Assembly (NCBI RefSeq): GCF_000331305.1 | Contig: NZ_KB217478.1 | Span: 7,528,317-7,592,316 of the forward strand | Direction of reading: 5' to 3' | From: Calothrix sp. PCC 7103 | Lineage (GTDB): Bacteria > Cyanobacteriota > Cyanobacteriia > Cyanobacteriales > Nostocaceae | Length of the DNA stretch: 64,000 nt | Shown here: one piece after another, positions 1 to 64,000 of the stretch | Numbering within the stretch: position 1 is the stretch's first letter | Layout of the letters: every line of letters begins with the position of its first letter | Position numbers and translations under genes: made by a program | Notes under the pieces: generated by a model | Told to the model about the DNA's origin: nothing | The model's database searches: none | What the model saw: only the letters and a program-made list of their open reading frames with translations

Positions 1-289
1 TGGCAAAGATGCAATATTTGATACGTCTTTACGTGATAATATGATTTTTTCTTTGCATAACTTAGCTATTGATAATTCTTTCAATGAATTTAATTTAATT
101 ATTTGTCGTAATGTTTTAATCTATTTTAACAAAACTCTGCAAACGCGCGTTCATAAATTATTTTATGATAGTTTAAATAGTTTTGGTATATTAGTATTAG
201 GCAAGCAAGAATCTATACGCTTTTCACCCTATGAAAGTAGTTATAAATATATAGATAAAGTTGAAAAAATATATCGTCGCTGTATTTAA
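1..289 (+). CDS. CheR-type protein-glutamate methyltransferase, C-terminal end (partial)
   Basis: Only the last 95 codons are present; the frame is open to the left edge (first full codon at base 2). The segment carries FNLIICRNVLIYF followed by ...LGKQESIRF, the end of the SAM-dependent methyltransferase fold of CheR, which methylates glutamates on chemoreceptors in chemotaxis or phototaxis systems. CRNVLIYF is a hallmark of the family. Whether this is a stand-alone CheR or the CheR module of a larger hybrid sensor cannot be seen. It ends about 20 bases before a hairpin shared with the convergent argJ gene. Confidence 0.8.
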   Translation, partial: GKDAIFDTSLRDNMIFSLHNLAIDNSFNEFNLIICRNVLIYFNKTLQTRVHKLFYDSLNSFGILVLGKQESIRFSPYESSYKYIDKVEKIYRRCI

Positions 290-309
290 AACAACATACA
301 AATCACAGT

Positions 310-330
310 AAGGTGGGCAATGCCCACCTT
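310..330. terminator. Bidirectional hairpin between cheR-like gene and argJ
   Basis: A perfect 10-base inverted repeat (AAGGTGGGCA / TGCCCACCTT) lies between two convergent genes, so it can fold on either strand. There is no long U-tract. The same GTGGGC..GCCCAC core recurs at 47251-47265 and 54990-55010, so it is also a member of a dispersed palindromic repeat family. Confidence 0.55.
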
Positions 331-333
331 ACG

Positions 334-1647
334 TTAAGTTGTGTACTCGGCATTAATTTTCACGTAGTCGTAACTCAAGTCACAACCCCAAGCGATACCG
401 GAACCGTGTCCGTTACCAATGCTGACTTTAATTATCACTGGGTTATCCACTCGTTGCGGCGCCACGGTACTACGGTCAACTGTAAGGTCGTTGCTCATGT
501 TGGTTGCTGTAGAATCGCTCTTTATACTTGAATTCGCAGCAATGTGTTTTAAATAATTACTTGCACCCGAACGCTCAAAGGGTAATGGTTGCCCATGTTC
601 CATTAGTAAAAAATCACCCAGTTGAATTCGCAAGTTCTCTTGTTCAAATACAACTCCCGCGCGTCCTGCTGCTGCTGCTATTCTTCCCCAATTTGGGTCA
701 TGCCCAAATATTGCAGATTTTACTAGCGATGAACCTACTATTGTTTTTGCTACTTGACGTGCTGCTGCATCATCCGGTGCCCCTTCTACTTGTACTTCTA
801 TCAAGCAAGTTGCACCCTCTCCATCACGAGCAATACATTTAGCTAAATGCTGACACACTGCCGTTAACATCGCTTCTAACTTTTCTGCCTCGGCGCCCAT
901 TTCTGTAATTGCAGGAGTTCGCGATTCACCATTAGCAAGGGCAATTAAACTATCATTGGTGCTAGTATCACCATCTACAGTTATGGCATTGAAACTTTTG
1001 TCCGCAGCACGCGAAAGCATTCGCTGCCATAAATGGGGTGAAACAGCCGCATCACACGTTACAAATGCCAGTAATGTTGCCATGTTGGGATGAATCATCC
1101 CTGAACCTTTAGCTATTCCACCTATTCGTACTGTCCTATCTCCAATAGTTGTCTCCAATGCAATTGTTTTTGGCACCAAATCAGTAGTTATAATTGCTCC
1201 TGCTGCCTCATCAGAACCAGTTCCCGAAAGTGCCGCAATAACTTTAGGAATTCCGCTTCGCATCGCATCCATTTTGATACGTTGCCCTATTACACCCGTT
1301 GATGCCAATAATATTGATTCTGAAGAAATATTTAATGCACTAGCTAAAATTTCTGCACTTTCGAGTGCATCGCGCATTCCTTGTTCTCCTGTTGCTGCAT
1401 TCGCTTGTCCCGCATTACAAAGAACCGCACGAGTTATTTGTTTACTTTGCAACCGCTCACGACAATAATCTACACATGCTGCCTTTACGTGACTCGTTGT
1501 AAATACTCCTGCTGCTATCGCATCTACATCCGATACTATCAACGCTAAATCTGGCAACCCCGAAGGTTTTAACCCAGCTTTTATTCCCGCTGCCCGATAT
1601 CCTCTAGGCGCCGTGACTCCACCATCTATTTTATGCCAGTCTGCCAT
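334..1647 (-). CDS. argJ: Bifunctional ornithine acetyltransferase / N-acetylglutamate synthase ArgJ
   Basis: ArgJ transfers the acetyl group from N-acetylornithine to glutamate in the cyclic arginine pathway. The 437-residue protein starts MADWHKIDGGVTAPRGYRAA and contains the self-cleavage motif GSGMIHPNMATLLAF, with the scissile Ala190-Thr191 bond; Thr191 becomes the N-terminal nucleophile of the beta chain. The C-terminus (GIAWGCDLSYDYVKINAEYTT) is typical of cyanobacterial ArgJ. Odd point: between the SNYLKHIAA and NPVIIKVSIGNGHG segments lies a low-complexity stretch of about 30 residues rich in Ser, Thr, Asp and Asn, which I do not remember from other ArgJ proteins. Upstream is the small-RNA array. 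Confidence 0.96.
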   Translation of the reverse strand: MADWHKIDGGVTAPRGYRAAGIKAGLKPSGLPDLALIVSDVDAIAAGVFTTSHVKAACVDYCRERLQSKQITRAVLCNAGQANAATGEQGMRDALESAEILASALNISSESILLASTGVIGQRIKMDAMRSGIPKVIAALSGTGSDEAAGAIITTDLVPKTIALETTIGDRTVRIGGIAKGSGMIHPNMATLLAFVTCDAAVSPHLWQRMLSRAADKSFNAITVDGDTSTNDSLIALANGESRTPAITEMGAEAEKLEAMLTAVCQHLAKCIARDGEGATCLIEVQVEGAPDDAAARQVAKTIVGSSLVKSAIFGHDPNWGRIAAAAGRAGVVFEQENLRIQLGDFLLMEHGQPLPFERSGASNYLKHIAANSSIKSDSTATNMSNDLTVDRSTVAPQRVDNPVIIKVSIGNGHGSGIAWGCDLSYDYVKINAEYTT

Positions 1648-1765
1648 GACCTTACCCGCAATTATGACTGACTGGCGATTATATCAATTATAGTGTCACC
1701 ACTTAATGGTATTTTGTTAAATAACCAGCAACTATATATGAATGTTAGTAAAAATGCTTTATGGG

Positions 1766-1817
1766 AAAAAAAGAGAGAGCTACTTCAGCAGCTCTCCAGA
1801 TCATCAGGGTGCATCTG
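1766..1817 (-). ncRNA. Putative small RNA, array copy 1
   Basis: On the minus strand a -10-like TATTAT (1824-1829) precedes a transcript predicted to begin near 1817, read through GATGCACCCTGATGATC, and end in a 7-bp hairpin (1775-1781 with 1790-1796) followed by seven U (1766-1772). Size is about 52 nt. The layout matches NsiR1-type heterocyst small RNAs of Nostocales, which also occur as tandem direct repeats, but identity was not tested by search. Start site is inferred. Confidence 0.5.
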
Positions 1818-1928
1818 AATAACATAATACACTATTTTGGGGATGCCGTGCATTACCCCCCATTTTATTTTGAAAAATTTTATTAATTTCTGTGTAATTG
1901 TTATCTAGTATACAACAGAAAAACAGAC

Positions 1929-1980
1929 AAAAAAACAGAGAGCCACTTGCGTAACTCTCCGAATCATCAGGGTGCATCTA
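1929..1980 (-). ncRNA. Putative small RNA, array copy 2
   Basis: Minus-strand unit: -10-like TATTAT at 1987-1992, conserved AGATGCACCCTGATGATTC, terminator hairpin GAGAG/CTCTC (1938-1942 with 1955-1959), then a U-run whose template A's lie at 1929-1935. Predicted length is about 52 nt. Conserved sequence upstream of the -10 (plus-strand GGGTGATACCCC) may be part of the promoter. Confidence 0.5.
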
Positions 1981-2112
1981 CTTAACATAATATACCATAT
2001 TTGGGATGATGGGTGATACCCCTTATTTAAATTTTATATGAAGTTAATATGACAAATCCTTAAACTTAAAATCTATTGGCTAGGTGGTTCTTTAGTACTA
2101 ATAAATGCAAAT

Positions 2113-2160
2113 AAAAAAGAGAGCCACTTACGTAACTCTCCGAATCATCAGGGTGCATCT
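2113..2160 (-). ncRNA. Putative small RNA, array copy 3
   Basis: Minus-strand unit with -10-like TAGTAT near 2168-2173, conserved 5' core, hairpin GAGAG/CTCTC (2119-2123 with 2136-2140) and six U (2113-2118). Predicted length is about 48 nt. Nearly identical in its core to copy 4. Confidence 0.5.
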
Positions 2161-2333
2161 ACTTAACATACTATATCATATTTGGGATGAGGTGCAATAC
2201 CCCCTGTGAGTATTTTTTCTGAGCAATGCGTCAAGAAAATTTTATAGGTGGCTTGAATCAGTGATACTACGCATCCAGGCGCCGAATCTATCTAAAATTG
2301 GGATTATTTGGGGGATTATATTTATAGATAGAC

Positions 2334-2384
2334 AAAAAAAGGAGAGCTATTTACATAACTCTCCGAATCATCAGGGTGCATCTA
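2334..2384 (-). ncRNA. Putative small RNA, array copy 4
   Basis: Minus-strand unit with AT-rich -10 region (2389-2402), conserved 5' core, hairpin GGAGAG/CTCTCC (2341-2346 with 2359-2364) and seven U (2334-2340). Predicted length is about 51 nt. Core and flanks are closest to copy 3. Confidence 0.5.
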
Positions 2385-2510
2385 CTTAACATACTATATC
2401 ATATTTGGGATGAGGTGCAATACCCCCTATAAGTATTTTTTCGGAATAATGCGTCAAGAAAATTTTGTAGGCGCCGTTATGCAGGAAATTACGTAAGTAC
2501 GTAAGTAGAC

Positions 2511-2564
2511 AAAAAAAAAGGGAGAGCTATTTACATAACTCTCCGGATTCATCAGGGTGCATCT
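2511..2564 (-). ncRNA. Putative small RNA, array copy 5
   Basis: Minus-strand unit with TATTGT near 2574-2579 and an upstream TATAAT at 2584-2589, conserved 5' core (one extra T in the ATTCATCAGG block), hairpin GGGAGAG/CTCTCC (2520-2526 with 2539-2544) and nine U (2511-2519), the strongest terminator of the five. Predicted length is about 54 nt. Confidence 0.5.
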
Positions 2565-2659
2565 ACTTAGCGCACAATATCATTATAGGTATGAGGTGCG
2601 CTACCCCCTAGTTGAGATTTTTTTGTAAATTTTTGATGAAGAAATATTTACGGCGCCGT

Positions 2660-4135
2660 TTAAGCGTTTAGCTTTTTCTCGACCAATTCGTTGGTGAGAC
2701 GGGGTTCAGCGAGTTTGTTGGTTTTTTTGAGGACTTGTCCGACGAAGAAACCTTTGAGATTGACGTTACCACCTTTGTACTTTTCGTATTCTTTAGGGTT
2801 AGCGGCGATAACTTCGTCGATAATAGATTCGAGAGTAGCAGGGTCGCTAATGAGTTCTTTGCCTGCGAAAGCTTTTTCGGGGGTTACACCGTTGAGTAAA
2901 TCGGTTAACTTTTCTTTTGCTATGGCGTTGCTAATTTTACCACTCTCAATGCGCGTAATAACATCCGCTAGGTTTTGCGGAGTTAAACCAATTTCGGTGA
3001 TAGCGAGCTTTTGTTTGTTGAGATAAGCTGCGATATCTTGTGTAATCCAGTTTGCCGCAGCCTTGGCACTGGCGCCAGTAGCAATAACTGTTTCAAAATA
3101 TTCAGAAACAGTACGCTCTTCGGTAAGAACACGCGCATCATATGGAGAAAGTCCCAAATCAGTTTCGTAGCGATGACGCTTTTGAGCGGGGAGTTCGGGT
3201 AACTCGCTTTTCCAAGCATCTAACTGTTCGCTGCTAACTTCGATTGGTCCTAAATCAGGTTCAGGAAAGTAACGGTAATCGCTAGAACCTTCCTTTTTAC
3301 GCATACTAATAGTACGTTGTGAACCTTCTTCCCACAAGCGGGTTTCTTGGATAATTGGTTCACCAGCTTCGACAGCAGCTATTTGTCGTTCAATTTCATG
3401 CTCGATTGCTTTTTGTATTGCGCTGAACGAGTTCATGTTTTTGATTTCGACTTTAGTGCCAAATTCTTTTTGCCCAACTGGACGAACAGATATATTAACA
3501 TCACAGCGTAGCGAACCTTCTTGCATGTTGCCGTCGCTAACACCGAGATAGCGCATAATTCGACGTAATTCTTGCGCGTATTCAGCAGCTTCTTGTCCAG
3601 AGCGTAAGTCAGGTTCGGATACTATTTCCACTAATGGAACACCTGCACGGTTGTAATCTACAAGTGAGTAAGTCGAACCAGATAACCTATCACTACCTGC
3701 GTGAACTAATTTGCCTGCATCTTCTTCCATGTGCAGACGAGTCACACCAATTTTTTTACGAACAGGATTACCATCTTTATCGATTAACTCGATTTCTAAC
3801 CAACCATGTTCAGCAATAGGTAAATCGTACTGTGATATTTGATAATTTTTAGGTAAATCAGGATAAAAGTACTGTTTACGGTCAAACTTACTATATTTTG
3901 CAATTTGGCAATTGAGCGCTAACCCTGCTTTGACAGCATATTCTAAAACTTTTTGGTTGAGTACAGGTAACACTCCAGGTAAACCCATACAAACCGGGTC
4001 GATATTTGTATTGGGGTCGGCGCCGAACGCTGTGGAACTATCAGAGAATATTTTAGTGTTGGTACTTAGCTGACAGTGGGTTTCCAGCCCAATAATCGCC
4101 TCGTACTCTGTTTTAACAGGAGTAGCAGTAGTCAT
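2660..4135 (-). CDS. gatB: Aspartyl/glutamyl-tRNA(Asn/Gln) amidotransferase subunit B
   Basis: GatB is the tRNA- and kinase-bearing subunit of GatCAB, which converts Glu-tRNA(Gln) and Asp-tRNA(Asn) to the amidated forms; cyanobacteria need it because they lack GlnRS. I place the start at MTTATPVKTEYEAIIGLETH (4135), giving the usual 491 residues; an upstream in-frame ATG at 4276 would add 47 residues that do not look like the family. Family motifs are EAIIGLETHCQL, GLPGVLPVLN, KFDRKQYFYPDLPKNYQISQ, LHMEEDAGK and the C-terminal YqeY-like tail (NPKEYEKYKGGNVNLKGFFVGQVLK). It is transcribed away from a 430-base spacer and toward the small-RNA array. Confidence 0.97.
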   Translation of the reverse strand: MTTATPVKTEYEAIIGLETHCQLSTNTKIFSDSSTAFGADPNTNIDPVCMGLPGVLPVLNQKVLEYAVKAGLALNCQIAKYSKFDRKQYFYPDLPKNYQISQYDLPIAEHGWLEIELIDKDGNPVRKKIGVTRLHMEEDAGKLVHAGSDRLSGSTYSLVDYNRAGVPLVEIVSEPDLRSGQEAAEYAQELRRIMRYLGVSDGNMQEGSLRCDVNISVRPVGQKEFGTKVEIKNMNSFSAIQKAIEHEIERQIAAVEAGEPIIQETRLWEEGSQRTISMRKKEGSSDYRYFPEPDLGPIEVSSEQLDAWKSELPELPAQKRHRYETDLGLSPYDARVLTEERTVSEYFETVIATGASAKAAANWITQDIAAYLNKQKLAITEIGLTPQNLADVITRIESGKISNAIAKEKLTDLLNGVTPEKAFAGKELISDPATLESIIDEVIAANPKEYEKYKGGNVNLKGFFVGQVLKKTNKLAEPRLTNELVEKKLNA

Positions 4136-4280
4136 AATATTATGGTATCTCGCTTTACTTCTCAGCCTATTATTGTAGAAGGGTAAGGGGAAAAGGGGAA
4201 AGGGGTTTACCCGTAGGTTGGGTGAGGGCTTCTGCGTAACCCAACCTTGTATCTTAGAAGAAGTAGACTGCCCCAAAAGT

Positions 4281-4478
4281 ACGTTTAATATAGTGGTTGA
4301 ATTTCCTGCATGGTATTACGATGAAATCAAACAGCTACTGAGAGCAATTTAAGCTGAAAAAGCTGGTGCCAAAGTATATGCAGTGGATGATGCCAGATTT
4401 TTTAACTATGAGCATAAATGTGAAGAAGTTTATATTATTATAACAAAACTCGCATTTCACTACTTGCCCGATTTCTAG
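4281..4478 (+). pseudogene. Decayed ORF remnant with an in-frame stop
   Basis: The gatB-upstream spacer (4136-4924) has no intact gene. In one plus-strand frame it reads VVEFPAWYYDEIKQLLRAI, a TAA stop at 4350-4352, then AEKAGAKVYAVDDARFFNY and continues with protein-like composition to a TAG at 4476-4478. No start codon is visible. It looks like a remnant of a small coding gene; I do not recognise the family. The rest of the spacer, to 4924, is AT-rich with nothing I can name, apart from a GTTGGGT-type dispersed repeat at 4213-4246. Confidence 0.3.
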
Positions 4479-4924
4479 AAAACAGTAGGGTTATTACGAA
4501 TGTCAAAATTAATATTAGGGTTTTAGCATTGATTCCCTAACATCTCTATCTTGTGCTAGAGGTTGCACAAATATTTTTAAGAAAATTTTCATTTTTGGGG
4601 TTTTGATGATTGTTTATGTCTACTATTTTAATACAGTTTGGTATCACACTTAGCTATTTGAAAGTTATAATAAAAAAGTAATGCAATCAAAAATGTATTT
4701 GTAGTAAACCGTTGCAGCCTTTATGAGATAAGTAAATCTAGTTGTACTTGTCTCAAGAAATATAAGCAAAATTTAAAACTTTAACTATTGGTAGAGATAT
4801 TACACGTAGTTATTTAATACAACATGAAATATATTCAAACGAAAAGTCTTGAGAGCAGTAACGAGAAAGTTATCTGTATTCTCATAATTTTGTTTGTCTG
4901 CTATTAAATGTTATGGAGCAATTT

Positions 4925-5182
4925 ATGTCTGGACAAATGTGTTGGCTTCCAAGCTTTGCAAATAATGAGGCTTTGATTTTACATCTTCGTACAGATGAGA
5001 ACCAACCTTGGCTACCTTACACCCTTTGCCGCGAATATGCAGTTCCAGATTACCCAATACCTAGAGGTTCTAAGGGTTGGGCAACCTTACAAAAGTTATT
5101 AAAAGCAGGTTGGAAAATAATCCCCACTCCTCGAAAAGAAGCTGAACCTTATGTCGGTGCCTTACAATTTGTGCGCTTGTAA
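4925..5182 (+). CDS. Small conserved hypothetical protein, paralogue of the gene at 38602-38820
   Basis: The 85-residue product (MSGQMCWLPSFANNEALILH...) shares the frame CWL...ILHL.T...W.PYT..., AVPD and P..SKG.AT.QKLLKAGW with the minus-strand gene near 38.7 kb, so both are real members of a small cyanobacterial family of unknown function. I prefer the start at 4925 because GGAG lies 6 bases upstream; an alternative ATG at 4913 adds four residues. No signal peptide or membrane segment. The C-terminal basic KAGWKIIPTPRKEAEP may contact nucleic acid or protein, but this is a guess. Confidence 0.6.
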   Translation: MSGQMCWLPSFANNEALILHLRTDENQPWLPYTLCREYAVPDYPIPRGSKGWATLQKLLKAGWKIIPTPRKEAEPYVGALQFVRL

Positions 5183-5220
5183 AATTCAAACTTAATAATA
5201 CGCAATTGCCTTGGCTATAT

Positions 5221-6162
5221 ATGACTAATACACAATTAATACCTACTCAAATCTCAGTTGAACCCAAAATAGCCAATAGCAATTTTTGCGGTAAGTTTGG
5301 TGAATGGATGTGGCGAGGTTGGAAAATTCGCTACGCTTATATCAATAATCCTAAATCTCCAGTTCCAGTGCTGTTGGTACATGGTTTTGGCGGTTCTATT
5401 CGACACTGGCGCCAGAATATATCAGAATTAGCGAAGCATCATAGCGTTTATGCAGTAGATTTATTAGGCTTTGGCGCCTCCGATAAACCAGTTACACCAT
5501 ATACAATTAAACTTTGGGTCGAGCAAATTCACGAATTTTGGCAGACATTCGTGCAAGTTCCAATAGTGTTAGTAGGAAACTCGATAGGTTCACTTACCTG
5601 CCTACAAGCAGCTGCAACACATCCAGAAATGGTGCGAGGTGTTGCAATGATTAGCTTGCCTGACATGTCAGAGCAAAATACAAAATCGAATAGTTTACGC
5701 TTCTTGCAAGATAAAATTCTAGGTGTACTAACATCACCAATTGTATTAAAACCTCTATTTTTTCTACTACGACAGCCACGTATAGTCAAACGCTGGGCAA
5801 GCTTTGCTTATGCTTGTAAAGAAGCAATAACCGAAGAACTGCTAGAAATTCTCATGACACCAGCGCGTGAACAAGGTGCAGCCCATGCTTTTTGTGCAAT
5901 TTTGAAAAGCATGATGAGTAAAGACTTTAGTCCCTGTATTCGTTCCATTGTCACCGACCTGAAACTGCCATCCCTTTTAATGTGGGGGACTCTTGACCGA
6001 ATGATTCCTTTGTCTCTAGCTCATAGTTTGTTAAAGCTAAATCCACGATTACAGTTAGTTGAATTAGAAAACGCTGGACACTGCGCCCACGATGAATGTC
6101 CAGAACGGGTGAACTTTGAACTGCTATACTGGATTCGCAACCAAGTACTGGCGCCTGCGTAA
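5221..6162 (+). CDS. Alpha/beta-fold hydrolase
   Basis: A protein of about 313 residues of the alpha/beta hydrolase superfamily. Visible features: oxyanion-hole LLVHGFGGS, nucleophile elbow GNSIGS (Ser within VGNSIGSLTCL), a cap region with MVRGVAMISLPD and SPIVLKPLFFLLRQ, the acid in MWGTLDRMIP and the catalytic His in ENAGHCAHDECPE. The substrate cannot be told from sequence; related cyanobacterial proteins are annotated broadly. I chose the ATG at 5221; a TTG at 5206 in the same frame is possible but no ribosome site is evident for either. It follows the small hypothetical gene by about 40 bases and may be co-transcribed. Confidence 0.88.
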   Translation: MTNTQLIPTQISVEPKIANSNFCGKFGEWMWRGWKIRYAYINNPKSPVPVLLVHGFGGSIRHWRQNISELAKHHSVYAVDLLGFGASDKPVTPYTIKLWVEQIHEFWQTFVQVPIVLVGNSIGSLTCLQAAATHPEMVRGVAMISLPDMSEQNTKSNSLRFLQDKILGVLTSPIVLKPLFFLLRQPRIVKRWASFAYACKEAITEELLEILMTPAREQGAAHAFCAILKSMMSKDFSPCIRSIVTDLKLPSLLMWGTLDRMIPLSLAHSLLKLNPRLQLVELENAGHCAHDECPERVNFELLYWIRNQVLAPA

Positions 6163-6315
6163 GAGCCAAAATAAATTTAAAGCTATGGGTTGCGCTTATA
6201 CTCCAACGAGCGCTAAAATCTGTAAGTTTCAGGCTAAATATAGCTAACTAGGAAAGCCGACTATCCAGCTGCTCCTAACAATTGAGATTTTACACGGAAG
6301 AGAAAACAAAGAACA

Positions 6316-6774
6316 ATGCCAAAACGTACACAGTTAGTATTAAATCAAGATGTCGCCAAATTGGGTAAGCTGGGCGATTTAGTCGAAGTTGCTCCCGGTT
6401 ATGCACGTAATTACCTAGTTCCCAAAAAACTAGCCTCTCCTGCAACCCCAGGTATTCTAAAACAAGTCGAACGGCGCCGTGAACTCGAACGTCAGCGTCA
6501 AGCTGAATTCAAGCAACAAGCGCTCGAACAAAAAGCAGCGATAGAAAAAGTTACAAATTACACTATCTCAGTACAAGCTGGTGAAAACGAAGCAATCTTT
6601 GGTACAGTAACTACCCAAGACATAGCTGATGTAATCAAAAAAGCCACAAATTTTGAAGTTGATAAGCGCACCATTACTATTCCCGATATCAGTAAGCTAG
6701 GTACCTACGAAGCAGACCTTAAACTGTTCTCGGATGTCAGCGCTAAAGTCAGCTTCCAGGTTGTTGCTAGCTAA
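6316..6774 (+). CDS. rplI: 50S ribosomal protein L9
   Basis: The 152-residue protein starts [20 protein letters not shown] and has the N-terminal L9 domain signature [21 protein letters not shown], the long connecting helix ([19 protein letters not shown]) and the C-terminal domain ([13 protein letters not shown]). It binds 23S rRNA at the base of the L1 stalk. A weak ribosome site (GGAAGAG) lies about 15 bases upstream. rplI followed by dnaB is a common bacterial order; here a minus-strand methyltransferase gene lies between them. Confidence 0.98.
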
Positions 6775-6785
6775 AAACCAGCACT

Positions 6786-6859
6786 GTCATTCTGAGCGCA
6801 GCGAAGAATCTCAATTATTTATCAAGATACGCGAGATGCTTCACTACGTTCAGCATGAC
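6786..6859. repeat. Dispersed imperfect-palindrome repeat, family A copy 1
   Basis: A 74-base element with arms GTCATTCTGAGCGCAGCGAA and (opposite strand) GTCATGCTGAACGTAGTGAA, able to fold into a long hairpin. Other copies are at 11348-11419 and 23034-23105. Here it sits between convergent rplI and the methyltransferase gene. Confidence 0.85.
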
Positions 6860-6873
6860 AATTATTGTACAAT

Positions 6874-7584
6874 TTACATCTTCTTCAAATAACCATTTGG
6901 GTTAAAAGTTGTCAGAAACTTATGACAATCTTTATCAATGTAAAACTCTGAATGCGCTGATAAAAACTCCTCTACTGCTTCCATTGGTCCTAAACCATAA
7001 TCTGGACACACAGGATGACCATTTATATTAGTATCTTCAATTATTAAATAGCCACCAGATGGAACTAATTGGTTGTATAACATAAGTTCCTGTAACACAT
7101 GGTCTTTAGTATGGTCTGAGTCCAAAATTACTAACGTGTTAGAATTTTTTACTATTTCAAATACTTGTTTACTCGTTTCTATATCAATAGAATTCCCTTC
7201 GATTAAGTGAATATTTTTATACTTCGCCAAACTCGCGCGCGTTTGTTGTTTAATTTCAATGTCAACACCAATTACTTCACCTTTACCTACTAATTTACAC
7301 ATATCAGCCAAATAAGCTGTTGTTCCTCCATACGCTACACCGCATTCAAGAATAAAATCAGGTTTTTGGTTAAAAATAATTTCTTGGTACAGCCATAAGT
7401 CTAACGGGCATTTTAATATTTGTATTCCCTGCCAGTATGTACTTGTCCATACAGGTTGATTATTAAATACGGGTGCATGGTAATAAGCTTTAGAGAATTC
7501 GTTGATTACTTCCATATAACCCGCAATTGTATCGTTTACGGGTATTTGATTATGAAGATTATTTGCTGCAATGGAGTCTGTCAT
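6874..7584 (-). CDS. CmcI-family (cephalosporin hydroxylase-like) SAM-dependent methyltransferase
   Basis: The 236-residue protein has the core of the CmcI/rhamnosyl O-methyltransferase family: FILECGVAYGGTTAYLADM (SAM-binding loop), GVDIEI, the acidic metal-site region ILDSDHTKDHVLQEL, and YLIIEDTNINGHPV. Despite the family name these are thought to be O-methyltransferases, often acting on sugars or secondary metabolites; the substrate here is unknown. It is convergent with rplI and divergent from dnaB, with a 240-base AT-rich upstream region containing a palindromic repeat. Confidence 0.8.
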   Translation of the reverse strand: MTDSIAANNLHNQIPVNDTIAGYMEVINEFSKAYYHAPVFNNQPVWTSTYWQGIQILKCPLDLWLYQEIIFNQKPDFILECGVAYGGTTAYLADMCKLVGKGEVIGVDIEIKQQTRASLAKYKNIHLIEGNSIDIETSKQVFEIVKNSNTLVILDSDHTKDHVLQELMLYNQLVPSGGYLIIEDTNINGHPVCPDYGLGPMEAVEEFLSAHSEFYIDKDCHKFLTTFNPNGYLKKM

Positions 7585-7710
7585 AGTTTCTCAAAAAAAT
7601 GCTCTAATCTATATTTATTTGCCTCAGAAGATTATTTGTTATTATTTGTTCCAATTTTAATGAATTAGTAAATTAATTTTATATCAACTATTGTTTAGCA
7701 CATGAAAATA

Positions 7711-7777
7711 GTAGGGTGTGTGACGCTACGAAAAAATTTCAACGTAGTTATAAGACTTGTCGCATCACGCACCCTAC
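7711..7777. repeat. Dispersed palindromic repeat, family B copy 1
   Basis: A 67-base element with terminal arms GTAGGGTGTGTGACGC and GCATCACGCACCCTAC. A second copy is at 15289-15356. It lies upstream of dnaB. Confidence 0.8.
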
Positions 7778-7880
7778 ATGAATCTTAAACTCTACCTAGT
7801 AGTAATTTGAATACATATATACTATCATGGTTTCGGAGGTTTCCAAATCTCCAAGGACATTTACCTTAGTAAAAGCCTTT

Positions 7881-10800
7881 ATGTCTGAAGAATTAAATTT
7901 TCAAAATAGTAGTGTTGACCGTTTACCACCGCAAATCATTGAGGCTGAGGAAGCTGTACTGGGTGGTATATTATTAGACCCCGAAGCAATCAGTAGAGTT
8001 AGTGACCGTCTGCAACCAGAAGCATTTTATATTAGTGCCCATAAAGAAATTTACCACGCGACTTTAAACTTACATAGACAAGGCAAACCAACTGACTTAC
8101 TTAGTGTTACAAGTTGGCTTTCTGACCATGATTTGCTGGTGCGTGTTGGTGGTAGAAATAAACTCGCGTCTTTGATTGAATCTACAGTATCTGCTGTAAA
8201 CATTGATGCTTTAGCACAATTAATTGTAGACAAATACCAACGGCGCCGATTAATTAAAGCTGGAAATGAAATAGTCCAGTTAGGATACGAAACTGAAACT
8301 GATATTAGTAAAGTCATAGACCAAGCAGAGCAAAAAGTTTTTAATATTGCTCAAGACCGTTCTAATTCAGGTTTAGTTCATATTAGTGATTCTCTAATTA
8401 GTAATTTTAAAGATATTGAGAATCGTAATCAAGGTATAGCGTTACCAGGTATTTCTTCTGGTTACTATGATTTAGACGCAATGATAAATGGAGGTTTTCA
8501 GCGCTCAGACTTGGTTATTATTGCCGGCAGGCCTGCAATGGGAAAATGTGTAGCTTACGATACAGAAATTTTGTTGGCTGATGGTTCTATTTCTTCTATA
8601 GAAGAGGTATATCATCGCCAAAAAGCGAATTTAATTACATTGGGAGATAATTGGAAATTTAAGGTAGCTCAACCATCAGCGTATGTAGATGATGGTTATA
8701 AGCCAGTATTCCGTGTAACTACTCGTTTAGGAAGATATGTAGAAACAACTATAACTCATCCATATTTAACCATTAATGGATGGCGCCCGCTTTCTGAATT
8801 AAAGGTAGGTGATAAAGTCGCAGTGCCTAGAAAATACAATGTATTTGGTACAGAAACTATTGCCGATAGCGAAGTGAAATTGCTTGCAGATTTTATAAAT
8901 GGTGGCGCCGAAACTATCCCACCGATTGTATTTAAATTAACACGAGTGCAAATTGCTTTATTCTTAAACCGCTTATTTGCAACTAATGGATGGGCATCAT
9001 CAGGTCAAGGACAATTAGGATGTTGTATGAACGAGAAACTTGCAAGGCAAATACAGCATCTTCTTTTGAGATTTGGAATTATTGCTGCTTTGAAAAAAAA
9101 ATCGGTTAAATATCAAGAGACTTGTCGGGAAGCTTGGCAATTAGATGTTGTAGATGCTAACTCTATCAAGACTTTTGCTTCAGAAATAGGCATATTTGGT
9201 AAACAGAAAGCAATATCTAATATAAAGTTAGTGAATAGTGATGTGTATTGGGATGAAATTGTCTCAATTGACCCAATGGGAGAAAAACAAGTTTATGACT
9301 TGACTATTCCAGAAACTCACAACTTTGTTGCTAATGATATATGTGTACACAATACAAGTTTTTCAATCAATATAGCTCACTATATTGCTGGTTCAATGCG
9401 AATGCCAGTAGCAATATTTAGTTTAGAAATGTCAAAAGAGCAATTGGCGTTACGGATGTTATCGAGCGAAGCAAGAATTGAAAGTACTTATTTGCGAAGT
9501 GGACGTATTAGTCAAAATCAATGGGAAGATTTAACGCGCGGTATTAGCTTATTACAGGATATGCCTATCTATATAGATGATACACCCGGCATTACTGTAA
9601 CTGAAATGCGGAGCCAAGCACGGCGCCTACAAGCAGAAGCAGGCGCCGATTTAGGGTTAATATTAATAGATTACTTACAATTAATGGAGGGTGCAGGTGA
9701 TAACCGCGTTCAAGAGTTATCGAAAATTACTCGTAACATTAAAGGTTTAGCAAGGGAATTAAATGTACCTGTTATTGCGCTTTCGCAGCTAAGTAGAGGC
9801 GTAGAATCACGTACAAATAAGCGACCAATGTTATCAGATTTACGTGAAAGCGGCTGTTTAACAGGTGATAGCTTGGTGACGTTAGCTGATACTGGTGTGC
9901 AAGTACCAATTCGAGAATTAGCTGGTAAATCTGCTTTTGCGATTTGGGCACTTAAGGAAGCGACAATGAAACTAGAAAAAGCTATTGTTAGCAATGCTTT
10001 TTGTACAGGAGTTAAACCTGTATTCAAGCTAACTACTCGTTTAGGACGTACAATTCGAGCAACAGGAAATCATAAGTTTTTGACAATTGAAGGTTGGTGT
10101 AGACTCGATGAGTTAGAACCTTCTTCACGTATCGCTTTACCTCGATATTTACCTAGTAGTTCTTTAGAACAGTCAATAAGCAATGCAAAAATCGCATTGC
10201 TTGGACATCTAATAGGCGACGGGTGTACTTTACCAAAACATGCTATTCAGTACACAACGAGAGAGAGAGACTTAGCTAACATAGTTAAAAATTTAGCAAT
10301 TGAAGCCTTTGGAGATTTAATTGTACCTCGTATAAACCAAGAGCGTGGATGGTATCAAGTGTATTTAACCGCTGGATATCACCTGACTCATAATGTCAGA
10401 AATCCTATAGCTGAATGGCTTAATTCATTAAGTATATTTGGTTTAAGATCCTATGAAAAATTCGTCCCATACCAAATATTTACACAGCCGAAAGAAGCCA
10501 TTGCTTTGTTTTTACGGCACCTTTGGTGTACTGACGGATGTATTCGGCCAAGTAAAGGTAAATGCCTCTATCCAGCGATATATTACACTTCAAGCAGTGA
10601 AAGGTTATCACGCGATGTTCAATTACTATTGCTAAGATTGGGTATTAATGCAAGGTTATCTATAGTTCCTCAAGTTAATAAGGGACGTGAACAATACCAA
10701 GTTTGGGTAAGTGGTAAATCTGACATAGAAAAATTTGCCGAACTAATTGGTGCAGTAGGTAATTACAAACAGCAAGCGCTTATGGATATTTCAGAAAATA

Positions 10801-11333
10801 TTGCTATGCATCCTGCAAATACCAACAGAGATGTAATACCTTTTCATGTTTGGAAAATTTATGCAGTTCCAGCCATGCAGCTTTACGGAATTACTACACG
10901 CCAAATGCAAGCTCAATTAGGTAATGCTTACTGCGGTACTACACTATACAAACAGAATATAAGCCGTGATAGAGCAGCAAGATTAGCTGCTGTTGTACAA
11001 TCCGATAACCTAGCTCGTTTATCAGTAAGTGACGTTTACTGGGATGAAATTGTCTCTATTGAACCAGATGGAGAGACTGATGTTTATGATTTAACAGTTC
11101 CTGGACTACACAATTTTGTAGTTAATGGTATAATTGCTCACAATTCGATTGAACAAGATGCGGATTTGGTGATGATGTTATATCGCGATGAGTATTATTC
11201 TCCGGATACTCCTGAGCGAGGTTTGGCTGAAGTGATTGTTGCTAAACACCGTCATGGTCCGACTGGAACTATAAAGCTGTTGTTTGACCCTCAGTTTACT
11301 CAGTTCAAAAATTTAGCACGGGGTAGTTATTAG
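7881..11333 (+). CDS. dnaB: Replicative DNA helicase DnaB with two inteins
   Basis: DnaB is the hexameric 5'-3' helicase of the replication fork. I prefer the start MSEELNFQ (7881), matching cyanobacterial DnaB; an in-frame ATG at 7827 would add 18 residues. Extein parts: N-terminal domain (LPPQIIEAEEAVLGGILLD), RecA-like motor split at the Walker A loop GRPAMGK^TS and again before SIEQDADLVMM, with Walker B LILIDYLQLMEG between them. Removing 269 and 430 intein residues leaves about 451, the usual DnaB length. Both inteins start with Cys and end His-Asn, followed by Thr and Ser respectively, so both should splice. Helicase activity depends on excision because intein 1 interrupts the ATP-binding loop. 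Confidence 0.97.
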   Translation: MSEELNFQNSSVDRLPPQIIEAEEAVLGGILLDPEAISRVSDRLQPEAFYISAHKEIYHATLNLHRQGKPTDLLSVTSWLSDHDLLVRVGGRNKLASLIESTVSAVNIDALAQLIVDKYQRRRLIKAGNEIVQLGYETETDISKVIDQAEQKVFNIAQDRSNSGLVHISDSLISNFKDIENRNQGIALPGISSGYYDLDAMINGGFQRSDLVIIAGRPAMGKCVAYDTEILLADGSISSIEEVYHRQKANLITLGDNWKFKVAQPSAYVDDGYKPVFRVTTRLGRYVETTITHPYLTINGWRPLSELKVGDKVAVPRKYNVFGTETIADSEVKLLADFINGGAETIPPIVFKLTRVQIALFLNRLFATNGWASSGQGQLGCCMNEKLARQIQHLLLRFGIIAALKKKSVKYQETCREAWQLDVVDANSIKTFASEIGIFGKQKAISNIKLVNSDVYWDEIVSIDPMGEKQVYDLTIPETHNFVANDICVHNTSFSINIAHYIAGSMRMPVAIFSLEMSKEQLALRMLSSEARIESTYLRSGRISQNQWEDLTRGISLLQDMPIYIDDTPGITVTEMRSQARRLQAEAGADLGLILIDYLQLMEGAGDNRVQELSKITRNIKGLARELNVPVIALSQLSRGVESRTNKRPMLSDLRESGCLTGDSLVTLADTGVQVPIRELAGKSAFAIWALKEATMKLEKAIVSNAFCTGVKPVFKLTTRLGRTIRATGNHKFLTIEGWCRLDELEPSSRIALPRYLPSSSLEQSISNAKIALLGHLIGDGCTLPKHAIQYTTRERDLANIVKNLAIEAFGDLIVPRINQERGWYQVYLTAGYHLTHNVRNPIAEWLNSLSIFGLRSYEKFVPYQIFTQPKEAIALFLRHLWCTDGCIRPSKGKCLYPAIYYTSSSERLSRDVQLLLLRLGINARLSIVPQVNKGREQYQVWVSGKSDIEKFAELIGAVGNYKQQALMDISENIAMHPANTNRDVIPFHVWKIYAVPAMQLYGITTRQMQAQLGNAYCGTTLYKQNISRDRAARLAAVVQSDNLARLSVSDVYWDEIVSIEPDGETDVYDLTVPGLHNFVVNGIIAHNSIEQDADLVMMLYRDEYYSPDTPERGLAEVIVAKHRHGPTGTIKLLFDPQFTQFKNLARGSY
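8547..9353 (+). other. DnaB intein 1 (Walker A site), endonuclease apparently degenerate
   Basis: A 269-residue intein inserted after GRPAMGK. Splicing blocks: A = CVAYDTEILLADGS, B = ETTITHPYLTINGWRPL, F/G = VYDLTIPETHNFVANDICVHN, with Thr as the +1 residue. The two LAGLIDADG-like helices read LLADFINGGAE and FLNRLFATNGWAS; the catalytic acids are replaced, so homing activity is probably lost. It contains two GGCGCC sites (8782 and 8904), like the host genome. Confidence 0.93.
9855..11144 (+). other. DnaB intein 2 with intact-looking LAGLIDADG homing endonuclease
   Basis: A 430-residue intein inserted before SIEQDADL, the position used by the well-known Synechocystis DnaB intein. Block A = CLTGDSLVTLADTG, block B = RATGNHKFLTIEGW, LAGLIDADG helices LLGHLIGDGC and FLRHLWCTDGC, ending VYDLTVPGLHNFVVNGIIAHN; +1 residue Ser. 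Both endonuclease acids are kept. The last 38 residues closely resemble those of intein 1 (DVYWDEIVSI...), so the two are related. No GGCGCC occurs in it, unlike the surrounding DNA. Confidence 0.94.
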
Positions 11334-11347
11334 AGGAGTTTTTTCGT

Positions 11348-11419
11348 GTCATGCTGAACGTAGTGAAGCATCTAAAGTATATGGTAAATACTTAGATTCT
11401 TCGCTGCGCTCAGAATGAC
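11348..11419. repeat. Dispersed imperfect-palindrome repeat, family A copy 2
   Basis: Inverted orientation relative to the copies at 6786 and 23034: begins GTCATGCTGAACGTAGTGAA and ends TTCGCTGCGCTCAGAATGAC. It starts 14 bases after the dnaB stop codon and could act as its 3' hairpin. Confidence 0.85.
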
Positions 11420-11502
11420 AACTTGTAATTAGCTAGCTTTTAGATTCTAGCCTGCGGCAAATGCTCCGCATTACGCTGCGTGACTAATGACAGGAGAGGA
11501 GA

Positions 11503-12033
11503 TTAGTTGACTCCTAAGAGTTCGACATCGAAAATTAGAGTTGAGTAAGGTGGAATTACGCCACCTGCACCGCGCGCTCCGTAACCTAGTTCGGATGGGA
11601 TGATTAATTTACGGCGCCCACCAACTTTCATGGTGCTGAGTCCTTCGTCCCAACCTTTGATAACTTGTCCACGACCGATGTTGAATTTGAAGGGTTGACC
11701 ACGGTCGCGTGAGCTATCGAATTTTGTACCGTCTTCTAATGTACCTGTGTAGTGTACTTTTACTGTTTGTCCTGTTTGGGGAGTTTCACCTGTACCCTCT
11801 TGGATTTCTACGTATTTTAGTCCAGAGGTGGTAGTGATAATATTTTCGTCTGACATATCTTTGCTCGCTATTAAGGTGTTGCTTTCTATGTTTGGTGTAG
11901 TTTGTGTGATAACTGGTGTAAGTTGACTGATTTGAGCAGCATTTGCTTCTGTGTTATTGCCACCGATTTGCGCTAGTACTAGAACTACAACGCAAACCAT
12001 CATAATACCCACACTAAGAAATATCGCTTTCAA
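11503..12033 (-). CDS. FKBP-type peptidyl-prolyl cis-trans isomerase, exported
   Basis: A 176-residue protein with an N-terminal hydrophobic signal ([20 protein letters not shown]) and a complete FKBP domain from about residue 70: [73 protein letters not shown]. It should catalyse proline isomerisation in the periplasm or thylakoid lumen. A Thr/Asn-rich linker joins signal and domain. No ribosome site stands out other than AGGAGG-like bases (plus-strand CCTCCTTTG at 12042-12050), which place the start well. Confidence 0.93.
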
Positions 12034-12205
12034 CTTAAAACCCTCCTTTGAAAGTAGTGAGTTATGAGTGCTGAGTTATGAGTACGACAAAATTAAGTTT
12101 AAATCAGAAACGGTATTTATAAAAAACTTACCTCTCCTCTTTAGAAGGAAAAGTAAAAAAGTACTAAATATTAGTAATCTTACTAAGTTTACTTCTTAAT
12201 AATTC

Positions 12206-12317
12206 TTTCTTTGTGTCCTTTGTGCCTTTGTGGTTCATTACTCTTCTCTCTGTGTCCTCTGTGTCTATGTGGTAAAAAAAATAACATTTTTACTACACAG
12301 GCAGGATGCCTGTGCTA
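12206..12317. repeat. Heptad-type (CTTTGTG/CTCTGTG) repeats plus GCCTGTGC palindrome
   Basis: Two runs of a short degenerate unit (TTTGTGTCCTTTGTGCC..., CTCTGTGTCCTCTGTG...) followed by the palindrome ACACAGGCAGGATGCCTGTG at 12295-12314. Both belong to dispersed families seen many times in this window (units near 24669, 41410, 46511, 56170, 58668, 59596; palindromes near 42930, 56135, 57483, 59644). They account for most of the 289-base gap between the flanking minus-strand genes. Confidence 0.75.
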
Positions 12318-12322
12318 CAAGA

Positions 12323-12646
12323 TTATTTCCACATTTTGTTTTCGAGGTCGCGTACTTGTCGCTCTAAACGGTCTATTCTACCGCGCAATTCGTCTACTTC
12401 TGATTGACGCGCTACTCCTAAGTCTTGCATCATGTTTCGCATTTGACGTTGCATGGTGGCATCCCAGTTGCCTTGCTCGGATTTCATTTGCTGCACCATG
12501 TCGTCCATAACTGCTTTCGCTTGTTCGGGGTCGAGTTTTCCGTCTTTGACTAATCTGTCACCAGCTTCTTTGATTTTTTCTGCCATTACTGAGGTTGTGC
12601 CAATACCAAGCATTAATAGCTGCTGCATCCAATTGTTGTTATCCAT
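12323..12646 (-). CDS. Phasin-like / BMFP-type coiled-coil protein
   Basis: A 107-residue protein, MDNNNWMQQLLMLGIGTTSV..., with an amphipathic N-terminal part, a helical centre (KLDPEQAKAVMDDMVQQMKS) and a C-terminal coiled coil SEVDELRGRIDRLERQVRDL. This layout matches small phasin-like proteins of cyanobacteria and the membrane-fusogenic BMFP/UbiK family, where the C-terminal leucine-zipper-like helix trimerises. A role on polyhydroxybutyrate granules or membranes is an inference from the family. Confidence 0.6.
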   Translation of the reverse strand: MDNNNWMQQLLMLGIGTTSVMAEKIKEAGDRLVKDGKLDPEQAKAVMDDMVQQMKSEQGNWDATMQRQMRNMMQDLGVARQSEVDELRGRIDRLERQVRDLENKMWK

Positions 12647-12771
12647 ACGTTTTTCCTATTGTTTTTTTTAAACTAGCTGGTTATTTGTAACTACCGTCAA
12701 GTTATGCTAATCGCTAGTGTCTCTAGACTACAGCTCTATTGTGGCAAACTAAAATAGGTAAATGTAAGTGC

Positions 12772-13080
12772 ATGGTTATCGAGTTACTCAAGTTTAAAGT
12801 CCCTTCGGAACGGCGCGAAATTTTCATTCAAAAGGATGATGAAATATGGACAACTGCACTAGCTAAGTATCCTGGGTTTCTCGGTAAAGAAGTATGGATT
12901 AATCCAAATGTACCTGAAGAAATAACCTTTGTGATACAGTGGGCTACTCGCAAACAGTGGAAAGCTATACCAGAAAAGGATTTAGAGCCAATATATCAGC
13001 AGTTTGATACCGCTCTTGGCTTTGCTTACCAAATGGTGGAGTCATCCGAATATCAGGTTCGGAAATTTCCCCAGATGTAA
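12772..13080 (+). CDS. TIGR03792-like conserved cyanobacterial protein (ABM-fold)
   Basis: I place the start at MVIELLKFKVPSERREIF (12772), giving 102 residues; an in-frame ATG at 12739 is less likely. The sequence (W...L..YPGFLGKEVWINP..., VIQWATRKQWKAIP) fits the small antibiotic-biosynthesis-monooxygenase-like (dimeric alpha-beta barrel) family conserved in cyanobacteria under TIGR03792, function unknown. It is divergent from the phasin-like gene across 125 bases. Confidence 0.65.
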   Translation: MVIELLKFKVPSERREIFIQKDDEIWTTALAKYPGFLGKEVWINPNVPEEITFVIQWATRKQWKAIPEKDLEPIYQQFDTALGFAYQMVESSEYQVRKFPQM

Positions 13081-13133
13081 ATTGTTTATTAATGGGGGAG
13101 GAGCGCCAATTTTCCCCCGGCGCCTATAAAATG

Positions 13134-13667
13134 CTATTTATCAGATTTTTTCTGGGCACTATTCGATGTAATGGTACCTATATTAGGTAAACTCAATCGC
13201 GCTGTTGTGTCTATTCTGCCAGTTACTCGATACCCTAAATCGAGTACTGATAAGTTACTAATTGTCTGCGGTACTCTAAAGTTGAACGCAAGTCTTGTTG
13301 GAACCCCTGGTGCCAGTTCAATCAAAGCTCTTTCAGATGCACGCTGATATTGATTAAACTGTAAACTACCTGCTGTGTAAACATTTCCTTCTGTGTCTAC
13401 AAGACGTGTTTGATAACTATCATATCCGGCGCCAAAGCTGATTTGTCGATGTGTGTCTGTAAAATTTGTAACTATAACATCGCAAATTACTCTTGTACTA
13501 CTACTACGCTGGCAAGGACGGGGTTCAAAACTAATGTTAAATCTTCTATCTACTTGTCGTGTGGTGGTAGATTGCTCTGGTGTATTCTGGGTTGCACCTG
13601 GGACTGTATAAGCAATTGCAATTAAACTCGACAGCGCTGCGCTGGCTATTAGGCTTTTAGCGTACAT
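13134..13667 (-). CDS. Secreted hypothetical protein with Ig-like domain
   Basis: A 177-residue protein with a cleavable-looking signal peptide (MYAKSLIASAALSSLIAIA ... AT) and a beta-rich domain: FNISFEPRPCQRSSSTRVIC with two cysteines that could form a disulphide, then VIVTNFTDTHRQISFG, LVDTEGNVYTAGSLQF, LIELAPGVPTRLAFNF and a C-terminal Ser/Lys tail. It resembles DUF4352-like extracytoplasmic beta-sandwich domains. The function is unknown. Confidence 0.55.
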   Translation of the reverse strand: MYAKSLIASAALSSLIAIAYTVPGATQNTPEQSTTTRQVDRRFNISFEPRPCQRSSSTRVICDVIVTNFTDTHRQISFGAGYDSYQTRLVDTEGNVYTAGSLQFNQYQRASERALIELAPGVPTRLAFNFRVPQTISNLSVLDLGYRVTGRIDTTARLSLPNIGTITSNSAQKKSDK

Positions 13668-13773
13668 GGCTTTTACTCATATATGATTTGCAACCCTATT
13701 TTGACACAAGTGTGAAATAGAAACACGTGTATCTATATTAAAGCTTTAATGCGCGTATTTACTCAGCTATCAT

Positions 13774-14460
13774 TCAAGCAGTACGTATTTCATCATACTT
13801 CGCACGCACAACTTGAATGTCTTGCCACATCTGCCATTTTGGACCACCTCGGTCGCGCGTGGGGTTACGCAATAAATAAGATGGGTGGAAAATTGGCATA
13901 CAGAATCTTCCTTCCCACTCTATCCATTTACCACGAATACTTGTCATTGAACCTTTTTCACCAATTAAACCTTTTACTGCTGTTGCACCTGTCAAAAGGA
14001 TGATTTTTGGGTTAACTAAGCGAATTTGTTCAAATATATAAGGTTTGCAAGCTGTCATTTCTTTGGCACTTGGCGCCCGATTCTCAGGTGGTCGGCATTT
14101 ATTTATGTTACAAATATAAACATCTTTCTCAGTATCAAGTCGAACTGATTGTAAGATTTTTTCTAGAAGTTGTCCCGAACGACCAACAAATGGTAAACCT
14201 GTTTCGTCCTCGTTTTGCCCTGGTGCCTCTCCCACAATCATAATGTCGGCATTGAGATTTCCGCGTCCGACAACTGCATGAGTTCGGGTATCTCCTAACC
14301 CACAACGGTGACACTGATTGCAATGTTGTGCTAGTTGAACCATACTAGAATAAGTACCAGCAGGGATAGGAATTTTGGCATCGGTTGGAATTAAGTCGTT
14401 AATTCCAGGACTTAGACTTGGTTCTGAGAGATTGAAGAGGTTGAGTTGATCACTACTCAT
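13774..14460 (-). CDS. Family-4 uracil-DNA glycosylase (iron-sulphur)
   Basis: It removes uracil from DNA to start base-excision repair. Start chosen at MSSDQLNLFNLSEPS (14460, 228 residues); an ATG at 14496 adds 12 residues. Family-4 features are the first cluster cysteines CNQCHRCGLG, motif 1 GEAPGQNEDETGLPFVGRSG, the later cysteines in YICNINKCRPPENR, and motif 2 FHPSYLLRNPT with the catalytic-site His. The four cysteines fit a 4Fe-4S cluster. The start lies about 150 bases from the divergent phosphoribosyltransferase gene. Confidence 0.92.
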   Translation of the reverse strand: MSSDQLNLFNLSEPSLSPGINDLIPTDAKIPIPAGTYSSMVQLAQHCNQCHRCGLGDTRTHAVVGRGNLNADIMIVGEAPGQNEDETGLPFVGRSGQLLEKILQSVRLDTEKDVYICNINKCRPPENRAPSAKEMTACKPYIFEQIRLVNPKIILLTGATAVKGLIGEKGSMTSIRGKWIEWEGRFCMPIFHPSYLLRNPTRDRGGPKWQMWQDIQVVRAKYDEIRTA

Positions 14461-14609
14461 GAAACTTTTTTTACGGGCAAAAGCACCGGGTATCAAATTT
14501 CGGCATATTTCCTATAGCAATTTTAAATCTTTTTGGTCAGATAATTACAACTATTTTAAAAATCGGTCATTATAAAAGTAATGTTACCTTAGAGTACGGG
14601 GGTTAATTA

Positions 14610-15320
14610 ATGATAGATGCCCCACTTTTTCAAGACCGCATACAAGCTGGTGAAAAATTAGCGGCACTTATTCAAACTGAGTTAATGCTTCCTTCGGTGG
14701 ATGCAACATCTAACAAAATTGTTTATGCATTACCACGGGGAGGACTACCAGTTGCTTCACCAATTGCAAATGCCCTTTCGTGTCCTTTAACGGTTTTAGT
14801 CTCTAAAAAAATTACCCACCCCAATAACCCAGAGTTAGCAGTAGGTGCCGTCACTGCATCTGGCGAAGTATTGTGGATGCAGCAAAAAACCTTTAGCTTT
14901 CGACCAGAGCGTTGGCGAGAACAAGCTATGGAAACAGCTATTGATAAAGCCAAATCACTGGAATCACAATTTCTGCCATTTTGTCCAGAAGTTAATCCTA
15001 AAGGCGCCATACTAATTTTGGTCGATGATGGTATCGCCACGGGAATGACTATAGCTGTCGCAGTAAAAGCACTAGCAAAACTTGCACCCGCACAAATTTG
15101 GTTAGTGGCGCCGCTAGCACCACCAGTAATGATACCTTGGTTACAAGAATGGTGCGATAGTATACTACACGACTCAAAAATTAACCATCGTGTCATAGTA
15201 CTTGCAACACCCGAACAATTTGTTAGCGTTAGCAGCTTTTACTCCCAATTTCCACAAGTCGCAACATCCGAAGCATTAGAATATTTGCGTAGGGTGCGTG
15301 ACGCGACCAAAAACTTGTAA
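14610..15320 (+). CDS. Phosphoribosyltransferase-domain protein
   Basis: A 236-residue protein with a type-I phosphoribosyltransferase fold: the hood region KIVYALPRGGLPVASPIA, then the PRPP-binding loop ILVDDGIATGMTIA followed by VKALAKLAPAQIWLVAPLAPP. Members of this stand-alone group are common in cyanobacteria and have no settled substrate. Its last residues (RRVRDATKNL) and stop are encoded inside the family-B dispersed repeat at 15289-15356, so the C-terminus has been remodelled by repeat insertion. Confidence 0.8.
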   Translation: MIDAPLFQDRIQAGEKLAALIQTELMLPSVDATSNKIVYALPRGGLPVASPIANALSCPLTVLVSKKITHPNNPELAVGAVTASGEVLWMQQKTFSFRPERWREQAMETAIDKAKSLESQFLPFCPEVNPKGAILILVDDGIATGMTIAVAVKALAKLAPAQIWLVAPLAPPVMIPWLQEWCDSILHDSKINHRVIVLATPEQFVSVSSFYSQFPQVATSEALEYLRRVRDATKNL

Positions 15321-15356
15321 ACTAAGCGCAAATACTAGTAGCGTCACGCACCTTAC
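15289..15356. repeat. Dispersed palindromic repeat, family B copy 2
   Basis: Arms GTAGGGTGCGTGACGC and GCGTCACGCACCTTAC flank a 36-base spacer. It overlaps the end of the phosphoribosyltransferase gene and abuts the convergent TPR gene, so it may also serve as a two-way terminator. Confidence 0.8.
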
Positions 15357-16340
15357 TCATCGCTTATAATTTCCTTTAATCATTTCCTCATATTGTATTG
15401 CTTTCGCATAATCTCCCGAAGCATAACAAGCAGCCTTCAAACTCGCAAGCGCCTGTTCTTCGCTCTTAAGGTCTTTCATCTCTTGTGATAACTTTAAACG
15501 TTCCTCATAATACTTAATAGCTTGTGGATAATTGTTCAAAGCATAACAAGCATTACCCAAATGTTTAAGTACCTGAATGACACTACGATTATTATTAAGC
15601 GTGCGTGCTATTCTTACACAATCTCTATAGCACTCAATTGCCTTCTGGTAATTTCCCAAAGCATACCAGGCATTACCCAAGTTATTCAAAACTTGTTCTT
15701 CCGCACAACTATCTTTGAGCTCGCGTACTAGCTTAAGACCTTGCTCTTTATATTCTATTGCTTGCTGTAGATTTCCATTCGCCTTATACACAAGCCCTAA
15801 ATTATTCAGTGCGGCAACTTGACTTTTTTTATCACCGCAAGAACGTGCAATATTTAAACAGTCTTGTAAATATTCAGTTGCTTGCTCATAATTACCTATA
15901 TGACGGTATGAATTGCCTATGTGTGACAATGCTTGTAGTCGCAAACGCACGTCATTGATTTCTATCGCCAAAGATAAGCATTGCTGTGAGTATGATATGG
16001 CGCCCTTGTAATCACCCGAATTATAAGCAACTAGTACTAAAGAGCTAATTGCTTGTGCTTGTAAATGGGAGTTGCCAAAAGCTTGAAACAATGCTAGAGA
16101 CTGTTGTAAAGATTTAGTTGCAGCAACAAACTCACCTGCTTGCTGATGTTGAATACCTTCACATAATAGTGTATATGCTTCAGATGAGTAGTCATCTATT
16201 TCTGACATTAGTATTTCTGCTGATACTTGTTGATACTCGTGGTTAATTGTGCCGCGCTGTTTAACATTCGGATATACGGTTTTTGACTGCACCTGAATCA
16301 TCTCTTTTGTAATGTTGTTACATCCGCTTTCCACACTCAA
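15357..16340 (-). CDS. Tetratricopeptide-repeat protein
   Basis: A 327-residue protein made of about seven TPR units of 40 residues in the kinesin-light-chain-like spacing (GDYKGAISYSQQCLSLA, GNYEQATEYLQDCLNIA, GNLQQAIEYKEQGLKLV, GNYQKAIECYRDCVRIA, NNYPQAIKYYEERLKLS, GDYAKAIQYEEMIKG). It is a protein-interaction scaffold with no catalytic domain or signal peptide. An internal Met (MSEIDDYSSEAY) is an alternative start. Partner unknown. Confidence 0.85.
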   Translation of the reverse strand: MSVESGCNNITKEMIQVQSKTVYPNVKQRGTINHEYQQVSAEILMSEIDDYSSEAYTLLCEGIQHQQAGEFVAATKSLQQSLALFQAFGNSHLQAQAISSLVLVAYNSGDYKGAISYSQQCLSLAIEINDVRLRLQALSHIGNSYRHIGNYEQATEYLQDCLNIARSCGDKKSQVAALNNLGLVYKANGNLQQAIEYKEQGLKLVRELKDSCAEEQVLNNLGNAWYALGNYQKAIECYRDCVRIARTLNNNRSVIQVLKHLGNACYALNNYPQAIKYYEERLKLSQEMKDLKSEEQALASLKAACYASGDYAKAIQYEEMIKGNYKR

Positions 16341-16499
16341 CCCCCTGATAACTCTTCTGCTTTAGTTTTCCCAGAAATAGTTATTTTCTCTCATCCTACA
16401 AAAAATACCTGTCTTAAGTTATATTTAAGGGTAGGAATAATTTGCATAAACTATATTTAGAGTGCCTCTTGATGATGCTTTGAAGGCGCCTGTTTAAAT

Positions 16500-16545
16500 A
16501 TGATATTGATTTTAATTAATTTATGATATTGATTTTAATTAATTT
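16500..16545. repeat. 23-base perfect tandem duplication
   Basis: The unit ATGATATTGATTTTAATTAA + TTT occurs twice in direct contact (16500-16522 and 16523-16545) in the spacer between the TPR gene and the small minus-strand gene. AT-rich, no evident function. Confidence 0.85.
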
Positions 16546-16581
16546 GATTTTTTCAGTCACACACTAAGGAACCGATAAATA

Positions 16582-16869
16582 TTACCTATTCATCGGAATA
16601 TTTTCATTCCACACATATTCAAATTCGGCTTCAGTAATTTCAAACTCTTCAAGATTGTCATCTTTAATTGGCTGGTCACTTAACCTGCCATAATCATCAC
16701 TGAAATGTTTTTTGTCGTAGGACAAGACATTCCCATTTTCGTAAAGCTCTATTTGCCTGGACGTGTAAGCATTTTCACCTATTTCCAAGAAGTAAGTACT
16801 TGTACCCCATGCATCAAAATCTCCGCCCAAAGGCACCGTCCAGAACCATTTATAATATCGCATACCCAA
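16582..16869 (-). CDS. Small hypothetical protein (DUF6881-like)
   Basis: The 95-residue product reads MGMRYYKWFWTVPLGGDFDA..., then STYFLEIGENAYTSRQIELYENG and an acidic end (ITEAEFEYVWNENIPMN). The pattern YFLEI....YTSRQIELYENG.. resembles DUF6881-like small proteins, some of which are found near toxins as immunity-like partners; this is a weak match by eye. It follows the NADAR gene by 27 bases on the same strand, so the two are probably co-transcribed. Confidence 0.5.
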   Translation of the reverse strand: MGMRYYKWFWTVPLGGDFDAWGTSTYFLEIGENAYTSRQIELYENGNVLSYDKKHFSDDYGRLSDQPIKDDNLEEFEITEAEFEYVWNENIPMNR

Positions 16870-16896
16870 TACTCCTACAACATTACTTTCATAATT

Positions 16897-17346
16897 TTAC
16901 TTTAAATCTGAGTCACGCAGTAATTCTCTAACTTCCATCAATATTTTTCCCAGCATATTTTTACCGCTGCCATCTTTACCGCAACCCCAATAATAATCAC
17001 GAGGTGCATTTTCAACTAATTCTTCATTTGAAGTATTTAGTAAAACTTGACGTATTTCTTTATGCATTTTAAATTTATGTATGACTGCTGCACGCATTAC
17101 GTCATCTTTAACTACTTCCCAATCGTGACGTAGTGGACGAGTGCGTTTACGACCCTCTCTAGCTGCCTCATTGGGTGTTTTACAGTCACGGATTTGTTCT
17201 AAATGTGGAGTCCCAACAAACTTTTGCGCTTGAAAATAATGTTCGCTTGTTTGCCAATACAATCCATCTAGCTCAAAACCATGCGCTGAAAAGTTGGAAA
17301 AACATCCATATTCTCCTTGATTACTATAAAAATAGATAGTCATCAT
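16897..17346 (-). CDS. NADAR-family N-glycosidase (YbiA/RibX-like)
   Basis: A 149-residue protein with the NADAR signature: YGCFSNFSAHGFELDGLYWQTSEHYFQAQKF, ARRAG-like EAAREGRKRTRPLR, DVMRAAVIHKF and the C-terminal YWGCGKDGSGKNMLGKILMEVRELL. Relatives hydrolyse N-glycosidic bonds of riboflavin-pathway intermediates, and others remove ADP-ribose from modified guanine in DNA as antitoxins to DarT-like toxins. No DarT gene is adjacent, so a metabolite-damage role is as likely. It pairs with the small gene just downstream. Confidence 0.88.
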   Translation of the reverse strand: MMTIYFYSNQGEYGCFSNFSAHGFELDGLYWQTSEHYFQAQKFVGTPHLEQIRDCKTPNEAAREGRKRTRPLRHDWEVVKDDVMRAAVIHKFKMHKEIRQVLLNTSNEELVENAPRDYYWGCGKDGSGKNMLGKILMEVRELLRDSDLK

Positions 17347-17437
17347 CTACCCTACGGTATACTATTTTACTGATATTATATAAAACTAAATTGATAGAGT
17401 CATCAGAAATTACAGGCGCCGTGTCGAATGCTTACTA

Positions 17438-17764
17438 TCAAACGCTGTCGCGACATGGAGCTTCTTTAGGTTCGTAAAAACGACACCCTTCACAAGGTCC
17501 GCTCGGATTAACCGCACAGCGAACGTAACCTGAACGGGCGTTATATTGGCAGCTAATATCACCAATCAAATAACCTACACCCTCAAGATAGTAACGGTCA
17601 CGTTCTAATGGTCTTGGATGCTGTGGTACGCGGCGCCCTGAAGTAAAGGTATTAGCTGCCTGTCGAATCCGCATTCGAGTCCGCCACTGAGCTTTGCGAA
17701 TTATCCACAGTGAAAATAATGACGGCAAACAGCCGATAACAAGGACTAAAAGTGTCTTTAACAC
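17438..17764 (-). CDS. DUF6464 family protein
   Basis: A 108-residue protein with an N-terminal membrane anchor (TLLVLVIGCLPSLFSLWII), a basic linker and the conserved cyanobacterial block YLIGDISCQYNARSGYVRCAVNPSGPCEGCRFYE, with four cysteines that could bind metal or form disulphides. Known only as a conserved cyanobacterial family; function unknown. Confidence 0.75.
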   Translation of the reverse strand: MLKTLLVLVIGCLPSLFSLWIIRKAQWRTRMRIRQAANTFTSGRRVPQHPRPLERDRYYLEGVGYLIGDISCQYNARSGYVRCAVNPSGPCEGCRFYEPKEAPCRDSV

Positions 17765-18419
17765 TGGAATTTCACCTCTTTGATTACGCGATATTAAGCT
17801 AATTTTTAAACAAGCTTCGATTCGCCATTTTACCCAGCATAACTTTTACATCCCTTCTGGTGCATGTAGGTTAAACATTTATTTAAACATCTATCATTTT
17901 CGTCTTGACTTGGCTTGTGGTAAACGCTTTCTATGATTTTTATCGCGTAAATCTTGCGCCCTTCGAGGCAGCTTCACGTTCTCAACGGAATAAATCTACC
18001 TTTCGCGTTGTCATTACAAATGTTTTGTCCGTTCTTTGACGAACACACGGAACGCTTATCGCAAAATATTTACACCAACTTTTAGATAATGATTTTTGGT
18101 GGGTGGGACTATACGAACAAAGCCTGCCAAAGCCTGCTAATAATACTAATTTTTAGTTTTATTGATAAAAATTTATGTTTATTATAAACAATAAATTAAG
18201 TATTAATACGTTGGTGCAAGATATGAGATATGGTTAATTTGTCGCGCTGGCTCTGCTAAGGTCTCCCAAGCACCTGCGCGTCACCTATCTTACAATTAAT
18301 TAAAATACATTAGTACTAAGTAATAAAAAATTATATTTTGAGTTGAAGGGCATTACTTTAGGTAGTTTCCCTGTGGCGTAGGTAAGATAGGCTAAATTAA
18401 GGAGTAGGGAGCATAAAAT
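17765..18419. other. 655-base spacer with a possible minus-strand coding remnant
   Basis: No intact gene is visible. On the minus strand 17894-17995 reads ENVKLPRRAQDLRDKNHRKR followed by LPQAKSRRK and a stop, with protein-like basic composition but no start codon; the upstream sequence in another frame reads FVMTTRKVDLFR, which suggests a frameshifted remnant. The remainder is AT-rich. The region just upstream of 18420 is presumably the promoter of the next gene. Confidence 0.3.
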
Positions 18420-18983
18420 ATGGACAGTAATGAAATTGCAAGTACTTTAACCAAATTATTTGATACCAGCGTGAATGCGGTGGCGCCTGGTTCTTGGCAA
18501 GTTGAAACACCAAACTTTCGATTGCTGGTACTACTTTCGGATGATGGAAGCTGGTTTCGTGCATTGCTGCCAATAATGCCAATTCAACAAGCGCAACCTT
18601 TTTTAGAACAGTTGCTCGAAGCAAACTTTGACGATACACATGCGTGTCGCTATGCTTTACACCAAAATGTTGTGTGGGGAGTGTATCAGCATTTTACCAA
18701 CAGTTTAACGATACAAGATTTTGAAGACGCAATAGCAAAACTCGTTTCACTTCAGGAAACTGGTTTGAATGATGTTTTTGGTAACTTAGTAGAAAGTCGT
18801 ATTCAACTTATTGTCAAAGCTGCGAAACAGCAGGGGCAAACTTTAGAAGCAACGATGCAAAACTTAGACCGCTTTTATGCTGAAGGTTTGATGGGTGAAA
18901 TTGATGAATCATCCGAAGTGCGTCAGAAAACACTTACCGCATGGCGCCGTCAACTAGAGCGTTTGTGGGATGAAGTAGCATAA
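18420..18983 (+). CDS. Conserved hypothetical protein with YbjN/CesT-like fold
   Basis: The 187-residue protein (MDSNEIASTLTKLFDTSVNA...) has the alternating alpha/beta pattern W.VE..NFRLLVLL..DGSWFRALLPIMP..QAQPFLEQLLEANF...YAL....VWGVYQHF of chaperone-like YbjN/CesT families, followed by a helical C-terminal half (RFYAEGLMGEIDESSEVRQKTLTAWRRQLERLWDEVA). Widespread in cyanobacteria with no assigned role. It ends 10 bases before the next gene, so the two are probably an operon. Confidence 0.65.
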   Translation: MDSNEIASTLTKLFDTSVNAVAPGSWQVETPNFRLLVLLSDDGSWFRALLPIMPIQQAQPFLEQLLEANFDDTHACRYALHQNVVWGVYQHFTNSLTIQDFEDAIAKLVSLQETGLNDVFGNLVESRIQLIVKAAKQQGQTLEATMQNLDRFYAEGLMGEIDESSEVRQKTLTAWRRQLERLWDEVA

Positions 18984-18993
18984 CTCAAAATCA

Positions 18994-19374
18994 ATGAATA
19001 TCATAGAAACTCTCAAGGCGGATTATCAAAGATTTCCTGATAATCAAACTTATTCTATTTATGCTCCAGATGTTTTTTTCAAAGACCCTTTGAATAAGTT
19101 CAATGGTCTTTGGCGCTACAAGCTGATGATTAAATTTATCAATACTTTTTTTCTCAATTGTAAGATGGATTTGTATGATATCTCTCAGCATTCCGATACC
19201 ATCAAAATTGAGTGGAAGTTAAGCTGGAATACTCCTTTACCTTGGAAACCCCATGTCGCAATTAACGGGTGGAGCGAATTAAAGCTTAATGCCGAAGGTT
19301 TAATTTGCTCACATATCGATTATTGGAATACTTCGCGTCTTGATGTGATTAAACAGCACTTTCACTTCCACTAA
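18994..19374 (+). CDS. DUF2358 (SnoaL-like) protein
   Basis: A 126-residue protein: L..DY..FPDNQTYSIYAPDVFFKDPLNKFNGLWRYK, IEWKLSWNTPLPWKPHVAINGWSELKLN, ICSHIDYWNTSRLDVIKQHF. This is the DUF2358 pattern found in cyanobacteria and plastids, related to NTF2/SnoaL folds that bind small hydrophobic ligands. Function unknown. It follows the previous gene by 10 bases. Confidence 0.8.
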   Translation: MNIIETLKADYQRFPDNQTYSIYAPDVFFKDPLNKFNGLWRYKLMIKFINTFFLNCKMDLYDISQHSDTIKIEWKLSWNTPLPWKPHVAINGWSELKLNAEGLICSHIDYWNTSRLDVIKQHFHFH

Positions 19375-19451
19375 TATTGAACAGTCTTAGAAAATTTAGT
19401 TGATAATGTAAATAAATGTAAACAAAGCGACTAGCAGGACAGAATCATTCC

Positions 19452-20633
19452 ATGCGTGTAATTTTAATGACAGGCAAAGGCGGCGTAGGTAAGACATCTG
19501 TCGCTGCTGCTACAGGGCTTCGCTGCGCTGAACTTGGCTATCGTACCTTAGTGTTAAGTACAGACCCTGCTCACTCGCTAGCAGATAGCTTCGATATTGA
19601 GTTGGGACATGAGAGAAAGCAAATTCGTCCGAATTTGTGGGGCGCCGAACTAGATGCGTTAATGGAGTTAGAGGCAAACTGGGGAAGTGTAAAGCGTTAT
19701 ATTACACAGGTATTACAAGCGCGCGGTTTAGACGGAGTGCAAGCTGAGGAGTTAGCGATATTACCAGGCATGGATGAGATTTTTGGCTTGGTAAGAATGA
19801 AGCGTCATTATGATGAAGGCGAGTATGATGTTTTAATTATCGACTCGGCGCCAACAGGTACAGCGTTGCGACTGTTGAGTTTACCTGAAGTTAGTGGTTG
19901 GTACATGCGCCGCTTTTATAAACCATTTCAAAATATATCAGTTGCGCTTCGACCTTTGGTAGAACCTATATTTAGACCAATTGCGGGTTTTTCGTTACCA
20001 GATAGAGAAGTAATGGATGCTCCGTATGAGTTTTACCAGCAAATCGAGGCATTAGAAAAAGTCTTAACTGATAACACGCAAACCTCAGTACGGTTGGTGG
20101 CAAATCCAGAGAAAATGGTTATTAAAGAATCGTTGCGTGCCCATGCGTATCTGAGCTTATATAATGTGGCGACAGATTTAATTATTGCAAACCGTATTAT
20201 TCCCGACGAAGTGCAAGACCCATTTTTCCAACGCTGGAAAGATAATCAAAAACAGTATCGTCAAGAAATTCACGATAATTTCCACCCTCTGCCAGTCAAA
20301 GAGGTGCCATTATTCTCTGAAGAAATGTGTGGCTTACAGGCTCTTGAGCGTCTTAAAGATACACTCTACAAAGATGAAGACCCTGCTCAGGTTTATTATA
20401 AAGAAAATACGATTCGTGTCGTTCAAGAACCAAATCAACAGTATAGTCTAGAGTTATACTTACCTGGAATTCCTAAGAATCAAGTTCAATTGAGCAAAAA
20501 TGCTGATGAATTAAATATACGTATTGGCAACCATCGCCGCAATTTAGTATTACCTCAAGCATTAGCCGCACTACAACCTACAGGCGCCAAAATGGAAGAC
20601 GACTATCTCAAAATACGCTTTAGCAACGGATGA
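19452..20633 (+). CDS. ArsA/GET3-like ATPase with C-terminal HSP20-like domain
   Basis: A 393-residue ATPase of the ArsA/GET3 group: deviant Walker [12 protein letters not shown] (residues about 7-17), switch [14 protein letters not shown], switch [17 protein letters not shown], then an A-loop-like [14 protein letters not shown]. The last 80 residues ([20 protein letters not shown]...) form an HSP20-like beta-sandwich, an architecture typical of cyanobacteria and plants. Arsenite-pump partners are absent; a chaperone-like role is more likely. The final residues FSNG and stop are encoded within a dispersed repeat that begins at 20623. Confidence 0.9.
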
Positions 20634-20714
20634 TTAGCGGATGTAACGGATAAGTTATTTGTTACAACTAGTTAAGCAAAATTAACTATCAGTTATATCC
20701 GTTATATCCGTTGC
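20623..20714. repeat. Dispersed palindromic repeat (GCAACGGAT...ATCCGTTGC), copy 1
   Basis: Arms begin GCAACGGATGATTAGCGGAT and end TTATATCCGTTGC. The element overlaps the stop codon of the ArsA-like gene. A compact 46-base copy is at 45262-45307 after the TetR gene. Confidence 0.7.
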
Positions 20715-20801
20715 AGTACTTGTACTGAAGACAAATTTATTCAAAAAATCTGACAATGGTAGTCATATTTTTGTTGTTACCTTTTTATCTCAGTACAGGC
20801 A

Positions 20802-22973
20802 ATGACTCTAGCTAGTGATTCAGATTTACGTCTTAATATTGAGCCGACTAAACTGCTACGTTCTATTAATGATAGGATTTGTAAGCTTTTAGAGTTACCA
20901 GATATTCTCAAGGTAGTGGTAGAAGAGTTGCGTCTATTTCTCACGACTGACAGAGTAATGGTTTACAAATTTAATGCTGACAATAACGGGCAAGTCATAG
21001 CTGAATCTATAAACGAGAATAAATTACCTTCGTTACTAAATTTAAATTTTCCAGCAGATGATATTCCTGCTCATGCGCGTGAATTATTTGTGCAGTCAAG
21101 GATTCGCTCGATTGTGAATGTCGATACTGGACAAATTGCTCAGAACCCTGTGGATTTTAGTGGAATAGGCGCCAGTCAGCGTTCAGTTGACCCTTGTCAT
21201 GCAGAATATTTAACTGCAATGGGGGTACAGTCTTCTATTGTCGTGCCCATACTTTATCATGATCAGCTTTGGGGACTGCTAGTATCGCATCATTCTCAAC
21301 CCCGCTCAATTTCTAACGTTGAAGTTGATACAGTGCAAACAGTTGCTGATTTGCTTGCAGTAGTGATTGCTTATATCACTCCATTACAAGAAGCGCGTTT
21401 GAAAGTTCATCGTGAAACGATAATCAATCACATTGCCGACCGACTTCATTTATTGCCAGATATGGATTTACAGACAGCTTTAGAAGAAACGGTTACTGCT
21501 TTTGATGGTTGTGGAGGTAGATTATGTATTCGTTCAGAAACTATTCATCAAGCTGATACGTTAAAAAGCTTTATTGAGTGTTTGACAGACCTTACAAAAA
21601 TTAAAGTTTATCAATTTGGTAAGCAACCAGTTGTTCCAAAGATTGCGAAATTTGACATAATAGAACAATATAGCGTTTGGGAAGAACATTACAAAGGAGA
21701 TTATAGTGTCTGGGCAATATCAGATATATATCAAACTCCCGAACTGCGAAACTTACAAATTGCCTTTCAAGCCACTAATATTCGCAGTATTTTAATGATA
21801 CCGTTATTGTATCGTTCGCAGTTACAGGGTTATTTGAGTGTTTTTCGTGATAGCTATGAGTATGAAACCCTTTGGGCAGGTCAGTTTAACCCCGATGAAC
21901 GACAACTTTATCCTCGACAATCTTTTGAAATTTGGCGCCAGTCCAAACAGCTACAAGCAAAACAATGGACTTGCGATGAAATTAGACTTGCAACGAGCAT
22001 AGGACATCAATTTGCTACAGCTACATATGAATATGAGCTTTACCAAAAAGTAAATTATTTTAATTTCAATCTCGAAAGTCAAGTTCTGAAACGTACATTA
22101 GAACTTACAACAACATTACAAGAATTAAAACAAACTCAAACTCAACTTATTCAAACTGAAAAAATGTCAAGTTTGGGTCAGCTTGTAGCGGGAATTGCAC
22201 ACGAAATTAATAACCCTGTCAATTTTATATACGGTAACATTAATCACGTTCATCAATATGTAGATGACATACTTGGTATTTTAGATTTATATCAGCAAAA
22301 TTATTCAACTGATATACCAGAAGTAATTGAACGTGCGGAAGAAGTTGATTTAAATTTTATCGTTGAAGATTTGCCCAAAATGTTGTCGTCAATAAAACTG
22401 GGAACAGACAGGATTCGGCAAATAGTATTATCGCTGCGTAATTTTTCTAGACTCGACCAAGCAGAAATTAAGCCGGTAAACATTCATGAAGGAATTGATA
22501 GTACACTAGTAATATTACAGCATCGTTTGAAAGCGAAACCCGAAAGTCCAGCAATTTGCATCATCAAGGAATATGGAGATTTACCACCTGTAGAATGCTA
22601 TGCAGGACAAATAAATCAAGTTTTTATGAACGTTTTGAGTAATGCCATTGATGCTTTGGAGGAACAGCGAGAATCAAAAGAAAATACAATTACAATTAGC
22701 ACTAACATCAGCCAATTACAAGATAATAGACCTAGCGTATTAATTTCTATTGCTGATAACGGGTGCGGAATGCCACAAAATATAATAGAAAAAATCTTTG
22801 ACCCCTTCTTTACAACCAAAGAAGTTGGGCAAGGAACTGGTTTAGGTTTATCAATTAGTTACCAAATTATTGTCGATAAACATAGCGGTACCTTTAAATG
22901 TAAATCTCAACCAGGAGAAGGAACAGAATTTTTAATTGAAATACCAATGAGAGTGAAAAGTGTTGAGTGTTGA
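20802..22973 (+). CDS. Phytochrome-like GAF sensor histidine kinase
   Basis: A 723-residue cytoplasmic kinase. GAF 1 (about 20-195) carries phytochrome-type motifs [14 protein letters not shown] and [22 protein letters not shown], with Cys132-His133 at the canonical bilin-attachment position, so it may bind a linear tetrapyrrole. GAF 2 (about 205-420) has [20 protein letters not shown] and no equivalent Cys. Then a coiled coil, DHp helix with His467 ([12 protein letters not shown]) and HATPase ([42 protein letters not shown]). No response regulator is adjacent, so it is an orphan. The last residues VKSVEC come from an AGTGTTGAGT-type repeat. Confidence 0.9.
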
Positions 22974-23033
22974 GTGTTTAGAGCAGAGAAACAGTATTAG
23001 AGAATGTGTTTAAAGTTTAGTAAAGTATAAATT

Positions 23034-23105
23034 GTCATTCTGAGCGCAGCGAAGAATCTAAAGTTTCATTGTGTACACCAGATGCTTCACTACGTTCAGC
23101 AAGAC
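23034..23105. repeat. Dispersed imperfect-palindrome repeat, family A copy 3
   Basis: Arms GTCATTCTGAGCGCAGCGAA and (opposite strand) GTCTTGCTGAACGTAGTGAA, between the convergent histidine kinase and dnaN genes; could act as a two-way terminator. Next to it, 23112-23145, is an ACTCAGCACT-type repeat. Confidence 0.85.
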
Positions 23106-23146
23106 ACTTGAAGACTACTCCGCACTCAGCACTTTCTACGAGCGCA

Positions 23147-24307
23147 CTAATTTCTTAACTGTACAGGCATCGCTAAATAGGTCATTTTAACACCACTGAG
23201 GGGTGTGAAAATGACTGGCGTCAAATTTGAGTTTAACTGCATTACTATCTCGGTAGCTGGTAGTGCTTTTAAACCTTCCATCAAATATTTAACGTTAAAA
23301 GCAATATCAATATCATCTCCTGATATTTGTGCTGGCATTGGTTCTACTGCGCTACCAATATCTGCTGCTTCCACCGATAAGGTTATTTCTTGGGCGCCGC
23401 TGTCAATGCTAACTTTAACGATATTATTTTTTTGGTCGGCTAAAACTGCAATTCGTTCTAAAGTACTCAAAAGTTGCTTTCTATCTAAAGTTAGTTCGCG
23501 TTGGAACTGACGAGGTAATAGTTGCCGATATTGTGGATACTGCCCATCTAAAGTTCGACTAGTTAAACGTTGGTTTTGCCATTCAAATATCGCTTGTCCC
23601 TGGTCAAAATGCAGCGCAATAGTTTCCTCAGATTGGGCACTATGTGCTAACATCCGCTCAAGTTCGCGTAAAGCACGAGCAGGTACTGTCACTTCTAACT
23701 CAGCATCGTTATTATCGTCAGAACCCTCGTTTATTGTTTCCACAACCGCTAAACGGTGTCCATCGGTTGCTGCAAATTCAAGAGCATTAGGTAAAACTTT
23801 TAAGTGAACTCCTGTTAATACCTGCTTGGTTTCATCAGCACTCGTAGCAAATAAAGTTCCTCGCAACCCTTCAATTAACGATGCTGCACTCAAATATATT
23901 GGTTGAGTATCTTCAATTACTGGTAACTCAGGAAATTCCTCACCACCCATTGCTCGAACTTTGTAGCTGCCGCTTCGGGGTGTCAAAGTCACAAGTATAC
24001 CTTCACCTGTATTCTCTTCTGTATTAGTTTCATCTTCAAGAGTAATTTCCCCTTCTGGCAATCGCGAGACTATATCATTAAGTAACTTCGCTGGCATTGC
24101 GATTGTGCCACTTTGAATAACTTCTGCATTAAAGCTAGTGCGAATTCCTAAACTTAGGTCAAAAGCTGTAATTGTCACAATATTAGTATCAGCATCAGCT
24201 ACTACCAGCACATTCGCTAGTACAGGATGCGTTGGACGTGATGGTACTGCACGGCTCGTCAGGGAAAGATTTGTGTTAAGGTCGCTTTGGTTACAAACTA
24301 GTTTCAT
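23147..24307 (-). CDS. dnaN: DNA polymerase III beta subunit (sliding clamp)
   Basis: The clamp that tethers the replicative polymerase to DNA. The start MKLVCNQSDLNTNLSLTSRAV (24307, 386 residues) matches cyanobacterial DnaN; an upstream ATG at 24349 adds 14 unlikely residues. Conserved segments are SRPTHPVLANVLV, LFATSADETKQVLTGVHL, ATDGHRLAVVE, NVKYLMEGLKAL and the C-terminal YLAMPVQLRN. It lies downstream of dnaA on the same strand, but with a 436-base gap. Confidence 0.97.
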   Translation of the reverse strand: MKLVCNQSDLNTNLSLTSRAVPSRPTHPVLANVLVVADADTNIVTITAFDLSLGIRTSFNAEVIQSGTIAMPAKLLNDIVSRLPEGEITLEDETNTEENTGEGILVTLTPRSGSYKVRAMGGEEFPELPVIEDTQPIYLSAASLIEGLRGTLFATSADETKQVLTGVHLKVLPNALEFAATDGHRLAVVETINEGSDDNNDAELEVTVPARALRELERMLAHSAQSEETIALHFDQGQAIFEWQNQRLTSRTLDGQYPQYRQLLPRQFQRELTLDRKQLLSTLERIAVLADQKNNIVKVSIDSGAQEITLSVEAADIGSAVEPMPAQISGDDIDIAFNVKYLMEGLKALPATEIVMQLNSNLTPVIFTPLSGVKMTYLAMPVQLRN

Positions 24308-24637
24308 ATGCTGAGGGTGAAAGTGAGCGCGCGTTTTGATATGCCGCAATAAGTAAGACTAGGGTAGTATTGCATCGAAATCAACACTGTCTTACATATC
24401 GTCATAGCAACTTAAGATAATAGCATTGTATGCCAATTTACTAAAACTCATGTACTAATATTTCAAATTAGTTAGTACAGAACAGGCGCCTTATCTGTAT
24501 TAAATCTGTATTAAATAGGTATAAAAATATCGTTAACTATATAATTGAACCTGTAAAAAAGCGAATTTTTTGCGTTCACGGAGTGTCTCCGGAGGAGAAT
24601 AATACGTAATTTATTTTTTAATGAGTAATAATATTTA

Positions 24638-24669
<32 letters not shown>

Positions 24670-24743
24670 GTGTCCTTTGTGTGCTTTGTGGTTCATTCCT
24701 TCAAGCAATACAATAGCACGGTTCGTGATGCCGTGCCACGTTT

Positions 24744-26117
24744 CTATGATAGCTTGCGGGGATTGTTTATTTGAATTTGGTCGGTTAACTGGTATAACTT
24801 CTGTTTGAGTGTAGCATCTTTCTTGCGTAGCTGAGTAATTTTGTCACAACTATAAAGTACTGTTGTGTGGTCTTTGCCACCAAATTCTTCGCCGATTCTA
24901 GGTAAACTTAAATCTGTGTATTGGCGCATTAAATACATGCCAATTTGACGTGCCCAGCTTATTTCCCGGCGCCGCGAGTTGCTTTTCATGTCTTCGATTG
25001 ATACATTAAAGGTGTCAGCAACAACAGTTAAAATAGCTTCAGGTGTAGCGGCAATTTTTTCTCTTGGCGCCTCTAAAACAGATGTAATATTTTCTACCGT
25101 CATTGGCAAACCCCAAATGGAAATATACGCTAACGCACGAATTAAGGCACCTTCGAGTTCGCGAATATTATTCGTATAATTTGATGCAATATACTCGATT
25201 ACATCTCTAGGCAAACGAATATTGTCATACTCAGCTTTCTTGTGTAAAATTGCCATCCGTGTTTCCAAGTCGGGTTTTTGGATATCGGCAATTAACCCCA
25301 TCGAAAACCGTGAACATAAGCGCTCTTGAAGCTGGGGAATTTGTTTGGGAGGACGGTCTGAAGCAATAACTACCTGTTTACCTGCTTCATGCAATGTATT
25401 AAATGTATGGAAAAATTCTTCTTGAAAACGCTCTTTTCCCTCAATAAACTGGATATCATCGACTAATATTACGTCCGCAGTTCGGTAATAGTCGCGAAAG
25501 CTTTGCATTTCTGTGCTTACTGCTGTAGAAAAGTCGTTGATAAATTTCTCGGTGGAAACATAGAAAATTTTAGAGTCTCGCTTGATGTCCAAGCGGTAAT
25601 GACCAATAGCTTGCATTAGGTGCGTTTTCCCCAACCCCACACCACCACACAAAAACAATGGGTTAAATTCGCGTCCCGGTGATTCTGCTACTGCTAACGC
25701 TGCTGCATGTGCCATTCTATTATTGGCGCCAACAACAAACCGAGAAAATAAATATTTCGGGTTTAAGTTGTTTGTTTTTGGACTATTTTCTCGAATTCCG
25801 ACGGAAATTACTCTTGGTGCTGTCTTCTCAACAGGCGCCATATCTTCCTGAGAATGAGAATCATCGGAGTCAGATGTAATGTAAATTTCTATCTTATAAC
25901 CTGCGATGTCGCAAACAACATTGGCTATTGTGTCAATGTAATACTTTTGCAGCCAATTGCGGGCGAAAGGGTTTGGGGTACGAATAAACAGGCAGTTATT
26001 TTCTAACCGTTCTGCGTTAGCTGTCTTTATCCAGGTTTCAAACGTGGGACGCGATAGTTCTAGCTGTAAACGAGCTAAAACTTGGCGCCACAGGTTGTCT
26101 AGAGTTAGGGACATCAT
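24744..26117 (-). CDS. dnaA: Chromosomal replication initiator DnaA
   Basis: A 457-residue DnaA. Domain I ([25 protein letters not shown]), a short variable domain II, AAA+ domain III with Walker [16 protein letters not shown], Walker [10 protein letters not shown], sensor region [14 protein letters not shown], and domain IV with DnaA-box recognition motif [15 protein letters not shown]. It binds oriC and opens DNA. The start could be the first or second Met. It is divergent from the htrA-like gene. Confidence 0.98.
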
Positions 26118-26366
26118 TTACACCTTTGAATAAAGGTCTTAAACACAGAAAAAGCAAAAAGTACTTACAAATCTAAACAAAATGCCAACCATGCGCTATA
26201 CCTAGGACTACATGCGCGAGTTGTAATCTTGACATTGACACGTCCTAGTAGGCAATATCCTACCATTACTGACTCACACTGAAAAGTAAATACATTAAAA
26301 GCCGCAAATGTACTTACTTAGAAACAAACTCAGTTTTCCGTAGTTCAATATTGAATAAGAGGTTAT
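26118..26366. promoter_or_regulatory. Divergent intergenic region dnaA / htrA-like
   Basis: A 249-base region that must hold both promoters. It contains a separated inverted repeat CTAGGAC ... GTCCTAG (about 26202-26251) and GTAGGCAATATCCTAC (about 26249-26264). No TTATCCACA-type DnaA boxes were found. No -10/-35 pair is strong enough to name. Confidence 0.35.
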
Positions 26367-27608
26367 ATGAAAAAACACACTGATACCAGCAAATCAATTA
26401 TTATGTCTATCTATAGAAAGAATTATCTTGGATGCGTATTACTGTTTGGCGCCGCTTCGATGTCACTAAGTGGTTGTGCCCAGCTTGCCAATAGTTTGAA
26501 TACTTCGAGAAATGGAACTGCAGTAACAGAACCAACAGTTGGAGCATCGCCGATTGTTGCTGCACCTCCACCAATTATCTCCACATCTGGAGGTGACCCC
26601 AACTTTGTTGTTGGTGTAGTACAAAAAGTTGGGCCAGCGGTAGTACGTATTGATTCATCGCGGACAATATCGCAAAACCCAGAACAATTAGAAGACCCTT
26701 TCCGACGCTTTTTTGGCGAAAGCACTCCTGAACCTCGTCAGCGTGTCGAACGTGGTAGTGGTTCTGGGTTTATTATCAATGCTAACGGGCAGATATTAAC
26801 AAATTCTCACGTGGTAGATGGTGCAGACTCGGTAACTATTACACTTAAAGATGGTCGAACTCTCAAAGGTAAGGTGTTGGGTGAAGACCAAGTAACCGAT
26901 GTTGCGGTAATTCAAATCGAGACTAATAATTTACCAACAGTAGCATTAGGTAATTCAGAGAAACTACAACCAGGTGAAGCTGTTATTGCTATTGGCAACC
27001 CCCTTGGTTTGAATAATACGGTTACTTCTGGAATACTTAGCGCCACAGGTCGTTCGAGCAGTGATATTGGCGCCACCGATAAGCGTGTAGACTATATACA
27101 AACAGATGCGGCAATTAATCCAGGAAATTCGGGTGGTCCTTTACTTAATGCACGCGGCGAAGTTATTGGAATGAATACGGCTATTATTAAAGGCGCCCAA
27201 GGTTTAGGATTTGCAATTCCAATTAATACAGCACAACGTATAGCACAAGAATTAATCGCCAAGGGTAGGGTTGACCACCCATATTTAGGAATTCAAATGG
27301 TGACTCTCACCCCAGAAATTCGCGAACGAGTTAATGCACGATTAGGTATTAATTTATCAACCGATAAAGGCGTATTATTAATAGATATCGTACCTCGTTC
27401 ACCCGCAGCAGCGGCAGGTCTAAGAGCAGGTGACGTAATTCAATCAATCAGTAATCAACCTGTAAGTAAAATTGAAGAAGTTCAAAAAATTGTAGAAAGC
27501 AGTAAAATAGGAAGTCCATTGCAAGTGCAAGTTCAGCGTAACGGTCAACTTACCCAAGTTGCCGTCAGTCCTGCTGCTTTCCCCGTACAACGGCAAGCTA
27601 GACAATAA
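26367..27608 (+). CDS. HtrA/Deg-type serine protease, predicted lipoprotein
   Basis: A 413-residue trypsin-like protease with PDZ domain. The N-terminus has a hydrophobic segment ending in a lipobox (LSGC, Cys37), suggesting a membrane-anchored periplasmic form. Catalytic triad: His148 ([10 protein letters not shown]), Asp178 (VTDVAVIQ), Ser255 ([10 protein letters not shown]). A single PDZ domain follows ([16 protein letters not shown]... [24 protein letters not shown]). Cyanobacteria carry three such proteases (HtrA, HhoA, HhoB); which one this is cannot be settled by eye. Function: degradation or refolding of damaged exported proteins under stress. Confidence 0.93.
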
Positions 27609-27623
27609 ATATAAATGTATACT

Positions 27624-27652
27624 TTGATCCCCCGCTCTCTTCGGGGGATCAA
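27624..27652. terminator. Strong hairpin downstream of htrA-like gene
   Basis: GATCCCCCG (27626-27634) pairs with CGGGGGATC (27642-27650), extended by TT/AA, with loop CTCTCTT. It begins 16 bases after the stop codon. There is no U-tract, so it may be a processing or stability hairpin rather than a classic intrinsic terminator. Confidence 0.6.
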
Positions 27653-27744
27653 AAAATGTTTATTTTCATCTAATTTGTTTTAATCAATAAAATTCTATAT
27701 TTCTTTCTTAGGGTACATATCTAACGTTTTAAGGAGTTTATAAA

Positions 27745-28281
27745 ATGAGCGAGTTGTTATCGATTATTAAGCTAGGCAATCCATTATTACGTCATTCATC
27801 GTCTTTTGTTAACAATGTTAAAGATACTGACGTTCAAAAGCTAATTGATGATTTAATGAAAACTCTTACAGAAACAAACGGTGTTGGCATTGCGGCGCCT
27901 CAAGTCGCAGTTAACTATCGCTTGTTTATTGTAGCTTCTCGCCCGAACCCCCGGTATCCAAATGCTCCTTTTATGGAACCAATCGCTATGATTAATCCTA
28001 AAATAATTGAGCATTCTGCGGAAACAGTAAAGGGTTGGGAAGGGTGTTTGAGCGTTCCTGGTATTCGCGGACTCGTGCCGAGATATCAGTCGATTACTGT
28101 GGAATATACTGATGTAACTGGTGATTCAAAAAATGTAAATCTAGTAGATTTTGTAGCGCGTATTTTTCAACACGAGTATGACCATCTTGATGGCATCGTC
28201 TTTTTAGACCGCGTTGAAAGCACAAAAGAGTTAATATCTGAAGAAGAGTATCAGAAACTACAGAATTTAGATAAACGATGA
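27745..28281 (+). CDS. def: Peptide deformylase
   Basis: A 178-residue metalloenzyme that removes the formyl group from nascent proteins. All three motifs are present: GVGIAAPQV (45-53), EGCLSVPG with metal ligand Cys101, and QHEYDHLDG with His143, Glu144 and His147. An AAGGAG ribosome site lies 10-14 bases before the ATG. It is followed by a perfect palindrome and the HMA_2/P-ATPase locus. Confidence 0.97.
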   Translation: MSELLSIIKLGNPLLRHSSSFVNNVKDTDVQKLIDDLMKTLTETNGVGIAAPQVAVNYRLFIVASRPNPRYPNAPFMEPIAMINPKIIEHSAETVKGWEGCLSVPGIRGLVPRYQSITVEYTDVTGDSKNVNLVDFVARIFQHEYDHLDGIVFLDRVESTKELISEEEYQKLQNLDKR

Positions 28282-28316
28282 TTCAAAAATAATTGTTAAA
28301 AGTAGTGACAATTACA

Positions 28317-28343
28317 AACTTATTAAGTTAAACTTAATAAGTT
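28317..28343. promoter_or_regulatory. 27-base perfect palindrome upstream of the metal-transport-like locus
   Basis: AACTTATTAAGTT and AACTTAATAAGTT are exact reverse complements around a single A, 43 bases before the ATG of the HMA_2 protein gene and 36 bases after def. AT-rich symmetry of this kind fits a dimeric repressor operator at a promoter; it has no GC-rich stem or U-tract as expected of a terminator. The regulator is unknown. Confidence 0.5.
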
Positions 28344-28385
28344 GTTAACCTCATTAGATGCAGGGTTATCGGGTAATAGCGTAAA

Positions 28386-29603
28386 ATGACACAAACCATT
28401 AGTAGTCGCGAATTGAGTTATCAGAGAGATGAACCTCCTGATGGAGTCTCAATTAAGGTGCAAAGCGATGAATTTTATCAAACCATACAAGAAGAGGCAC
28501 AAGCAGTGCAGCAAGGTGTGGCAGGGTTGCAAGTGGTTCATGTAACAGCAGAACGAATTAGAATTCGTGCAACTGAGAGTAGTACAGAGTTGTTACATAC
28601 GGTTGTAGAAGAATTGCGAAAGCTAAAAGGAATAAAGCAAGTCACCTGGAACGAGGAAACGCAGAATTTAGTCATTGCGTTTGACAAAGAGGTGCTAGGA
28701 CAGTCGCAGCTATTAGAAATTTTAGAAAAATATGGTGTCCGCCGTTTGAGCGAGCCAGATAATAAGAGTGAAGTAGACCCCTTTGCAGCATGGAAGTCTG
28801 TTGAATTTTGGAAAGAGCAAGGAATAGATTTAATTCCTTTACTTACAGGTTTAGCCATTACATCCAGACTTGGAGTCACTGGTTTAGCATCGATTCCAAT
28901 TTGTATGTTGACATCTGATGTAACGAGACGTACAATAAGTAGTTTCCGAGAAGCTTTAAAACCTGATTTAGAAAATAAAAGCAAAGGTAAATCAAGCAAT
29001 CGTACATCTCAACCCTTGGTGTCAAAAGTGGACAAAACATCTACTATTGAGCGGAGTCCAAGCGATGTTGTATCCAAGGCAGATGGATTAAATATTCAAT
29101 CTGCTAATGTAGATTACAGCATTGTACATTCGATTCCGGGAAGAATTCGATTCAATGTACCTCGAATAGGCAAAGATAAAGCTTATGCACGGCGCCTAGA
29201 GAAGATGTTGAATAATGAATCTTACGCAACCAATGTGCGACTAAAGACTGACGCAGCGTCAATTGCAATTTCATATCAACCAGCATCATTAGATGTGTCG
29301 CATTGGATTAATTTAATTCAATTGGCATCAGAAGGTAAAAATGCAGTTTCAACTCAAAAGGTTGAACCTAAAATTGAAAAAAAAATTGACAATAAAAATA
29401 TAGTCCTATCGCGACCACGAACAGTGGAAGCAGAAGCTGTCATTCAGTCAATAAATCAGTCAAACATCGGTATCAGTCAGCTAACTACATCTGAAGCAAC
29501 GAACGGAGCAACAAGCAACGGAGTAAGTTCATTAATTGCTGACCTAAAGCCACCTTTTATTAACGTTTTAATCGACGTAGTAGCTCATTATCCGATTAAT
29601 TAG
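28386..29603 (+). CDS. HMA_2-domain membrane-associated protein
   Basis: A 405-residue protein with two heavy-metal-associated-like modules of the HMA_2 type: an N-terminal one (LQVVHVTAERIRIRATESS ... VTWNEETQNLVIAFD, about 48-105) and a second one (YSIVHSIPGRIRFNVPRIG ... LKTDAASIAISYQP, about 243-300). Between them is a hydrophobic segment (DLIPLLTGLAITSRLGVTGLASIP), probably membrane-inserted. Metal-binding CxxC is absent, as usual for HMA_2. The second module is similar to the N-terminus of the P-type ATPase and to the protein at 32784, so the locus shares one domain three times. The C-terminus is low-complexity. Confidence 0.7.
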   Translation: MTQTISSRELSYQRDEPPDGVSIKVQSDEFYQTIQEEAQAVQQGVAGLQVVHVTAERIRIRATESSTELLHTVVEELRKLKGIKQVTWNEETQNLVIAFDKEVLGQSQLLEILEKYGVRRLSEPDNKSEVDPFAAWKSVEFWKEQGIDLIPLLTGLAITSRLGVTGLASIPICMLTSDVTRRTISSFREALKPDLENKSKGKSSNRTSQPLVSKVDKTSTIERSPSDVVSKADGLNIQSANVDYSIVHSIPGRIRFNVPRIGKDKAYARRLEKMLNNESYATNVRLKTDAASIAISYQPASLDVSHWINLIQLASEGKNAVSTQKVEPKIEKKIDNKNIVLSRPRTVEAEAVIQSINQSNIGISQLTTSEATNGATSNGVSSLIADLKPPFINVLIDVVAHYPIN

Positions 29604-29979
29604 TTTCCCCCGTAAAATTCACCAACACAAGGACAAATCAGAAATGACAGGTTTGTACTTTTTCAAAGTTCGATTGCACGATATCTCAAGGCTTCTGCTT
29701 TGAGTAAAATCGAATAACATTTTTCTATAGATTTCTACAATCAAATAGAACAACTAAATACAATCAAATATTTAATTGAGTCCCAGGTAAGTAGAGTTGA
29801 TAACTCATCTCAATACTGCTTCTAATTGTTGTCTTTTTGTATGTAGATTACCGAACTAAATTTATCCTCATGCAGGATAGGTTGTAGTTTGTGATGTTTT
29901 ATTTGCTGTTTGTTATTAGCCATTGTTTATTAACAAGCGGCCAAACTGTTCACCCATTTTTTATGACATTAAAAGAGCA
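29604..29979. other. 375-base spacer before the P-type ATPase gene
   Basis: AT-rich, with no open frame, repeat family or hairpin that I can support. It may hold a separate promoter for the ATPase gene. An in-frame ATG at 29923 lies inside it, but the start at 29980 fits better. Confidence 0.4.
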
Positions 29980-32214
29980 ATGGTTCAAGCAAAGATATTA
30001 CCCTCCGCCGTTCAGTCTTTGAAGGCGGCGCCTCCTGACCGTGTACAATCAGGCAAAGTAACTTTAGTCAAAAATACTAAAAGTTCGAGTCGCCTCAAAG
30101 TATATTACAGCGTCATCCATGAAACTCCAGGAAGACTGCGCTTACGAGTTCCACATTTAAAAGAAGATGCGGAGTACGCGCAAAGATTGCTGAGTTTGAT
30201 AGAAGCAGATAAATATGTAACAAGTGTGAAGGTAAAACCAGCAGCAGCATCACTAACTGTAAATTACGAACCTAGTTTCGGAAACACAGCTTTAATGCGC
30301 GCGCACATTGGTCATATTTTGCAAGCTGCCACAGATGTTGCTGTTCTCAAGACAAAAAAAGCTTCTGTACCTGCTTCTGAAGAAAAAAACGGAATTCCAA
30401 GTTGGAAGTTTTCAGCAGTAGCAGCAACCTTAGCTGTCTTAGGTGGGCCTCTTGGTTTATCAATATCACCATTATTAACTGCCTCAACCATTGCTTTAGC
30501 GACATTACCAGTAGCCAAACGCGCATTTTCAGCAATTTACAACGAGCGTAAATTCAATATCGAATTTCTCGACTTCATGGCAATTGCCATAACTACCGTA
30601 CAAGGTCAATTTCTAACTCCAGCGCTCATGCTTGGTTTAATTGAAATTGGAGAGAATATTCGCGACCGTACCGCGCGTTCATCTGCACAGCAAACTCTCG
30701 ACTTACTCTCATCGTTAGGAAAATTTGCCTGGGTAGAGCGTGATGGTGAAAAAGTACAAGTTCCAATTGAAGAAGTAGAAAAGGGTGACACAGTTATTGT
30801 GTATCCTGGTGAACAAGTACCTGTAGATGGCACTATCTTACGTGGTCAAGCTTTATTCGACGAGCAAAAGCTTACAGGTGAATCAATGCCCGTAAGTAAG
30901 CGTGAAGGGCAAACTGTTTATGCATCAAGCTTAGTTCGCGAAGGTCAAATATATATAGTCGCAGAGCGTGTAGGTAATGATACTTGCGTAGGTAAGACTA
31001 TTGAGCTTATGCAACAGGCGCCTGTTCATGATACTCGTATGGAGAATTACGCAGCAAAAATAGCAGAAAAAGCAGTAGTCCCAACTTTATTACTTAGCGC
31101 TTCTGTATTTGCGCTTTCCAGAAACCCAGCACGTGCAGCTAGTATTCTCACCCTTGATTTTGCAACAGGCATTCGTGTATGCGTTCCCACTACAGTTTTA
31201 GCAGCACTTACGTATGCAGCACGTCGAGGCATACTAATTCGGAGTGGACGCGCATTAGAACAGCTAGCAAGCATCGACACCATAGTATTCGATAAGACAG
31301 GTACTTTAACAAAAGGTGAAATTGGTGTCACTAATGTTAGAAGCTTTAATTCAGAAGCATCTGCAAATTATGTACTTGCTCTAGCTGCCACAGCCGAAAT
31401 GCGTTTGACACACCCAGTTGCAGAAGCAGTAGTACGTCACGCAGAACAAGAACAAATAGATTTTCTCACCCGTGAAAAATGGGAATATCAACTTGGTTTA
31501 GGCGTAGAAGCTATCATTGACGGAAAATTAGTATACGTCGGTAGCGAACGTTTCTTGCGTCAAGAAAACGTGGATATGTCAGCACTTGATGCCTTAGAAG
31601 AACGTCCAGCATCTGCAATATTTGTTGCCACAAATGGAGAATTACAGGGTATAATAGAACATAGTGATGTAGTTCGTCCTGAAAGCAAAAAAGTAGTTCA
31701 ATCGCTGTTAACAGTTGAAGGTATAGATGTTCACATGCTTACCGGAGACAATAAACGGACAGCAAGTGCTGTAGCAGCAGAATTAGGCATTTCTCCAAAA
31801 AATACCCATGCCGAAGCATTCCCAGAGCAGAAAGCTGATGTAGTTCAACAGTTACATGCCGAAGGAAAAACAGTCGCATTCGTTGGTGATGGGGTTAACG
31901 ACTCAGCCGCATTAGCATTTGCGGATGTATCAGTGTCCTTTGCTAACGGTTCCGATATAGCGCGCGAGACAGCAGACTTAGTGTTAATGAACAATGACTT
32001 GCAAGGTTTACTCGAAGCCATTGAAGTCGCTCGTAAAGCCAAACAACTCATTCAACAAAACACAAGTATTATCGCCATACCTAATCTTGCCGCATTGGTA
32101 GTAGCAGCGATATTTGGACTTAACCCCCTCACAGCTACCGTTGTCAACAATGGTTCAACAGTAGTTGCAGGTGTTAATGCCTTACGTCCAATGCTCAAAA
32201 AAAGTGCTGAATAA
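29980..32214 (+). CDS. P1-type ATPase with N-terminal HMA_2 domain and atypical TM4 motif
   Basis: About 744 residues from MVQAKILPSAV. Order: HMA_2-like domain (YSVIHETPGRLRLRVPHLKE), a membrane region with paired helices, actuator loop LTGESMPVSK, core helices, phosphorylation motif VFDKTGTLTKG (Asp about 438), nucleotide-binding His in RLTHPVAEAV, TGDN (MLTGDNKRTASAVAAELG), hinge GDGVNDSAALAFADV and C-terminal NNGSTVVAGVNALRPM. All catalytic parts are intact. The helix before the phosphorylation site, where P1B pumps carry CPC or SPC, reads FATGIRVCVPTTVL, so the transported ion is uncertain. It is flanked by HMA_2 and DUF5132 partners. Confidence 0.9.
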   Translation: MVQAKILPSAVQSLKAAPPDRVQSGKVTLVKNTKSSSRLKVYYSVIHETPGRLRLRVPHLKEDAEYAQRLLSLIEADKYVTSVKVKPAAASLTVNYEPSFGNTALMRAHIGHILQAATDVAVLKTKKASVPASEEKNGIPSWKFSAVAATLAVLGGPLGLSISPLLTASTIALATLPVAKRAFSAIYNERKFNIEFLDFMAIAITTVQGQFLTPALMLGLIEIGENIRDRTARSSAQQTLDLLSSLGKFAWVERDGEKVQVPIEEVEKGDTVIVYPGEQVPVDGTILRGQALFDEQKLTGESMPVSKREGQTVYASSLVREGQIYIVAERVGNDTCVGKTIELMQQAPVHDTRMENYAAKIAEKAVVPTLLLSASVFALSRNPARAASILTLDFATGIRVCVPTTVLAALTYAARRGILIRSGRALEQLASIDTIVFDKTGTLTKGEIGVTNVRSFNSEASANYVLALAATAEMRLTHPVAEAVVRHAEQEQIDFLTREKWEYQLGLGVEAIIDGKLVYVGSERFLRQENVDMSALDALEERPASAIFVATNGELQGIIEHSDVVRPESKKVVQSLLTVEGIDVHMLTGDNKRTASAVAAELGISPKNTHAEAFPEQKADVVQQLHAEGKTVAFVGDGVNDSAALAFADVSVSFANGSDIARETADLVLMNNDLQGLLEAIEVARKAKQLIQQNTSIIAIPNLAALVVAAIFGLNPLTATVVNNGSTVVAGVNALRPMLKKSAE

Positions 32215-32304
32215 TCAGTACACAGAGAGATGAAATAGTTGTTTCAACGACTATAAACTAGACAGCTTTATCACAATTAATTAATCGATTGGAGGAAAAT
32301 CGAA

Positions 32305-32607
32305 ATGGCTAAAATTACAGATTTCGTTGAAGATGCAGGCACCCCTGGAATTATCGCTGGTATTGGTGCAGTATTACTGGCACCCGTAGTTATCCCAGTA
32401 GTTGCAAACGTTGGTAAACCATTCGCTAAAACCTTAATTAAAGGTGGCATAGTACTGTACGAAAAAAGCAAAGGTGCCTTTGCAGAACTTGGTGAAACCT
32501 GGGAAGACATGGTAGCTGAAGCAAGAGCAGAAATAGCTGATTCAAAACAGCTCCCCGCTTTTGAAGCAACTGGTCATCCAGAAACACACGACCACGACCA
32601 CGGTTAG
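32305..32607 (+). CDS. DUF5132 protein with C-terminal His/Asp metal-binding-like tail
   Basis: A 100-residue protein with a strong ribosome site (GGAGG, about 10 bases upstream). The N-terminal half is a hydrophobic Gly/Ala/Val membrane segment (TPGIIAGIGAVLLAPVVIPV), then an amphipathic acidic helix (ELGETWEDMVAEARAEIAD) and a tail HPETHDHDHG. The same plan (one membrane helix, Glu/Ala helix, DxHDHDH tail) is described for mycobacterial PacL proteins (DUF1490), zinc-binding partners of P-type ATPases. By analogy this is a candidate accessory subunit of the ATPase just upstream; that link is inference. Confidence 0.75.
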   Translation: MAKITDFVEDAGTPGIIAGIGAVLLAPVVIPVVANVGKPFAKTLIKGGIVLYEKSKGAFAELGETWEDMVAEARAEIADSKQLPAFEATGHPETHDHDHG

Positions 32608-32638
32608 GTAAGAGGGGATAGAATTTAAATCCCCCCAA

Positions 32639-32657
32639 CCCCCCTTAATAAGGGGGG
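32639..32657. terminator. GC-rich hairpin after DUF5132 gene
   Basis: CCCCCCTT and AAGGGGGG around AAT, followed by CTAATATTTTTAT. It sits 31 bases after the stop codon and before the next HMA_2 gene; likely a terminator or attenuator. The sequence type is also a common cyanobacterial dispersed element. Confidence 0.6.
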
Positions 32658-32783
32658 CTAATATTTTTATTATTTCTTAATATTAAAGAATGTAACGTTT
32701 AAAAATTTAAAGTAAGTGGGGCGAAGCCACCATACATTTACTTAAAAAATAAAATAGGATTTTTATATTACGCCAGAAAAGTC

Positions 32784-33416
32784 ATGATTGAGGGCAACAC
32801 AGTGTCAAAAAACGGATTCGTCGCGAGCGCAAAACCACCGAAAATAAAACCATCAAAACCAGTCAAACTCGAACAACCCGCAGTCTTAGATATTACTGCC
32901 GAAAACATTAAAAATACTGCTCAAATCACAGCAAAATTAGTCAGCGACACACCAGGAAGACTACGCTTGCGAGTGGGCAACAAGCATCGCAAAATCGAAG
33001 AAATGCAGCGAATCTCCAGCGCTTTACAATCGCATCCCAACATTAAAGAAGTGCGTACAAATGTATCCCAAGGCAGTATCACCATTCAGCACGAAGGTGA
33101 AGATAGTTTAGAAAAGGTACACACCGCACTTCAAGACCTAGGAATAATTTTTGGTGATATAGGTAGAGGAAAATCTGAAGTAGCAGATGGAGTAGCAAGC
33201 ACAGTCATTAATTTAAATAAACAAGTCAAAAAAACAACCGATGGAGTAGTTGACCTACGCTTTTTGTTTCCATTAGGACTAGGTTGTTTATCAATTCGCA
33301 AACTTATGCTTCAAGGTTTGCAGTTAGATATTATTCCTTGGTATGTACTCGCTTGGTATTCGTTTGATAGTTTTTTGAAGCTGCACGCTTCAAGTTTGGC
33401 TAAAGAAGAACAGTAA
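32784..33416 (+). CDS. HMA_2-domain protein with C-terminal membrane segment
   Basis: A 210-residue protein. After a Lys/Pro-rich N-terminus comes an HMA_2-like domain (AKLVSDTPGRLRLRVGNKHR ... VRTNVSQGSITIQHEG, about 50-120), an amphipathic region and a C-terminal hydrophobic stretch (FLFPLGLGCLSIRKLMLQGL then IIPWYVLAWYSF). Its PGRLRLRV motif matches those of the ATPase and the first HMA_2 protein of the locus. Probable partner of the ATPase; no enzyme function is visible. A GTG in frame six codons later is an alternative start. Confidence 0.65.
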   Translation: MIEGNTVSKNGFVASAKPPKIKPSKPVKLEQPAVLDITAENIKNTAQITAKLVSDTPGRLRLRVGNKHRKIEEMQRISSALQSHPNIKEVRTNVSQGSITIQHEGEDSLEKVHTALQDLGIIFGDIGRGKSEVADGVASTVINLNKQVKKTTDGVVDLRFLFPLGLGCLSIRKLMLQGLQLDIIPWYVLAWYSFDSFLKLHASSLAKEEQ

Positions 33417-33558
33417 ATTAGCTTTTGATTCTGAAGACGAGGAGGAGGCAATCGGTTGGCTTGAAACCGATGTTAAAGGCGAAGAGGGAAGAGTTTTAGA
33501 TAGCGATGACCTCCCTCCTGAACTGCGGTCTAGTGAACCACAGTCGCCGAATGCCTAA
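33379..33558 (+). pseudogene. Start-less acidic ORF remnant overlapping the HMA_2 gene end
   Basis: In the frame shifted from the HMA_2 gene an open stretch reads SKLAFDSEDEEEAIGWLETD and continues VKGEEGRVLDSDDLPPELRS before a TAA at 33556-33558. The composition is strongly protein-like but no ATG, GTG or TTG occurs in the open frame, which begins at 33379. It could be the C-terminal tail of a lost gene or of a frameshifted longer form of the HMA_2 protein. Confidence 0.4.
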
Positions 33559-33570
33559 CAGTTAAAGTTT

Positions 33571-33594
33571 AAGCCTCAAGCCTTCTTGAGGCTT
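33571..33594 (+). terminator. Hairpin ending the HMA_2/P-ATPase locus
   Basis: AAGCCTCAAG pairs exactly with CTTGAGGCTT around a CCTT loop, followed by TCCTTG. Placed after the remnant ORF, it is the probable end of the transcription unit. Confidence 0.7.
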
Positions 33595-34168
33595 TCCTTG
33601 CATCCACTAGGTGTATAAATATATGTTAATTCATCCCGATTATTTTCGTGTCTTGTTGCGCCAAGATGGTAAGTGGATTTAAAAAAAATCACGAACTTTT
33701 TATAATCGTTGCCGCAATCTAGAGAATCTTAGGCAGAAAAGTATATGCGAAAGTTTACAAAATATGCTGTAGGTTAAGTCCAGAAATGCCCATACCACAA
33801 TATTGGTCTATTTATTTCTGCCATCGTGTACTAGTTCGATATCCCAAGAGCCGTTTCTTCTTTAAATCCAAATGTGTCTATTTCTAGAATGTTTTTAAAT
33901 TGATTTTTCATGTTTGAGTTTTAGGTAAAATATTTAAATGTAGAGACGCGATATCCAAGCGTCTCTACAACGTAACAGATACGCACGATTTATTACAAAA
34001 TAATTTAGGAGTATTCCTATATATTAATATTCTAAACTGCTGTATTTATTCTGAAAGTTTATGTTGGGTTACGCTGTCGCTCCACCCAACCTACGGTTAT
34101 TTGGGTAATTTACGTGGTAATCTGACATATGGAAGGGTGTTGGCGCCCCTAGTCAGGAGTCGCAGCAT
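33595..34168. other. Spacer with short repeats before dhaK
   Basis: No gene. A 19-codon fragment (MLIHPDYFRVLLRQDGKWI, 33623-33682) looks like debris of a coding sequence. The region also holds a GTAGAGACGC..GCGTCTCTAC palindrome (33940-33968) and a GTTGGGT-type repeat (34060-34096). The dhaK promoter presumably lies after these. Confidence 0.4.
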
Positions 34169-35242
34169 ATGAAGAAGCTGATTAATAAGCCTGAAGACTT
34201 TGTACGTGAGAGTCTAGAGGGAATGGCAATTGCCCATGAGGATTTAATAAAAGTTAACTTTGACCCGACTTATGTGTACCGCGCAGATGCACCAGTACCG
34301 GGTAAGGTGGCTATTATTTCTGGTGGGGGTAGTGGTCATGAACCTATGCACGCTGGATATGTAGGTATGGGTATGCTTGATGCTGCTTGTCCTGGTGAGG
34401 TTTTTACGTCCCCTACTCCTGACCAAATGTTGGAAGCTGCTAAACATGTTGATGGCGGTGCCGGGATTTTATATATAGTTAAAAATTACAGTGGTGATGT
34501 AATGAACTTCGAGATGGCTACTGAGATAGCTCACTCTGAAGGTATGCACGTGCTTAATATTTTGATTGATGATGATGTGGCTGTTAAGGATAGTTTGTTT
34601 ACTCAAGGGCGCCGAGGTGTTGGAACTACAGTACTAGCGGAAAAGATTTGTGGTGCGGCGGCGCAGCGAGGGTATGATTTACAGCAAGTTGCTGATTTGT
34701 GTCGTAGAGTTAGTTTGAATGGACGCAGTATGGGTATAGCTTTGTCTTCGTGTACTGTTCCTGTGCGGATGTCACCAACTTTTAATTTAGGCGCCTCGGA
34801 AATGGAGGTGGGTATTGGGATTCACGGCGAATCTGGCAGAAAGCGTATAGATATGTTGCCCGCGAATGAGATAACATCTATTTTGGCTTTGTCGATTCTC
34901 GATGATGGTGCTTATAAGCGTACTGTCCGCGAGTGGGATGTGGATAATGGTAAATGGGTTGATGTGGAGTTGATTAGCCCACCTTTTCAAAAAGGCGATA
35001 AATTTTTAGCTTTTATTAATAGTATGGGTGGAACCCCTGTTTCAGAACTTTATATTATCTATAGAAAGTTAGCTCAAATCTGTGCTGGTAGGGATTTACA
35101 TATCATTCGCACCTTGATTGGTCCTTATATTACTTCTTTGGAGATGCAAGGTTGCTCAATAACTTTACTTAAATTAGATGATGAGATGATTAAGTTGTGG
35201 GATGCTCCTGTAAAAACTCCAAGTTTTTGTTGGGGGGTTTAA
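34169..35242 (+). CDS. dhaK: Dihydroxyacetone kinase subunit DhaK
   Basis: The substrate-binding subunit (357 residues) of PEP-dependent dihydroxyacetone kinase. Motifs: [20 protein letters not shown] (50s), [41 protein letters not shown] and [11 protein letters not shown], in which His219 corresponds to the residue that covalently binds dihydroxyacetone. First gene of dhaK-dhaL-(DhaM-HPr-EI), all on the same strand. Confidence 0.96.
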
Positions 35243-35273
35243 TCAAAATAGATAATTATAAATAAAAGGTCGA

Positions 35274-35894
35274 ATGAATACTGAACAAGTTTTACGGTGG
35301 TTGCAGCGATTTGCGACCAAAATTGAACAAAATAAAGAATATTTGACTGAATTAGATGCTGCTATTGGTGATGCTGACCACGGTATTAATATGGAGCGTG
35401 GCTTTAGAAAGCTACTCATTCAATTGCCGAATTACTCATCTAAAGATATTGGCAGTATTTTAAAAGCGGTGAGTATGACTTTAATTTCTAGTATCGGAGG
35501 CGCCAGTGGCCCATTGTATGGTACCTTTTTTCTGCGCGCTTCGGCTGCTGTCGCTGATAAGGATGAACTTGATGAGCGTGATATGTTAGACCTGCTCAAA
35601 GCTGGTTTAGATGGAGTTATGGAACGTGGTAAAACTCAGCTAGGTGATAAAACTATGCTTGATGTACTTTACCCAGCAGTAACAGTGTATGAAAAAGCTG
35701 TAGGTGAAGGAAAACTTATGCGTGTGGCAATGCAGCAAGCTTTAGATAGGGCAGAACAAGCGCTTCAAGAGACTTCGATGTTACAAGCTAAAAAGGGTCG
35801 TGCTAGTTATTTGGGTGAACGTAGTGTTGGACATCAGGACCCTGGCGCCGCTTCATGTTACTTAATGTTGAAGTGTCTTTGCGATAGTTTGTAA
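35274..35894 (+). CDS. dhaL: Dihydroxyacetone kinase subunit DhaL
   Basis: The ADP-containing subunit (206 residues) that passes phosphate from DhaM to dihydroxyacetone on DhaK. Nucleotide/Mg site ELDAAIGDADHGINMERGF, then SSIGGASGPLYGTFFLRA, GDKTMLDVLYPA and the C-terminal GRASYLGERSVGHQDPGAAS. It follows dhaK by 31 bases and must work with DhaM supplied by the next gene. Confidence 0.96.
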   Translation: MNTEQVLRWLQRFATKIEQNKEYLTELDAAIGDADHGINMERGFRKLLIQLPNYSSKDIGSILKAVSMTLISSIGGASGPLYGTFFLRASAAVADKDELDERDMLDLLKAGLDGVMERGKTQLGDKTMLDVLYPAVTVYEKAVGEGKLMRVAMQQALDRAEQALQETSMLQAKKGRASYLGERSVGHQDPGAASCYLMLKCLCDSL

Positions 35895-35988
35895 GAATGG
35901 TAATAGAGTTGTAAGGACGGAGAGTCCTTATCTTATCCAAGCACTAAAGTGCTTAATACGATAAACGCACGGGAGTAAACGGCAAACA

Positions 35989-38538
35989 GTGGTTGGAATT
36001 GTCATTGTTTCTCACAGCAAGCAACTCGCTCTTGGTGTGCGGGAACTAGCAGCACAGATGGTTCAAGGTCAAGTTCCCCTGGCAGTTGCTGGTGGAGTAG
36101 ACGATGCTGAAAACCCGCTTGGTACTGATGTCATGCAAGTGCATCAAGCTATTGAGACCGTTTACAGCGATGCTGGTGTTATTGTTCTAATGGATATGGG
36201 TAGCGCTCTGATGAGTGCGGAAATGGCGCTAGAGTTTTTATTACCAGAGCAACGCAATAACATTCGTCTTTGTGAAGCTCCACTTGTTGAAGGCACCGTT
36301 GCTGCTGTTGTTTGTGCTGCTGCTGGTGGTAGCATTGAACAAGTTCTAGCTGAAGCACGCGGCGCCTTAGCTGCTAAAGCTTCACAGTTGGGTATTAACG
36401 TACCGACAACACAGCAACTAGAGCATATCGAAGAACCCTCAGAAATATATTTCAAAGAAGAATATACAAAAGAGATACATATAGCCGTCAGTAACCGTAT
36501 GGGGCTACATGCTCGTCCTGCGGCACAATTTGTTGCTGCTTCTTCACGTTTTGAAGCCCAAATTAAAGTTAAAAATTTAACCAAGAATACTGGTTACGTG
36601 CGTGCAGATAGTATTAACCAAGTGGCAATGTTAGGGGTGCGTCATGGGCATGAGTTAGCAATTTCTGCTACAGGCGCCGATGCTGATGCGGCAATAGCTG
36701 CTTTACAAGCTTTGGTAGAAAATAATTTTGGTGAAGGTGATGCTCCGCTTCATGAGTCACAAATTCACGCGACTCCTGATGAAACATTTATATCAACAGC
36801 GGCGCCAACGCTTCGAGGTATTCCCGCATCTCCTGGTGTTGCTATTGCTCGTAGTCTTCGCTATGCAATAGCGCATGTTGTTCGTCATCAACTTCCAAGC
36901 GTTCAATCACAGCAATACTATATAGATAACCCAGATAGAGAATGGGAATTTTTACAAAAAGCTCTTAGTGATGCAGCAACTGAAATAGAAGCACTACTAT
37001 CCCAGACATCAACCCAAATAGGTGATACAGAAGCGGCAATATTCGACGCGCACTTATTATTTTTGAACGACCCAGTTATTTTAGAAGCACTACAACACTA
37101 TATATATGTTCGACATATAAATGCGGCTTCAGCATGGCAAGCTGTAGTTGAAGAACTTACCAATCAATATCGTACTCATTACGACTCTTACTTACGCTCA
37201 CGCGCTGCTGATGTTATTGATGTGGGACAACGAGTATTAAGATTACTATTGGGTACCGCAGCAGCACATCTCAACTTAACCGAACCATCTATTTTAATTG
37301 CCACAGACCTGACACCTTCAGATACCGCTCAGTTAGATACGAGCAAAGTTTTAGGTATTTGTACGACAGCAGGTAGTGCTACATCACACACAGCTATTAT
37401 TGCCCGCAGTTTAGGAATTCCAGCAGTTGTCGGCGTTCCCGAAGGTATATTGAGAGTAGCAGATGGTACAATAGTTGCGCTCAACGGTGGTACAGGAAAC
37501 GTATGGATAGAACCAAGCGTAGATATTATTACTGCTATAGAAGCGCAACGCTCCGCATGGCAAAGCTCCGAGCAGAGAGCATTTCGCAACGCTCATAAAA
37601 ATGCCATAACTACTGACGGGCGCCGGATGGTTGTGTATGCCAATATTGGAGGAGTCGCAGACGCTAAAGTCGCAATAAGTATGGGAGCAGAAGGTGTTGG
37701 GTTACTGCGTACAGAATTTTTATATCTCGACCGCAAAACACCACCTAGTGAAGAAGAACAGCTAAAAGTTTATCAAGGTATCACACAAGTACTCGAATCA
37801 CGTCCTTTAATAATCCGTACCTTCGATATTGGAGGTGATAAACCAGTACCATATTTAAACTTACCATCAGAAAACAACCCATTTTTAGGATGGCGGGGAA
37901 TAAGATTTTGTTTAGATAGAACAGAATTATTCAAAACCCAATTACGGGCAATATTGCGCGCGAGTGCTGAAGGTAATATAAAAGTGATGTTTCCAATGAT
38001 AGCCACCATTGGAGAACTGAAAGCTGCAAAAGCTATTCTACTTGAAGTGCAACAAGAACTACAACAAAAAGAAATTCCCTTCAACGATAAAATCAAAGTC
38101 GGAATAATGATAGAAGTACCATCAGCAGTAGCAATAGCTGACCAACTGGCGCCAATTGTTGATTTTTTCAGCATTGGTACTAATGACCTAAGTCAATACG
38201 TCATGGCGTGCGACCGTACCAACCCGCAAGTTGCTAGTTTAGCTGATGCATTACACCCAGCAGTACTAAAAATGGTACAGCAAGCAGTAAAAGCAGCGCA
38301 CAAAGCTGGAATAGCTGTTAGCTTATGTGGTGAACTTGGCTCAGACCCATTAGCCACACCTATATTAATAGGATTAGGGCTAGATGATGTCAGCTTAAAT
38401 CCTCAAGCTATTCCTCGCTGTAAAAAAGCAATCACCCAATTAAGCTTTATCGAAGCAGAAACCATTGCCTCCGAAGCACTCAAACAAGAATCAGCAGCAA
38501 AAGTCCGCGAACTACTCAGAACATTCAAATATTCTTAA
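35989..38538 (+). CDS. DhaM-HPr-Enzyme I fusion protein
   Basis: An 849-residue three-part phosphorelay starting at GTG. DhaM domain (1-130): EIIA-mannose-like with His9 in IVIVSHSK. HPr domain (about 160-250): MGLHARPAA with His174, and Ser208 at the regulatory-Ser position. Enzyme I (about 270-849): phospho-His467 in TTAGSATSHTAIIARSLG, VGLLRTEFLYLDR, IIRTFDIGGDKPVPYL, MFPMIATIGE, FFSIGTNDLSQYVMACDR and VSLCGELGSDP. It should take phosphate from PEP and hand it to DhaL, so it completes the kinase with no other PTS protein. Cyanobacteria generally lack sugar PTS systems, so this is a dedicated relay. Confidence 0.95.
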   Translation: MVGIVIVSHSKQLALGVRELAAQMVQGQVPLAVAGGVDDAENPLGTDVMQVHQAIETVYSDAGVIVLMDMGSALMSAEMALEFLLPEQRNNIRLCEAPLVEGTVAAVVCAAAGGSIEQVLAEARGALAAKASQLGINVPTTQQLEHIEEPSEIYFKEEYTKEIHIAVSNRMGLHARPAAQFVAASSRFEAQIKVKNLTKNTGYVRADSINQVAMLGVRHGHELAISATGADADAAIAALQALVENNFGEGDAPLHESQIHATPDETFISTAAPTLRGIPASPGVAIARSLRYAIAHVVRHQLPSVQSQQYYIDNPDREWEFLQKALSDAATEIEALLSQTSTQIGDTEAAIFDAHLLFLNDPVILEALQHYIYVRHINAASAWQAVVEELTNQYRTHYDSYLRSRAADVIDVGQRVLRLLLGTAAAHLNLTEPSILIATDLTPSDTAQLDTSKVLGICTTAGSATSHTAIIARSLGIPAVVGVPEGILRVADGTIVALNGGTGNVWIEPSVDIITAIEAQRSAWQSSEQRAFRNAHKNAITTDGRRMVVYANIGGVADAKVAISMGAEGVGLLRTEFLYLDRKTPPSEEEQLKVYQGITQVLESRPLIIRTFDIGGDKPVPYLNLPSENNPFLGWRGIRFCLDRTELFKTQLRAILRASAEGNIKVMFPMIATIGELKAAKAILLEVQQELQQKEIPFNDKIKVGIMIEVPSAVAIADQLAPIVDFFSIGTNDLSQYVMACDRTNPQVASLADALHPAVLKMVQQAVKAAHKAGIAVSLCGELGSDPLATPILIGLGLDDVSLNPQAIPRCKKAITQLSFIEAETIASEALKQESAAKVRELLRTFKYS

Positions 38539-38540
38539 AA

Positions 38541-38612
38541 GAGTGAAAAGTGCTGAGTCTGGCGAGGAACATCGCGTCTCTACTCAGCACGAGCGCACTT
38601 TCTACTCAGCAC
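38541..38612. repeat. Composite AGTGCTGAGT / GCGTCTCTAC repeat
   Basis: AGTGCTGAGT (38549-38558) and ACTCAGCACT copies frame an internal GCGAGGAACATCGCGTCTCT segment. Members of both families recur (12056, 22955, 48850, 62808; and 33940, 58917, 62139). Confidence 0.65.
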
Positions 38613-38820
38613 TATTACTAGGAACTACAATCCAACCCGCTTTTAATAACTTTTGGAAAGTTGCCAAACCTTTTGAACTTCCTGGTAAAGCATGGTCAGG
38701 CACCGCAAATTGTGGAAATGTTGTATACGGGCGCCATCCTTGACTTGTTTCAGTTTGCAAATGCAATATTTTTTCACTCTCTTCGCCATCTCTTGATAAC
38801 CAGCACATACGTCCTTGCAT
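38602..38820 (-). CDS. Small conserved hypothetical protein, paralogue of 4925-5182
   Basis: A 72-residue protein, MQGRMCWLSRDGEESEKILH..., with W.PYTTFPQFAVPDHALPG and SSKGLATFQKLLKAGWIVVP matching the gene near 5 kb. It lacks the longer C-terminal tail of its paralogue; the last residues (SNSAE) and stop run into a repeat, so the tail may have been cut by repeat insertion. Function unknown. Confidence 0.6.
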   Translation of the reverse strand: MQGRMCWLSRDGEESEKILHLQTETSQGWRPYTTFPQFAVPDHALPGSSKGLATFQKLLKAGWIVVPSNSAE

Positions 38821-39012
38821 GGCAAACTCCTTGATATGAATTTAACGCAGAATGTTGATTTAATTTAAATGATATTTAAACACCACTGGTGAACTGAAGA
38901 ATTAGCTGACTAACCAACCAATTATATTGATATAATATTATCTATGTTTTACATATATGTGTGTAGTTACAATTACGATTTTCAGTTTTAAAATGAAGAA
39001 ATTGTAATAAAA

Positions 39013-39048
39013 ATAAACCCGCATACATTTGGTGTAAGCCGGGTTTAT
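39013..39048 (-). terminator. Intrinsic terminator of the TPR lipoprotein gene
   Basis: On the minus strand ATAAACCCG..CGGGTTTAT (39013-39021 with 39040-39048) is followed by TTTTTATTAC, 19 bases after the stop codon. Confidence 0.75.
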
Positions 39049-39066
39049 ATAAAGTTAAAAAACCTA

Positions 39067-39912
39067 TTATTTAAGTTGGTTTAAAGTATTAGTAGCTTGT
39101 TGAGCAAGTTGCTGTGAACCTTGCTGTTGGAATAAATCTGCTGCGCGCTGTAAATCGGCAATGGCGCCTTGTTTATCTCCTAAAGCTGCGCGTGCATTTC
39201 CTCTGTTATTATATGCAGCAGCAAAATTTGGATTTATACGAATAGCTTCATCATAATCAGCAACGGCACCGTTTGTATCACCTTGCGCTGCACGAGCATT
39301 TCCCCGATTATTATAAGCTACCGAGTATTGAGGGTTGAGTTCCAAAGCTTTATTATAATCAACGAGAGCGTTGCTTCTATCTCCTAATGCTGCACGTGCG
39401 TTACCTCGGTTATTATATGCGTCGGCATAATTAGGATTAATCCGAGTCGCTTCGTTGTAATCTAAAATTGCAGCGTTATTATCACCAAGTCCTGCACGAA
39501 CATTACCTCGATAGTTATAAGCTTGAGCATCGTTTAGATTAATTTGTAGCGCTTGATTATAATCTGCTATGGCGCCTTGTTTATCACCCGAATCAAACTT
39601 AGCTAAACCACGACTATTATAAGCAGCGCCGTATTTAGGATTGAGTTTAATTGCTTGATTGTAAGCTGCTATGGCGCCGCGTAAATCACCTTTGCTTTGT
39701 CGTTGCAATCCAATTGCAAAGAAGTCAGCAGGTTTCGTTGGCTTGGCTGGTGCATTTTTCGGTGAAGTAACCCCAATTTCTGTTACTAACACATCATTAT
39801 TATTTTGTTGGCTACAAGAAGCTATTGTAGTAAAGACTAATACTGTCAGGATAACTACAATACCTGTTTTGCTTGCCCTTGATGACTTTCGCTTAAACAA
39901 CCACAAGTTCAT
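39067..39912 (-). CDS. TPR-repeat lipoprotein-like protein
   Basis: A 281-residue exported protein: basic N-terminus, hydrophobic helix ending TIASC (possible lipobox), a linker, then six near-identical 34-residue TPRs (GDLRGAIAAYNQAIKLNPKY, GAAYNSRGLAKFDSGDKQGA, ...DNNAAILDYNEATRINPNYA, ...DRSNALVDYNKALELNPQYS). The high identity among repeats at DNA level (GCGCGTGCATTTCC-type segments recurring) suggests recent internal duplication. Probably an envelope scaffold; partner unknown. Confidence 0.85.
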   Translation of the reverse strand: MNLWLFKRKSSRASKTGIVVILTVLVFTTIASCSQQNNNDVLVTEIGVTSPKNAPAKPTKPADFFAIGLQRQSKGDLRGAIAAYNQAIKLNPKYGAAYNSRGLAKFDSGDKQGAIADYNQALQINLNDAQAYNYRGNVRAGLGDNNAAILDYNEATRINPNYADAYNNRGNARAALGDRSNALVDYNKALELNPQYSVAYNNRGNARAAQGDTNGAVADYDEAIRINPNFAAAYNNRGNARAALGDKQGAIADLQRAADLFQQQGSQQLAQQATNTLNQLK

Positions 39913-40117
39913 ATGTCGGTATAAAGAATAAGTAGATTATCCCGAATAGTTACAAAGAGTATAAATACTTAATATCCTTGGTATTAATGTTAGTTGACTT
40001 TAGAGGCATTATCGAATTTTAGTTCTATTTACATTTGATTTAAATAAATATACTATAAATATTTAAATAAATTTTATTGAATTTATGAGTGTTTAATTTT
40101 ACATTGAAAACATATGA

Positions 40118-41029
40118 TTAAAAATCATCTTCATTTTTTTTAGGACTCAATCGTAAACTGGCGATTGTTTCGATATCAACATTTAATTGTTCAAGATTTT
40201 CACCTAAATTTTTTTGTATCTCTTTCGTAAGAGTTATAGGAAAGTCTATCTCTATACCTTGTTCAACTAACTTGACTAGTTCTCCAAGTGGTACTTTGAC
40301 TGTTGTACGTTTGTAACTACTTAATTTAAAGTCTGAGGTTTCAGTTATATTTTGCGATTGCATTGCCTTTTTGAGACGCTCTTGCAAATGCTCGTACTCT
40401 GAATTTAAAATTTTATACTGGTCTTCTATTTGTTTGTATCTTGTTGTTAAAGACACAATATCATCTGTTTGAGGTTCTGGATTTATTTCTTCATTTAACT
40501 CTAATAATGCTTGGTGAATCTGAGCTAAATAAATACAATCAAGAATAGCATACTCTATTTGATCATCGCTTAAAGGGCGCCTTCCCCAGTCACTAGTTTG
40601 CAGTTCTTTATCAATGTCGTCAAAATTACAAAGCTCACGAGCTAAAGTTTGTAATTTATAATCGCGTAACGGCAATATATGATAAGGGATTTTCTTTGCC
40701 ATCTCTAGTGTGCAGGTAACATTCTTTGCCTTTTTGCTACTACCAAGATACTTTAAGTCATAGCTAGCATTATGAAATACCTTTTCGATATTCTCGTTTA
40801 TCATAATGCTACTGATAAAATCTTTTACTGCATCAGGTTGTTCGAGTACATCCAAAATAAATATTCTCTCACCACTCATATCATTAGGGTCATCAAGAAC
40901 CTGAATTAATGATAACTTAGGACTTTTTGTTCTAAAATCTGCAACTTCAGTATCTAACCACAGAATTTCGGCTTTCGCGCATTCTGTAATAAATTTACGG
41001 ATTTCTAATAGAGAATTTAAGTATGGCAT
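40118..41029 (-). CDS. RNase D-like 3'-5' exonuclease with C-terminal coiled-coil extension
   Basis: A 303-residue DEDDy exonuclease: Exo I LWLDTEVADF, Exo II VFHNASYDLKYL, Exo III YAILDCIYLAQ, plus the LPLRDYKLQTLARELC and TSDWGRRPLSDDQIEYA family segments. The C-terminal 110 residues (TTRYKQIEDQYKILNSEYEH...) form a coiled coil and a charged tail instead of an HRDC domain. The window has a second, shorter RNase D at 62171-62800. The substrate, RNA or DNA, is not determined by sequence. Confidence 0.85.
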   Translation of the reverse strand: MPYLNSLLEIRKFITECAKAEILWLDTEVADFRTKSPKLSLIQVLDDPNDMSGERIFILDVLEQPDAVKDFISSIMINENIEKVFHNASYDLKYLGSSKKAKNVTCTLEMAKKIPYHILPLRDYKLQTLARELCNFDDIDKELQTSDWGRRPLSDDQIEYAILDCIYLAQIHQALLELNEEINPEPQTDDIVSLTTRYKQIEDQYKILNSEYEHLQERLKKAMQSQNITETSDFKLSSYKRTTVKVPLGELVKLVEQGIEIDFPITLTKEIQKNLGENLEQLNVDIETIASLRLSPKKNEDDF

Positions 41030-41130
41030 TTGAATTATGTCCCAAGCGGGATAAATTTATTGAAAAACCTAGAGTAATTGTAGACAAAGATTAAATTTTA
41101 ATTAACATCCTGCAAATATCGACTTAAATC

Positions 41131-41635
41131 ATGCGTTACTTTGTATTAGCCACTGACTATGATGGCACGTTAGCCACTGATGGTCACGTTCATGATGCTA
41201 CTAAGGATACTCTTAAGCGTCTACGTACTTCTGGTAGAAAATCAATTTTGGTAACGGGTAGAGAACTCGATGACTTGCAGCGCACATTTCCAGAACTCGA
41301 TTTGTTTGATTATGTTGTAGCAGAAAACGGCGCCGTGCTGTACTCTCCTGCAATAAAACAAGAAAAGTTACTAGTGGTCTGTGTCATTAATTTTGGGGAG
41401 TACAAAAAACGAACCGCAAAGTACGCGAAGGGCGCAAAGGAAGAAATAAGAGAAGAGAATACGCCAAAACTTTTGACACAGACTACTAGGTATATTGCCA
41501 CCTGACGAATTTATTCAAGCACTGCAAGCAAAAATGTTGGCCCCTGGTGATCAGACACCTGAACTCACACCTCAAAAGCTAGAGAAAGATGAAGCGCTTA
41601 TTTGGTTCCGTGGTAATGAACCACAACGTTTTTAA
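41131..41635 (+). pseudogene. HAD-type hydrolase gene broken by a MITE and internal deletion
   Basis: The N-terminus is a Cof-like HAD phosphatase (FVLATDYDGTLATDG, LVTGRELDDL, VVAENGAVLYSP...EKLL). At 41374 a 113-base element interrupts it; if removed, the frame resumes as LGILPPDEFIQALQAK. The following residues (TPELTPQKLEKDEALIWFRG) resemble a much later part of the cyanobacterial HAD-ATPase fusion family, so a large middle section is also missing, and a TAA ends the frame at 41635. An uninterrupted 124-codon frame exists to 41505, but its tail is MITE sequence. Confidence 0.75.
41374..41486. mobile_element. 113-base MITE, IS630/Tc1 type, in a CTAG target
   Basis: Terminal inverted repeats GTGGTCTGTGTCATTAATTT and (opposite end, reversed) GTAGTCTGTGTCAAAAGTTT, flanked by TA on both sides within C-TA...TA-G. 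Removing the element with one TA restores CTAG and the reading frame of the host HAD gene. The centre holds a heptad-type repeat (ACCGCAAAGTACGCGAAGGG). No coding capacity; it must be mobilised in trans. Confidence 0.85.
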
Positions 41636-41948
41636 CTAAGAGTAACATCCGTCATGATTCAAGTGACAGTCAAATTTCTGTCACATAACATCTGTACTTT
41701 AGTAACAAAGTTCTTTTAAATATTTTATTACTAGCTCCAGCTACAGGAGCATTCCATTTCTCAATAATCTAAAATTATGTCCAGGTGCTGCATAGAACCC
41801 TGTATATCGCTTGTTTGCTTGACCGAGTTATCCAATCAAACAGGCGCCGTAGTTGAGTTATCTTATCCAACTCAACTTATAGATAATATAATAGTACATA
41901 AGTTTTTAAAATATAACACGGTGGCGCCGTTACCCAAAGTGAGATTTT
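41636..41948. other. 313-base spacer before the Uma2 gene
   Basis: AT-rich, with two GGCGCC sites (41842, 41923) and an inverted repeat AGTTGAGTT / AACTCAACT (41851-41859 with 41869-41877). Small frames here have no protein character. Confidence 0.4.
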
Positions 41949-42854
41949 ATGACACCACAACAAGTTGCTTCTACACCTCAAAAGTTAGTCAGTGATAGTC
42001 AAGACTTGGTAAAAGATTCAGGCGCCGAAGTGTGGCAACCTTCGATGCCACCAACAGATTTAATATTTGATGATGGAGAACCCTTGGAAAGCAGTCGTCA
42101 CCGTGTCGCCATAAATACGTTAATTAATTCTATTAGGCATCACTTTGCACAAAGAAACGACTATTTTGTTGGTGGCAATATGTTTGTTTACTATAGTAGC
42201 CAACAAGTCAAGAACAAAGATTTTAAAGGTCCCGACTTTTTTGTAGTGCAAGATGTCCCACCAGACCCAGCACGTTTAGGTTGGGTAGTGTGGGAAGAAA
42301 ACGGACGTTATCCAGATGTAATTATCGAGTTACTTTCTGACACAACAGAAGTTGCAGACCTTGGAACCAAAAAAGACCTGTACGAAAAAGTATTTAAAAC
42401 CAAAGATTATTTTGTTTTCCATCCCTATAAAGCCAACTCATTACAAGGATGGCGCCTGGATAATTACAAAGGTTATCAGCCAATCGAAGAAAATCCAGAA
42501 GGGTGGGTATGGTGCGAGACATTAAAGCTTTGGTTAGGAACTTGGCAAGGAGTAATTGAAGATGATGATGCAGTTTGGCTAAGGTTTTACGACGAGGCTG
42601 GAAATCTGGTGTTGCTACCACAGGAAGCGGAAAAACAATATGCTGAAGCCGAACGGCAACGTGCGGATACTGAACAACAGCGCGCGGATACTGAACGGCA
42701 ACGTGCAGATGCTGAACGGCAACGTGCAGATGCTGAACGGCAAACAAAGTTAAACGCAGCACTTCAGTTGTTACAAATGGGGATGAGTGTAGAGCAAGTT
42801 GCTCAGATTCTATCACTGACTGTAGAAGAGGTACAGCAGATGAGTAGCAGCTAG
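41949..42854 (+). CDS. Uma2-family (DUF820) PD-(D/E)XK-type nuclease with heptad-repeat tail
   Basis: A 301-residue protein of a family hugely expanded in filamentous cyanobacteria. Core: RHRVAINTLINSIRHHF, YYSSQQVKNKDFKGPDFFVV, YPDVIIELLSDTTEVADLGTKKDLYEKVF, YFVFHPYK. The PD...E.K-like residues of the restriction-endonuclease fold are present (GPDFF, IIELLS, TKKDLYE). A coiled-coil tail is built from tandem 7-residue units (AERQRADTEQQRADTERQRA), encoded by a DNA repeat at about 42648-42740, then a helix-turn-helix-like end (MSVEQVAQILSLTVEEVQQM). Biological role unproven. Confidence 0.88.
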   Translation: MTPQQVASTPQKLVSDSQDLVKDSGAEVWQPSMPPTDLIFDDGEPLESSRHRVAINTLINSIRHHFAQRNDYFVGGNMFVYYSSQQVKNKDFKGPDFFVVQDVPPDPARLGWVVWEENGRYPDVIIELLSDTTEVADLGTKKDLYEKVFKTKDYFVFHPYKANSLQGWRLDNYKGYQPIEENPEGWVWCETLKLWLGTWQGVIEDDDAVWLRFYDEAGNLVLLPQEAEKQYAEAERQRADTEQQRADTERQRADAERQRADAERQTKLNAALQLLQMGMSVEQVAQILSLTVEEVQQMSSS

Positions 42855-42875
42855 TTAATATTACAAACATTTTGG

Positions 42876-42899
42876 AGAGACGTAACATGTTACGTCTCT
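42876..42899. terminator. 24-base perfect palindrome terminator
   Basis: AGAGACGTAACA and TGTTACGTCTCT form a perfect hairpin-capable palindrome 21 bases after the Uma2 stop, followed by TCATTTTTTG, a usable U-tract. On the other strand it also faces the 3' end of the convergent desaturase gene, together with the CACAGGC palindrome at 42928-42956. Confidence 0.75.
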
Positions 42900-42961
42900 T
42901 CATTTTTTGTCTATGGTAAAAAATATGACTGCACAGCCTTTCCGGCCTGTGCTACGGTGTT

Positions 42962-43804
42962 TTATAGTTGTGGGGGCATTACAACTTTTTTGGCTAGACC
43001 TAAACTTTTTAAGGCTTTAATACTCCACCAGGTAACGTCTATTTCCCACCAACGAAACCCTGCTTTTGCGACGTTTGGATAAGCGTGGTGGTTGTTGTGC
43101 CATCCTTCTCCGTAAGTTAATACTGATACCCACCATAAGTTACGTGCGTTATCGTCGGCATCGTCAAAAGTGCGATAACCCCAGGTGTGTGTTGCTGAGT
43201 TTACAAACCAAGTTGAGTGCCATAATACAACGGCTCTTACAAATACTCCGTAAATTACGAAAGACCAACCACCGATTAAATATAGTGCTAATGTTAGAGG
43301 TATTTGTAATAACAAGAAATTACGGTCAAGCCATTGATAAAAAGGTTGACGTGCTAAGTCCGGCGCCGCTTTAGTATAAATTTCACGGCTGAAAAATTCT
43401 GGACGTGGGTAGAATAGCCACATCATGTGACTCCACCAAAATCCTTTTTTCGCAGAATATGGGTCTTTATCAACGTCTTCTGTATGAGCATGGTGTAAAC
43501 GGTGACCGCTTACCCAGAACATTGGCCCACCTTGTAGTGCTAAGGCGCCGATAGTCGCGATTATATATTCTAACCACTTAGGTACTTGAAAGCTTCGATG
43601 TGTTAATAGTCGGTGGTATCCCAAACAAATACCAATACTGCCAAACAACCAGTGTAGAAATATTGCTGTGAATAGTGCTGGCCAAGAGAAGAACCAGGGC
43701 GCCAGTAATGCTAGTCCGTGAATTGAGGCAAAGAATAATACGTATGTAATACTTGGCTTGGCAGACTTTCCATCCTGTAGGACGGTAGGAGATGATGTTG
43801 TCAT
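42962..43804 (-). CDS. desC: Acyl-lipid fatty-acid desaturase, DesC-like (delta-9)
   Basis: A 280-residue membrane di-iron desaturase. Three His boxes: HRLLTHRSF, HRLHHAHTEDVDKDPYS and EGWHNNHHAYP. Four hydrophobic segments (ITYVLFFASIHGLALLAPWF, ALFTAIFLHWLFGSIGICLG, LLQIPLTLALYLIGGWSFVI and a shorter one). This layout matches cyanobacterial DesC, which introduces the first double bond at delta-9 in acyl-lipids. The gene is divergent from a TetR-type gene, with a perfect 31-base palindrome between them, so regulation by that protein is likely. Confidence 0.9.
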   Translation of the reverse strand: MTTSSPTVLQDGKSAKPSITYVLFFASIHGLALLAPWFFSWPALFTAIFLHWLFGSIGICLGYHRLLTHRSFQVPKWLEYIIATIGALALQGGPMFWVSGHRLHHAHTEDVDKDPYSAKKGFWWSHMMWLFYPRPEFFSREIYTKAAPDLARQPFYQWLDRNFLLLQIPLTLALYLIGGWSFVIYGVFVRAVVLWHSTWFVNSATHTWGYRTFDDADDNARNLWWVSVLTYGEGWHNNHHAYPNVAKAGFRWWEIDVTWWSIKALKSLGLAKKVVMPPQL

Positions 43805-43871
43805 AAAATTCTTTTAGTAGGTTATGTAGCAAATTACTCTCGAATTTCTGCGTTTTGGGCTACAGTGGAGA

Positions 43872-43890
43872 TGTGCAAGTGCTACTTACA
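43872..43890. promoter_or_regulatory. Secondary operator-like site near desC
   Basis: TGTGCAAGTGCTACTTACA repeats the core of the 31-base palindrome (GCAAGTnCTACTTGC) with three mismatches, 68 bases upstream of the desC start. Two sites at about 40-base spacing suggest cooperative binding or separate control of the two divergent promoters. Confidence 0.55.
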
Positions 43891-43912
43891 TTTTCATATT
43901 AACAATGCTTTG

Positions 43913-43943
43913 AAATTTATGCAAGTACTACTTGCATAAATTT
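43913..43943. promoter_or_regulatory. Perfect 31-base palindrome, probable TetR operator
   Basis: AAATTTATGCAAGTA (43913-43927), one C, then its exact reverse complement TACTTGCATAAATTT (43929-43943). It lies 79 bases before the TetR start and 108 before the desC start. A divergent TetR gene beside its target with a palindromic operator is the standard arrangement; binding itself is inferred. Confidence 0.75.
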
Positions 43944-44022
43944 GAGAAGATTTTTGGAGGGAAGCACTGAAGTGCTTACAAGGAGCTTGTTACGAGCGAA
44001 TTTATCTACAATATGAGAATTT

Positions 44023-45258
44023 ATGATGTCCCAAATTAGTTCTACCCGTCATCGGATTGTGCAAGCAGCACTTGAATTATTTGTTGCTCAGGGAGTTACG
44101 AATACTACGACTCGGCAAATTGCTGAGTTAGCGGAAGTCAATGAGGTAACGCTATTTCGGCAGTTTGGGAATAAACACGGGCTAGTTTTGGCGTTAATTG
44201 AGGAATCAGGCGCCTTTGAAAGTTTGGGAGAATTGCTCGTACTGCCTACAAGTCCTTCTGAGGATACTTACCAAGTTTTAAGGGAATATGTTAACAAAGT
44301 GTTACTTGCATTAGAACGAGTCCCAGAGTTGATACGTTCATTGGTGGGGGAAGCAAGTCAATACCCAATTGAAAATCGTCGCGCGTTAGGACACGGTTTA
44401 GCGCACGTTAATCAAACTATGGGACAGTATTTAGCTAGTGTAATCGAGCAAGAAAATTTAAGTACAAGTTTATCACCAGAAACTATTGCTTGTTTACTCA
44501 ATGTAGTTATTTTGGGATATGCCGTTACAAAATTCACTATTACAACTGAGCAAAGTGAACTTTGGGAGCGAGACACATTTATAGATAATGCGGTAAATCT
44601 ATTTTTAAACGGTGCCATGTCCAAATCAACTGCTTCTGCAAATAGTGTTTCCATGAGTATTGTCAAGACTAACTCAACAGCAAGGGAAGTTGCGGACTTA
44701 CCAGCAAACTTAGTCCACCAAATTTTGCAGCAAGCCAAAAAAACAGGATTACAAGATTATGCTTTAGCATATGTACTATTCGCAGCAGGTTTATCTGTTG
44801 ATGAAATAATTAGCTTGCAACGTACACACGAAATTTATGATACCCAAGCTCATATACTTCAAATCATTACTCACGAATCTACCCGTCAAGTACCTGTTAA
44901 TCAATGGATAATGGGTAAACGCTACGGTTCGTATAATAATAATCCTTTAACTAAATGGCTCAAAAGTCGTAAAGATAATGAAACTGCAATGTTTTTAAAT
45001 GAAGCTGGGGCGCCAGCATCAAAATTAGATATACAACAACGCTGGGAAAAATGGACTAGCATGATTTTAACGCCTGAAGGGGCGCCGTTAATTAATCAAG
45101 CACAGCAAACTTGGCGCATTGAAATGTTAATGCGGGGTATGAGTTTAGAAAATTTGAGTATTTTAACGGGTTGTACTATTACACAACTACAACCACTCGC
45201 ACGCAGGGCAAAAGAAAAAGCTGCCATCGAACAAGCTACCCGTCTCGACCAAAAATAG
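44023..45258 (+). CDS. TetR-type regulator fused to a degenerate tyrosine-recombinase-like domain
   Basis: A 411-residue protein, twice the usual TetR size. Residues 8-60 are a TetR DNA-binding domain (RIVQAALELFVAQGVTNTTT / RQIAELAEVNEVTLFRQFGN), and 65-200 a TetR ligand/dimer domain. After a Ser/Thr linker, residues about 230-405 look like a tyrosine-recombinase catalytic fold: ALAYVLFAAGLSVDEIISLQ matches the Arg-I helix region, VPVNQWIMG the beta-hairpin end and TWRIEMLMRGMSLENLSILT the HxxR helix; the nucleophilic Tyr position is not conserved (LQPLARRA). It is likely a non-catalytic DNA-binding or oligomerisation module. Divergent from desC. Confidence 0.75.
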   Translation: MMSQISSTRHRIVQAALELFVAQGVTNTTTRQIAELAEVNEVTLFRQFGNKHGLVLALIEESGAFESLGELLVLPTSPSEDTYQVLREYVNKVLLALERVPELIRSLVGEASQYPIENRRALGHGLAHVNQTMGQYLASVIEQENLSTSLSPETIACLLNVVILGYAVTKFTITTEQSELWERDTFIDNAVNLFLNGAMSKSTASANSVSMSIVKTNSTAREVADLPANLVHQILQQAKKTGLQDYALAYVLFAAGLSVDEIISLQRTHEIYDTQAHILQIITHESTRQVPVNQWIMGKRYGSYNNNPLTKWLKSRKDNETAMFLNEAGAPASKLDIQQRWEKWTSMILTPEGAPLINQAQQTWRIEMLMRGMSLENLSILTGCTITQLQPLARRAKEKAAIEQATRLDQK

Positions 45259-45261
45259 GCA

Positions 45262-45307
45262 ACGGATGCTCCGATAAATTATCCGTTACATCCGCTATAT
45301 CCGTTGC
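45262..45307. repeat. Dispersed palindromic repeat (GCAACGGAT...ATCCGTTGC), copy 2
   Basis: A compact 46-base copy of the element at 20623-20714, between the TetR and cysteine desulfurase genes. It overlaps the 3' end of the convergent nifS-like gene, whose last codons (LQRI) fall in it. Confidence 0.75.
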
Positions 45308-46446
45308 AAGGAAAGCACTGTTGAAATTACTTGTTGTGCGACTGTATCAATTTCTTCTGCGGTATTAAATCTGCCGATGCCAAAGCGAATTGATGCATAA
45401 GCTAACTTTTCTGAGTGTCCTAATGCTGTGAGAACATGAGAAGGCGTCGTTGTTGTTGATGAACATGCTGAACCTGAAGATACTGCCATTATAGATTGCA
45501 GTCCTAAAAGTAATGCTGCGCCATCTACTCCTTCAATACTTATATTGAGGTTTCCTGGTAGTCGTTGGGTAGGATGTCCGTTTATATGAATACCTTCTAT
45601 TTTTGATAATGGTTCCCATAGTTGGTTGCGTAATTGGGTGAGGCGCCTATTTTCTTGTTCTTGTTCTGAATTAGCTATTTCTACGGCTTTCCCAAATCCT
45701 ACTATTTGTGGTGTATATAAAGTACCACTACGCATTCCTCGTTCGTGTCCACCACCGTGTTGTTGTGCTGCTAGTTTAACGCGAGGGTTGCGGCGCCGGA
45801 CATATAAGGCGCCGATTCCTTTGGGACCGTAGACTTTGTGTGCTGTTAATGACATTAAGTCAATTTGCGAAGTTTGGACATCAAGGGGTATTTTACCAAT
45901 TGCTTGAGCAGCATCGGTATGGAAGATAATATTGCGTTCGTGACAGATTTTACCTATTTCTGCTAATGGTTGAATTACTCCTATTTCATTATTTGCTGCC
46001 ATTACTGAAACTAATATTGTGTCAGGTTGTATGGCTTTTTCTAGTTCTTCTAAGTTAATTAGTCCGTCTTTTTTAACTGGTAATATGGTAATTTCAAATC
46101 CTAATGTTTCTAAATATTTACACGGGTCTAGTACTGCGTTATGTTCTGTGACGACGGTAATAATATGTTGTCCTTTTTGGAAGTAGGCTTCGGCTACTCC
46201 TTTTATTGCTAAATTGTTTGCTTCGGTGGCGCCGCTTGTAAAAATTATTTCTTCTGGTGATGCGTTTATTGTTTTGGCTAAGATGTCACGTGTTTGTTTT
46301 ACTGCTGCTTCTGCTTCCCATCCATATTGATGGTTGATGCTGGATGGGTTGCCGAAGTGTTCGGTGAAGTAGGGTATCATGGCGTCTACTACACGTTTGT
46401 CTACTGGTGTTGTGGCGTGGTTGTCTAGGTAGATAGGACGATGCAT
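45295..46446 (-). CDS. Cysteine desulfurase (NifS/IscS family)
   Basis: A 383-residue PLP enzyme that takes sulphur from cysteine for Fe-S clusters and thio-cofactors. MHRPIYLDNHATTPVD start, SGATEANNLAIKG, PLP lysine Lys204 in SLTAHKVYGPKGIGALYVRR, and catalytic Cys328 in SSGSACSSTTTTPSHVL, the loop type of the NifS/IscS class. No nif genes or scaffold genes are adjacent, so it could be a housekeeping IscS or a NifS; by sequence alone I do not choose. Confidence 0.94.
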   Translation of the reverse strand: MHRPIYLDNHATTPVDKRVVDAMIPYFTEHFGNPSSINHQYGWEAEAAVKQTRDILAKTINASPEEIIFTSGATEANNLAIKGVAEAYFQKGQHIITVVTEHNAVLDPCKYLETLGFEITILPVKKDGLINLEELEKAIQPDTILVSVMAANNEIGVIQPLAEIGKICHERNIIFHTDAAQAIGKIPLDVQTSQIDLMSLTAHKVYGPKGIGALYVRRRNPRVKLAAQQHGGGHERGMRSGTLYTPQIVGFGKAVEIANSEQEQENRRLTQLRNQLWEPLSKIEGIHINGHPTQRLPGNLNISIEGVDGAALLLGLQSIMAVSSGSACSSTTTTPSHVLTALGHSEKLAYASIRFGIGRFNTAEEIDTVAQQVISTVLSLQRI

Positions 46447-46652
46447 TTTAGGTTTTTATAATGCGATTATGGTATTTCTATATTACCGCTTCGATTGATA
46501 CATTTTTTTATTTACCACAGAGACACAGAGAGCGCAGAGGAAGAGAGAAGAGAGAGTTATCTATAGTTACTTTTTGGTAACTACTTTACTTTGATTGGTG
46601 TTTGATTTTATTATCTGTTTCGGCTATCTCAAGAAAATGTTACGAGGATTGT

Positions 46653-47243
46653 ATGGGAACCGTCGCAATTATTTATTTTTCAGGTAGTGGTCATACACAT
46701 TTAATGGCTGAAGCTGTTGCTGAAGGCGCCAGTCAAGTAAGTGGTACAAGTGTTGAGTTGTTAAGAATTACTGGTGAACAAATTCAAGAAGGTCGCTGGA
46801 AAGATGATGCGATGATAGCGAAGTTAAATGGCGCCGATGCTATTATTTTTGGCTCACCAACTTATATGGGAGGTGTAGCAGCACAATTTAAAGCTTTTGT
46901 TGATGCGGCAAGTTCTATTTGGTTTCAACAAGGTTGGAGAGATAAACTTGCTGCTGGTTTTACACATTCGAGTTCGCCAAGTGGTGATAAACAAAGCACT
47001 TTATTATATATGGCAGTTAATGCTGCACAACACAGTATGACATGGATTAATCCCGGTGAATTATCTAGTTTTCTCTTAGGTAAAGATGATGGTATTAATC
47101 GCTTAGGTTCTTATATGGGAGTAATGGGACAAAGCGCATTAGATATGAGTGGTAAACCAGCGGAACTCGACCCAGGTGATAGATTAACAGCACACAAACT
47201 TGGAACGCGCGTTGCCAACATGGTACAACGATTTAAACAATAA
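46653..47243 (+). CDS. WrbA-like flavodoxin-fold NAD(P)H:quinone oxidoreductase
   Basis: About 196 residues from MGTVAIIYFSGSGHTHLMAE (start at 46653 with GAGG just upstream; an ATG at 46602 is less likely). FMN phosphate loop SGSGHTH, FGSPTYMGGVAAQFKAFVDAA, GFTHSSSPSGDKQSTLLYM and LGTRVANMV are typical of the WrbA/flavodoxin-like family. It reduces quinones with two electrons to limit oxidative stress. The upstream 46500-46560 region has a CAGAGACACAGAGAGC-type heptad repeat. Confidence 0.88.
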   Translation: MGTVAIIYFSGSGHTHLMAEAVAEGASQVSGTSVELLRITGEQIQEGRWKDDAMIAKLNGADAIIFGSPTYMGGVAAQFKAFVDAASSIWFQQGWRDKLAAGFTHSSSPSGDKQSTLLYMAVNAAQHSMTWINPGELSSFLLGKDDGINRLGSYMGVMGQSALDMSGKPAELDPGDRLTAHKLGTRVANMVQRFKQ

Positions 47244-47250
47244 TTGTAGA

Positions 47251-47265
47251 GTGGGCACTGCCCAC
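47251..47265. repeat. GTGGGCACTGCCCAC palindrome
   Basis: A dispersed 15-base palindrome seven bases after the wrbA-like stop, between convergent genes; possible terminator. Related to 310-330 and 54990-55010. Confidence 0.65.
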
Positions 47266-47308
47266 CTTACTGGAGATTACGCAATCAAAAAAGATTTGTC
47301 TAGCTACA

Positions 47309-48850
47309 TCAATTTGATTGAATTGATATTTTTGAATATTTTTTAGTTTCATTGCTACCCCACCACAGGAGAATAAAAACTCCTGTTATTAAGCCAAAAC
47401 TAACTAGACCTAGAATACCACCAAATATACTATAGGCATTACCCAAAAAATACTGTACACCTTTATAAACACCAATTCCAACTGCACCGCTAACGCTACT
47501 CACTAATACCCACCAATACGCGCGTCTCACATATTGTAGTAACACTAACCACTGAAATATTCCAACTGCAAAACTTGGTATAATTATCATTTCACCTTTG
47601 GCGCCATATCCAGTCAGCACACTCAATATTCCTTCAATTGTAAATCCTAGTATTGTTGCTAGCATCCACAATTTATATTTGTAGTCATGCTGATGCAATA
47701 CTAAACTTTGTGCTGCTCCTACTAATATTCCAGTTATTAAACCAAATATGGCGCCACCAGATATATACCCAATAGTTACATTTTTAGTAATGGCACCAAC
47801 CATAAATTCTGTTACAAAGCCAATAATAAAACCAATTAAACCACCAATCATTACACCCGTAATAGTTGCCAATACCCAAGATAGTAAAAAATTAATTTCA
47901 AACTTTCCCCATTTTATCGACAAAGATGGTTTAACAGAGTTAGGTAATTCAATAAATGGCGCCTGCTGCGATGTTAATATTTTTAATATTGAATCCGTAT
48001 CTGGACGTTGCATAGGTACTTCGTCCATCATCGTATCGAGTAAATCTAATAATTTTGGTGATATTTGTGATGCATAATGGCGCCAAGTTTTTTCATTTGG
48101 ACTGGGTTCATTTAAAGTCGGTTCGTAAATATCAAGGTGTTTACTAGGGTCTTTGCCTGTAACAAGGAAAGCAAAAACACGCGCAACGGCAAAAATATCA
48201 GATTGTGGAACAACGTTACCGTGAATCTGTTCAGGTGGTGTGTAAGCAATATTCGGTTTATAAGTTACATTCTCAGATTGTTGTATATGAGGTTGAGCAA
48301 AACCAATTAATGCCAAATTTTCATCATCGGGTTTAACTATAAAGTTTGATGGATTGATACGCAAATGCAGTAAATTATGATTATGAAGTTGCTGAATAAT
48401 ATTTACAGCTTGTTGTAACCACTTAACTGCTAGCTGTTCATTTATATGGCTATTATTTGACTGCGCTAAATATTCATATAGATTCAAACCCTCGATTTTC
48501 TGCATTATCAAACAGTGTAACTGAACAGCTTTATCGCGCGGGAAGTAAACAAAATAATCGTTTGCCTCAACCTTTGGAATACCAGCATAATCTATAGCTT
48601 TAAGTGCTGTTGCTGTTTTCTCAAACGACTCTACAACTTGAGGTTTGTCAACAGTCAACACCTGCAACACTTTACATATATCACTACCAACCTCACGAAC
48701 TTCATATGTATCACCAGAAGTACAGCTATCAAGTTGCCTCAACACCCGGTAACGTCCAGTAAGTAACAATTCCGAACCGCAGTTCGCACAAAAGCGATTA
48801 GAATCAGAATTTTGCGGTTTATCACAATTCGGGTTAATACACAAATTCAT
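47309..48850 (-). CDS. Zinc-ribbon pseudokinase membrane protein
   Basis: A 513-residue protein. An N-terminal zinc ribbon (CINPNCDKPQ...RFCANCGSE, two CxxC-type pairs) leads into a Ser/Thr-kinase-like domain (about 30-285): Lys in SDICKVLQVL, but the catalytic loop reads LLHLRINPSNFIV (Asp of HRD lost) and the DFG position reads IGFAQ. PPEQ of the APE region and the C-lobe are kept. It should not transfer phosphate. The C-terminal half has six to seven hydrophobic, Gly-rich segments (MIGGLIGFIIGFVTEFMVGA, AIFGLITGILVGAAQSLVLH). Active zinc-ribbon kinases of this type are common in cyanobacteria; this one is degenerate. Confidence 0.8.
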   Translation of the reverse strand: MNLCINPNCDKPQNSDSNRFCANCGSELLLTGRYRVLRQLDSCTSGDTYEVREVGSDICKVLQVLTVDKPQVVESFEKTATALKAIDYAGIPKVEANDYFVYFPRDKAVQLHCLIMQKIEGLNLYEYLAQSNNSHINEQLAVKWLQQAVNIIQQLHNHNLLHLRINPSNFIVKPDDENLALIGFAQPHIQQSENVTYKPNIAYTPPEQIHGNVVPQSDIFAVARVFAFLVTGKDPSKHLDIYEPTLNEPSPNEKTWRHYASQISPKLLDLLDTMMDEVPMQRPDTDSILKILTSQQAPFIELPNSVKPSLSIKWGKFEINFLLSWVLATITGVMIGGLIGFIIGFVTEFMVGAITKNVTIGYISGGAIFGLITGILVGAAQSLVLHQHDYKYKLWMLATILGFTIEGILSVLTGYGAKGEMIIIPSFAVGIFQWLVLLQYVRRAYWWVLVSSVSGAVGIGVYKGVQYFLGNAYSIFGGILGLVSFGLITGVFILLWWGSNETKKYSKISIQSN

Positions 48851-48895
48851 AATAGTGTTGAGTGCTGAGTGCTAAGTACTGAGTGCTGATTAAGT

Positions 48896-49576
48896 TTAGA
48901 GTAATATTTCTACTACAGTACCTCGCTGCACAACTTCGTATAATTCATCAACATCTTTATTCTTTAACGAAGGACATCCCAAAGTCCAGTTTTGCCGTTT
49001 ATCTATAATTCCGTCACTACCTTGAGGAACCCCGTGAATTCCAACTTCTCCACCAACAGGCAAAAACCAATCAAACTCTCCTTCTGATTTTGCAAGTAGG
49101 TGTTTTTTCCAAGATTCCCTGTTTGGGTAGTCCAACCACATAAACTTTGACCATTGCGGATGCGGGTACAAGTCTTGAATTTTAAGTAATCCTTCGGGAG
49201 TGCGATTATCTCCTGCGTGTAATTTATCTCCAACAGGGTTGGCACCAAACACCACAGGATAAGATTTAATAGGTACTTGGTTATAGTAAAGCGTTAAACG
49301 GTACTTTGATTTTTCAATCAAAATTGAAGTTTTGCTTTTATTTATGGTTTCGTTAATTAGCTCCTTCAAAGGTTTATCTACATTAAGTAATTCATAACCT
49401 CTTAAAGGTGTATGAACAAACGACTGCGAAACACAACCGTTTATACATAACATTCCTGGAATCTCAGTAATTGGAATGACGTAACCAAACCTCGACAACA
49501 GTAAATATAATAATGGAACCGGAGAAAAAACTAGGAGAACACGGAGTATAAAACTTTTCGCAAAGTAATTTTTCAC
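48896..49576 (-). CDS. L,D-transpeptidase (YkuD family)
   Basis: A 226-residue exported enzyme with an N-terminal membrane segment (ILRVLLVFSPVPLLYLLLSR). The YkuD domain spans about 90-226: ILIEKSKYRLTLYYNQ, YPVVFGANPVGDKLHAGDNRTPEGLLKI, VGIHGVPQG and the active-site WTLGCPSLKNKDVDELYEVV with the nucleophile Cys. It would form 3-3 cross-links in peptidoglycan or attach proteins. Just upstream in transcription is a short AT-rich region; the convergent region with the pseudokinase start has an AGTGCTGAGT repeat (48850-48890). Confidence 0.87.
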   Translation of the reverse strand: MKNYFAKSFILRVLLVFSPVPLLYLLLSRFGYVIPITEIPGMLCINGCVSQSFVHTPLRGYELLNVDKPLKELINETINKSKTSILIEKSKYRLTLYYNQVPIKSYPVVFGANPVGDKLHAGDNRTPEGLLKIQDLYPHPQWSKFMWLDYPNRESWKKHLLAKSEGEFDWFLPVGGEVGIHGVPQGSDGIIDKRQNWTLGCPSLKNKDVDELYEVVQRGTVVEILL

Positions 49577-49670
49577 ATTTTGAACAATATTGGTAAAAAA
49601 TATTACTAAAATAGCCGAACACTACTTATAGTTTACTCTAAATAGGACTTACACACCAGCTTACTAACTA

Positions 49671-50522
49671 ATGACTAACGACATGCGACGCGACTTTACC
49701 AACCGCGAAGAGTTGGCGGCATATTTAAAAGAGCAATTTTCTGAAGCAGCAGAACGCGACGACCATATTAGTCAAATTATTGGCGGGCGCCAAGCAGCAG
49801 AAGCAGCATTTCAAAAAGTTGACCCCGTGAAATACGCGAAAACACGTAACTTTTTAACAGGCGCCGTAACTCGTTTGTCCCCTTACATTCGCTACGGTGT
49901 ATTAGGGTTACGCGAAGCCAGAGACTTTGCTTTTAGTAAAATTAGCAACCAAGAGGAAGCAGCTAAATTTGTTAACGAATTAGGCTGGCGTGATTACTGG
50001 CAAAGACTTTACAAGAAACTAGGTGACGGTATCTGGAAAGACCAAGAAGAATATAAAACCGGATATAGCGCTTCGGAATACGCCACAGAACTACCTCAAG
50101 ACATCCGCGAAGGAACAACAGGACTAGTTTGTATAGATAGTTTTAGCCGTGACCTTCGAGAAATTGGCTACTTACATAACCATATGCGAATGTGGATGGC
50201 AGCGTATATTGTTCACTGGCGCCGAGTACGTTGGCAAGAAGGCACAAAATGGTTTCTCGAACATCTATTAGATGGCGACCCAGCAAGTAACAACATGTCA
50301 TGGCAATGGGTAGCTAGCACCTTCAGCCACAAACCCTACTTCTTCAACCGCGAAAACCTAGAACGCTACACCGAAGGAGTTTACTGTAAAAAATGCCCGC
50401 TTTACGGAAAATGCGACTTTGAAGGCAGCTACGAAAAACTAGAAGCCAAACTATTTCCCAAAGGTGAATTTGTCCAAAAAGACAACAGCCAAAGCTGGCA
50501 AAAAGGCAAACGTCGAAATTAA
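49671..50522 (+). CDS. Stand-alone FAD-binding domain of a photolyase/cryptochrome
   Basis: A 283-residue protein that consists only of the C-terminal helical FAD domain: TRLSPYIRYGVLGLREARDF, FVNELGWRDYWQRLYKK, YLHNHMRMWMAAYIVHWRRV, LLDGDPASNNMSWQWVASTF. The N-terminal alpha/beta antenna domain is missing and appears as a separate gene 600 bases downstream (51124-51540). The C-terminus adds CKKCPLYGKCDFEG, three closely spaced cysteines that may bind a metal or Fe-S cluster. It could be a DNA photolyase-related light-dependent enzyme or a photoreceptor. Confidence 0.88.
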   Translation: MTNDMRRDFTNREELAAYLKEQFSEAAERDDHISQIIGGRQAAEAAFQKVDPVKYAKTRNFLTGAVTRLSPYIRYGVLGLREARDFAFSKISNQEEAAKFVNELGWRDYWQRLYKKLGDGIWKDQEEYKTGYSASEYATELPQDIREGTTGLVCIDSFSRDLREIGYLHNHMRMWMAAYIVHWRRVRWQEGTKWFLEHLLDGDPASNNMSWQWVASTFSHKPYFFNRENLERYTEGVYCKKCPLYGKCDFEGSYEKLEAKLFPKGEFVQKDNSQSWQKGKRRN

Positions 50523-50608
50523 ACTAAATTATTGTAGGTTGGGTGCAGCGCCAGCGTAACCCAACATCATATCCAAAATTGACAATTAAATTGACAAATG
50601 ACCTATAT

Positions 50609-50952
50609 TTATAGTTGCCCTAAAGCTTGACTTAGAATTGCCCAGGTTTCTTTTTGCTCTTGTTCATCTCCTTTTGAAGCCCATGTTTCTAAAAGTTGTG
50701 AAAGCGCTTGCTGTCGTGCTGCTTTGACTACTGGGTCTAGATTTGTTAATTGACTTATCATTTCTGAAGTGGTATTTGCTGGTGGTGTTTTATTTATTAC
50801 ACTTTCACGAAATAAACGAATAATTTGCAGTAAGTTTGACCAGTGTTCTTGAGGTATTTTTTCTATTTCTAAAACTATTGATGCAAGAGAGTTTGAGACG
50901 GTTCAGTCCAGTTACTTTGTAATAATTCTTTCTCTTTTACTTGTTCAGGCAT
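50609..50952 (-). pseudogene. Frameshifted small gene between the two photolyase halves
   Basis: On the minus strand an ATG at 50952 opens MPEQVKEKELLQSNWTEPSQ, then the frame shifts near 50885-50900 and continues SLASIVLEIEKIPQEHWSNL and on through LDPVVKAARQQALSQLLETW to a stop at 50609. Both parts look like one protein of about 115 residues with a single-base frameshift. I do not know the family. The remaining spacer 50523-50608 holds a GTTGGGT-type repeat. Confidence 0.65.
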
Positions 50953-51123
50953 ATTTATTAAATGTACTTTATTTTATACTACTTTAACAGGTTTTGTTTA
51001 AGAGCGACACATCCGGCAGTGCTTAACAGCATTTAACACGCTCAAAGCTTGGCGCCGTTGAAGTTTATTTTCACGAAGCTTAAAATTCAATAATACCCTG
51101 GTAGCAAATACTCAACTCACCTC

Positions 51124-51540
51124 ATGGCAAAACCAATAATCTGGGTAAATGGAGACTGTCTCAATCCTAAAAACCCTGCACTTCAAGAATACCCAGGCGC
51201 CCCTGCTATCTGGGTATGGGATGATGCTTTGCTTAATGAATGGCAAATTTCTCTCAAACGTATTACGTTTATTTACGAATGCTTGCTCGAACTACCCGTT
51301 ACTATTCGACGCGGTGACGTGGCAAAAGAAGTTTTAGCGTTTGCTAAAGAAAACAACGCGACTCAAGTAGTCACCACAGACAGTCCCAGTCCTCGGTTTA
51401 ACAAGATTTGTGATGAAATTGAAAAAAGCCTTGAACTAGAAGTGTTTGAAGTAGACCCTTTCTTTGATTACGACGGTTATATCGACCTTAAGCGCTTCTC
51501 GCGTTACTGGAAAGTTGCCGAAAAATACGTGTTTGACTAA
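51124..51540 (+). CDS. Stand-alone photolyase N-terminal (antenna-type alpha/beta) domain
   Basis: A 138-residue protein with the photolyase-type Rossmann-like pattern: IIWVNGDCLNPKNPALQEYP (compare WFRxDLRxxDNPAL), PAIWVWDDALLNEW, RITFIYECLLELP, VTIRRGDVAKEVLAFAKENNATQVVTTDSP, then ICDEIEKSLELEVFEVDPFF. It matches the half missing from the FAD-domain protein at 49671-50522. The two would reconstitute a full photolyase/cryptochrome if they associate. No ribosome site is strong; the ATG at 51124 fits the domain edge. Confidence 0.72.
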   Translation: MAKPIIWVNGDCLNPKNPALQEYPGAPAIWVWDDALLNEWQISLKRITFIYECLLELPVTIRRGDVAKEVLAFAKENNATQVVTTDSPSPRFNKICDEIEKSLELEVFEVDPFFDYDGYIDLKRFSRYWKVAEKYVFD

Positions 51541-51578
51541 TTAGCAAATAGCAAATTTATGGATAGACAAAACTAATG

Positions 51579-51612
51579 CTATTAGTTTAAACTAATAGTT
51601 TTAGTTTTTTAT
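51579..51612 (+). terminator. Terminator after the photolyase N-domain gene
   Basis: A 20-base perfect palindrome CTATTAGTTTAAACTAATAG (51579-51598) followed by TTTTAGTTTTTT, 38 bases after the stop codon. Confidence 0.75.
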
Positions 51613-51857
51613 TGCCGAATGAACAACCTTGACATTGGGTGAGAAAATTATATTTTGATTTTGCCTAACTCCTACTTAGGAGGGGATTATACTGATATAA
51701 ATAATAAAAATAATTCTTTGATACGTAAATATACTAGTTTTTAAAATCCAGGATTTATACATATTTTTTCCTGATGTTAAAAAAAAATTATGTAACGGTT
51801 AAATAGATGCGGCGCCGTTCTAATTTAAAAGTATATAGTAATTGCCAGGGTAAGAAA

Positions 51858-52736
51858 ATGAACACAGTAAATTTATTAGACGATGTTTCGTTAATTAAAG
51901 AGTATATTCAAGGTAAAAACAAGCTTGGTTTCAATAATAACCTGCGTGTGGAGCCTGTAGGTGAGACAATTCAGCTACTCACTAAAAAAGGTGTAATGCT
52001 TGCATCTGTTAATATTGCAAGTCAATTCAAAGTTGTATTGGTACGCCAAAATTCTAATTATTGGAAACTAATTAATAAGATTCTCTTGGAAAACAGTTTG
52101 ATGCCAACAGGGAAATTGGTAAATGAACTAATGCGCTACGAATATCATCCAATTCCTAGAGGTTATCAAATTAATTACGCTGAAGCTAATCAGTTGTGCC
52201 AGTACTGGCAGCGTAATATTAATCAAAATACTGACGGTACAAGAAGGTTAAATTTACTTGTTTTCAACCCTGAAGGTTGGCAACCTATTAAAGATGTTGG
52301 ACTGAGTAATGAAACTGTTTTTATCAAAACTTATGCTTCAGATGTCGTAATTCACAATTGTTCCCGAATCGCTTGGCTGGCGCCGACACACGGGTATTTT
52401 CATTCTTCACCACAAAATACTAATTTTGTCAAGCCAGCCGTGCCAGCGATTGTAGAAGAAGATACAGCGCATGAAAACTTGCAGCTTGTTGTTCAAAATA
52501 TGCTATGGAGTCCAGTTCAGGTTACTAAAGAAGTTGAACAAGTACAACAGCCTTCTGTTTTTAATAGTACAAAGAATGGTTCAAAAACTGCTGGTAATGT
52601 TCTGAGTATTGACCAAGGAAGACTTTACATCCAAACGATTGAAGGGGAAATTGTGGTAGAAGGTTCAGACTTAGCATTCTGGTTTAGTCCCCTCGAAGGT
52701 CAAAATATTCAACCTCAACCAGTAAAGGTTAAGTAA
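51858..52736 (+). CDS. Conserved hypothetical cyanobacterial protein
   Basis: About 292 residues from MNTVNLLDDVSLIKEYIQGK (51858); an ATG at 51807 would add 17 basic residues. No domain is recognised. The N-terminal half is alpha/beta (LASVNIASQFKVVLVRQNSN, VNELMRYEYHPIPRGYQINY, EANQLCQYWQRNIN), the middle contains DVVIHNCSRIAWLAPTHGYF, and the C-terminal part after a linker forms a small beta domain (VLSIDQGRLYIQTIEGEIVVEGSDLAFWF). No signal peptide or membrane helix. Function unknown. Confidence 0.6.
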   Translation: MNTVNLLDDVSLIKEYIQGKNKLGFNNNLRVEPVGETIQLLTKKGVMLASVNIASQFKVVLVRQNSNYWKLINKILLENSLMPTGKLVNELMRYEYHPIPRGYQINYAEANQLCQYWQRNINQNTDGTRRLNLLVFNPEGWQPIKDVGLSNETVFIKTYASDVVIHNCSRIAWLAPTHGYFHSSPQNTNFVKPAVPAIVEEDTAHENLQLVVQNMLWSPVQVTKEVEQVQQPSVFNSTKNGSKTAGNVLSIDQGRLYIQTIEGEIVVEGSDLAFWFSPLEGQNIQPQPVKVK

Positions 52737-52742
52737 CTCAAG

Positions 52743-52758
52743 AGGGGGAATTCCCCCT
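52743..52758. terminator. Hairpin after the hypothetical gene
   Basis: AGGGGGAATTCCCCCT, a 16-base perfect palindrome six bases after the stop; no U-tract. The rest of the spacer to dxs (52759-53076) is AT-rich without recognised elements, apart from a GAGAGG ribosome site just before dxs. Confidence 0.55.
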
Positions 52759-53076
52759 TAGACGCTACATATAGATAAAATATTTATTAACTATTAATAT
52801 ATTTTTTGCATTTTGAAATATTTTTTTGTGTCAATATTTTTACTTAAGAAAAATAAAATCATAGAAAATACGTAGAAAAACAGTAAGTAATTAAATGACT
52901 TGTGTAGACTATTTTGCAAGTGATAATCAATTTATATAATCGACACGTCTTTAATATTGTTTATGTAAGATAGAATACATTTACCTACGAAAACAGTTGT
53001 GACACAACCGATACGGTAAGCTACCTGGGCGTGGGAAAATCAAACAAAGAAATATTAGAGAGGAAAACCGTATAGT

Positions 53077-54984
53077 ATGCACCTGAGTGATATCACCCAT
53101 CCTAACCAGTTGCACGGTTTATCAGTTCGACAGTTGCAACAAATTGCTCGCCAAATTCGTGACAAGCACCTCCAAACAGTTGCGGCAATTGGTGGGCATT
53201 TGGGGCCTGGACTGGGTGTTGTTGAATTAACGCTTGGGCTTTATCAAACACTTGATTTAGACTGCGATAAAGTTATTTGGGACGTTGGACATCAAGCCTA
53301 CCCTCATAAACTGATTACAGGGCGTTACAGCAATTTTGATACGTTGCGGCAAAAAGACGGTATCGCAGGTTATCTCAAACGCTGCGAAAATAAATTTGAC
53401 CATTTCGGCGCCGGACATGCTTCGACTTCGATCTCCGCTGCTTTGGGTATGGCGTTAGCACGCGATATCAAGGGGGAAAAGTTCAAAGTTGCTGCTATCA
53501 TCGGCGATGGCGCCTTGACTGGGGGTATGGCACTCGAAGCTATTAACCATGCTGGACATTTGCCCAAAACCAATTTGCTGGTAGTTCTCAACGACAACGA
53601 AATGTCTATTTCTCCAAACGTTGGTGCCATTCCCCGCTACTTAAACAAAATGCGCCTTTCACCTCCGATGCAGTTCATCACTGATAACTTTGAGGAACAG
53701 GTTAAAAACTTACCGTTTGTAGGTGAGTCCCTCTCCCCAGAATTTGAACGCATCAAAGAAGGGATGAAGCGGTTAGCAGTGCCCAAAGTTGGAGCAGTGT
53801 TTGAAGAACTGGGCTTTACTTATGTGGGGCCTGTCGATGGACACAATTTGGAAGAATTAATATCGACCTTTAATCGCGCGCATCAAATTCCTGGGCCTGT
53901 TTTAGTTCATGTCGCCACAATTAAGGGTAAAGGTTATGAACTAGCAGAAAAAGACCAAGTTGGATATCATGCTCAAACTCCATTTAATCTGACTACAGGT
54001 AAAGCAATTCCTTCGACTAAACCTAAGCCACCTGGTTATAATAAAGTATTTGCTCATACCCTTGTTAAACTTGCCGAGCAAAATCCAAAAATTATTGGTA
54101 TTACTGCGGCAATGGCAACTGGTACGGGATTAGATAAACTTCAGCAAAAACTTCCAAATCAATATATAGATGTAGGTATTGCTGAACAACACGCAGTAAC
54201 TTTAGCAGCAGGACTTGCAACTGAGGGAATACGTCCTGTATGTTGCATCTACTCAACTTTCCTGCAACGAGCATACGACCAAATTATTCACGACGTATGT
54301 ATCCAAAACTTACCTGTGTTTTTCTGTCTTGACCGGGCAGGAATTGTTGGTTCCGATGGTCCTACACACCAAGGTATGTATGACATTGCTTACCTACGCT
54401 GTATTCCTAATATAGTATTGATGGCGCCTAAAGATGAAGCCGAAATGCAGCGCATGGTTGTCACTGGTGTCAATCATACCAGCGGGCCAATTGCAATGCG
54501 ATTCCCTCGTGGTAGCGGTTACGGCGTACCTTTAATGGAAGAAGGTTGGGAACCATTAGAAATTGGTAAAGGCGAAATTCTTCGCAACGGCGATGACGTA
54601 CTGCTTGTGGCATACGGTACAATGGTTTACCCAGCCATGCAAACCGCCGAAGTTCTTAGTGAACATGGTATCGAAGCGACTGTAATTAATGCGCGTTTTG
54701 CCAAACCCTTAGATACAGAGTTGATATTGCCATTAGCTAAGAAAATCAAACGTGTTGTTACCCTTGAAGAAGGTTGTACAATGGGTGGTTTCGGGACTGC
54801 CGTTGCCGAAGCGCTTTTAGATGCGGATATTGTAGTTCCGGTTAAACGTATTGGCGTTCCCGATATTTTAGTGGAACACGCAGAGCCAAACGAATCTAAA
54901 GCCGAACTCGGTTTAACTAGTCCGCAAATGGCTGACACTATTATGCAGGCTTTCTTTAAGAAACAACTTTCAGTCGTCAGTTAA
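53077..54984 (+). CDS. dxs: 1-deoxy-D-xylulose-5-phosphate synthase
   Basis: The first enzyme of the MEP isoprenoid pathway (pyruvate + glyceraldehyde-3-phosphate), 635 residues. TPP-binding motif [20 protein letters not shown]...[10 protein letters not shown], transketolase-type [36 protein letters not shown], catalytic Glu in [19 protein letters not shown], and the C-terminal [27 protein letters not shown] ribosome site lies 11-16 bases upstream. It feeds carotenoid, chlorophyll phytyl and quinone synthesis. Confidence 0.98.
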
Positions 54985-54989
54985 CAATT

Positions 54990-55010
54990 TTGGTGGGCGG
55001 TGCCCACCAA
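54990..55010. repeat. TTGGTGGGC..GCCCACCAA palindrome after dxs
   Basis: A dispersed palindrome with a GGT loop, six bases after the dxs stop; possible terminator. Related to 310-330 and 47251-47265. Confidence 0.65.
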
Positions 55011-55056
55011 TCCGCTAATATATTATTTTTATGCTGTATCGCCCAAGTTTTGAACT

Positions 55057-56121
55057 ATGAATCTTTCTAACAGCCAAGTATATTCTGTTATATGGCATAA
55101 CGACGCCGTTTCACTTATCGACCAAACCCGCATACCATACGAATACGCACTTGTTGAGATTCACCGTTGCGACGATATGGCGCGTGCTATCAAAACTATG
55201 ATAGTTCGAGGCGCCCCAGCGATTGGAGTTGCGGCGGCATATGGTATGTATTTAGGTGCAAGAGAAATAAATACTGACAAGCGCGATGTCTTTTTAACTG
55301 AGTTAGAAAAAGTTGCCGCAATGCTACGTGCAACTCGTCCCACCGCAGTGAATTTGTTTTGGGCAATATCGCGGTCAATGAAAGTAGCATATGAAATATT
55401 AGGTACTGTTGACGATATTAGAAAAGCTTTACTAGAAACTGCCCAATCAATTCAAGTAGAAGACTTACAAACTTGTCAAGCTATCGGGGACAACGGGTTA
55501 AAAGCATTACCTGCTAATCCGCATCAACTAACTTTACTTACTCATTGCAACGCAGGCGCCCTTGCTACTGCCGGATATGGTACAGCATTAGGTGTAGTAC
55601 GTTCAGCATGGCGCGAAGGTAGATTAACAAGAGTATTTGCCGACGAAACCCGTCCTAGATTACAAGGCGCCAAATTAACAGCTTGGGAATGTGCCCAAGA
55701 AGGTATACCCGTAACGGTAATTACTGATAGTATGGCTGCTCACTGCATGAAACAAGGCTTAATACACGCTGTGGTAGTAGGCGCCGACCGCATCGCAGCC
55801 AACGGGGATACAGCAAATAAAATAGGCACATATAGTTTAGCACTAGTAGCAAAAGCACATAATGTACCTTTCTTTGTAGCGGCGCCGCTTTCAACAATAG
55901 ATTTTGACCTAGCAGACGGTAGCGGAATACCCATCGAAGAACGCGACCCTACAGAAATTTCTCAAATCGGTGAAACCATCATTACACCAACCAACGGTGT
56001 AGATTACTATAACCCCGCCTTCGATGTTACACCTGCGGAATTAGTAGAAGCTATCATCACAGAAAACGGTGTATTCGCTCCCAAAGACCTAGCAAAATCA
56101 AGAGAACTACAACCCGTTTAA
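55057..56121 (+). CDS. mtnA: S-methyl-5-thioribose-1-phosphate isomerase
   Basis: A methionine-salvage enzyme converting MTR-1-P to MTRu-1-P, 354 residues. Signature segments are [32 protein letters not shown]-like [16 protein letters not shown], catalytic Cys in [39 protein letters not shown], catalytic Asp in [20 protein letters not shown] and [12 protein letters not shown]. eIF2B-like fold. It begins about 70 bases after dxs; no other salvage genes are adjacent. Confidence 0.97.
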
Positions 56122-56132
56122 ATTTTGCGATT

Positions 56133-56240
56133 GTAGCACAGGCCGGAAAGCCTGTGCAGTCATATAGAATAGATGAACCACAAAGGCACAAAGTACACAA
56201 AGGAAGAATAATTTATTTACCACAGAGACACAGAAACTGC
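56133..56240. repeat. CACAGGC palindrome plus heptad-type repeats
   Basis: GTAGCACAGGCCGGAAAGCC..GTGCAGTC (56133-56161), then ACCACAAAGGCACAAAG and ACCACAGAGACACAGAAAC units up to 56240. A fragment at 56285-56330 (GGCGCC..TTAGAGTTGCAGCGACATGTGG) resembles part of mtnA (GCCCCAGCGATTGGAGTTGC region), possibly a partial duplication. Confidence 0.6.
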
Positions 56241-56334
56241 ATGAACTTTTTTCTAAGGCTTATACACAAAGTAAACACCCTAGTTTGAGGCGCCACATTA
56301 ATTAGAGTTGCAGCGACATGTGGTATGTATTTGA

Positions 56335-56565
56335 TTAGGCAACTTGCAAAGGCTTTGTAGGAAGCATCCTAGGTTCAGGTAGTGGTTGATTTTGTTCACT
56401 CAGCATCTCAACAAAAGCTTCAATCACTTCCTGACCATTTTTTGCAGCTTCTTCATAGGTTCTACCATGCGTATGAAACTCTTGCCAAGGAAATTCAGGC
56501 AAGTGGACTAAGAAAAGTTGGTCTTCTTGCGACCACTGAATTACCATACTGTAGCGATAGCTCAT
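56335..56565 (-). CDS. hicB: HicB-type antitoxin
   Basis: A 76-residue protein, MSYRYSMVIQWSQEDQLFLVHLPEF..., with the partial RNase-H-like fold of HicB (EDQLFLVHLPEFPWQEFHTHGRTYEEA, GQEVIEAFVEML). There is no C-terminal DNA-binding domain, as in many short HicBs. It overlaps the hicA stop by four bases (ATGA), so translation is coupled. It neutralises HicA. Confidence 0.87.
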   Translation of the reverse strand: MSYRYSMVIQWSQEDQLFLVHLPEFPWQEFHTHGRTYEEAAKNGQEVIEAFVEMLSEQNQPLPEPRMLPTKPLQVA

Positions 56566-56807
56566 TCTTCACCTTCCTGTTTTTCTTGTTCTTGTTTTTG
56601 TCGTTCTTCCAACTTTTTGAACACCCTCTCAATACTCTTCTCTAAATATAGCGGAGCATCATCTCCATCTTTACCTGGGATGGTTAAGGGTTCTTTAGGC
56701 AACAGGGGGTGTTTCCAATATGTATGACTTCCTTTACCTCGACCTGGTTCAAGGATATAACCGATTTTTGCAACCTTTGCCTTTAATTCTCTTATTTTCT
56801 TTGGCAT
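56562..56807 (-). CDS. hicA: HicA-type mRNA interferase toxin
   Basis: About 81 residues from MPKKIRELKAKVAKIGY (56807; a start at 56822 adds five residues). The dsRBD-like HicA core is clear: LKAKVAKIGYILEPGRGKGSH with the catalytic His in GKGSHTYWKH, then LTIPGKDGDDAPLYLEKSI. A charged C-terminal tail (EERQKQEQEKQEGEE) is longer than usual. With hicB it forms a complete type II toxin-antitoxin pair. Confidence 0.88.
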   Translation of the reverse strand: MPKKIRELKAKVAKIGYILEPGRGKGSHTYWKHPLLPKEPLTIPGKDGDDAPLYLEKSIERVFKKLEERQKQEQEKQEGEE

Positions 56808-56863
56808 TCCCCTAACTATCAACTATTTTATTTTCTTTGCTAGAAGGTTACAAATTTAAGTAT

Positions 56864-57334
56864 TTACCAACCTTCAAGTGTTACTGGTTCACCTTTGTAA
56901 CCAACTGCTTTCAAAGCGATGTTAAATCTTTCTAGCCCAATTTCTTTAATATCATCTACCATTTCGCACAACATCATGTAACCAAGCTTTGAACCTTCAT
57001 CGTCAAGCTTTTGCGCTTCTAAGTACTCGCGTGCTAATTTACGTGCTTCGGTATCTTTCAGCGCATCGGAAGCATTATTTACAGGGTTAATTCCTTGTGA
57101 CTGTAAGAAACTAACAACTCCTTGATGATTCCACAGGTAATAAGGTTTACCTTGGTTAGGTTCAATCTTCTGAAAGAGTCCACTTGCTGCTTCTGTGGGT
57201 GTACCTTCTGCATCGCGTAACCCATTTTCTTTTAATATTTTACCGAAGGCAATTGCTGATTTTCCAAATTCGGCGCCTAGTTCCGTTAGTGTTCTCCACT
57301 CTGAGCGAAAATTTTTCTTTGATTTGTTACCCAT
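56864..57334 (-). CDS. Hypothetical protein, phage-antirepressor-like
   Basis: About 156 residues (MGNKSKKNFRSEWRTLTELG...). The N-terminal half (TLTELGAEFGKSAIAFGKIL KENGLRD) resembles the helix-turn-helix-like C-terminal part of phage antirepressors, and YYLWNHQGVVSFLQSQGI follows. The C-terminal half is helical and acidic. It lies just upstream of hicA in the same orientation. Role unknown; a defence or stress connection is only suggested by position. Confidence 0.55.
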   Translation of the reverse strand: MGNKSKKNFRSEWRTLTELGAEFGKSAIAFGKILKENGLRDAEGTPTEAASGLFQKIEPNQGKPYYLWNHQGVVSFLQSQGINPVNNASDALKDTEARKLAREYLEAQKLDDEGSKLGYMMLCEMVDDIKEIGLERFNIALKAVGYKGEPVTLEGW

Positions 57335-57491
57335 ACACACCTCTGGCTTTTATCGTCAATATCGAGTCAATATTGATTTCATATTGCTGAGAATAGCGCA
57401 GTTATTTGGGGATAATATTCTTTTTTAAAGAAAAATAACAAGAACATTAGTACCTTTATTTAAGTTTGTAATCAAACTTTACATGCCTGTG

Positions 57492-58574
57492 CTACAAGAG
57501 GGGGTATAATTTGTTGCCTGTGGTGGCATCGAATACGAATAAATAATCTAAGTCAAGGTTTAAATTTAATTTGTCACCAGGATGAGGACGTATGTTTCCA
57601 GGCGCCTGGATGCTTAGGGTTTGTAGTGAACCTGGTATGGTAGCACGTATTAGTGTTTCTCGTCCTAATGGTTCGACAATTTTGACATCAACAGTTAAAG
57701 CTGATGGTTCAGAAGAAATATTTATATGTTCGGGTCGAATGCCTAGGTCAAGTTGTTGTGCTGTTGAAAAATTAAATTTTTTCATGGAAGCTGGTAGGGG
57801 TAGTGTTTGACCTGAAATATCAAAGGCGCCACCTGTAAATTTCGCTGGTAAAATATTCATGGGTGGATTACCAATGAAAGTTGCTACCATTCGGTTTGCT
57901 GGCTGATTATAAATTGTTTGCGGGTCTCCGATTTGTTGGATATTTCCTTGGCTTAATACCACGATTTTATCTGCTAGAGTCATTGCCTCTACTTGGTCGT
58001 GGGTGACATATACTGTTGTGTTACGTAAATTTTGATGTAATTGTTTTAACTCTGCACGTGTGTCATCACGCAGTTGTGCATCTAAGTTAGATAGTGGTTC
58101 GTCGAGTAAAAATACTTGTGCTTGTCTGGCAATAGCTCTCCCTAACGCGACTCGCTGTTGCTGTCCACCAGAAAGCTGTTTGGGTTTACGGTCGAGCAAA
58201 TGTTCTAACGATAAAGAAGCAGCAACTTCTGCAACACGCTGTTGAATAAGTCTAGGTTCCATCTTCCGCATTTTCATCCCAAAGGCAATATTCTCACCTA
58301 CCGACATATGGGGATATAGGGCATAATTCTGAAATACCATTGCCACGTCCCGTTGTCGTGCAGGGACATTATTAACTAAGGTTTCCCCAATATATAGATT
58401 TCCCGAAGTCGCATTTTCTAACCCTGCTATCGTTCGGAGTATCGTAGACTTTCCGCATCCACTTGGACCAACCAATACCCAAAACTCACCATCAGGTATC
58501 TCAAAGGTGATATCCTCTATCGCCGTTACATTATTAAAACGGCGTTTGATATTTTCAAGACGAACGTTTGCCAT
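57492..58574 (-). CDS. ABC transporter ATP-binding protein (MalK/UgpC-like)
   Basis: A 360-residue ATPase of the carbohydrate-importer CUT1 class: Walker A GPSGCGKSTILRTIAG, Q-loop MVFQNYALYPHMSVGENIA, signature LSGGQQQRVALGRAIAR, Walker B VFLLDEPLSNLDAQLR, H-loop TVYVTHDQVEAMTLADKI, then a C-terminal TOBE/OB regulatory domain (LGIRPEHINISS). Its permeases are not in the window, so like some MsmX/UgpC-type ATPases it may serve several transporters. Substrate unknown. Confidence 0.92.
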   Translation of the reverse strand: MANVRLENIKRRFNNVTAIEDITFEIPDGEFWVLVGPSGCGKSTILRTIAGLENATSGNLYIGETLVNNVPARQRDVAMVFQNYALYPHMSVGENIAFGMKMRKMEPRLIQQRVAEVAASLSLEHLLDRKPKQLSGGQQQRVALGRAIARQAQVFLLDEPLSNLDAQLRDDTRAELKQLHQNLRNTTVYVTHDQVEAMTLADKIVVLSQGNIQQIGDPQTIYNQPANRMVATFIGNPPMNILPAKFTGGAFDISGQTLPLPASMKKFNFSTAQQLDLGIRPEHINISSEPSALTVDVKIVEPLGRETLIRATIPGSLQTLSIQAPGNIRPHPGDKLNLNLDLDYLFVFDATTGNKLYPLL

Positions 58575-58789
58575 TGATTTGCGGGTCTTCTCTCATAACT
58601 CTTAAATTTTATAAGAAAATATGTTGAATTTTGGAGAATAGGCGCCAATCTAAAGCCTTTCTTCCTTTCCTCTCTGTGCCTCTGCGACTAATCTGGTAAA
58701 AATCTTTACCAACAAACTGATATTAGGTTGGGTAGAGGCTTTGCAGAACCCAGCATATAATCTTAACTATAAATTTAATAATCAGGGAC

Positions 58790-59190
58790 ATGCACGTAAT
58801 TAGCTTCAAAGCATTGAGAGAGTATGCTGAAGTTCATGCAGATTGTCGTGAAGCACTTATATACAGGTATAAAGTTGCTATAGCAATCCTATATGAGTCG
58901 TGAAAATTATATCCGCGTAGAGACGCGATTAATCGCGTCTCTACAACGTGCGGGTTACACAAATGATTTAGGACTGCTATAGTAAGGCTAAATGGTTAAA
59001 TCTAGTTGAAGTTCAGGAGATTTTTTATACAGCAGAAGCTGTTAGTAATTTTACCGTATTTAATATAAAGGGAAACAAATATCGATTAATTGCTAGTATA
59101 GATTATGAAGGGCAATTAATTTACGTAAAATATATATTAACACATGCAGAATACGATAAGGATTACTGGAAAAATGACCCTCACTTTTAA
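58790..59190 (+). pseudogene. higB: HigB-type toxin gene disrupted by a MITE
   Basis: The left part MHVISFKALREYAEVHADCR and right part KAKWLNLVEVQEIFYTAEAV / SNFTVFNIKGNKYRLIASIDYEGQLIYVK-type residues match HigB mRNA interferases, including the NKYRLIA core. A 99-base element (58881-58979) interrupts the frame with stop codons; removing it with one TA rejoins GCT-AGT-AAG in frame, predicting a complete toxin of about 99 residues. As it stands the toxin cannot be made in full. The intact antitoxin gene overlaps its 3' end. Confidence 0.85.
58881..58979. mobile_element. 99-base MITE in higB, IS630/Tc1 type
   Basis: Terminal inverted repeats TAGCAATCCTATATGAGTCG and (opposite end, reversed) TAGCAGTCCTAAATCATTTG, flanked by TA direct repeats within a CTAG target. 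The centre is the palindrome GTAGAGACGCGATTAATCGC + GTCTCTAC (58917-58944), itself a dispersed repeat. No coding capacity. Confidence 0.85.
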
Positions 59191-59578
59191 TCAGGATAAA
59201 TACAAAGATTTATTAACAACTTATGTTCCCAAACTTATTAAGAATGAAGCTGAGAACGAGAAAGCTTTATCTGTCGTAGAAAGTTTAATGCACCGTGAAC
59301 GAACCCCCGAAGAAAATGAACTTTATCAATTATTAATTACATTAATTGAAAAATTTGAGCAAGAAAATTATCATTTTTATGATACTCCAACTAACCCTAA
59401 ATCTTTGTTATCATTTCTTTTTGAGCAATCTAATAAGAGTAAAGAAGATTTGCAAGCATTTTTAGGAACAGATACTGTGCTTGATGATATTTTAGAAGGA
59501 ACACACAATATCACTCCAGAACATGCTCAAAAGCTAGGCGCCTTTTTTCATGTAGAGCCAAGCTTATTCCTAGAATAA
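59174..59578 (+). CDS. higA: HigA-like antitoxin
   Basis: About 134 residues from MTLTFNQDKYKDLLTTYVPK (59174), overlapping the higB end by 17 bases; an ATG at 59144 is also in frame. The N-terminal half is a helical toxin-binding region (AENEKALSVVESLMHRERTPEENEL), the C-terminal half a HigA-type helix-turn-helix (SLLSFLFEQSNKSKEDLQAF, THNITPEHAQKLGAFFHVEP). The gene is intact although its toxin is broken. It may survive as an autoregulator or as a neutraliser of other HigB toxins. Confidence 0.88.
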   Translation: MTLTFNQDKYKDLLTTYVPKLIKNEAENEKALSVVESLMHRERTPEENELYQLLITLIEKFEQENYHFYDTPTNPKSLLSFLFEQSNKSKEDLQAFLGTDTVLDDILEGTHNITPEHAQKLGAFFHVEPSLFLE

Positions 59579-59591
59579 ATAATATTTTTGC

Positions 59592-59672
59592 AGGCGCCCT
59601 CTCTGTGCCCTAATAGCCTCTGTGGTAAATATAAATACATTAATACACAGGCGGGACACCTGTTCCACAATT
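59592..59672. repeat. Heptad-type and CACAGGC repeats before pdxA
   Basis: CTCTCTGTGCCC..CTCTGTGG units (59599-59630) and ACACAGGCGGGACACCTGTT (59644-59663), members of the dispersed families described for 12206-12317. Confidence 0.65.
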
Positions 59673-59698
59673 GGTTAAAAACTTGATTAGGTTATAAA

Positions 59699-60745
59699 AT
59701 GAATTGTTCTCGTTTAGCAATAACTTTGGGAGACCCTGCGGGGATAGGACCCGAAGTAGTTTTGAAAGCATTATCTGATTCGCAATTTCGGGAATATGAC
59801 ATTACTGTTGTAGGGACTCGAAGTTTACTTGTTGATACGTATACAAAACTTAAAGATATTGAGGGTGTAGGTAAGTTAGCCGAACCTGATGATTTGAACA
59901 TCTTAGATGTTGAAATTGATGCTGCGACCATAGCTAATATTATTCCTGGAGAAGGTTCGGCTGCAAGCGGAAGAGCGAGTTTTGCTTTTTTAGAACAAGC
60001 TATTGCGCGTGCTACGACTGGAGAGTTTGATGCTATTGTCACAGCGCCAATAGCAAAGTCAGCGTGGAAGGCAGCAGGGTATAATTACCCAGGACAAACT
60101 GAACTTTTAAAAGAAAAATCTGGCGCCAAACGTGTGGGTATGTTATTCGTCGCACGTTCTCCTCACACAGGTTGGATACTTAGAACATTACTTGCAACTA
60201 CACATATTCCGTTATGTCAAGTATCTAAAGTATTAACTCCAGAGTTAATGACGCAAAAACTTGATTTATTAGTAGAGTGCTTAAAAAATGATTTTGGTAT
60301 TGAACGTCCGAGAATTGCAGTTTCTGGATTAAATCCTCATAGCGGTGAACAAGGGCAACTGGGAACTGAGGAACGTGACTGGTTAATTCCTTGGCTAGAA
60401 GAACAAAATCATGGCAACTTACAACTAGATGGCCCCATTCCACCAGATACCATGTGGGTAAAACCTGGTTTAGCTTGGTATGGAAATTCTCAAAACTCTA
60501 ATCCTGCTGATGCTTACCTTGCACTGTATCATGACCAAGGTTTAATACCTGTTAAATTAATGGCGTTTGACCGTGCAGTTAATACTTCTATTGGTTTACC
60601 TTTTGTGCGTACTTCTCCAGACCACGGTACTGCATTTGATATTGCCCTTAAGGGTATTGCCGATGCTACAAGTATGAAAGCAGCGATTGAATTAGCCCAA
60701 TCTTTATCAATTCAGCGCAAAGAGCAAAAATCTCTTTTTGTATAA
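59699..60745 (+). CDS. pdxA: 4-hydroxythreonine-4-phosphate dehydrogenase
   Basis: A 348-residue enzyme of the DXP-dependent route to pyridoxal phosphate. [20 protein letters not shown] start, metal/substrate segments [13 protein letters not shown] (His position replaced by Gln: PGHT is usual, here PGQT), [12 protein letters not shown], and [41 protein letters not shown] with metal His residues. The PGQT substitution is also seen in some cyanobacterial PdxA sequences as far as I recall, so function is probably kept. It uses the same DXP pool as dxs nearby. Confidence 0.95.
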
Positions 60746-60770
60746 CTTTATAGTTGAGTAATCATGAATT

Positions 60771-60858
60771 AAATAAACCGGGTTTATACGCATTCATTGT
60801 CGCAGACAAATTGTCGTTTTTATTACAATATATCAACTAAGAAACCCGGTTTCTAGGT
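60771..60858. repeat. AAACCGGGTTT..AAACCCGGTTT inverted-repeat element
   Basis: TAAACCGGGTTTATACG and AGAAACCCGGTTTCTAGG bracket about 50 bases. A related piece is at 61485-61515 (CTCGGTTTTTG..AGAAACCGGGTTCT). Together they flank the hypothetical gene at 60955-61464. Confidence 0.65.
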
Positions 60859-60954
60859 TTTGAATCAAATGTATAAAAAAAATGTATATATTTATGATAT
60901 TGGGCAGTTGGTGATAGTATTATCCACGATACTTTTAATCCATCAGGAGAAACG

Positions 60955-61464
60955 ATGAATAATTTACTTCGTAATGTATTAGTTGGTGCAGGTATCGCTA
61001 CCGTTGGTGCAATTGGAACGAAGGCAGCAGTAGATTATTTTAAAAATCGTGGAGAAGAAGAAGTAGTTGACGAGAGTCAAGGTGATGCGGAACCAACATC
61101 ACCTGAAGAAGTTGCTTATGCTACTGTAGAACCAAATTCTGTACAGTCATTTTTAGATGCAAGTTTTGGAGACGCAGGTCGATATATCCCTAACCGTCCA
61201 CCCAAAATTTTTGACTACCAGGGTCAGCAGTACATGGTTATTTGGGCACAAGATAATAAGCAAAATAAAAACCAAATGATGGCGTTCCAGTATACAGATG
61301 CTGGACGTAAAATGATTGCCAGTGTTGGATACACAGGTGATAAAACTGATTATAACCTTAATTTAGCAGGAACACCTTTTGCCGTTGATGTCAATGGACA
61401 ATTATTAACTTCTGGTCAGTCACAAGCTGCTGGAACTAATGATGTTGACTTTGTGCTTGCTTAA
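60955..61464 (+). CDS. Hypothetical protein with N-terminal membrane anchor
   Basis: The 169-residue product begins MNNLLRNVLVGAGIATVGAI, a Gly-rich helix that could insert into a membrane, followed by an acidic linker (GEEEVVDESQGDAEPTSPEE) and a beta-rich domain (PPKIFDYQGQQYMVIWAQDN, QMMAFQYTDAGRKMIASVGY). An AGGAGAAACG ribosome site is 6-11 bases upstream. Family and function unknown. Confidence 0.55.
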   Translation: MNNLLRNVLVGAGIATVGAIGTKAAVDYFKNRGEEEVVDESQGDAEPTSPEEVAYATVEPNSVQSFLDASFGDAGRYIPNRPPKIFDYQGQQYMVIWAQDNKQNKNQMMAFQYTDAGRKMIASVGYTGDKTDYNLNLAGTPFAVDVNGQLLTSGQSQAAGTNDVDFVLA

Positions 61465-61679
61465 ATAAATTGAGAATCTCGGTTTTTGTTTAATTACAGA
61501 AACCGGGTTCTTCGTTGACATCTATTCTGGTGAAAAGGCAGATATTCTAACCAAAGATATATATCTCCACGCTTCACTCTATGGAAAGATTAAATACTGG
61601 TTAGTTTCAGATAAATTGTTGTTAGTAATCAAATTTCTGAAAAATATCTGGCATATTCAAATGTCGGGGAGAAAATTAT

Positions 61680-62132
61680 ATGGCTAACAAACTTTTCGAT
61701 AATATCATTCCTCAAGAGCCACCTACTAATGACCGTTCGGATGTTCATGCATTAAAATCACGTCTTGAATGGGGTGAGCCAGCTTTCACAATTATTGACG
61801 TGCGTGAGCGTAGAGCGTTTAATGAAGGCCATATTATGGGCGCCATGTCAATGCCATTAGAAGATTTGGAAAGAATGGCAGCTACAATCCAAAAAAGTCG
61901 TGACATCTACCTTTATGGTGAAGGTGAAGAACAAACTGCACAAGCAGCACAACACCTTAGAAGTGCTGGATATGAAAGCATATCAGAACTAAGAGGTGGT
62001 TTACCAGCATGGAAAGCCATCGGTGGGGCAACCGAAGGTATTATTGAATCAATGACTCCCGCCGGCGCCGATGATTACAACGTTGTAGCACGCCTTAAGA
62101 ATCATACAGAAACCCAAAATAAAGAAGTGTAA
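61680..62132 (+). CDS. Rhodanese-like domain protein lacking the catalytic cysteine
   Basis: A 150-residue protein with one rhodanese domain: FTIIDVRERRAFNEGHIMGAMSMPLEDLE, then DIYLYGEGEEQTAQAAQHLRSAGYESISELRGGLPAWKAIGG. The active-site loop that normally reads YCxxGxRS is YGEGEEQT, so the sulphur-carrying Cys is Gly and sulphurtransferase activity is unlikely. It may act as a sulphur- or anion-sensing or scaffold domain. The 215-base upstream region has the second half of the CCGGGTT repeat and no other element that I can name. Confidence 0.85.
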   Translation: MANKLFDNIIPQEPPTNDRSDVHALKSRLEWGEPAFTIIDVRERRAFNEGHIMGAMSMPLEDLERMAATIQKSRDIYLYGEGEEQTAQAAQHLRSAGYESISELRGGLPAWKAIGGATEGIIESMTPAGADDYNVVARLKNHTETQNKEV

Positions 62133-62138
62133 ATATGT

Positions 62139-62166
62139 AGAGACGCGAGGAACATCGCGTCTCTTT
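62139..62166. repeat. GTAGAGACGCG..CGCGTCTCT palindrome
   Basis: A dispersed palindrome directly after the rhodanese stop, followed by TTTTAATTT, so it could end transcription. Related copies are at 33940-33968, inside the MITE at 58917-58944, and at 38560-38582. Confidence 0.7.
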
Positions 62167-62170
62167 TAAT

Positions 62171-62800
62171 TTAGTGTTCAAATAAATCTTTGAACTGCAT
62201 TAAATCTAACGTTACGATTGTGGGCAAACATTGAAAACACTGCTCTGCGATGTCGTAGCGTTCTTCGCGTTTCAGCATATCTATTAGTTTTTGCCGTGCG
62301 CTAATTAGGTACCGAACATCGTTGGCAGCATAACTTAACTGAGCTTCACTTAGGTTAACTGCGTTTCCCCAGTCAGAACTTTGTGCGCTTTTGTCAAGTT
62401 CTACTTTTTCGAGTTCGAGGATTAATTCTTTGAGTCCGTGACGGTTTGTGTAGGTACGCGCGAGTTTACTGGCTATTTTAGTGCAGAAAACAGGCTGGAC
62501 ATTAATGTCAAGATTGTAGCGCAGCGCAGCGAGGTCAAAACGCGCGAAGTGGAAGATTTTAACGGTATTTGTCGCTTCAAGCAGTTTTTGTAAGTTTTTG
62601 GCTTCGGTTTGTCCACGTAAAATCCGAATTGCTGTAACTTGACCGTCACTATTACATAATTGAACTAAGCACAAACGGTCTCGTTGTGGTAAGAGTCCCA
62701 TTGTTTCTGTATCAACAGCAATCGCATCACTTTTTAAATAAGTCGATAGAGTCGCTTCATCAATATCGCTGTCGCAAACTTGGAAATCAGGTAGTGTCAT
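62171..62800 (-). CDS. RNase D-like 3'-5' exonuclease
   Basis: A 209-residue DEDDy exonuclease core: Exo I AIAVDTETMGLLPQRDRLCLVQ, Exo II KIFHFARFDLAAL, TKIASKLARTYTNRHGLKELIL, SAQSSDWGNAVNLSEAQLSYA, Exo III YAANDVRYLISARQKL. It is shorter than E. coli RNase D because the HRDC domains are missing, a form common in cyanobacteria. Likely role: 3' trimming of stable RNAs. Confidence 0.92.
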   Translation of the reverse strand: MTLPDFQVCDSDIDEATLSTYLKSDAIAVDTETMGLLPQRDRLCLVQLCNSDGQVTAIRILRGQTEAKNLQKLLEATNTVKIFHFARFDLAALRYNLDINVQPVFCTKIASKLARTYTNRHGLKELILELEKVELDKSAQSSDWGNAVNLSEAQLSYAANDVRYLISARQKLIDMLKREERYDIAEQCFQCLPTIVTLDLMQFKDLFEH

Positions 62801-62807
62801 AGAAGTA

Positions 62808-62890
62808 ATGAGTGCTGAGTGCTAAGTGCTGAGTAAAGAGTACACTATATTATCTACTCAGCACTCAGCACTTTCAACTCAGCACTATCA
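62808..62890. repeat. AGTGCTGAGT inverted repeat cluster
   Basis: GAGTGCTGAGTGCTAAGTGC (62810-62829) and, inverted, ACTCAGCACTCAGCACTTTC and ACTCAGCACTATC (about 62857-62889) bracket 25 bases, giving a long hairpin between RNase D and the CAP-domain gene. The same unit occurs at 12056, 22955, 38541 and 48850. Confidence 0.75.
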
Positions 62891-63415
62891 CTTGTTATTG
62901 ATGAAAATCTCGGTGAAGTAGATTTCTCCCTTGCTATTAGCTGCTACACCAATTCCGGTTTGGCTGTAATTGCCTTCGATGTTTTGCTTATGACCCTGAC
63001 TTTTGAGCCAACCTTGAACAGCTTGAGTTGCTGGGTCTTTATAACCTTGGTTGTATGCTATATTTTCAGCGGCGCCATTGTAAGCAATGCCTATAGACTT
63101 TACGCGATTACTAAAATCTTGGTGGCTAAATGGAATTTTGCCGTTAGCCATATTTTGGCTATGCATTCTAGCCTGATTATCTATTTTAGTATTGCGTGTT
63201 AATTTAGACAGTCTTTTTGATGCACGATACTGATTGATTTTGTCAAAAATTGACTGTTCTATAGTAGCAATATTGACAGCGGTAGATTGTGCAACCTGGA
63301 TAGCACGCGGCGCCTGTCTGGAAGATTGCCGCGTGTTTGCGGAAGTGCTGTTTGGCAGCGAAATGAATCCGCTTGCGAGTAAAATAGCACCGATATTAAT
63401 AACATGTCGGTTCAT
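62888..63415 (-). CDS. Secreted CAP-domain (SCP/PR1-like) protein
   Basis: A 175-residue exported protein: signal peptide (HVINIGAILLASGFISLPNS-TSA), then a CAP domain from about 60: IFDKINQYRASKRLSKLTRN, ARMHSQNMANGKIPFSHQDF, GAAENIAYNQGYKDPATQAV, GWLKSQGHKQNIEGNYSQTG and YFTEIFINNK. The His/Glu residues of the CAP cavity are present. Role outside the cell unknown. It is a tandem paralogue of the next gene. Confidence 0.88.
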   Translation of the reverse strand: MNRHVINIGAILLASGFISLPNSTSANTRQSSRQAPRAIQVAQSTAVNIATIEQSIFDKINQYRASKRLSKLTRNTKIDNQARMHSQNMANGKIPFSHQDFSNRVKSIGIAYNGAAENIAYNQGYKDPATQAVQGWLKSQGHKQNIEGNYSQTGIGVAANSKGEIYFTEIFINNK

Positions 63416-63566
63416 AAATATCTAGCTCGTCAATTAATAGGGAACACTGTTTTAATCTACACCGATTTTTTTTATCTGATTACGTAAAAATCGGTTTGAG
63501 GACAGTTTTTAAATTGACACATACAGAGATATTTATTAAGTGTTTGCACTTATTATTTAGAATTTG

Positions 63567-64000
63567 TCATCGATTAAGAATAAAAATTTGAGTGAGATAG
63601 ACCTGTCCTTCTTTATTGGTGGCAACTCCGATACCAGTTAGGTTGTAATTGCCCTTAAGATTTTTTAAGTGACCAGGACTTTTAATCCAACCGCGAATCG
63701 CTTCAGCAACAGGGTCATCGTACCCTTGATTAAAAGCTACGTTTTCAGCAGCACTTTGGTAACGAACTGCTGTCGATTTGACGCGCTTTTCAAACCCATT
63801 GTGGCTAAAAGGAACTTTGCCATTAGCCATATTTTGACTGTGAACCCTTGCTTGCTTTGAAATTCTGCTGTTGAGTGTGAGTCTCGATAAACCTTTTGAA
63901 GTTCGATAGCGGTTGATTTGCTCAAACACAGATTTCTCTAACTCGCTGGTATTGAAATTACCAGTTAGTACAGCTTGACTGGTAATTGGCACTGACTTTA
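63567..64000 (-). CDS. CAP-domain protein, partial at the right edge
   Basis: The C-terminal 144 codons are in the window and the frame is open to the edge, so the signal peptide probably lies beyond it; a GTG at 63992 is in frame but need not be the start. The CAP domain is nearly complete (FEQINRYRTSKGLSRLTLNS, ARVHSQNMANGKVPFSHNGF, SAAENVAFNQGYDDPVAEAI, GWIKSPGHLKNLKGNYNLTG, YLTQIFILNR). It shares most positions with the upstream-facing neighbour at 62888-63415, so the pair arose by tandem duplication. Confidence 0.85.
   Translation of the reverse strand, partial: KSVPITSQAVLTGNFNTSELEKSVFEQINRYRTSKGLSRLTLNSRISKQARVHSQNMANGKVPFSHNGFEKRVKSTAVRYQSAAENVAFNQGYDDPVAEAIRGWIKSPGHLKNLKGNYNLTGIGVATNKEGQVYLTQIFILNR

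Follow-up and report, generated by a model that had tools for sequence, protein, structure and literature searches.

Copies of the heterocyst RNA NsiR1 number 12 upstream of hetF in Nostoc sp. PCC 7120, according to the accessible part of its description (PMC9045159), and those DIF1 promoters that have been tested are HetZ-dependent in the text available (PMC7377430). A second short RNA, Yfr1, carries a fixed, presumably unpaired C-rich motif combined with a hairpin and was found in 89 of 89 cyanobacterial genomes, as reported in the accessible text (PMC4734099). The RNA described here resembles Yfr1 in this build but has another motif and follows HetR, and at the curated Rfam threshold no match to Yfr1 was obtained in the window (the whole stretch of 64,000 nucleotides from Calothrix sp. 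PCC 7103 that was analysed). HetR sites published for Anabaena 7120 include GAGGGGTCTAACCCCTC (hetP), with GGGnnnnnCCC required, and the direct HetR regulon of this strain has the same binding consensus as boxes of the window type; Table 1 of that study comprises protein genes, neither an sRNA nor the argJ/gatB locus was seen in the portion available, and the role of HetR in cyanobacteria without heterocysts is raised there as a question (PMC4192349). Neither an sRNA at argJ-gatB nor an sRNA with a HetR box was recognised in the accessible literature (including PMC6133370, PMC4649674, PMC3610870 and PMC10287535), the scope of which ends before supplements such as Table S3 of PMC4734099; a prior listing is possible.

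The array lies between gatB (2660..4276; Pfam GatB_N and GatB_Yqey; ORF as listed, its true start may be further in) and argJ (334..1647; Pfam ArgJ), and all three are on the minus strand. The first-pass annotation had proposed five direct repeats flanked by these genes. Both genes were upheld by Pfam, and a repeat search recovered an 80-nt family with five members (spacings 163, 181, 223 and 181) together with a 35-nt hairpin family, also with five members. As claimed, every unit combines a -10-like hexamer (by eye TATTGT, TATAGT twice, TATATT and TGTATT) with the core, a hairpin and a U-run. The 15-nt core AGATGCACCCTGATG is located at 1802-1816, 1965-1979, 2146-2160, 2369-2383 and 2550-2564, and the predicted RNA starts on the minus strand, at or near AGATGC, are 1816, 1979, 2160, 2383 and 2564. 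Numbered from the gatB side, the putative sRNA genes are unit 1 (2511..2564; core, hairpin arms GGAGAGTTAT/ATAGCTCTCC and U-run), unit 2 (2334..2383), unit 3 (2113..2160), unit 4 (1929..1979) and the argJ-proximal unit 5 (1766..1816), all on the minus strand and with approximate starts. The -10 element of unit 2 (TATAGT, 2393..2398, minus strand) is immediately preceded by TGA, giving an extended -10. When folded, the units reached minimum free energies of -14.9 to -19.9 kcal/mol, better than shuffled sequences (z -2.2 to -4.5). Short GGCGCC-centred repeats flank the array (1597-1615, 2460-2478 and 2642-2660).

Beyond what had been noted before, an inverted repeat was found at -42 of the units, as well as seed-sharing units elsewhere in the genome. 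In the window, the HetR box is exact only in unit 4 (2011..2021, minus strand; GGGTATCACCC), whereas the HetR-box-like sites of unit 1 (2596..2606; GGGTAGCGCAC; placed at -42 by comparison), unit 2 (2415..2425; GGGTATTGCAC), unit 3 (2192..2202; GGGTATTGCAC) and unit 5 (1848..1858; GGGTAATGCAC), likewise on the minus strand, each have one mismatch to GGGN5CCC (CAC for CCC). The array probably consists of five genes for trans-acting sRNAs of about 50 nt, each under its own HetR-controlled promoter. HetR would set the transcription of the units, most likely as an activator, since the site at -42 to -32 replaces a -35 element. The 5' end of the RNA, AGAUGCACCCUGAUGAU, would pair with target mRNAs, the variable hairpin and the U-run would serve as a terminator, and the array copies would add dose. 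The RNA would be a sister of NsiR1 that shares its seed and has a direct HetR box in place of DIF1 at the same promoter position.

The promoters were compared across 307 non-redundant seed-sharing units (loci L001-L237), collected by RNA sequence and not by promoter. Among the 183 distinct units of L040-L149, the inverted repeat GGGGTnTnACCCCTCA occupies -43 to -28, 5' of an extended -10 with the consensus TGnTATAnT at -18 to -10, and this promoter consensus agrees with the published HetR site, nearly letter for letter with that of hetP. Units with the window-type hairpin carry GGGN5CCC with at most one mismatch near -42 in 233 of 244 cases (exact in 142), and none of the 244 has DIF1 (TCCGGA near -35, at most one mismatch). 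The 63 units with other hairpins divide into 51 with DIF1, seven with a HetR box, one with both and four with neither, and one or the other motif is present in 292 of the 307 units. HetR boxes start at exactly -42 in 177 of 241 cases, all unit types included, with their centre at about -37; DIF1 motifs start mostly at -39 and are centred at about -36.5. Judged by these motifs, one seed is combined with two alternative putative promoter switches at about the same position. An interval 80 nt further upstream, used as a control, contained HetR-like sequences in 18, DIF1-like sequences in 16 and both in four of the 244 window-type units, and in the other-hairpin units HetR-like sequences in three of 63 and DIF1-like ones in 21 of 63, the latter probably contributed by neighbouring array copies. 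The 11 boxless window-type units are those of G052, of three genomes of genus g68 (no HetR) and of locus L137 (a Chroococcidiopsidaceae assembly counted apart from HetR status), plus six Nostocaceae-type loci with two mismatches. Exact boxes precede eight of 32 units in the window's genus compared with 134 of 212 elsewhere, a difference that may reflect weaker or graded control by HetR in this genus.

A strict form of the consensus, GGGGTNNNRCCCCTCA, gave 49 matches in 24 genomes compared with eight for the reversed pattern. It was matched in 13 of 15 HetR-bearing genomes (three of which, all of the window's family, were counted without a HetR search), and eight other genomes lacking HetR contained one match together. 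In the window's genome there is a single strict site (L264), located 5' of an ORF whose beginning resembles those of the ORFs in L265 and L266; at these two loci the site comes after a gene for an ABC transporter, an arrangement that recalls the hetC-hetP site. Outside the window's family, strict sites also precede serine/threonine kinase genes by about 400-550 nt (L260, L269 and L284), two of these kinases having a 4-Cys prefix domain. In another genome (G039; L273, 344-1315 and 1500), an sRNA with a HetR box is divergent from an AmiA-like amidase gene.

The genome of the window encodes HetR. Co-occurrence was assessed in 80 genomes outside the window's family, taken from a draw of 386 and made up of 55 of the 62 members of the order (seven redundant genomes of family f8 dropped), all 24 members of the class outside family f36 and one f36 genome; the sample excluded the remaining f36 genomes and everything beyond the class. 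A match to HetR (PF03574) was obtained in 37 of the 80. At E<1e-7, a threshold chosen within a gap in E-values from 2.8e-8 to 7.3e-5, the RNA model R1 found the RNA in 35 of 37 genomes with HetR and five of 43 without (Fisher p=1e-14 by genome; 14 of 14 against three of 14 by family, p=3e-5; shared ancestry is not fully corrected in either). At E 0.01, the counts were 37 of 37 and 16 of 43 (p=2e-10). The two HetR-bearing genomes that gave no strong window-type match nevertheless contain seed-sharing units, in G036 an array of nine copies whose promoters are DIF1-like, in G359 three units with exact GGGN5CCC boxes. Of the 35 genomes, 30 were read (all but G114, G163, G227, G248 and G338), and in each of them one unit or more is preceded by an exact box. 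In 25 of these, its position is -42 (23 genomes), -41 (G161) or -40 (G396); the other five are G044, G067, G082, G109 and G329. Ten matches to the window-type pattern are spread over several contigs of G396 (L191).

Five carriers lack a detectable HetR. The box is absent from G052 and from three genomes of genus g68, which amount to two lineages only, and it is kept in G043; among lineages that retain the RNA without HetR, the box was lost in two of the three sampled. In g68 (L214, L215 and L217), the core and the hairpin are kept and a different promoter is present, and the RNA is possibly a HetR-independent descendant. No HetR was matched in G043 by two Pfam models, possibly owing to a gap in its draft assembly of 320 contigs; ten matches to GGGGTNNNRCCCCTCA occur in this genome (L209, L224, L225, L262, L275 and L283), with three for the reversed pattern.

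On account of their sequence and this co-occurrence, the array promoters look like part of the direct HetR regulon. It is unlikely that the box is bound instead by another regulator that co-occurs with HetR, in which case the RNA would be real but no direct HetR target. That reading is favoured by the boxes of G043 and by the fact that HetR binding at the box is a prediction. The argJ gene of Anabaena 7120, which we take to be alr2073, is absent under this tag from the text of the corresponding ChIP study. The locus is likewise missing, as judged by the tag, from its table of 26 HetR-bound regions, which in the form accessible also missed hetZ and patS (PMC4192349). A different regulator is opposed, however, by a consensus nearly identical to the HetR site of hetP and by the finding that both the RNA and its box follow HetR.

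The first-pass annotation had likened the array to NsiR1. This held for the layout, with tandem RNAs of about 50-60 nt, individual promoters, a terminator hairpin and a shared 5' segment, and it was extended to sequence, since the 5' core AGATGCACCCTGAT is the same as in the hetF-adjacent array of the same genome; it did not hold for the locus (gatB-argJ), the hairpin (GGAGAG/CTCTCC) or the promoter (a HetR box for DIF1). In the Rfam check that had been suggested, units 1 to 4 matched NsiR1 (RF02399) at 34.8, 32.0, 30.4 and 33.2 bits, all below the gathering score of 39 bits, and unit 5 gave no match at E<=1. At the curated threshold, Rfam returned no match in the whole window, so that NsiR1 is visible only by permissive search. 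The window-type loci of 12 relatives reached at most 35.9 bits, two of them having no match at E<=0.1. Two or three weak permissive-search matches to unrelated Rfam families (E 0.02-0.8) were taken as chance.

The hetF-adjacent array of the window's genome comprises seven units plus an eighth located 197 nt upstream of hetF (HetF encoded at L031, 6789-9332; NCBIfam 1412.6 bits, cutoff 1200). All eight copies exceed the NsiR1 cutoff (48.2-67.9 bits) and have TCCGGA-type (DIF1) promoters, and on these sequence grounds the array is identified as NsiR1. A search of this genome (11.6 Mb) for the 15-mer core with at most two mismatches gave 34 matches compared with nine for the reversed pattern; outside the window, a count by eye added 17 sRNA-like units that share this start and have different hairpins, seven of them in the hetF-adjacent array and ten elsewhere. 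Among six other loci searched in this genome, L007, L008, L015 and L019 scored above the NsiR1 cutoff and L006 and L014 below it. The window array shares the 5' core AGATGCACCCTRAT with the hetF array but is situated between gatB and argJ and not upstream of hetF, and because its Rfam scores are below the cutoff it is regarded as a sister of NsiR1, not as a member by the curated test.

NsiR1 scored above the cutoff also outside the window's family. Family f2 has arrays of ten (G145), nine (G036) and seven (G374) copies with DIF1-like promoters; single copies were found in f10 (two, in G044) and in f31, which belongs to another order (one, in G087). From their placement outside the window's family, these five genomes are inferred to form no heterocysts. 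The copy of G087 is divergent beside hetF, like the array of the window's genome, and the array of G145 adjoins the same S8-DUF5942 protease (62% identity). Another widely conserved seed-sharing sRNA, with the core AGATGCACCCTGG, a DIF1 promoter (at most one mismatch) and a terminator, was observed at 19 of the 30 loci from a search with VCAGGGTGCATCT (L019 at 1501, corresponding to C7:1963339 of the window's genome, L405, L408-L411, L413-L415, L417-L424, L430, L432 and L434); the L019 copy, which diverges from a gene for a tetrapyrrole methylase, is above the NsiR1 cutoff.

That the window array is simply a translocated NsiR1 under the same heterocyst-specific control would account for the common 5' core, the tandem layout and the sub-threshold Rfam matches. 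We nevertheless judge it quite unlikely, given that every window-type RNA searched stays below 39 bits, that DIF1 occurs in none of the 244 window-type units but in 52 of the 63 with other hairpins, and that the window type has its own synteny and coexists with the other type within one genome.

The identical 5' core had been proposed to be the seed, and in agreement with this, 84 matches collected with up to three mismatches permitted anywhere across 25 bases contain 19 mismatches in positions 1-15 and 98 in positions 16-25, with all 15 core bases intact in 71. The hairpin arms, said to change and yet stay paired, covary across 50 units chosen for diversity: 96% of cells are paired, five of nine pairs are changed on both sides, and the covariation score is 0.303, whereas shuffles averaged 0.219 and none of 500 equalled it (although relatedness alone can beat shuffles), and slid versions reached at most 0.158. 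As expected of an sRNA that base-pairs in trans, the conserved 5' seed lies outside the hairpin, part of it being sometimes paired in single-unit folds, and the RNA most likely acts in trans through this seed.

The pattern AGATGCACCCTGATGATTCGGAGAG (at most three mismatches) was present in 41 of 60 relatives and AGATGCACCCTGATGATCTGGAGAG in 53 of the 386 genomes drawn across the phylum, with no match for either reversed control. A second search, with R1, of all 12 genomes of the window's family that were negative in these two draws gave matches at E<1e-11 in 11, and the remaining one (G112) has NsiR1-type copies only. Outside Nostocales, Symplocastrum, Microseira and Coleofasciculus are among the carriers; all three presumably form no heterocysts. 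In viral contigs, 90 stretches contain the 15-mer, and none of 88 scanned sites combines a HetR or DIF1 promoter with a terminator. Relatives' loci contain one to six copies. Both argJ and gatB, argJ alone, gatB alone or neither was found at 53, 29, 17 and 11 of the 110 loci L040-L149, at 18, four, seven and seven of the 36 loci L150-L185, and at four, one, 15 and ten of the 30 loci outside the window's family, counts that are affected by the early ends of many loci. The order gatB, sRNA, argJ on one strand is constant, with gatB upstream in 114 of 114 and argJ downstream in 109 of 109 matches found.

This shared strand, kept wherever the genes were found, could point to a cis element, namely a series of terminators or attenuators between gatB and argJ that lacks a trans function. 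Such a role is very unlikely in view of the units' own promoters and conserved 5' core and of copies with the seed and HetR boxes at loci in which both genes went undetected. The pairing energies predicted for the seed also speak against it, as they average -8.15 kcal/mol at argJ starts (n=30) compared with -8.04 at other starts (n=351) and are weaker at gatB starts (-5.16 kcal/mol, n=36); cis pairing with either start was rejected as no better than with other starts. Equally improbable is an array that mainly titrates HetR through decoy sites, with the RNA secondary: the several tandem HetR-type sites, some of them degenerate, would suit it, but the seed and the hairpin are conserved and four genomes lacking HetR keep the RNA without the box. 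A leaderless short ORF (ATG CAC CCT GAT, MHPD...) or an argJ leader peptide is barely conceivable, for although an ATG lies three bases into the core of all five window units, the third codon positions 8, 11 and 14 changed only 1, 0 and 0 times in the 84 matches, the frame shifts directly after the core between units, and argJ was not found at 25 of 30 distant copies (loci up to 3 kb).

Targets of the putative trans-acting RNA were sought with three anti-seed patterns, none of which revealed a recurrent conserved target at a start codon. BTCAGGGTGCAT gave 15 matches in seven genomes of the window's genus compared with four for the reversed pattern. At five of 15 loci in this genus (L240, L245, L249, L252 and L253), an 11-base seed complement was observed near codon 140 of a DUF1688 gene, a weak target candidate that, being located in a coding region, may reflect protein conservation. 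ATCATCAGGGTGD was matched 49 times in 34 genomes and its reverse six times, an excess that is not explained; at 30 loci no gene recurred on the sense strand, many matches were antisense to an ORF, and one (L391) is placed 17 nt upstream of a start codon, in a single genome. VCAGGGTGCATCT, with 37 matches in 34 genomes compared with one reversed, led at 19 of 30 loci to the other DIF1-driven sRNA. An apparent target in the hetF 5'UTR (-17.7 kcal/mol; 9 of 300 shuffles as good) was discarded as the eighth NsiR1 copy itself.

What had appeared as a local curiosity is a deeply conserved sRNA array and a candidate for an ancestral output of HetR. In each of the 14 families with HetR that were sampled beyond that of the window, HetR is accompanied by a short RNA with a fixed seed, and NsiR1, known as a heterocyst RNA, becomes one branch of a wider family that is apparently older than heterocysts. 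With confidence about evenly divided, we propose that the seed-RNA family is an ancient HetR output: before heterocysts arose, HetR may have driven sRNAs with the seed AGAUGCACCCUGAU through direct boxes at the gatB locus and through the DIF1 pathway at the hetF locus, and heterocyst formers may have inherited both, NsiR1 being only the best-known branch. If this is true, the HetR of non-heterocystous filaments would gain a concrete, testable regulatory target.
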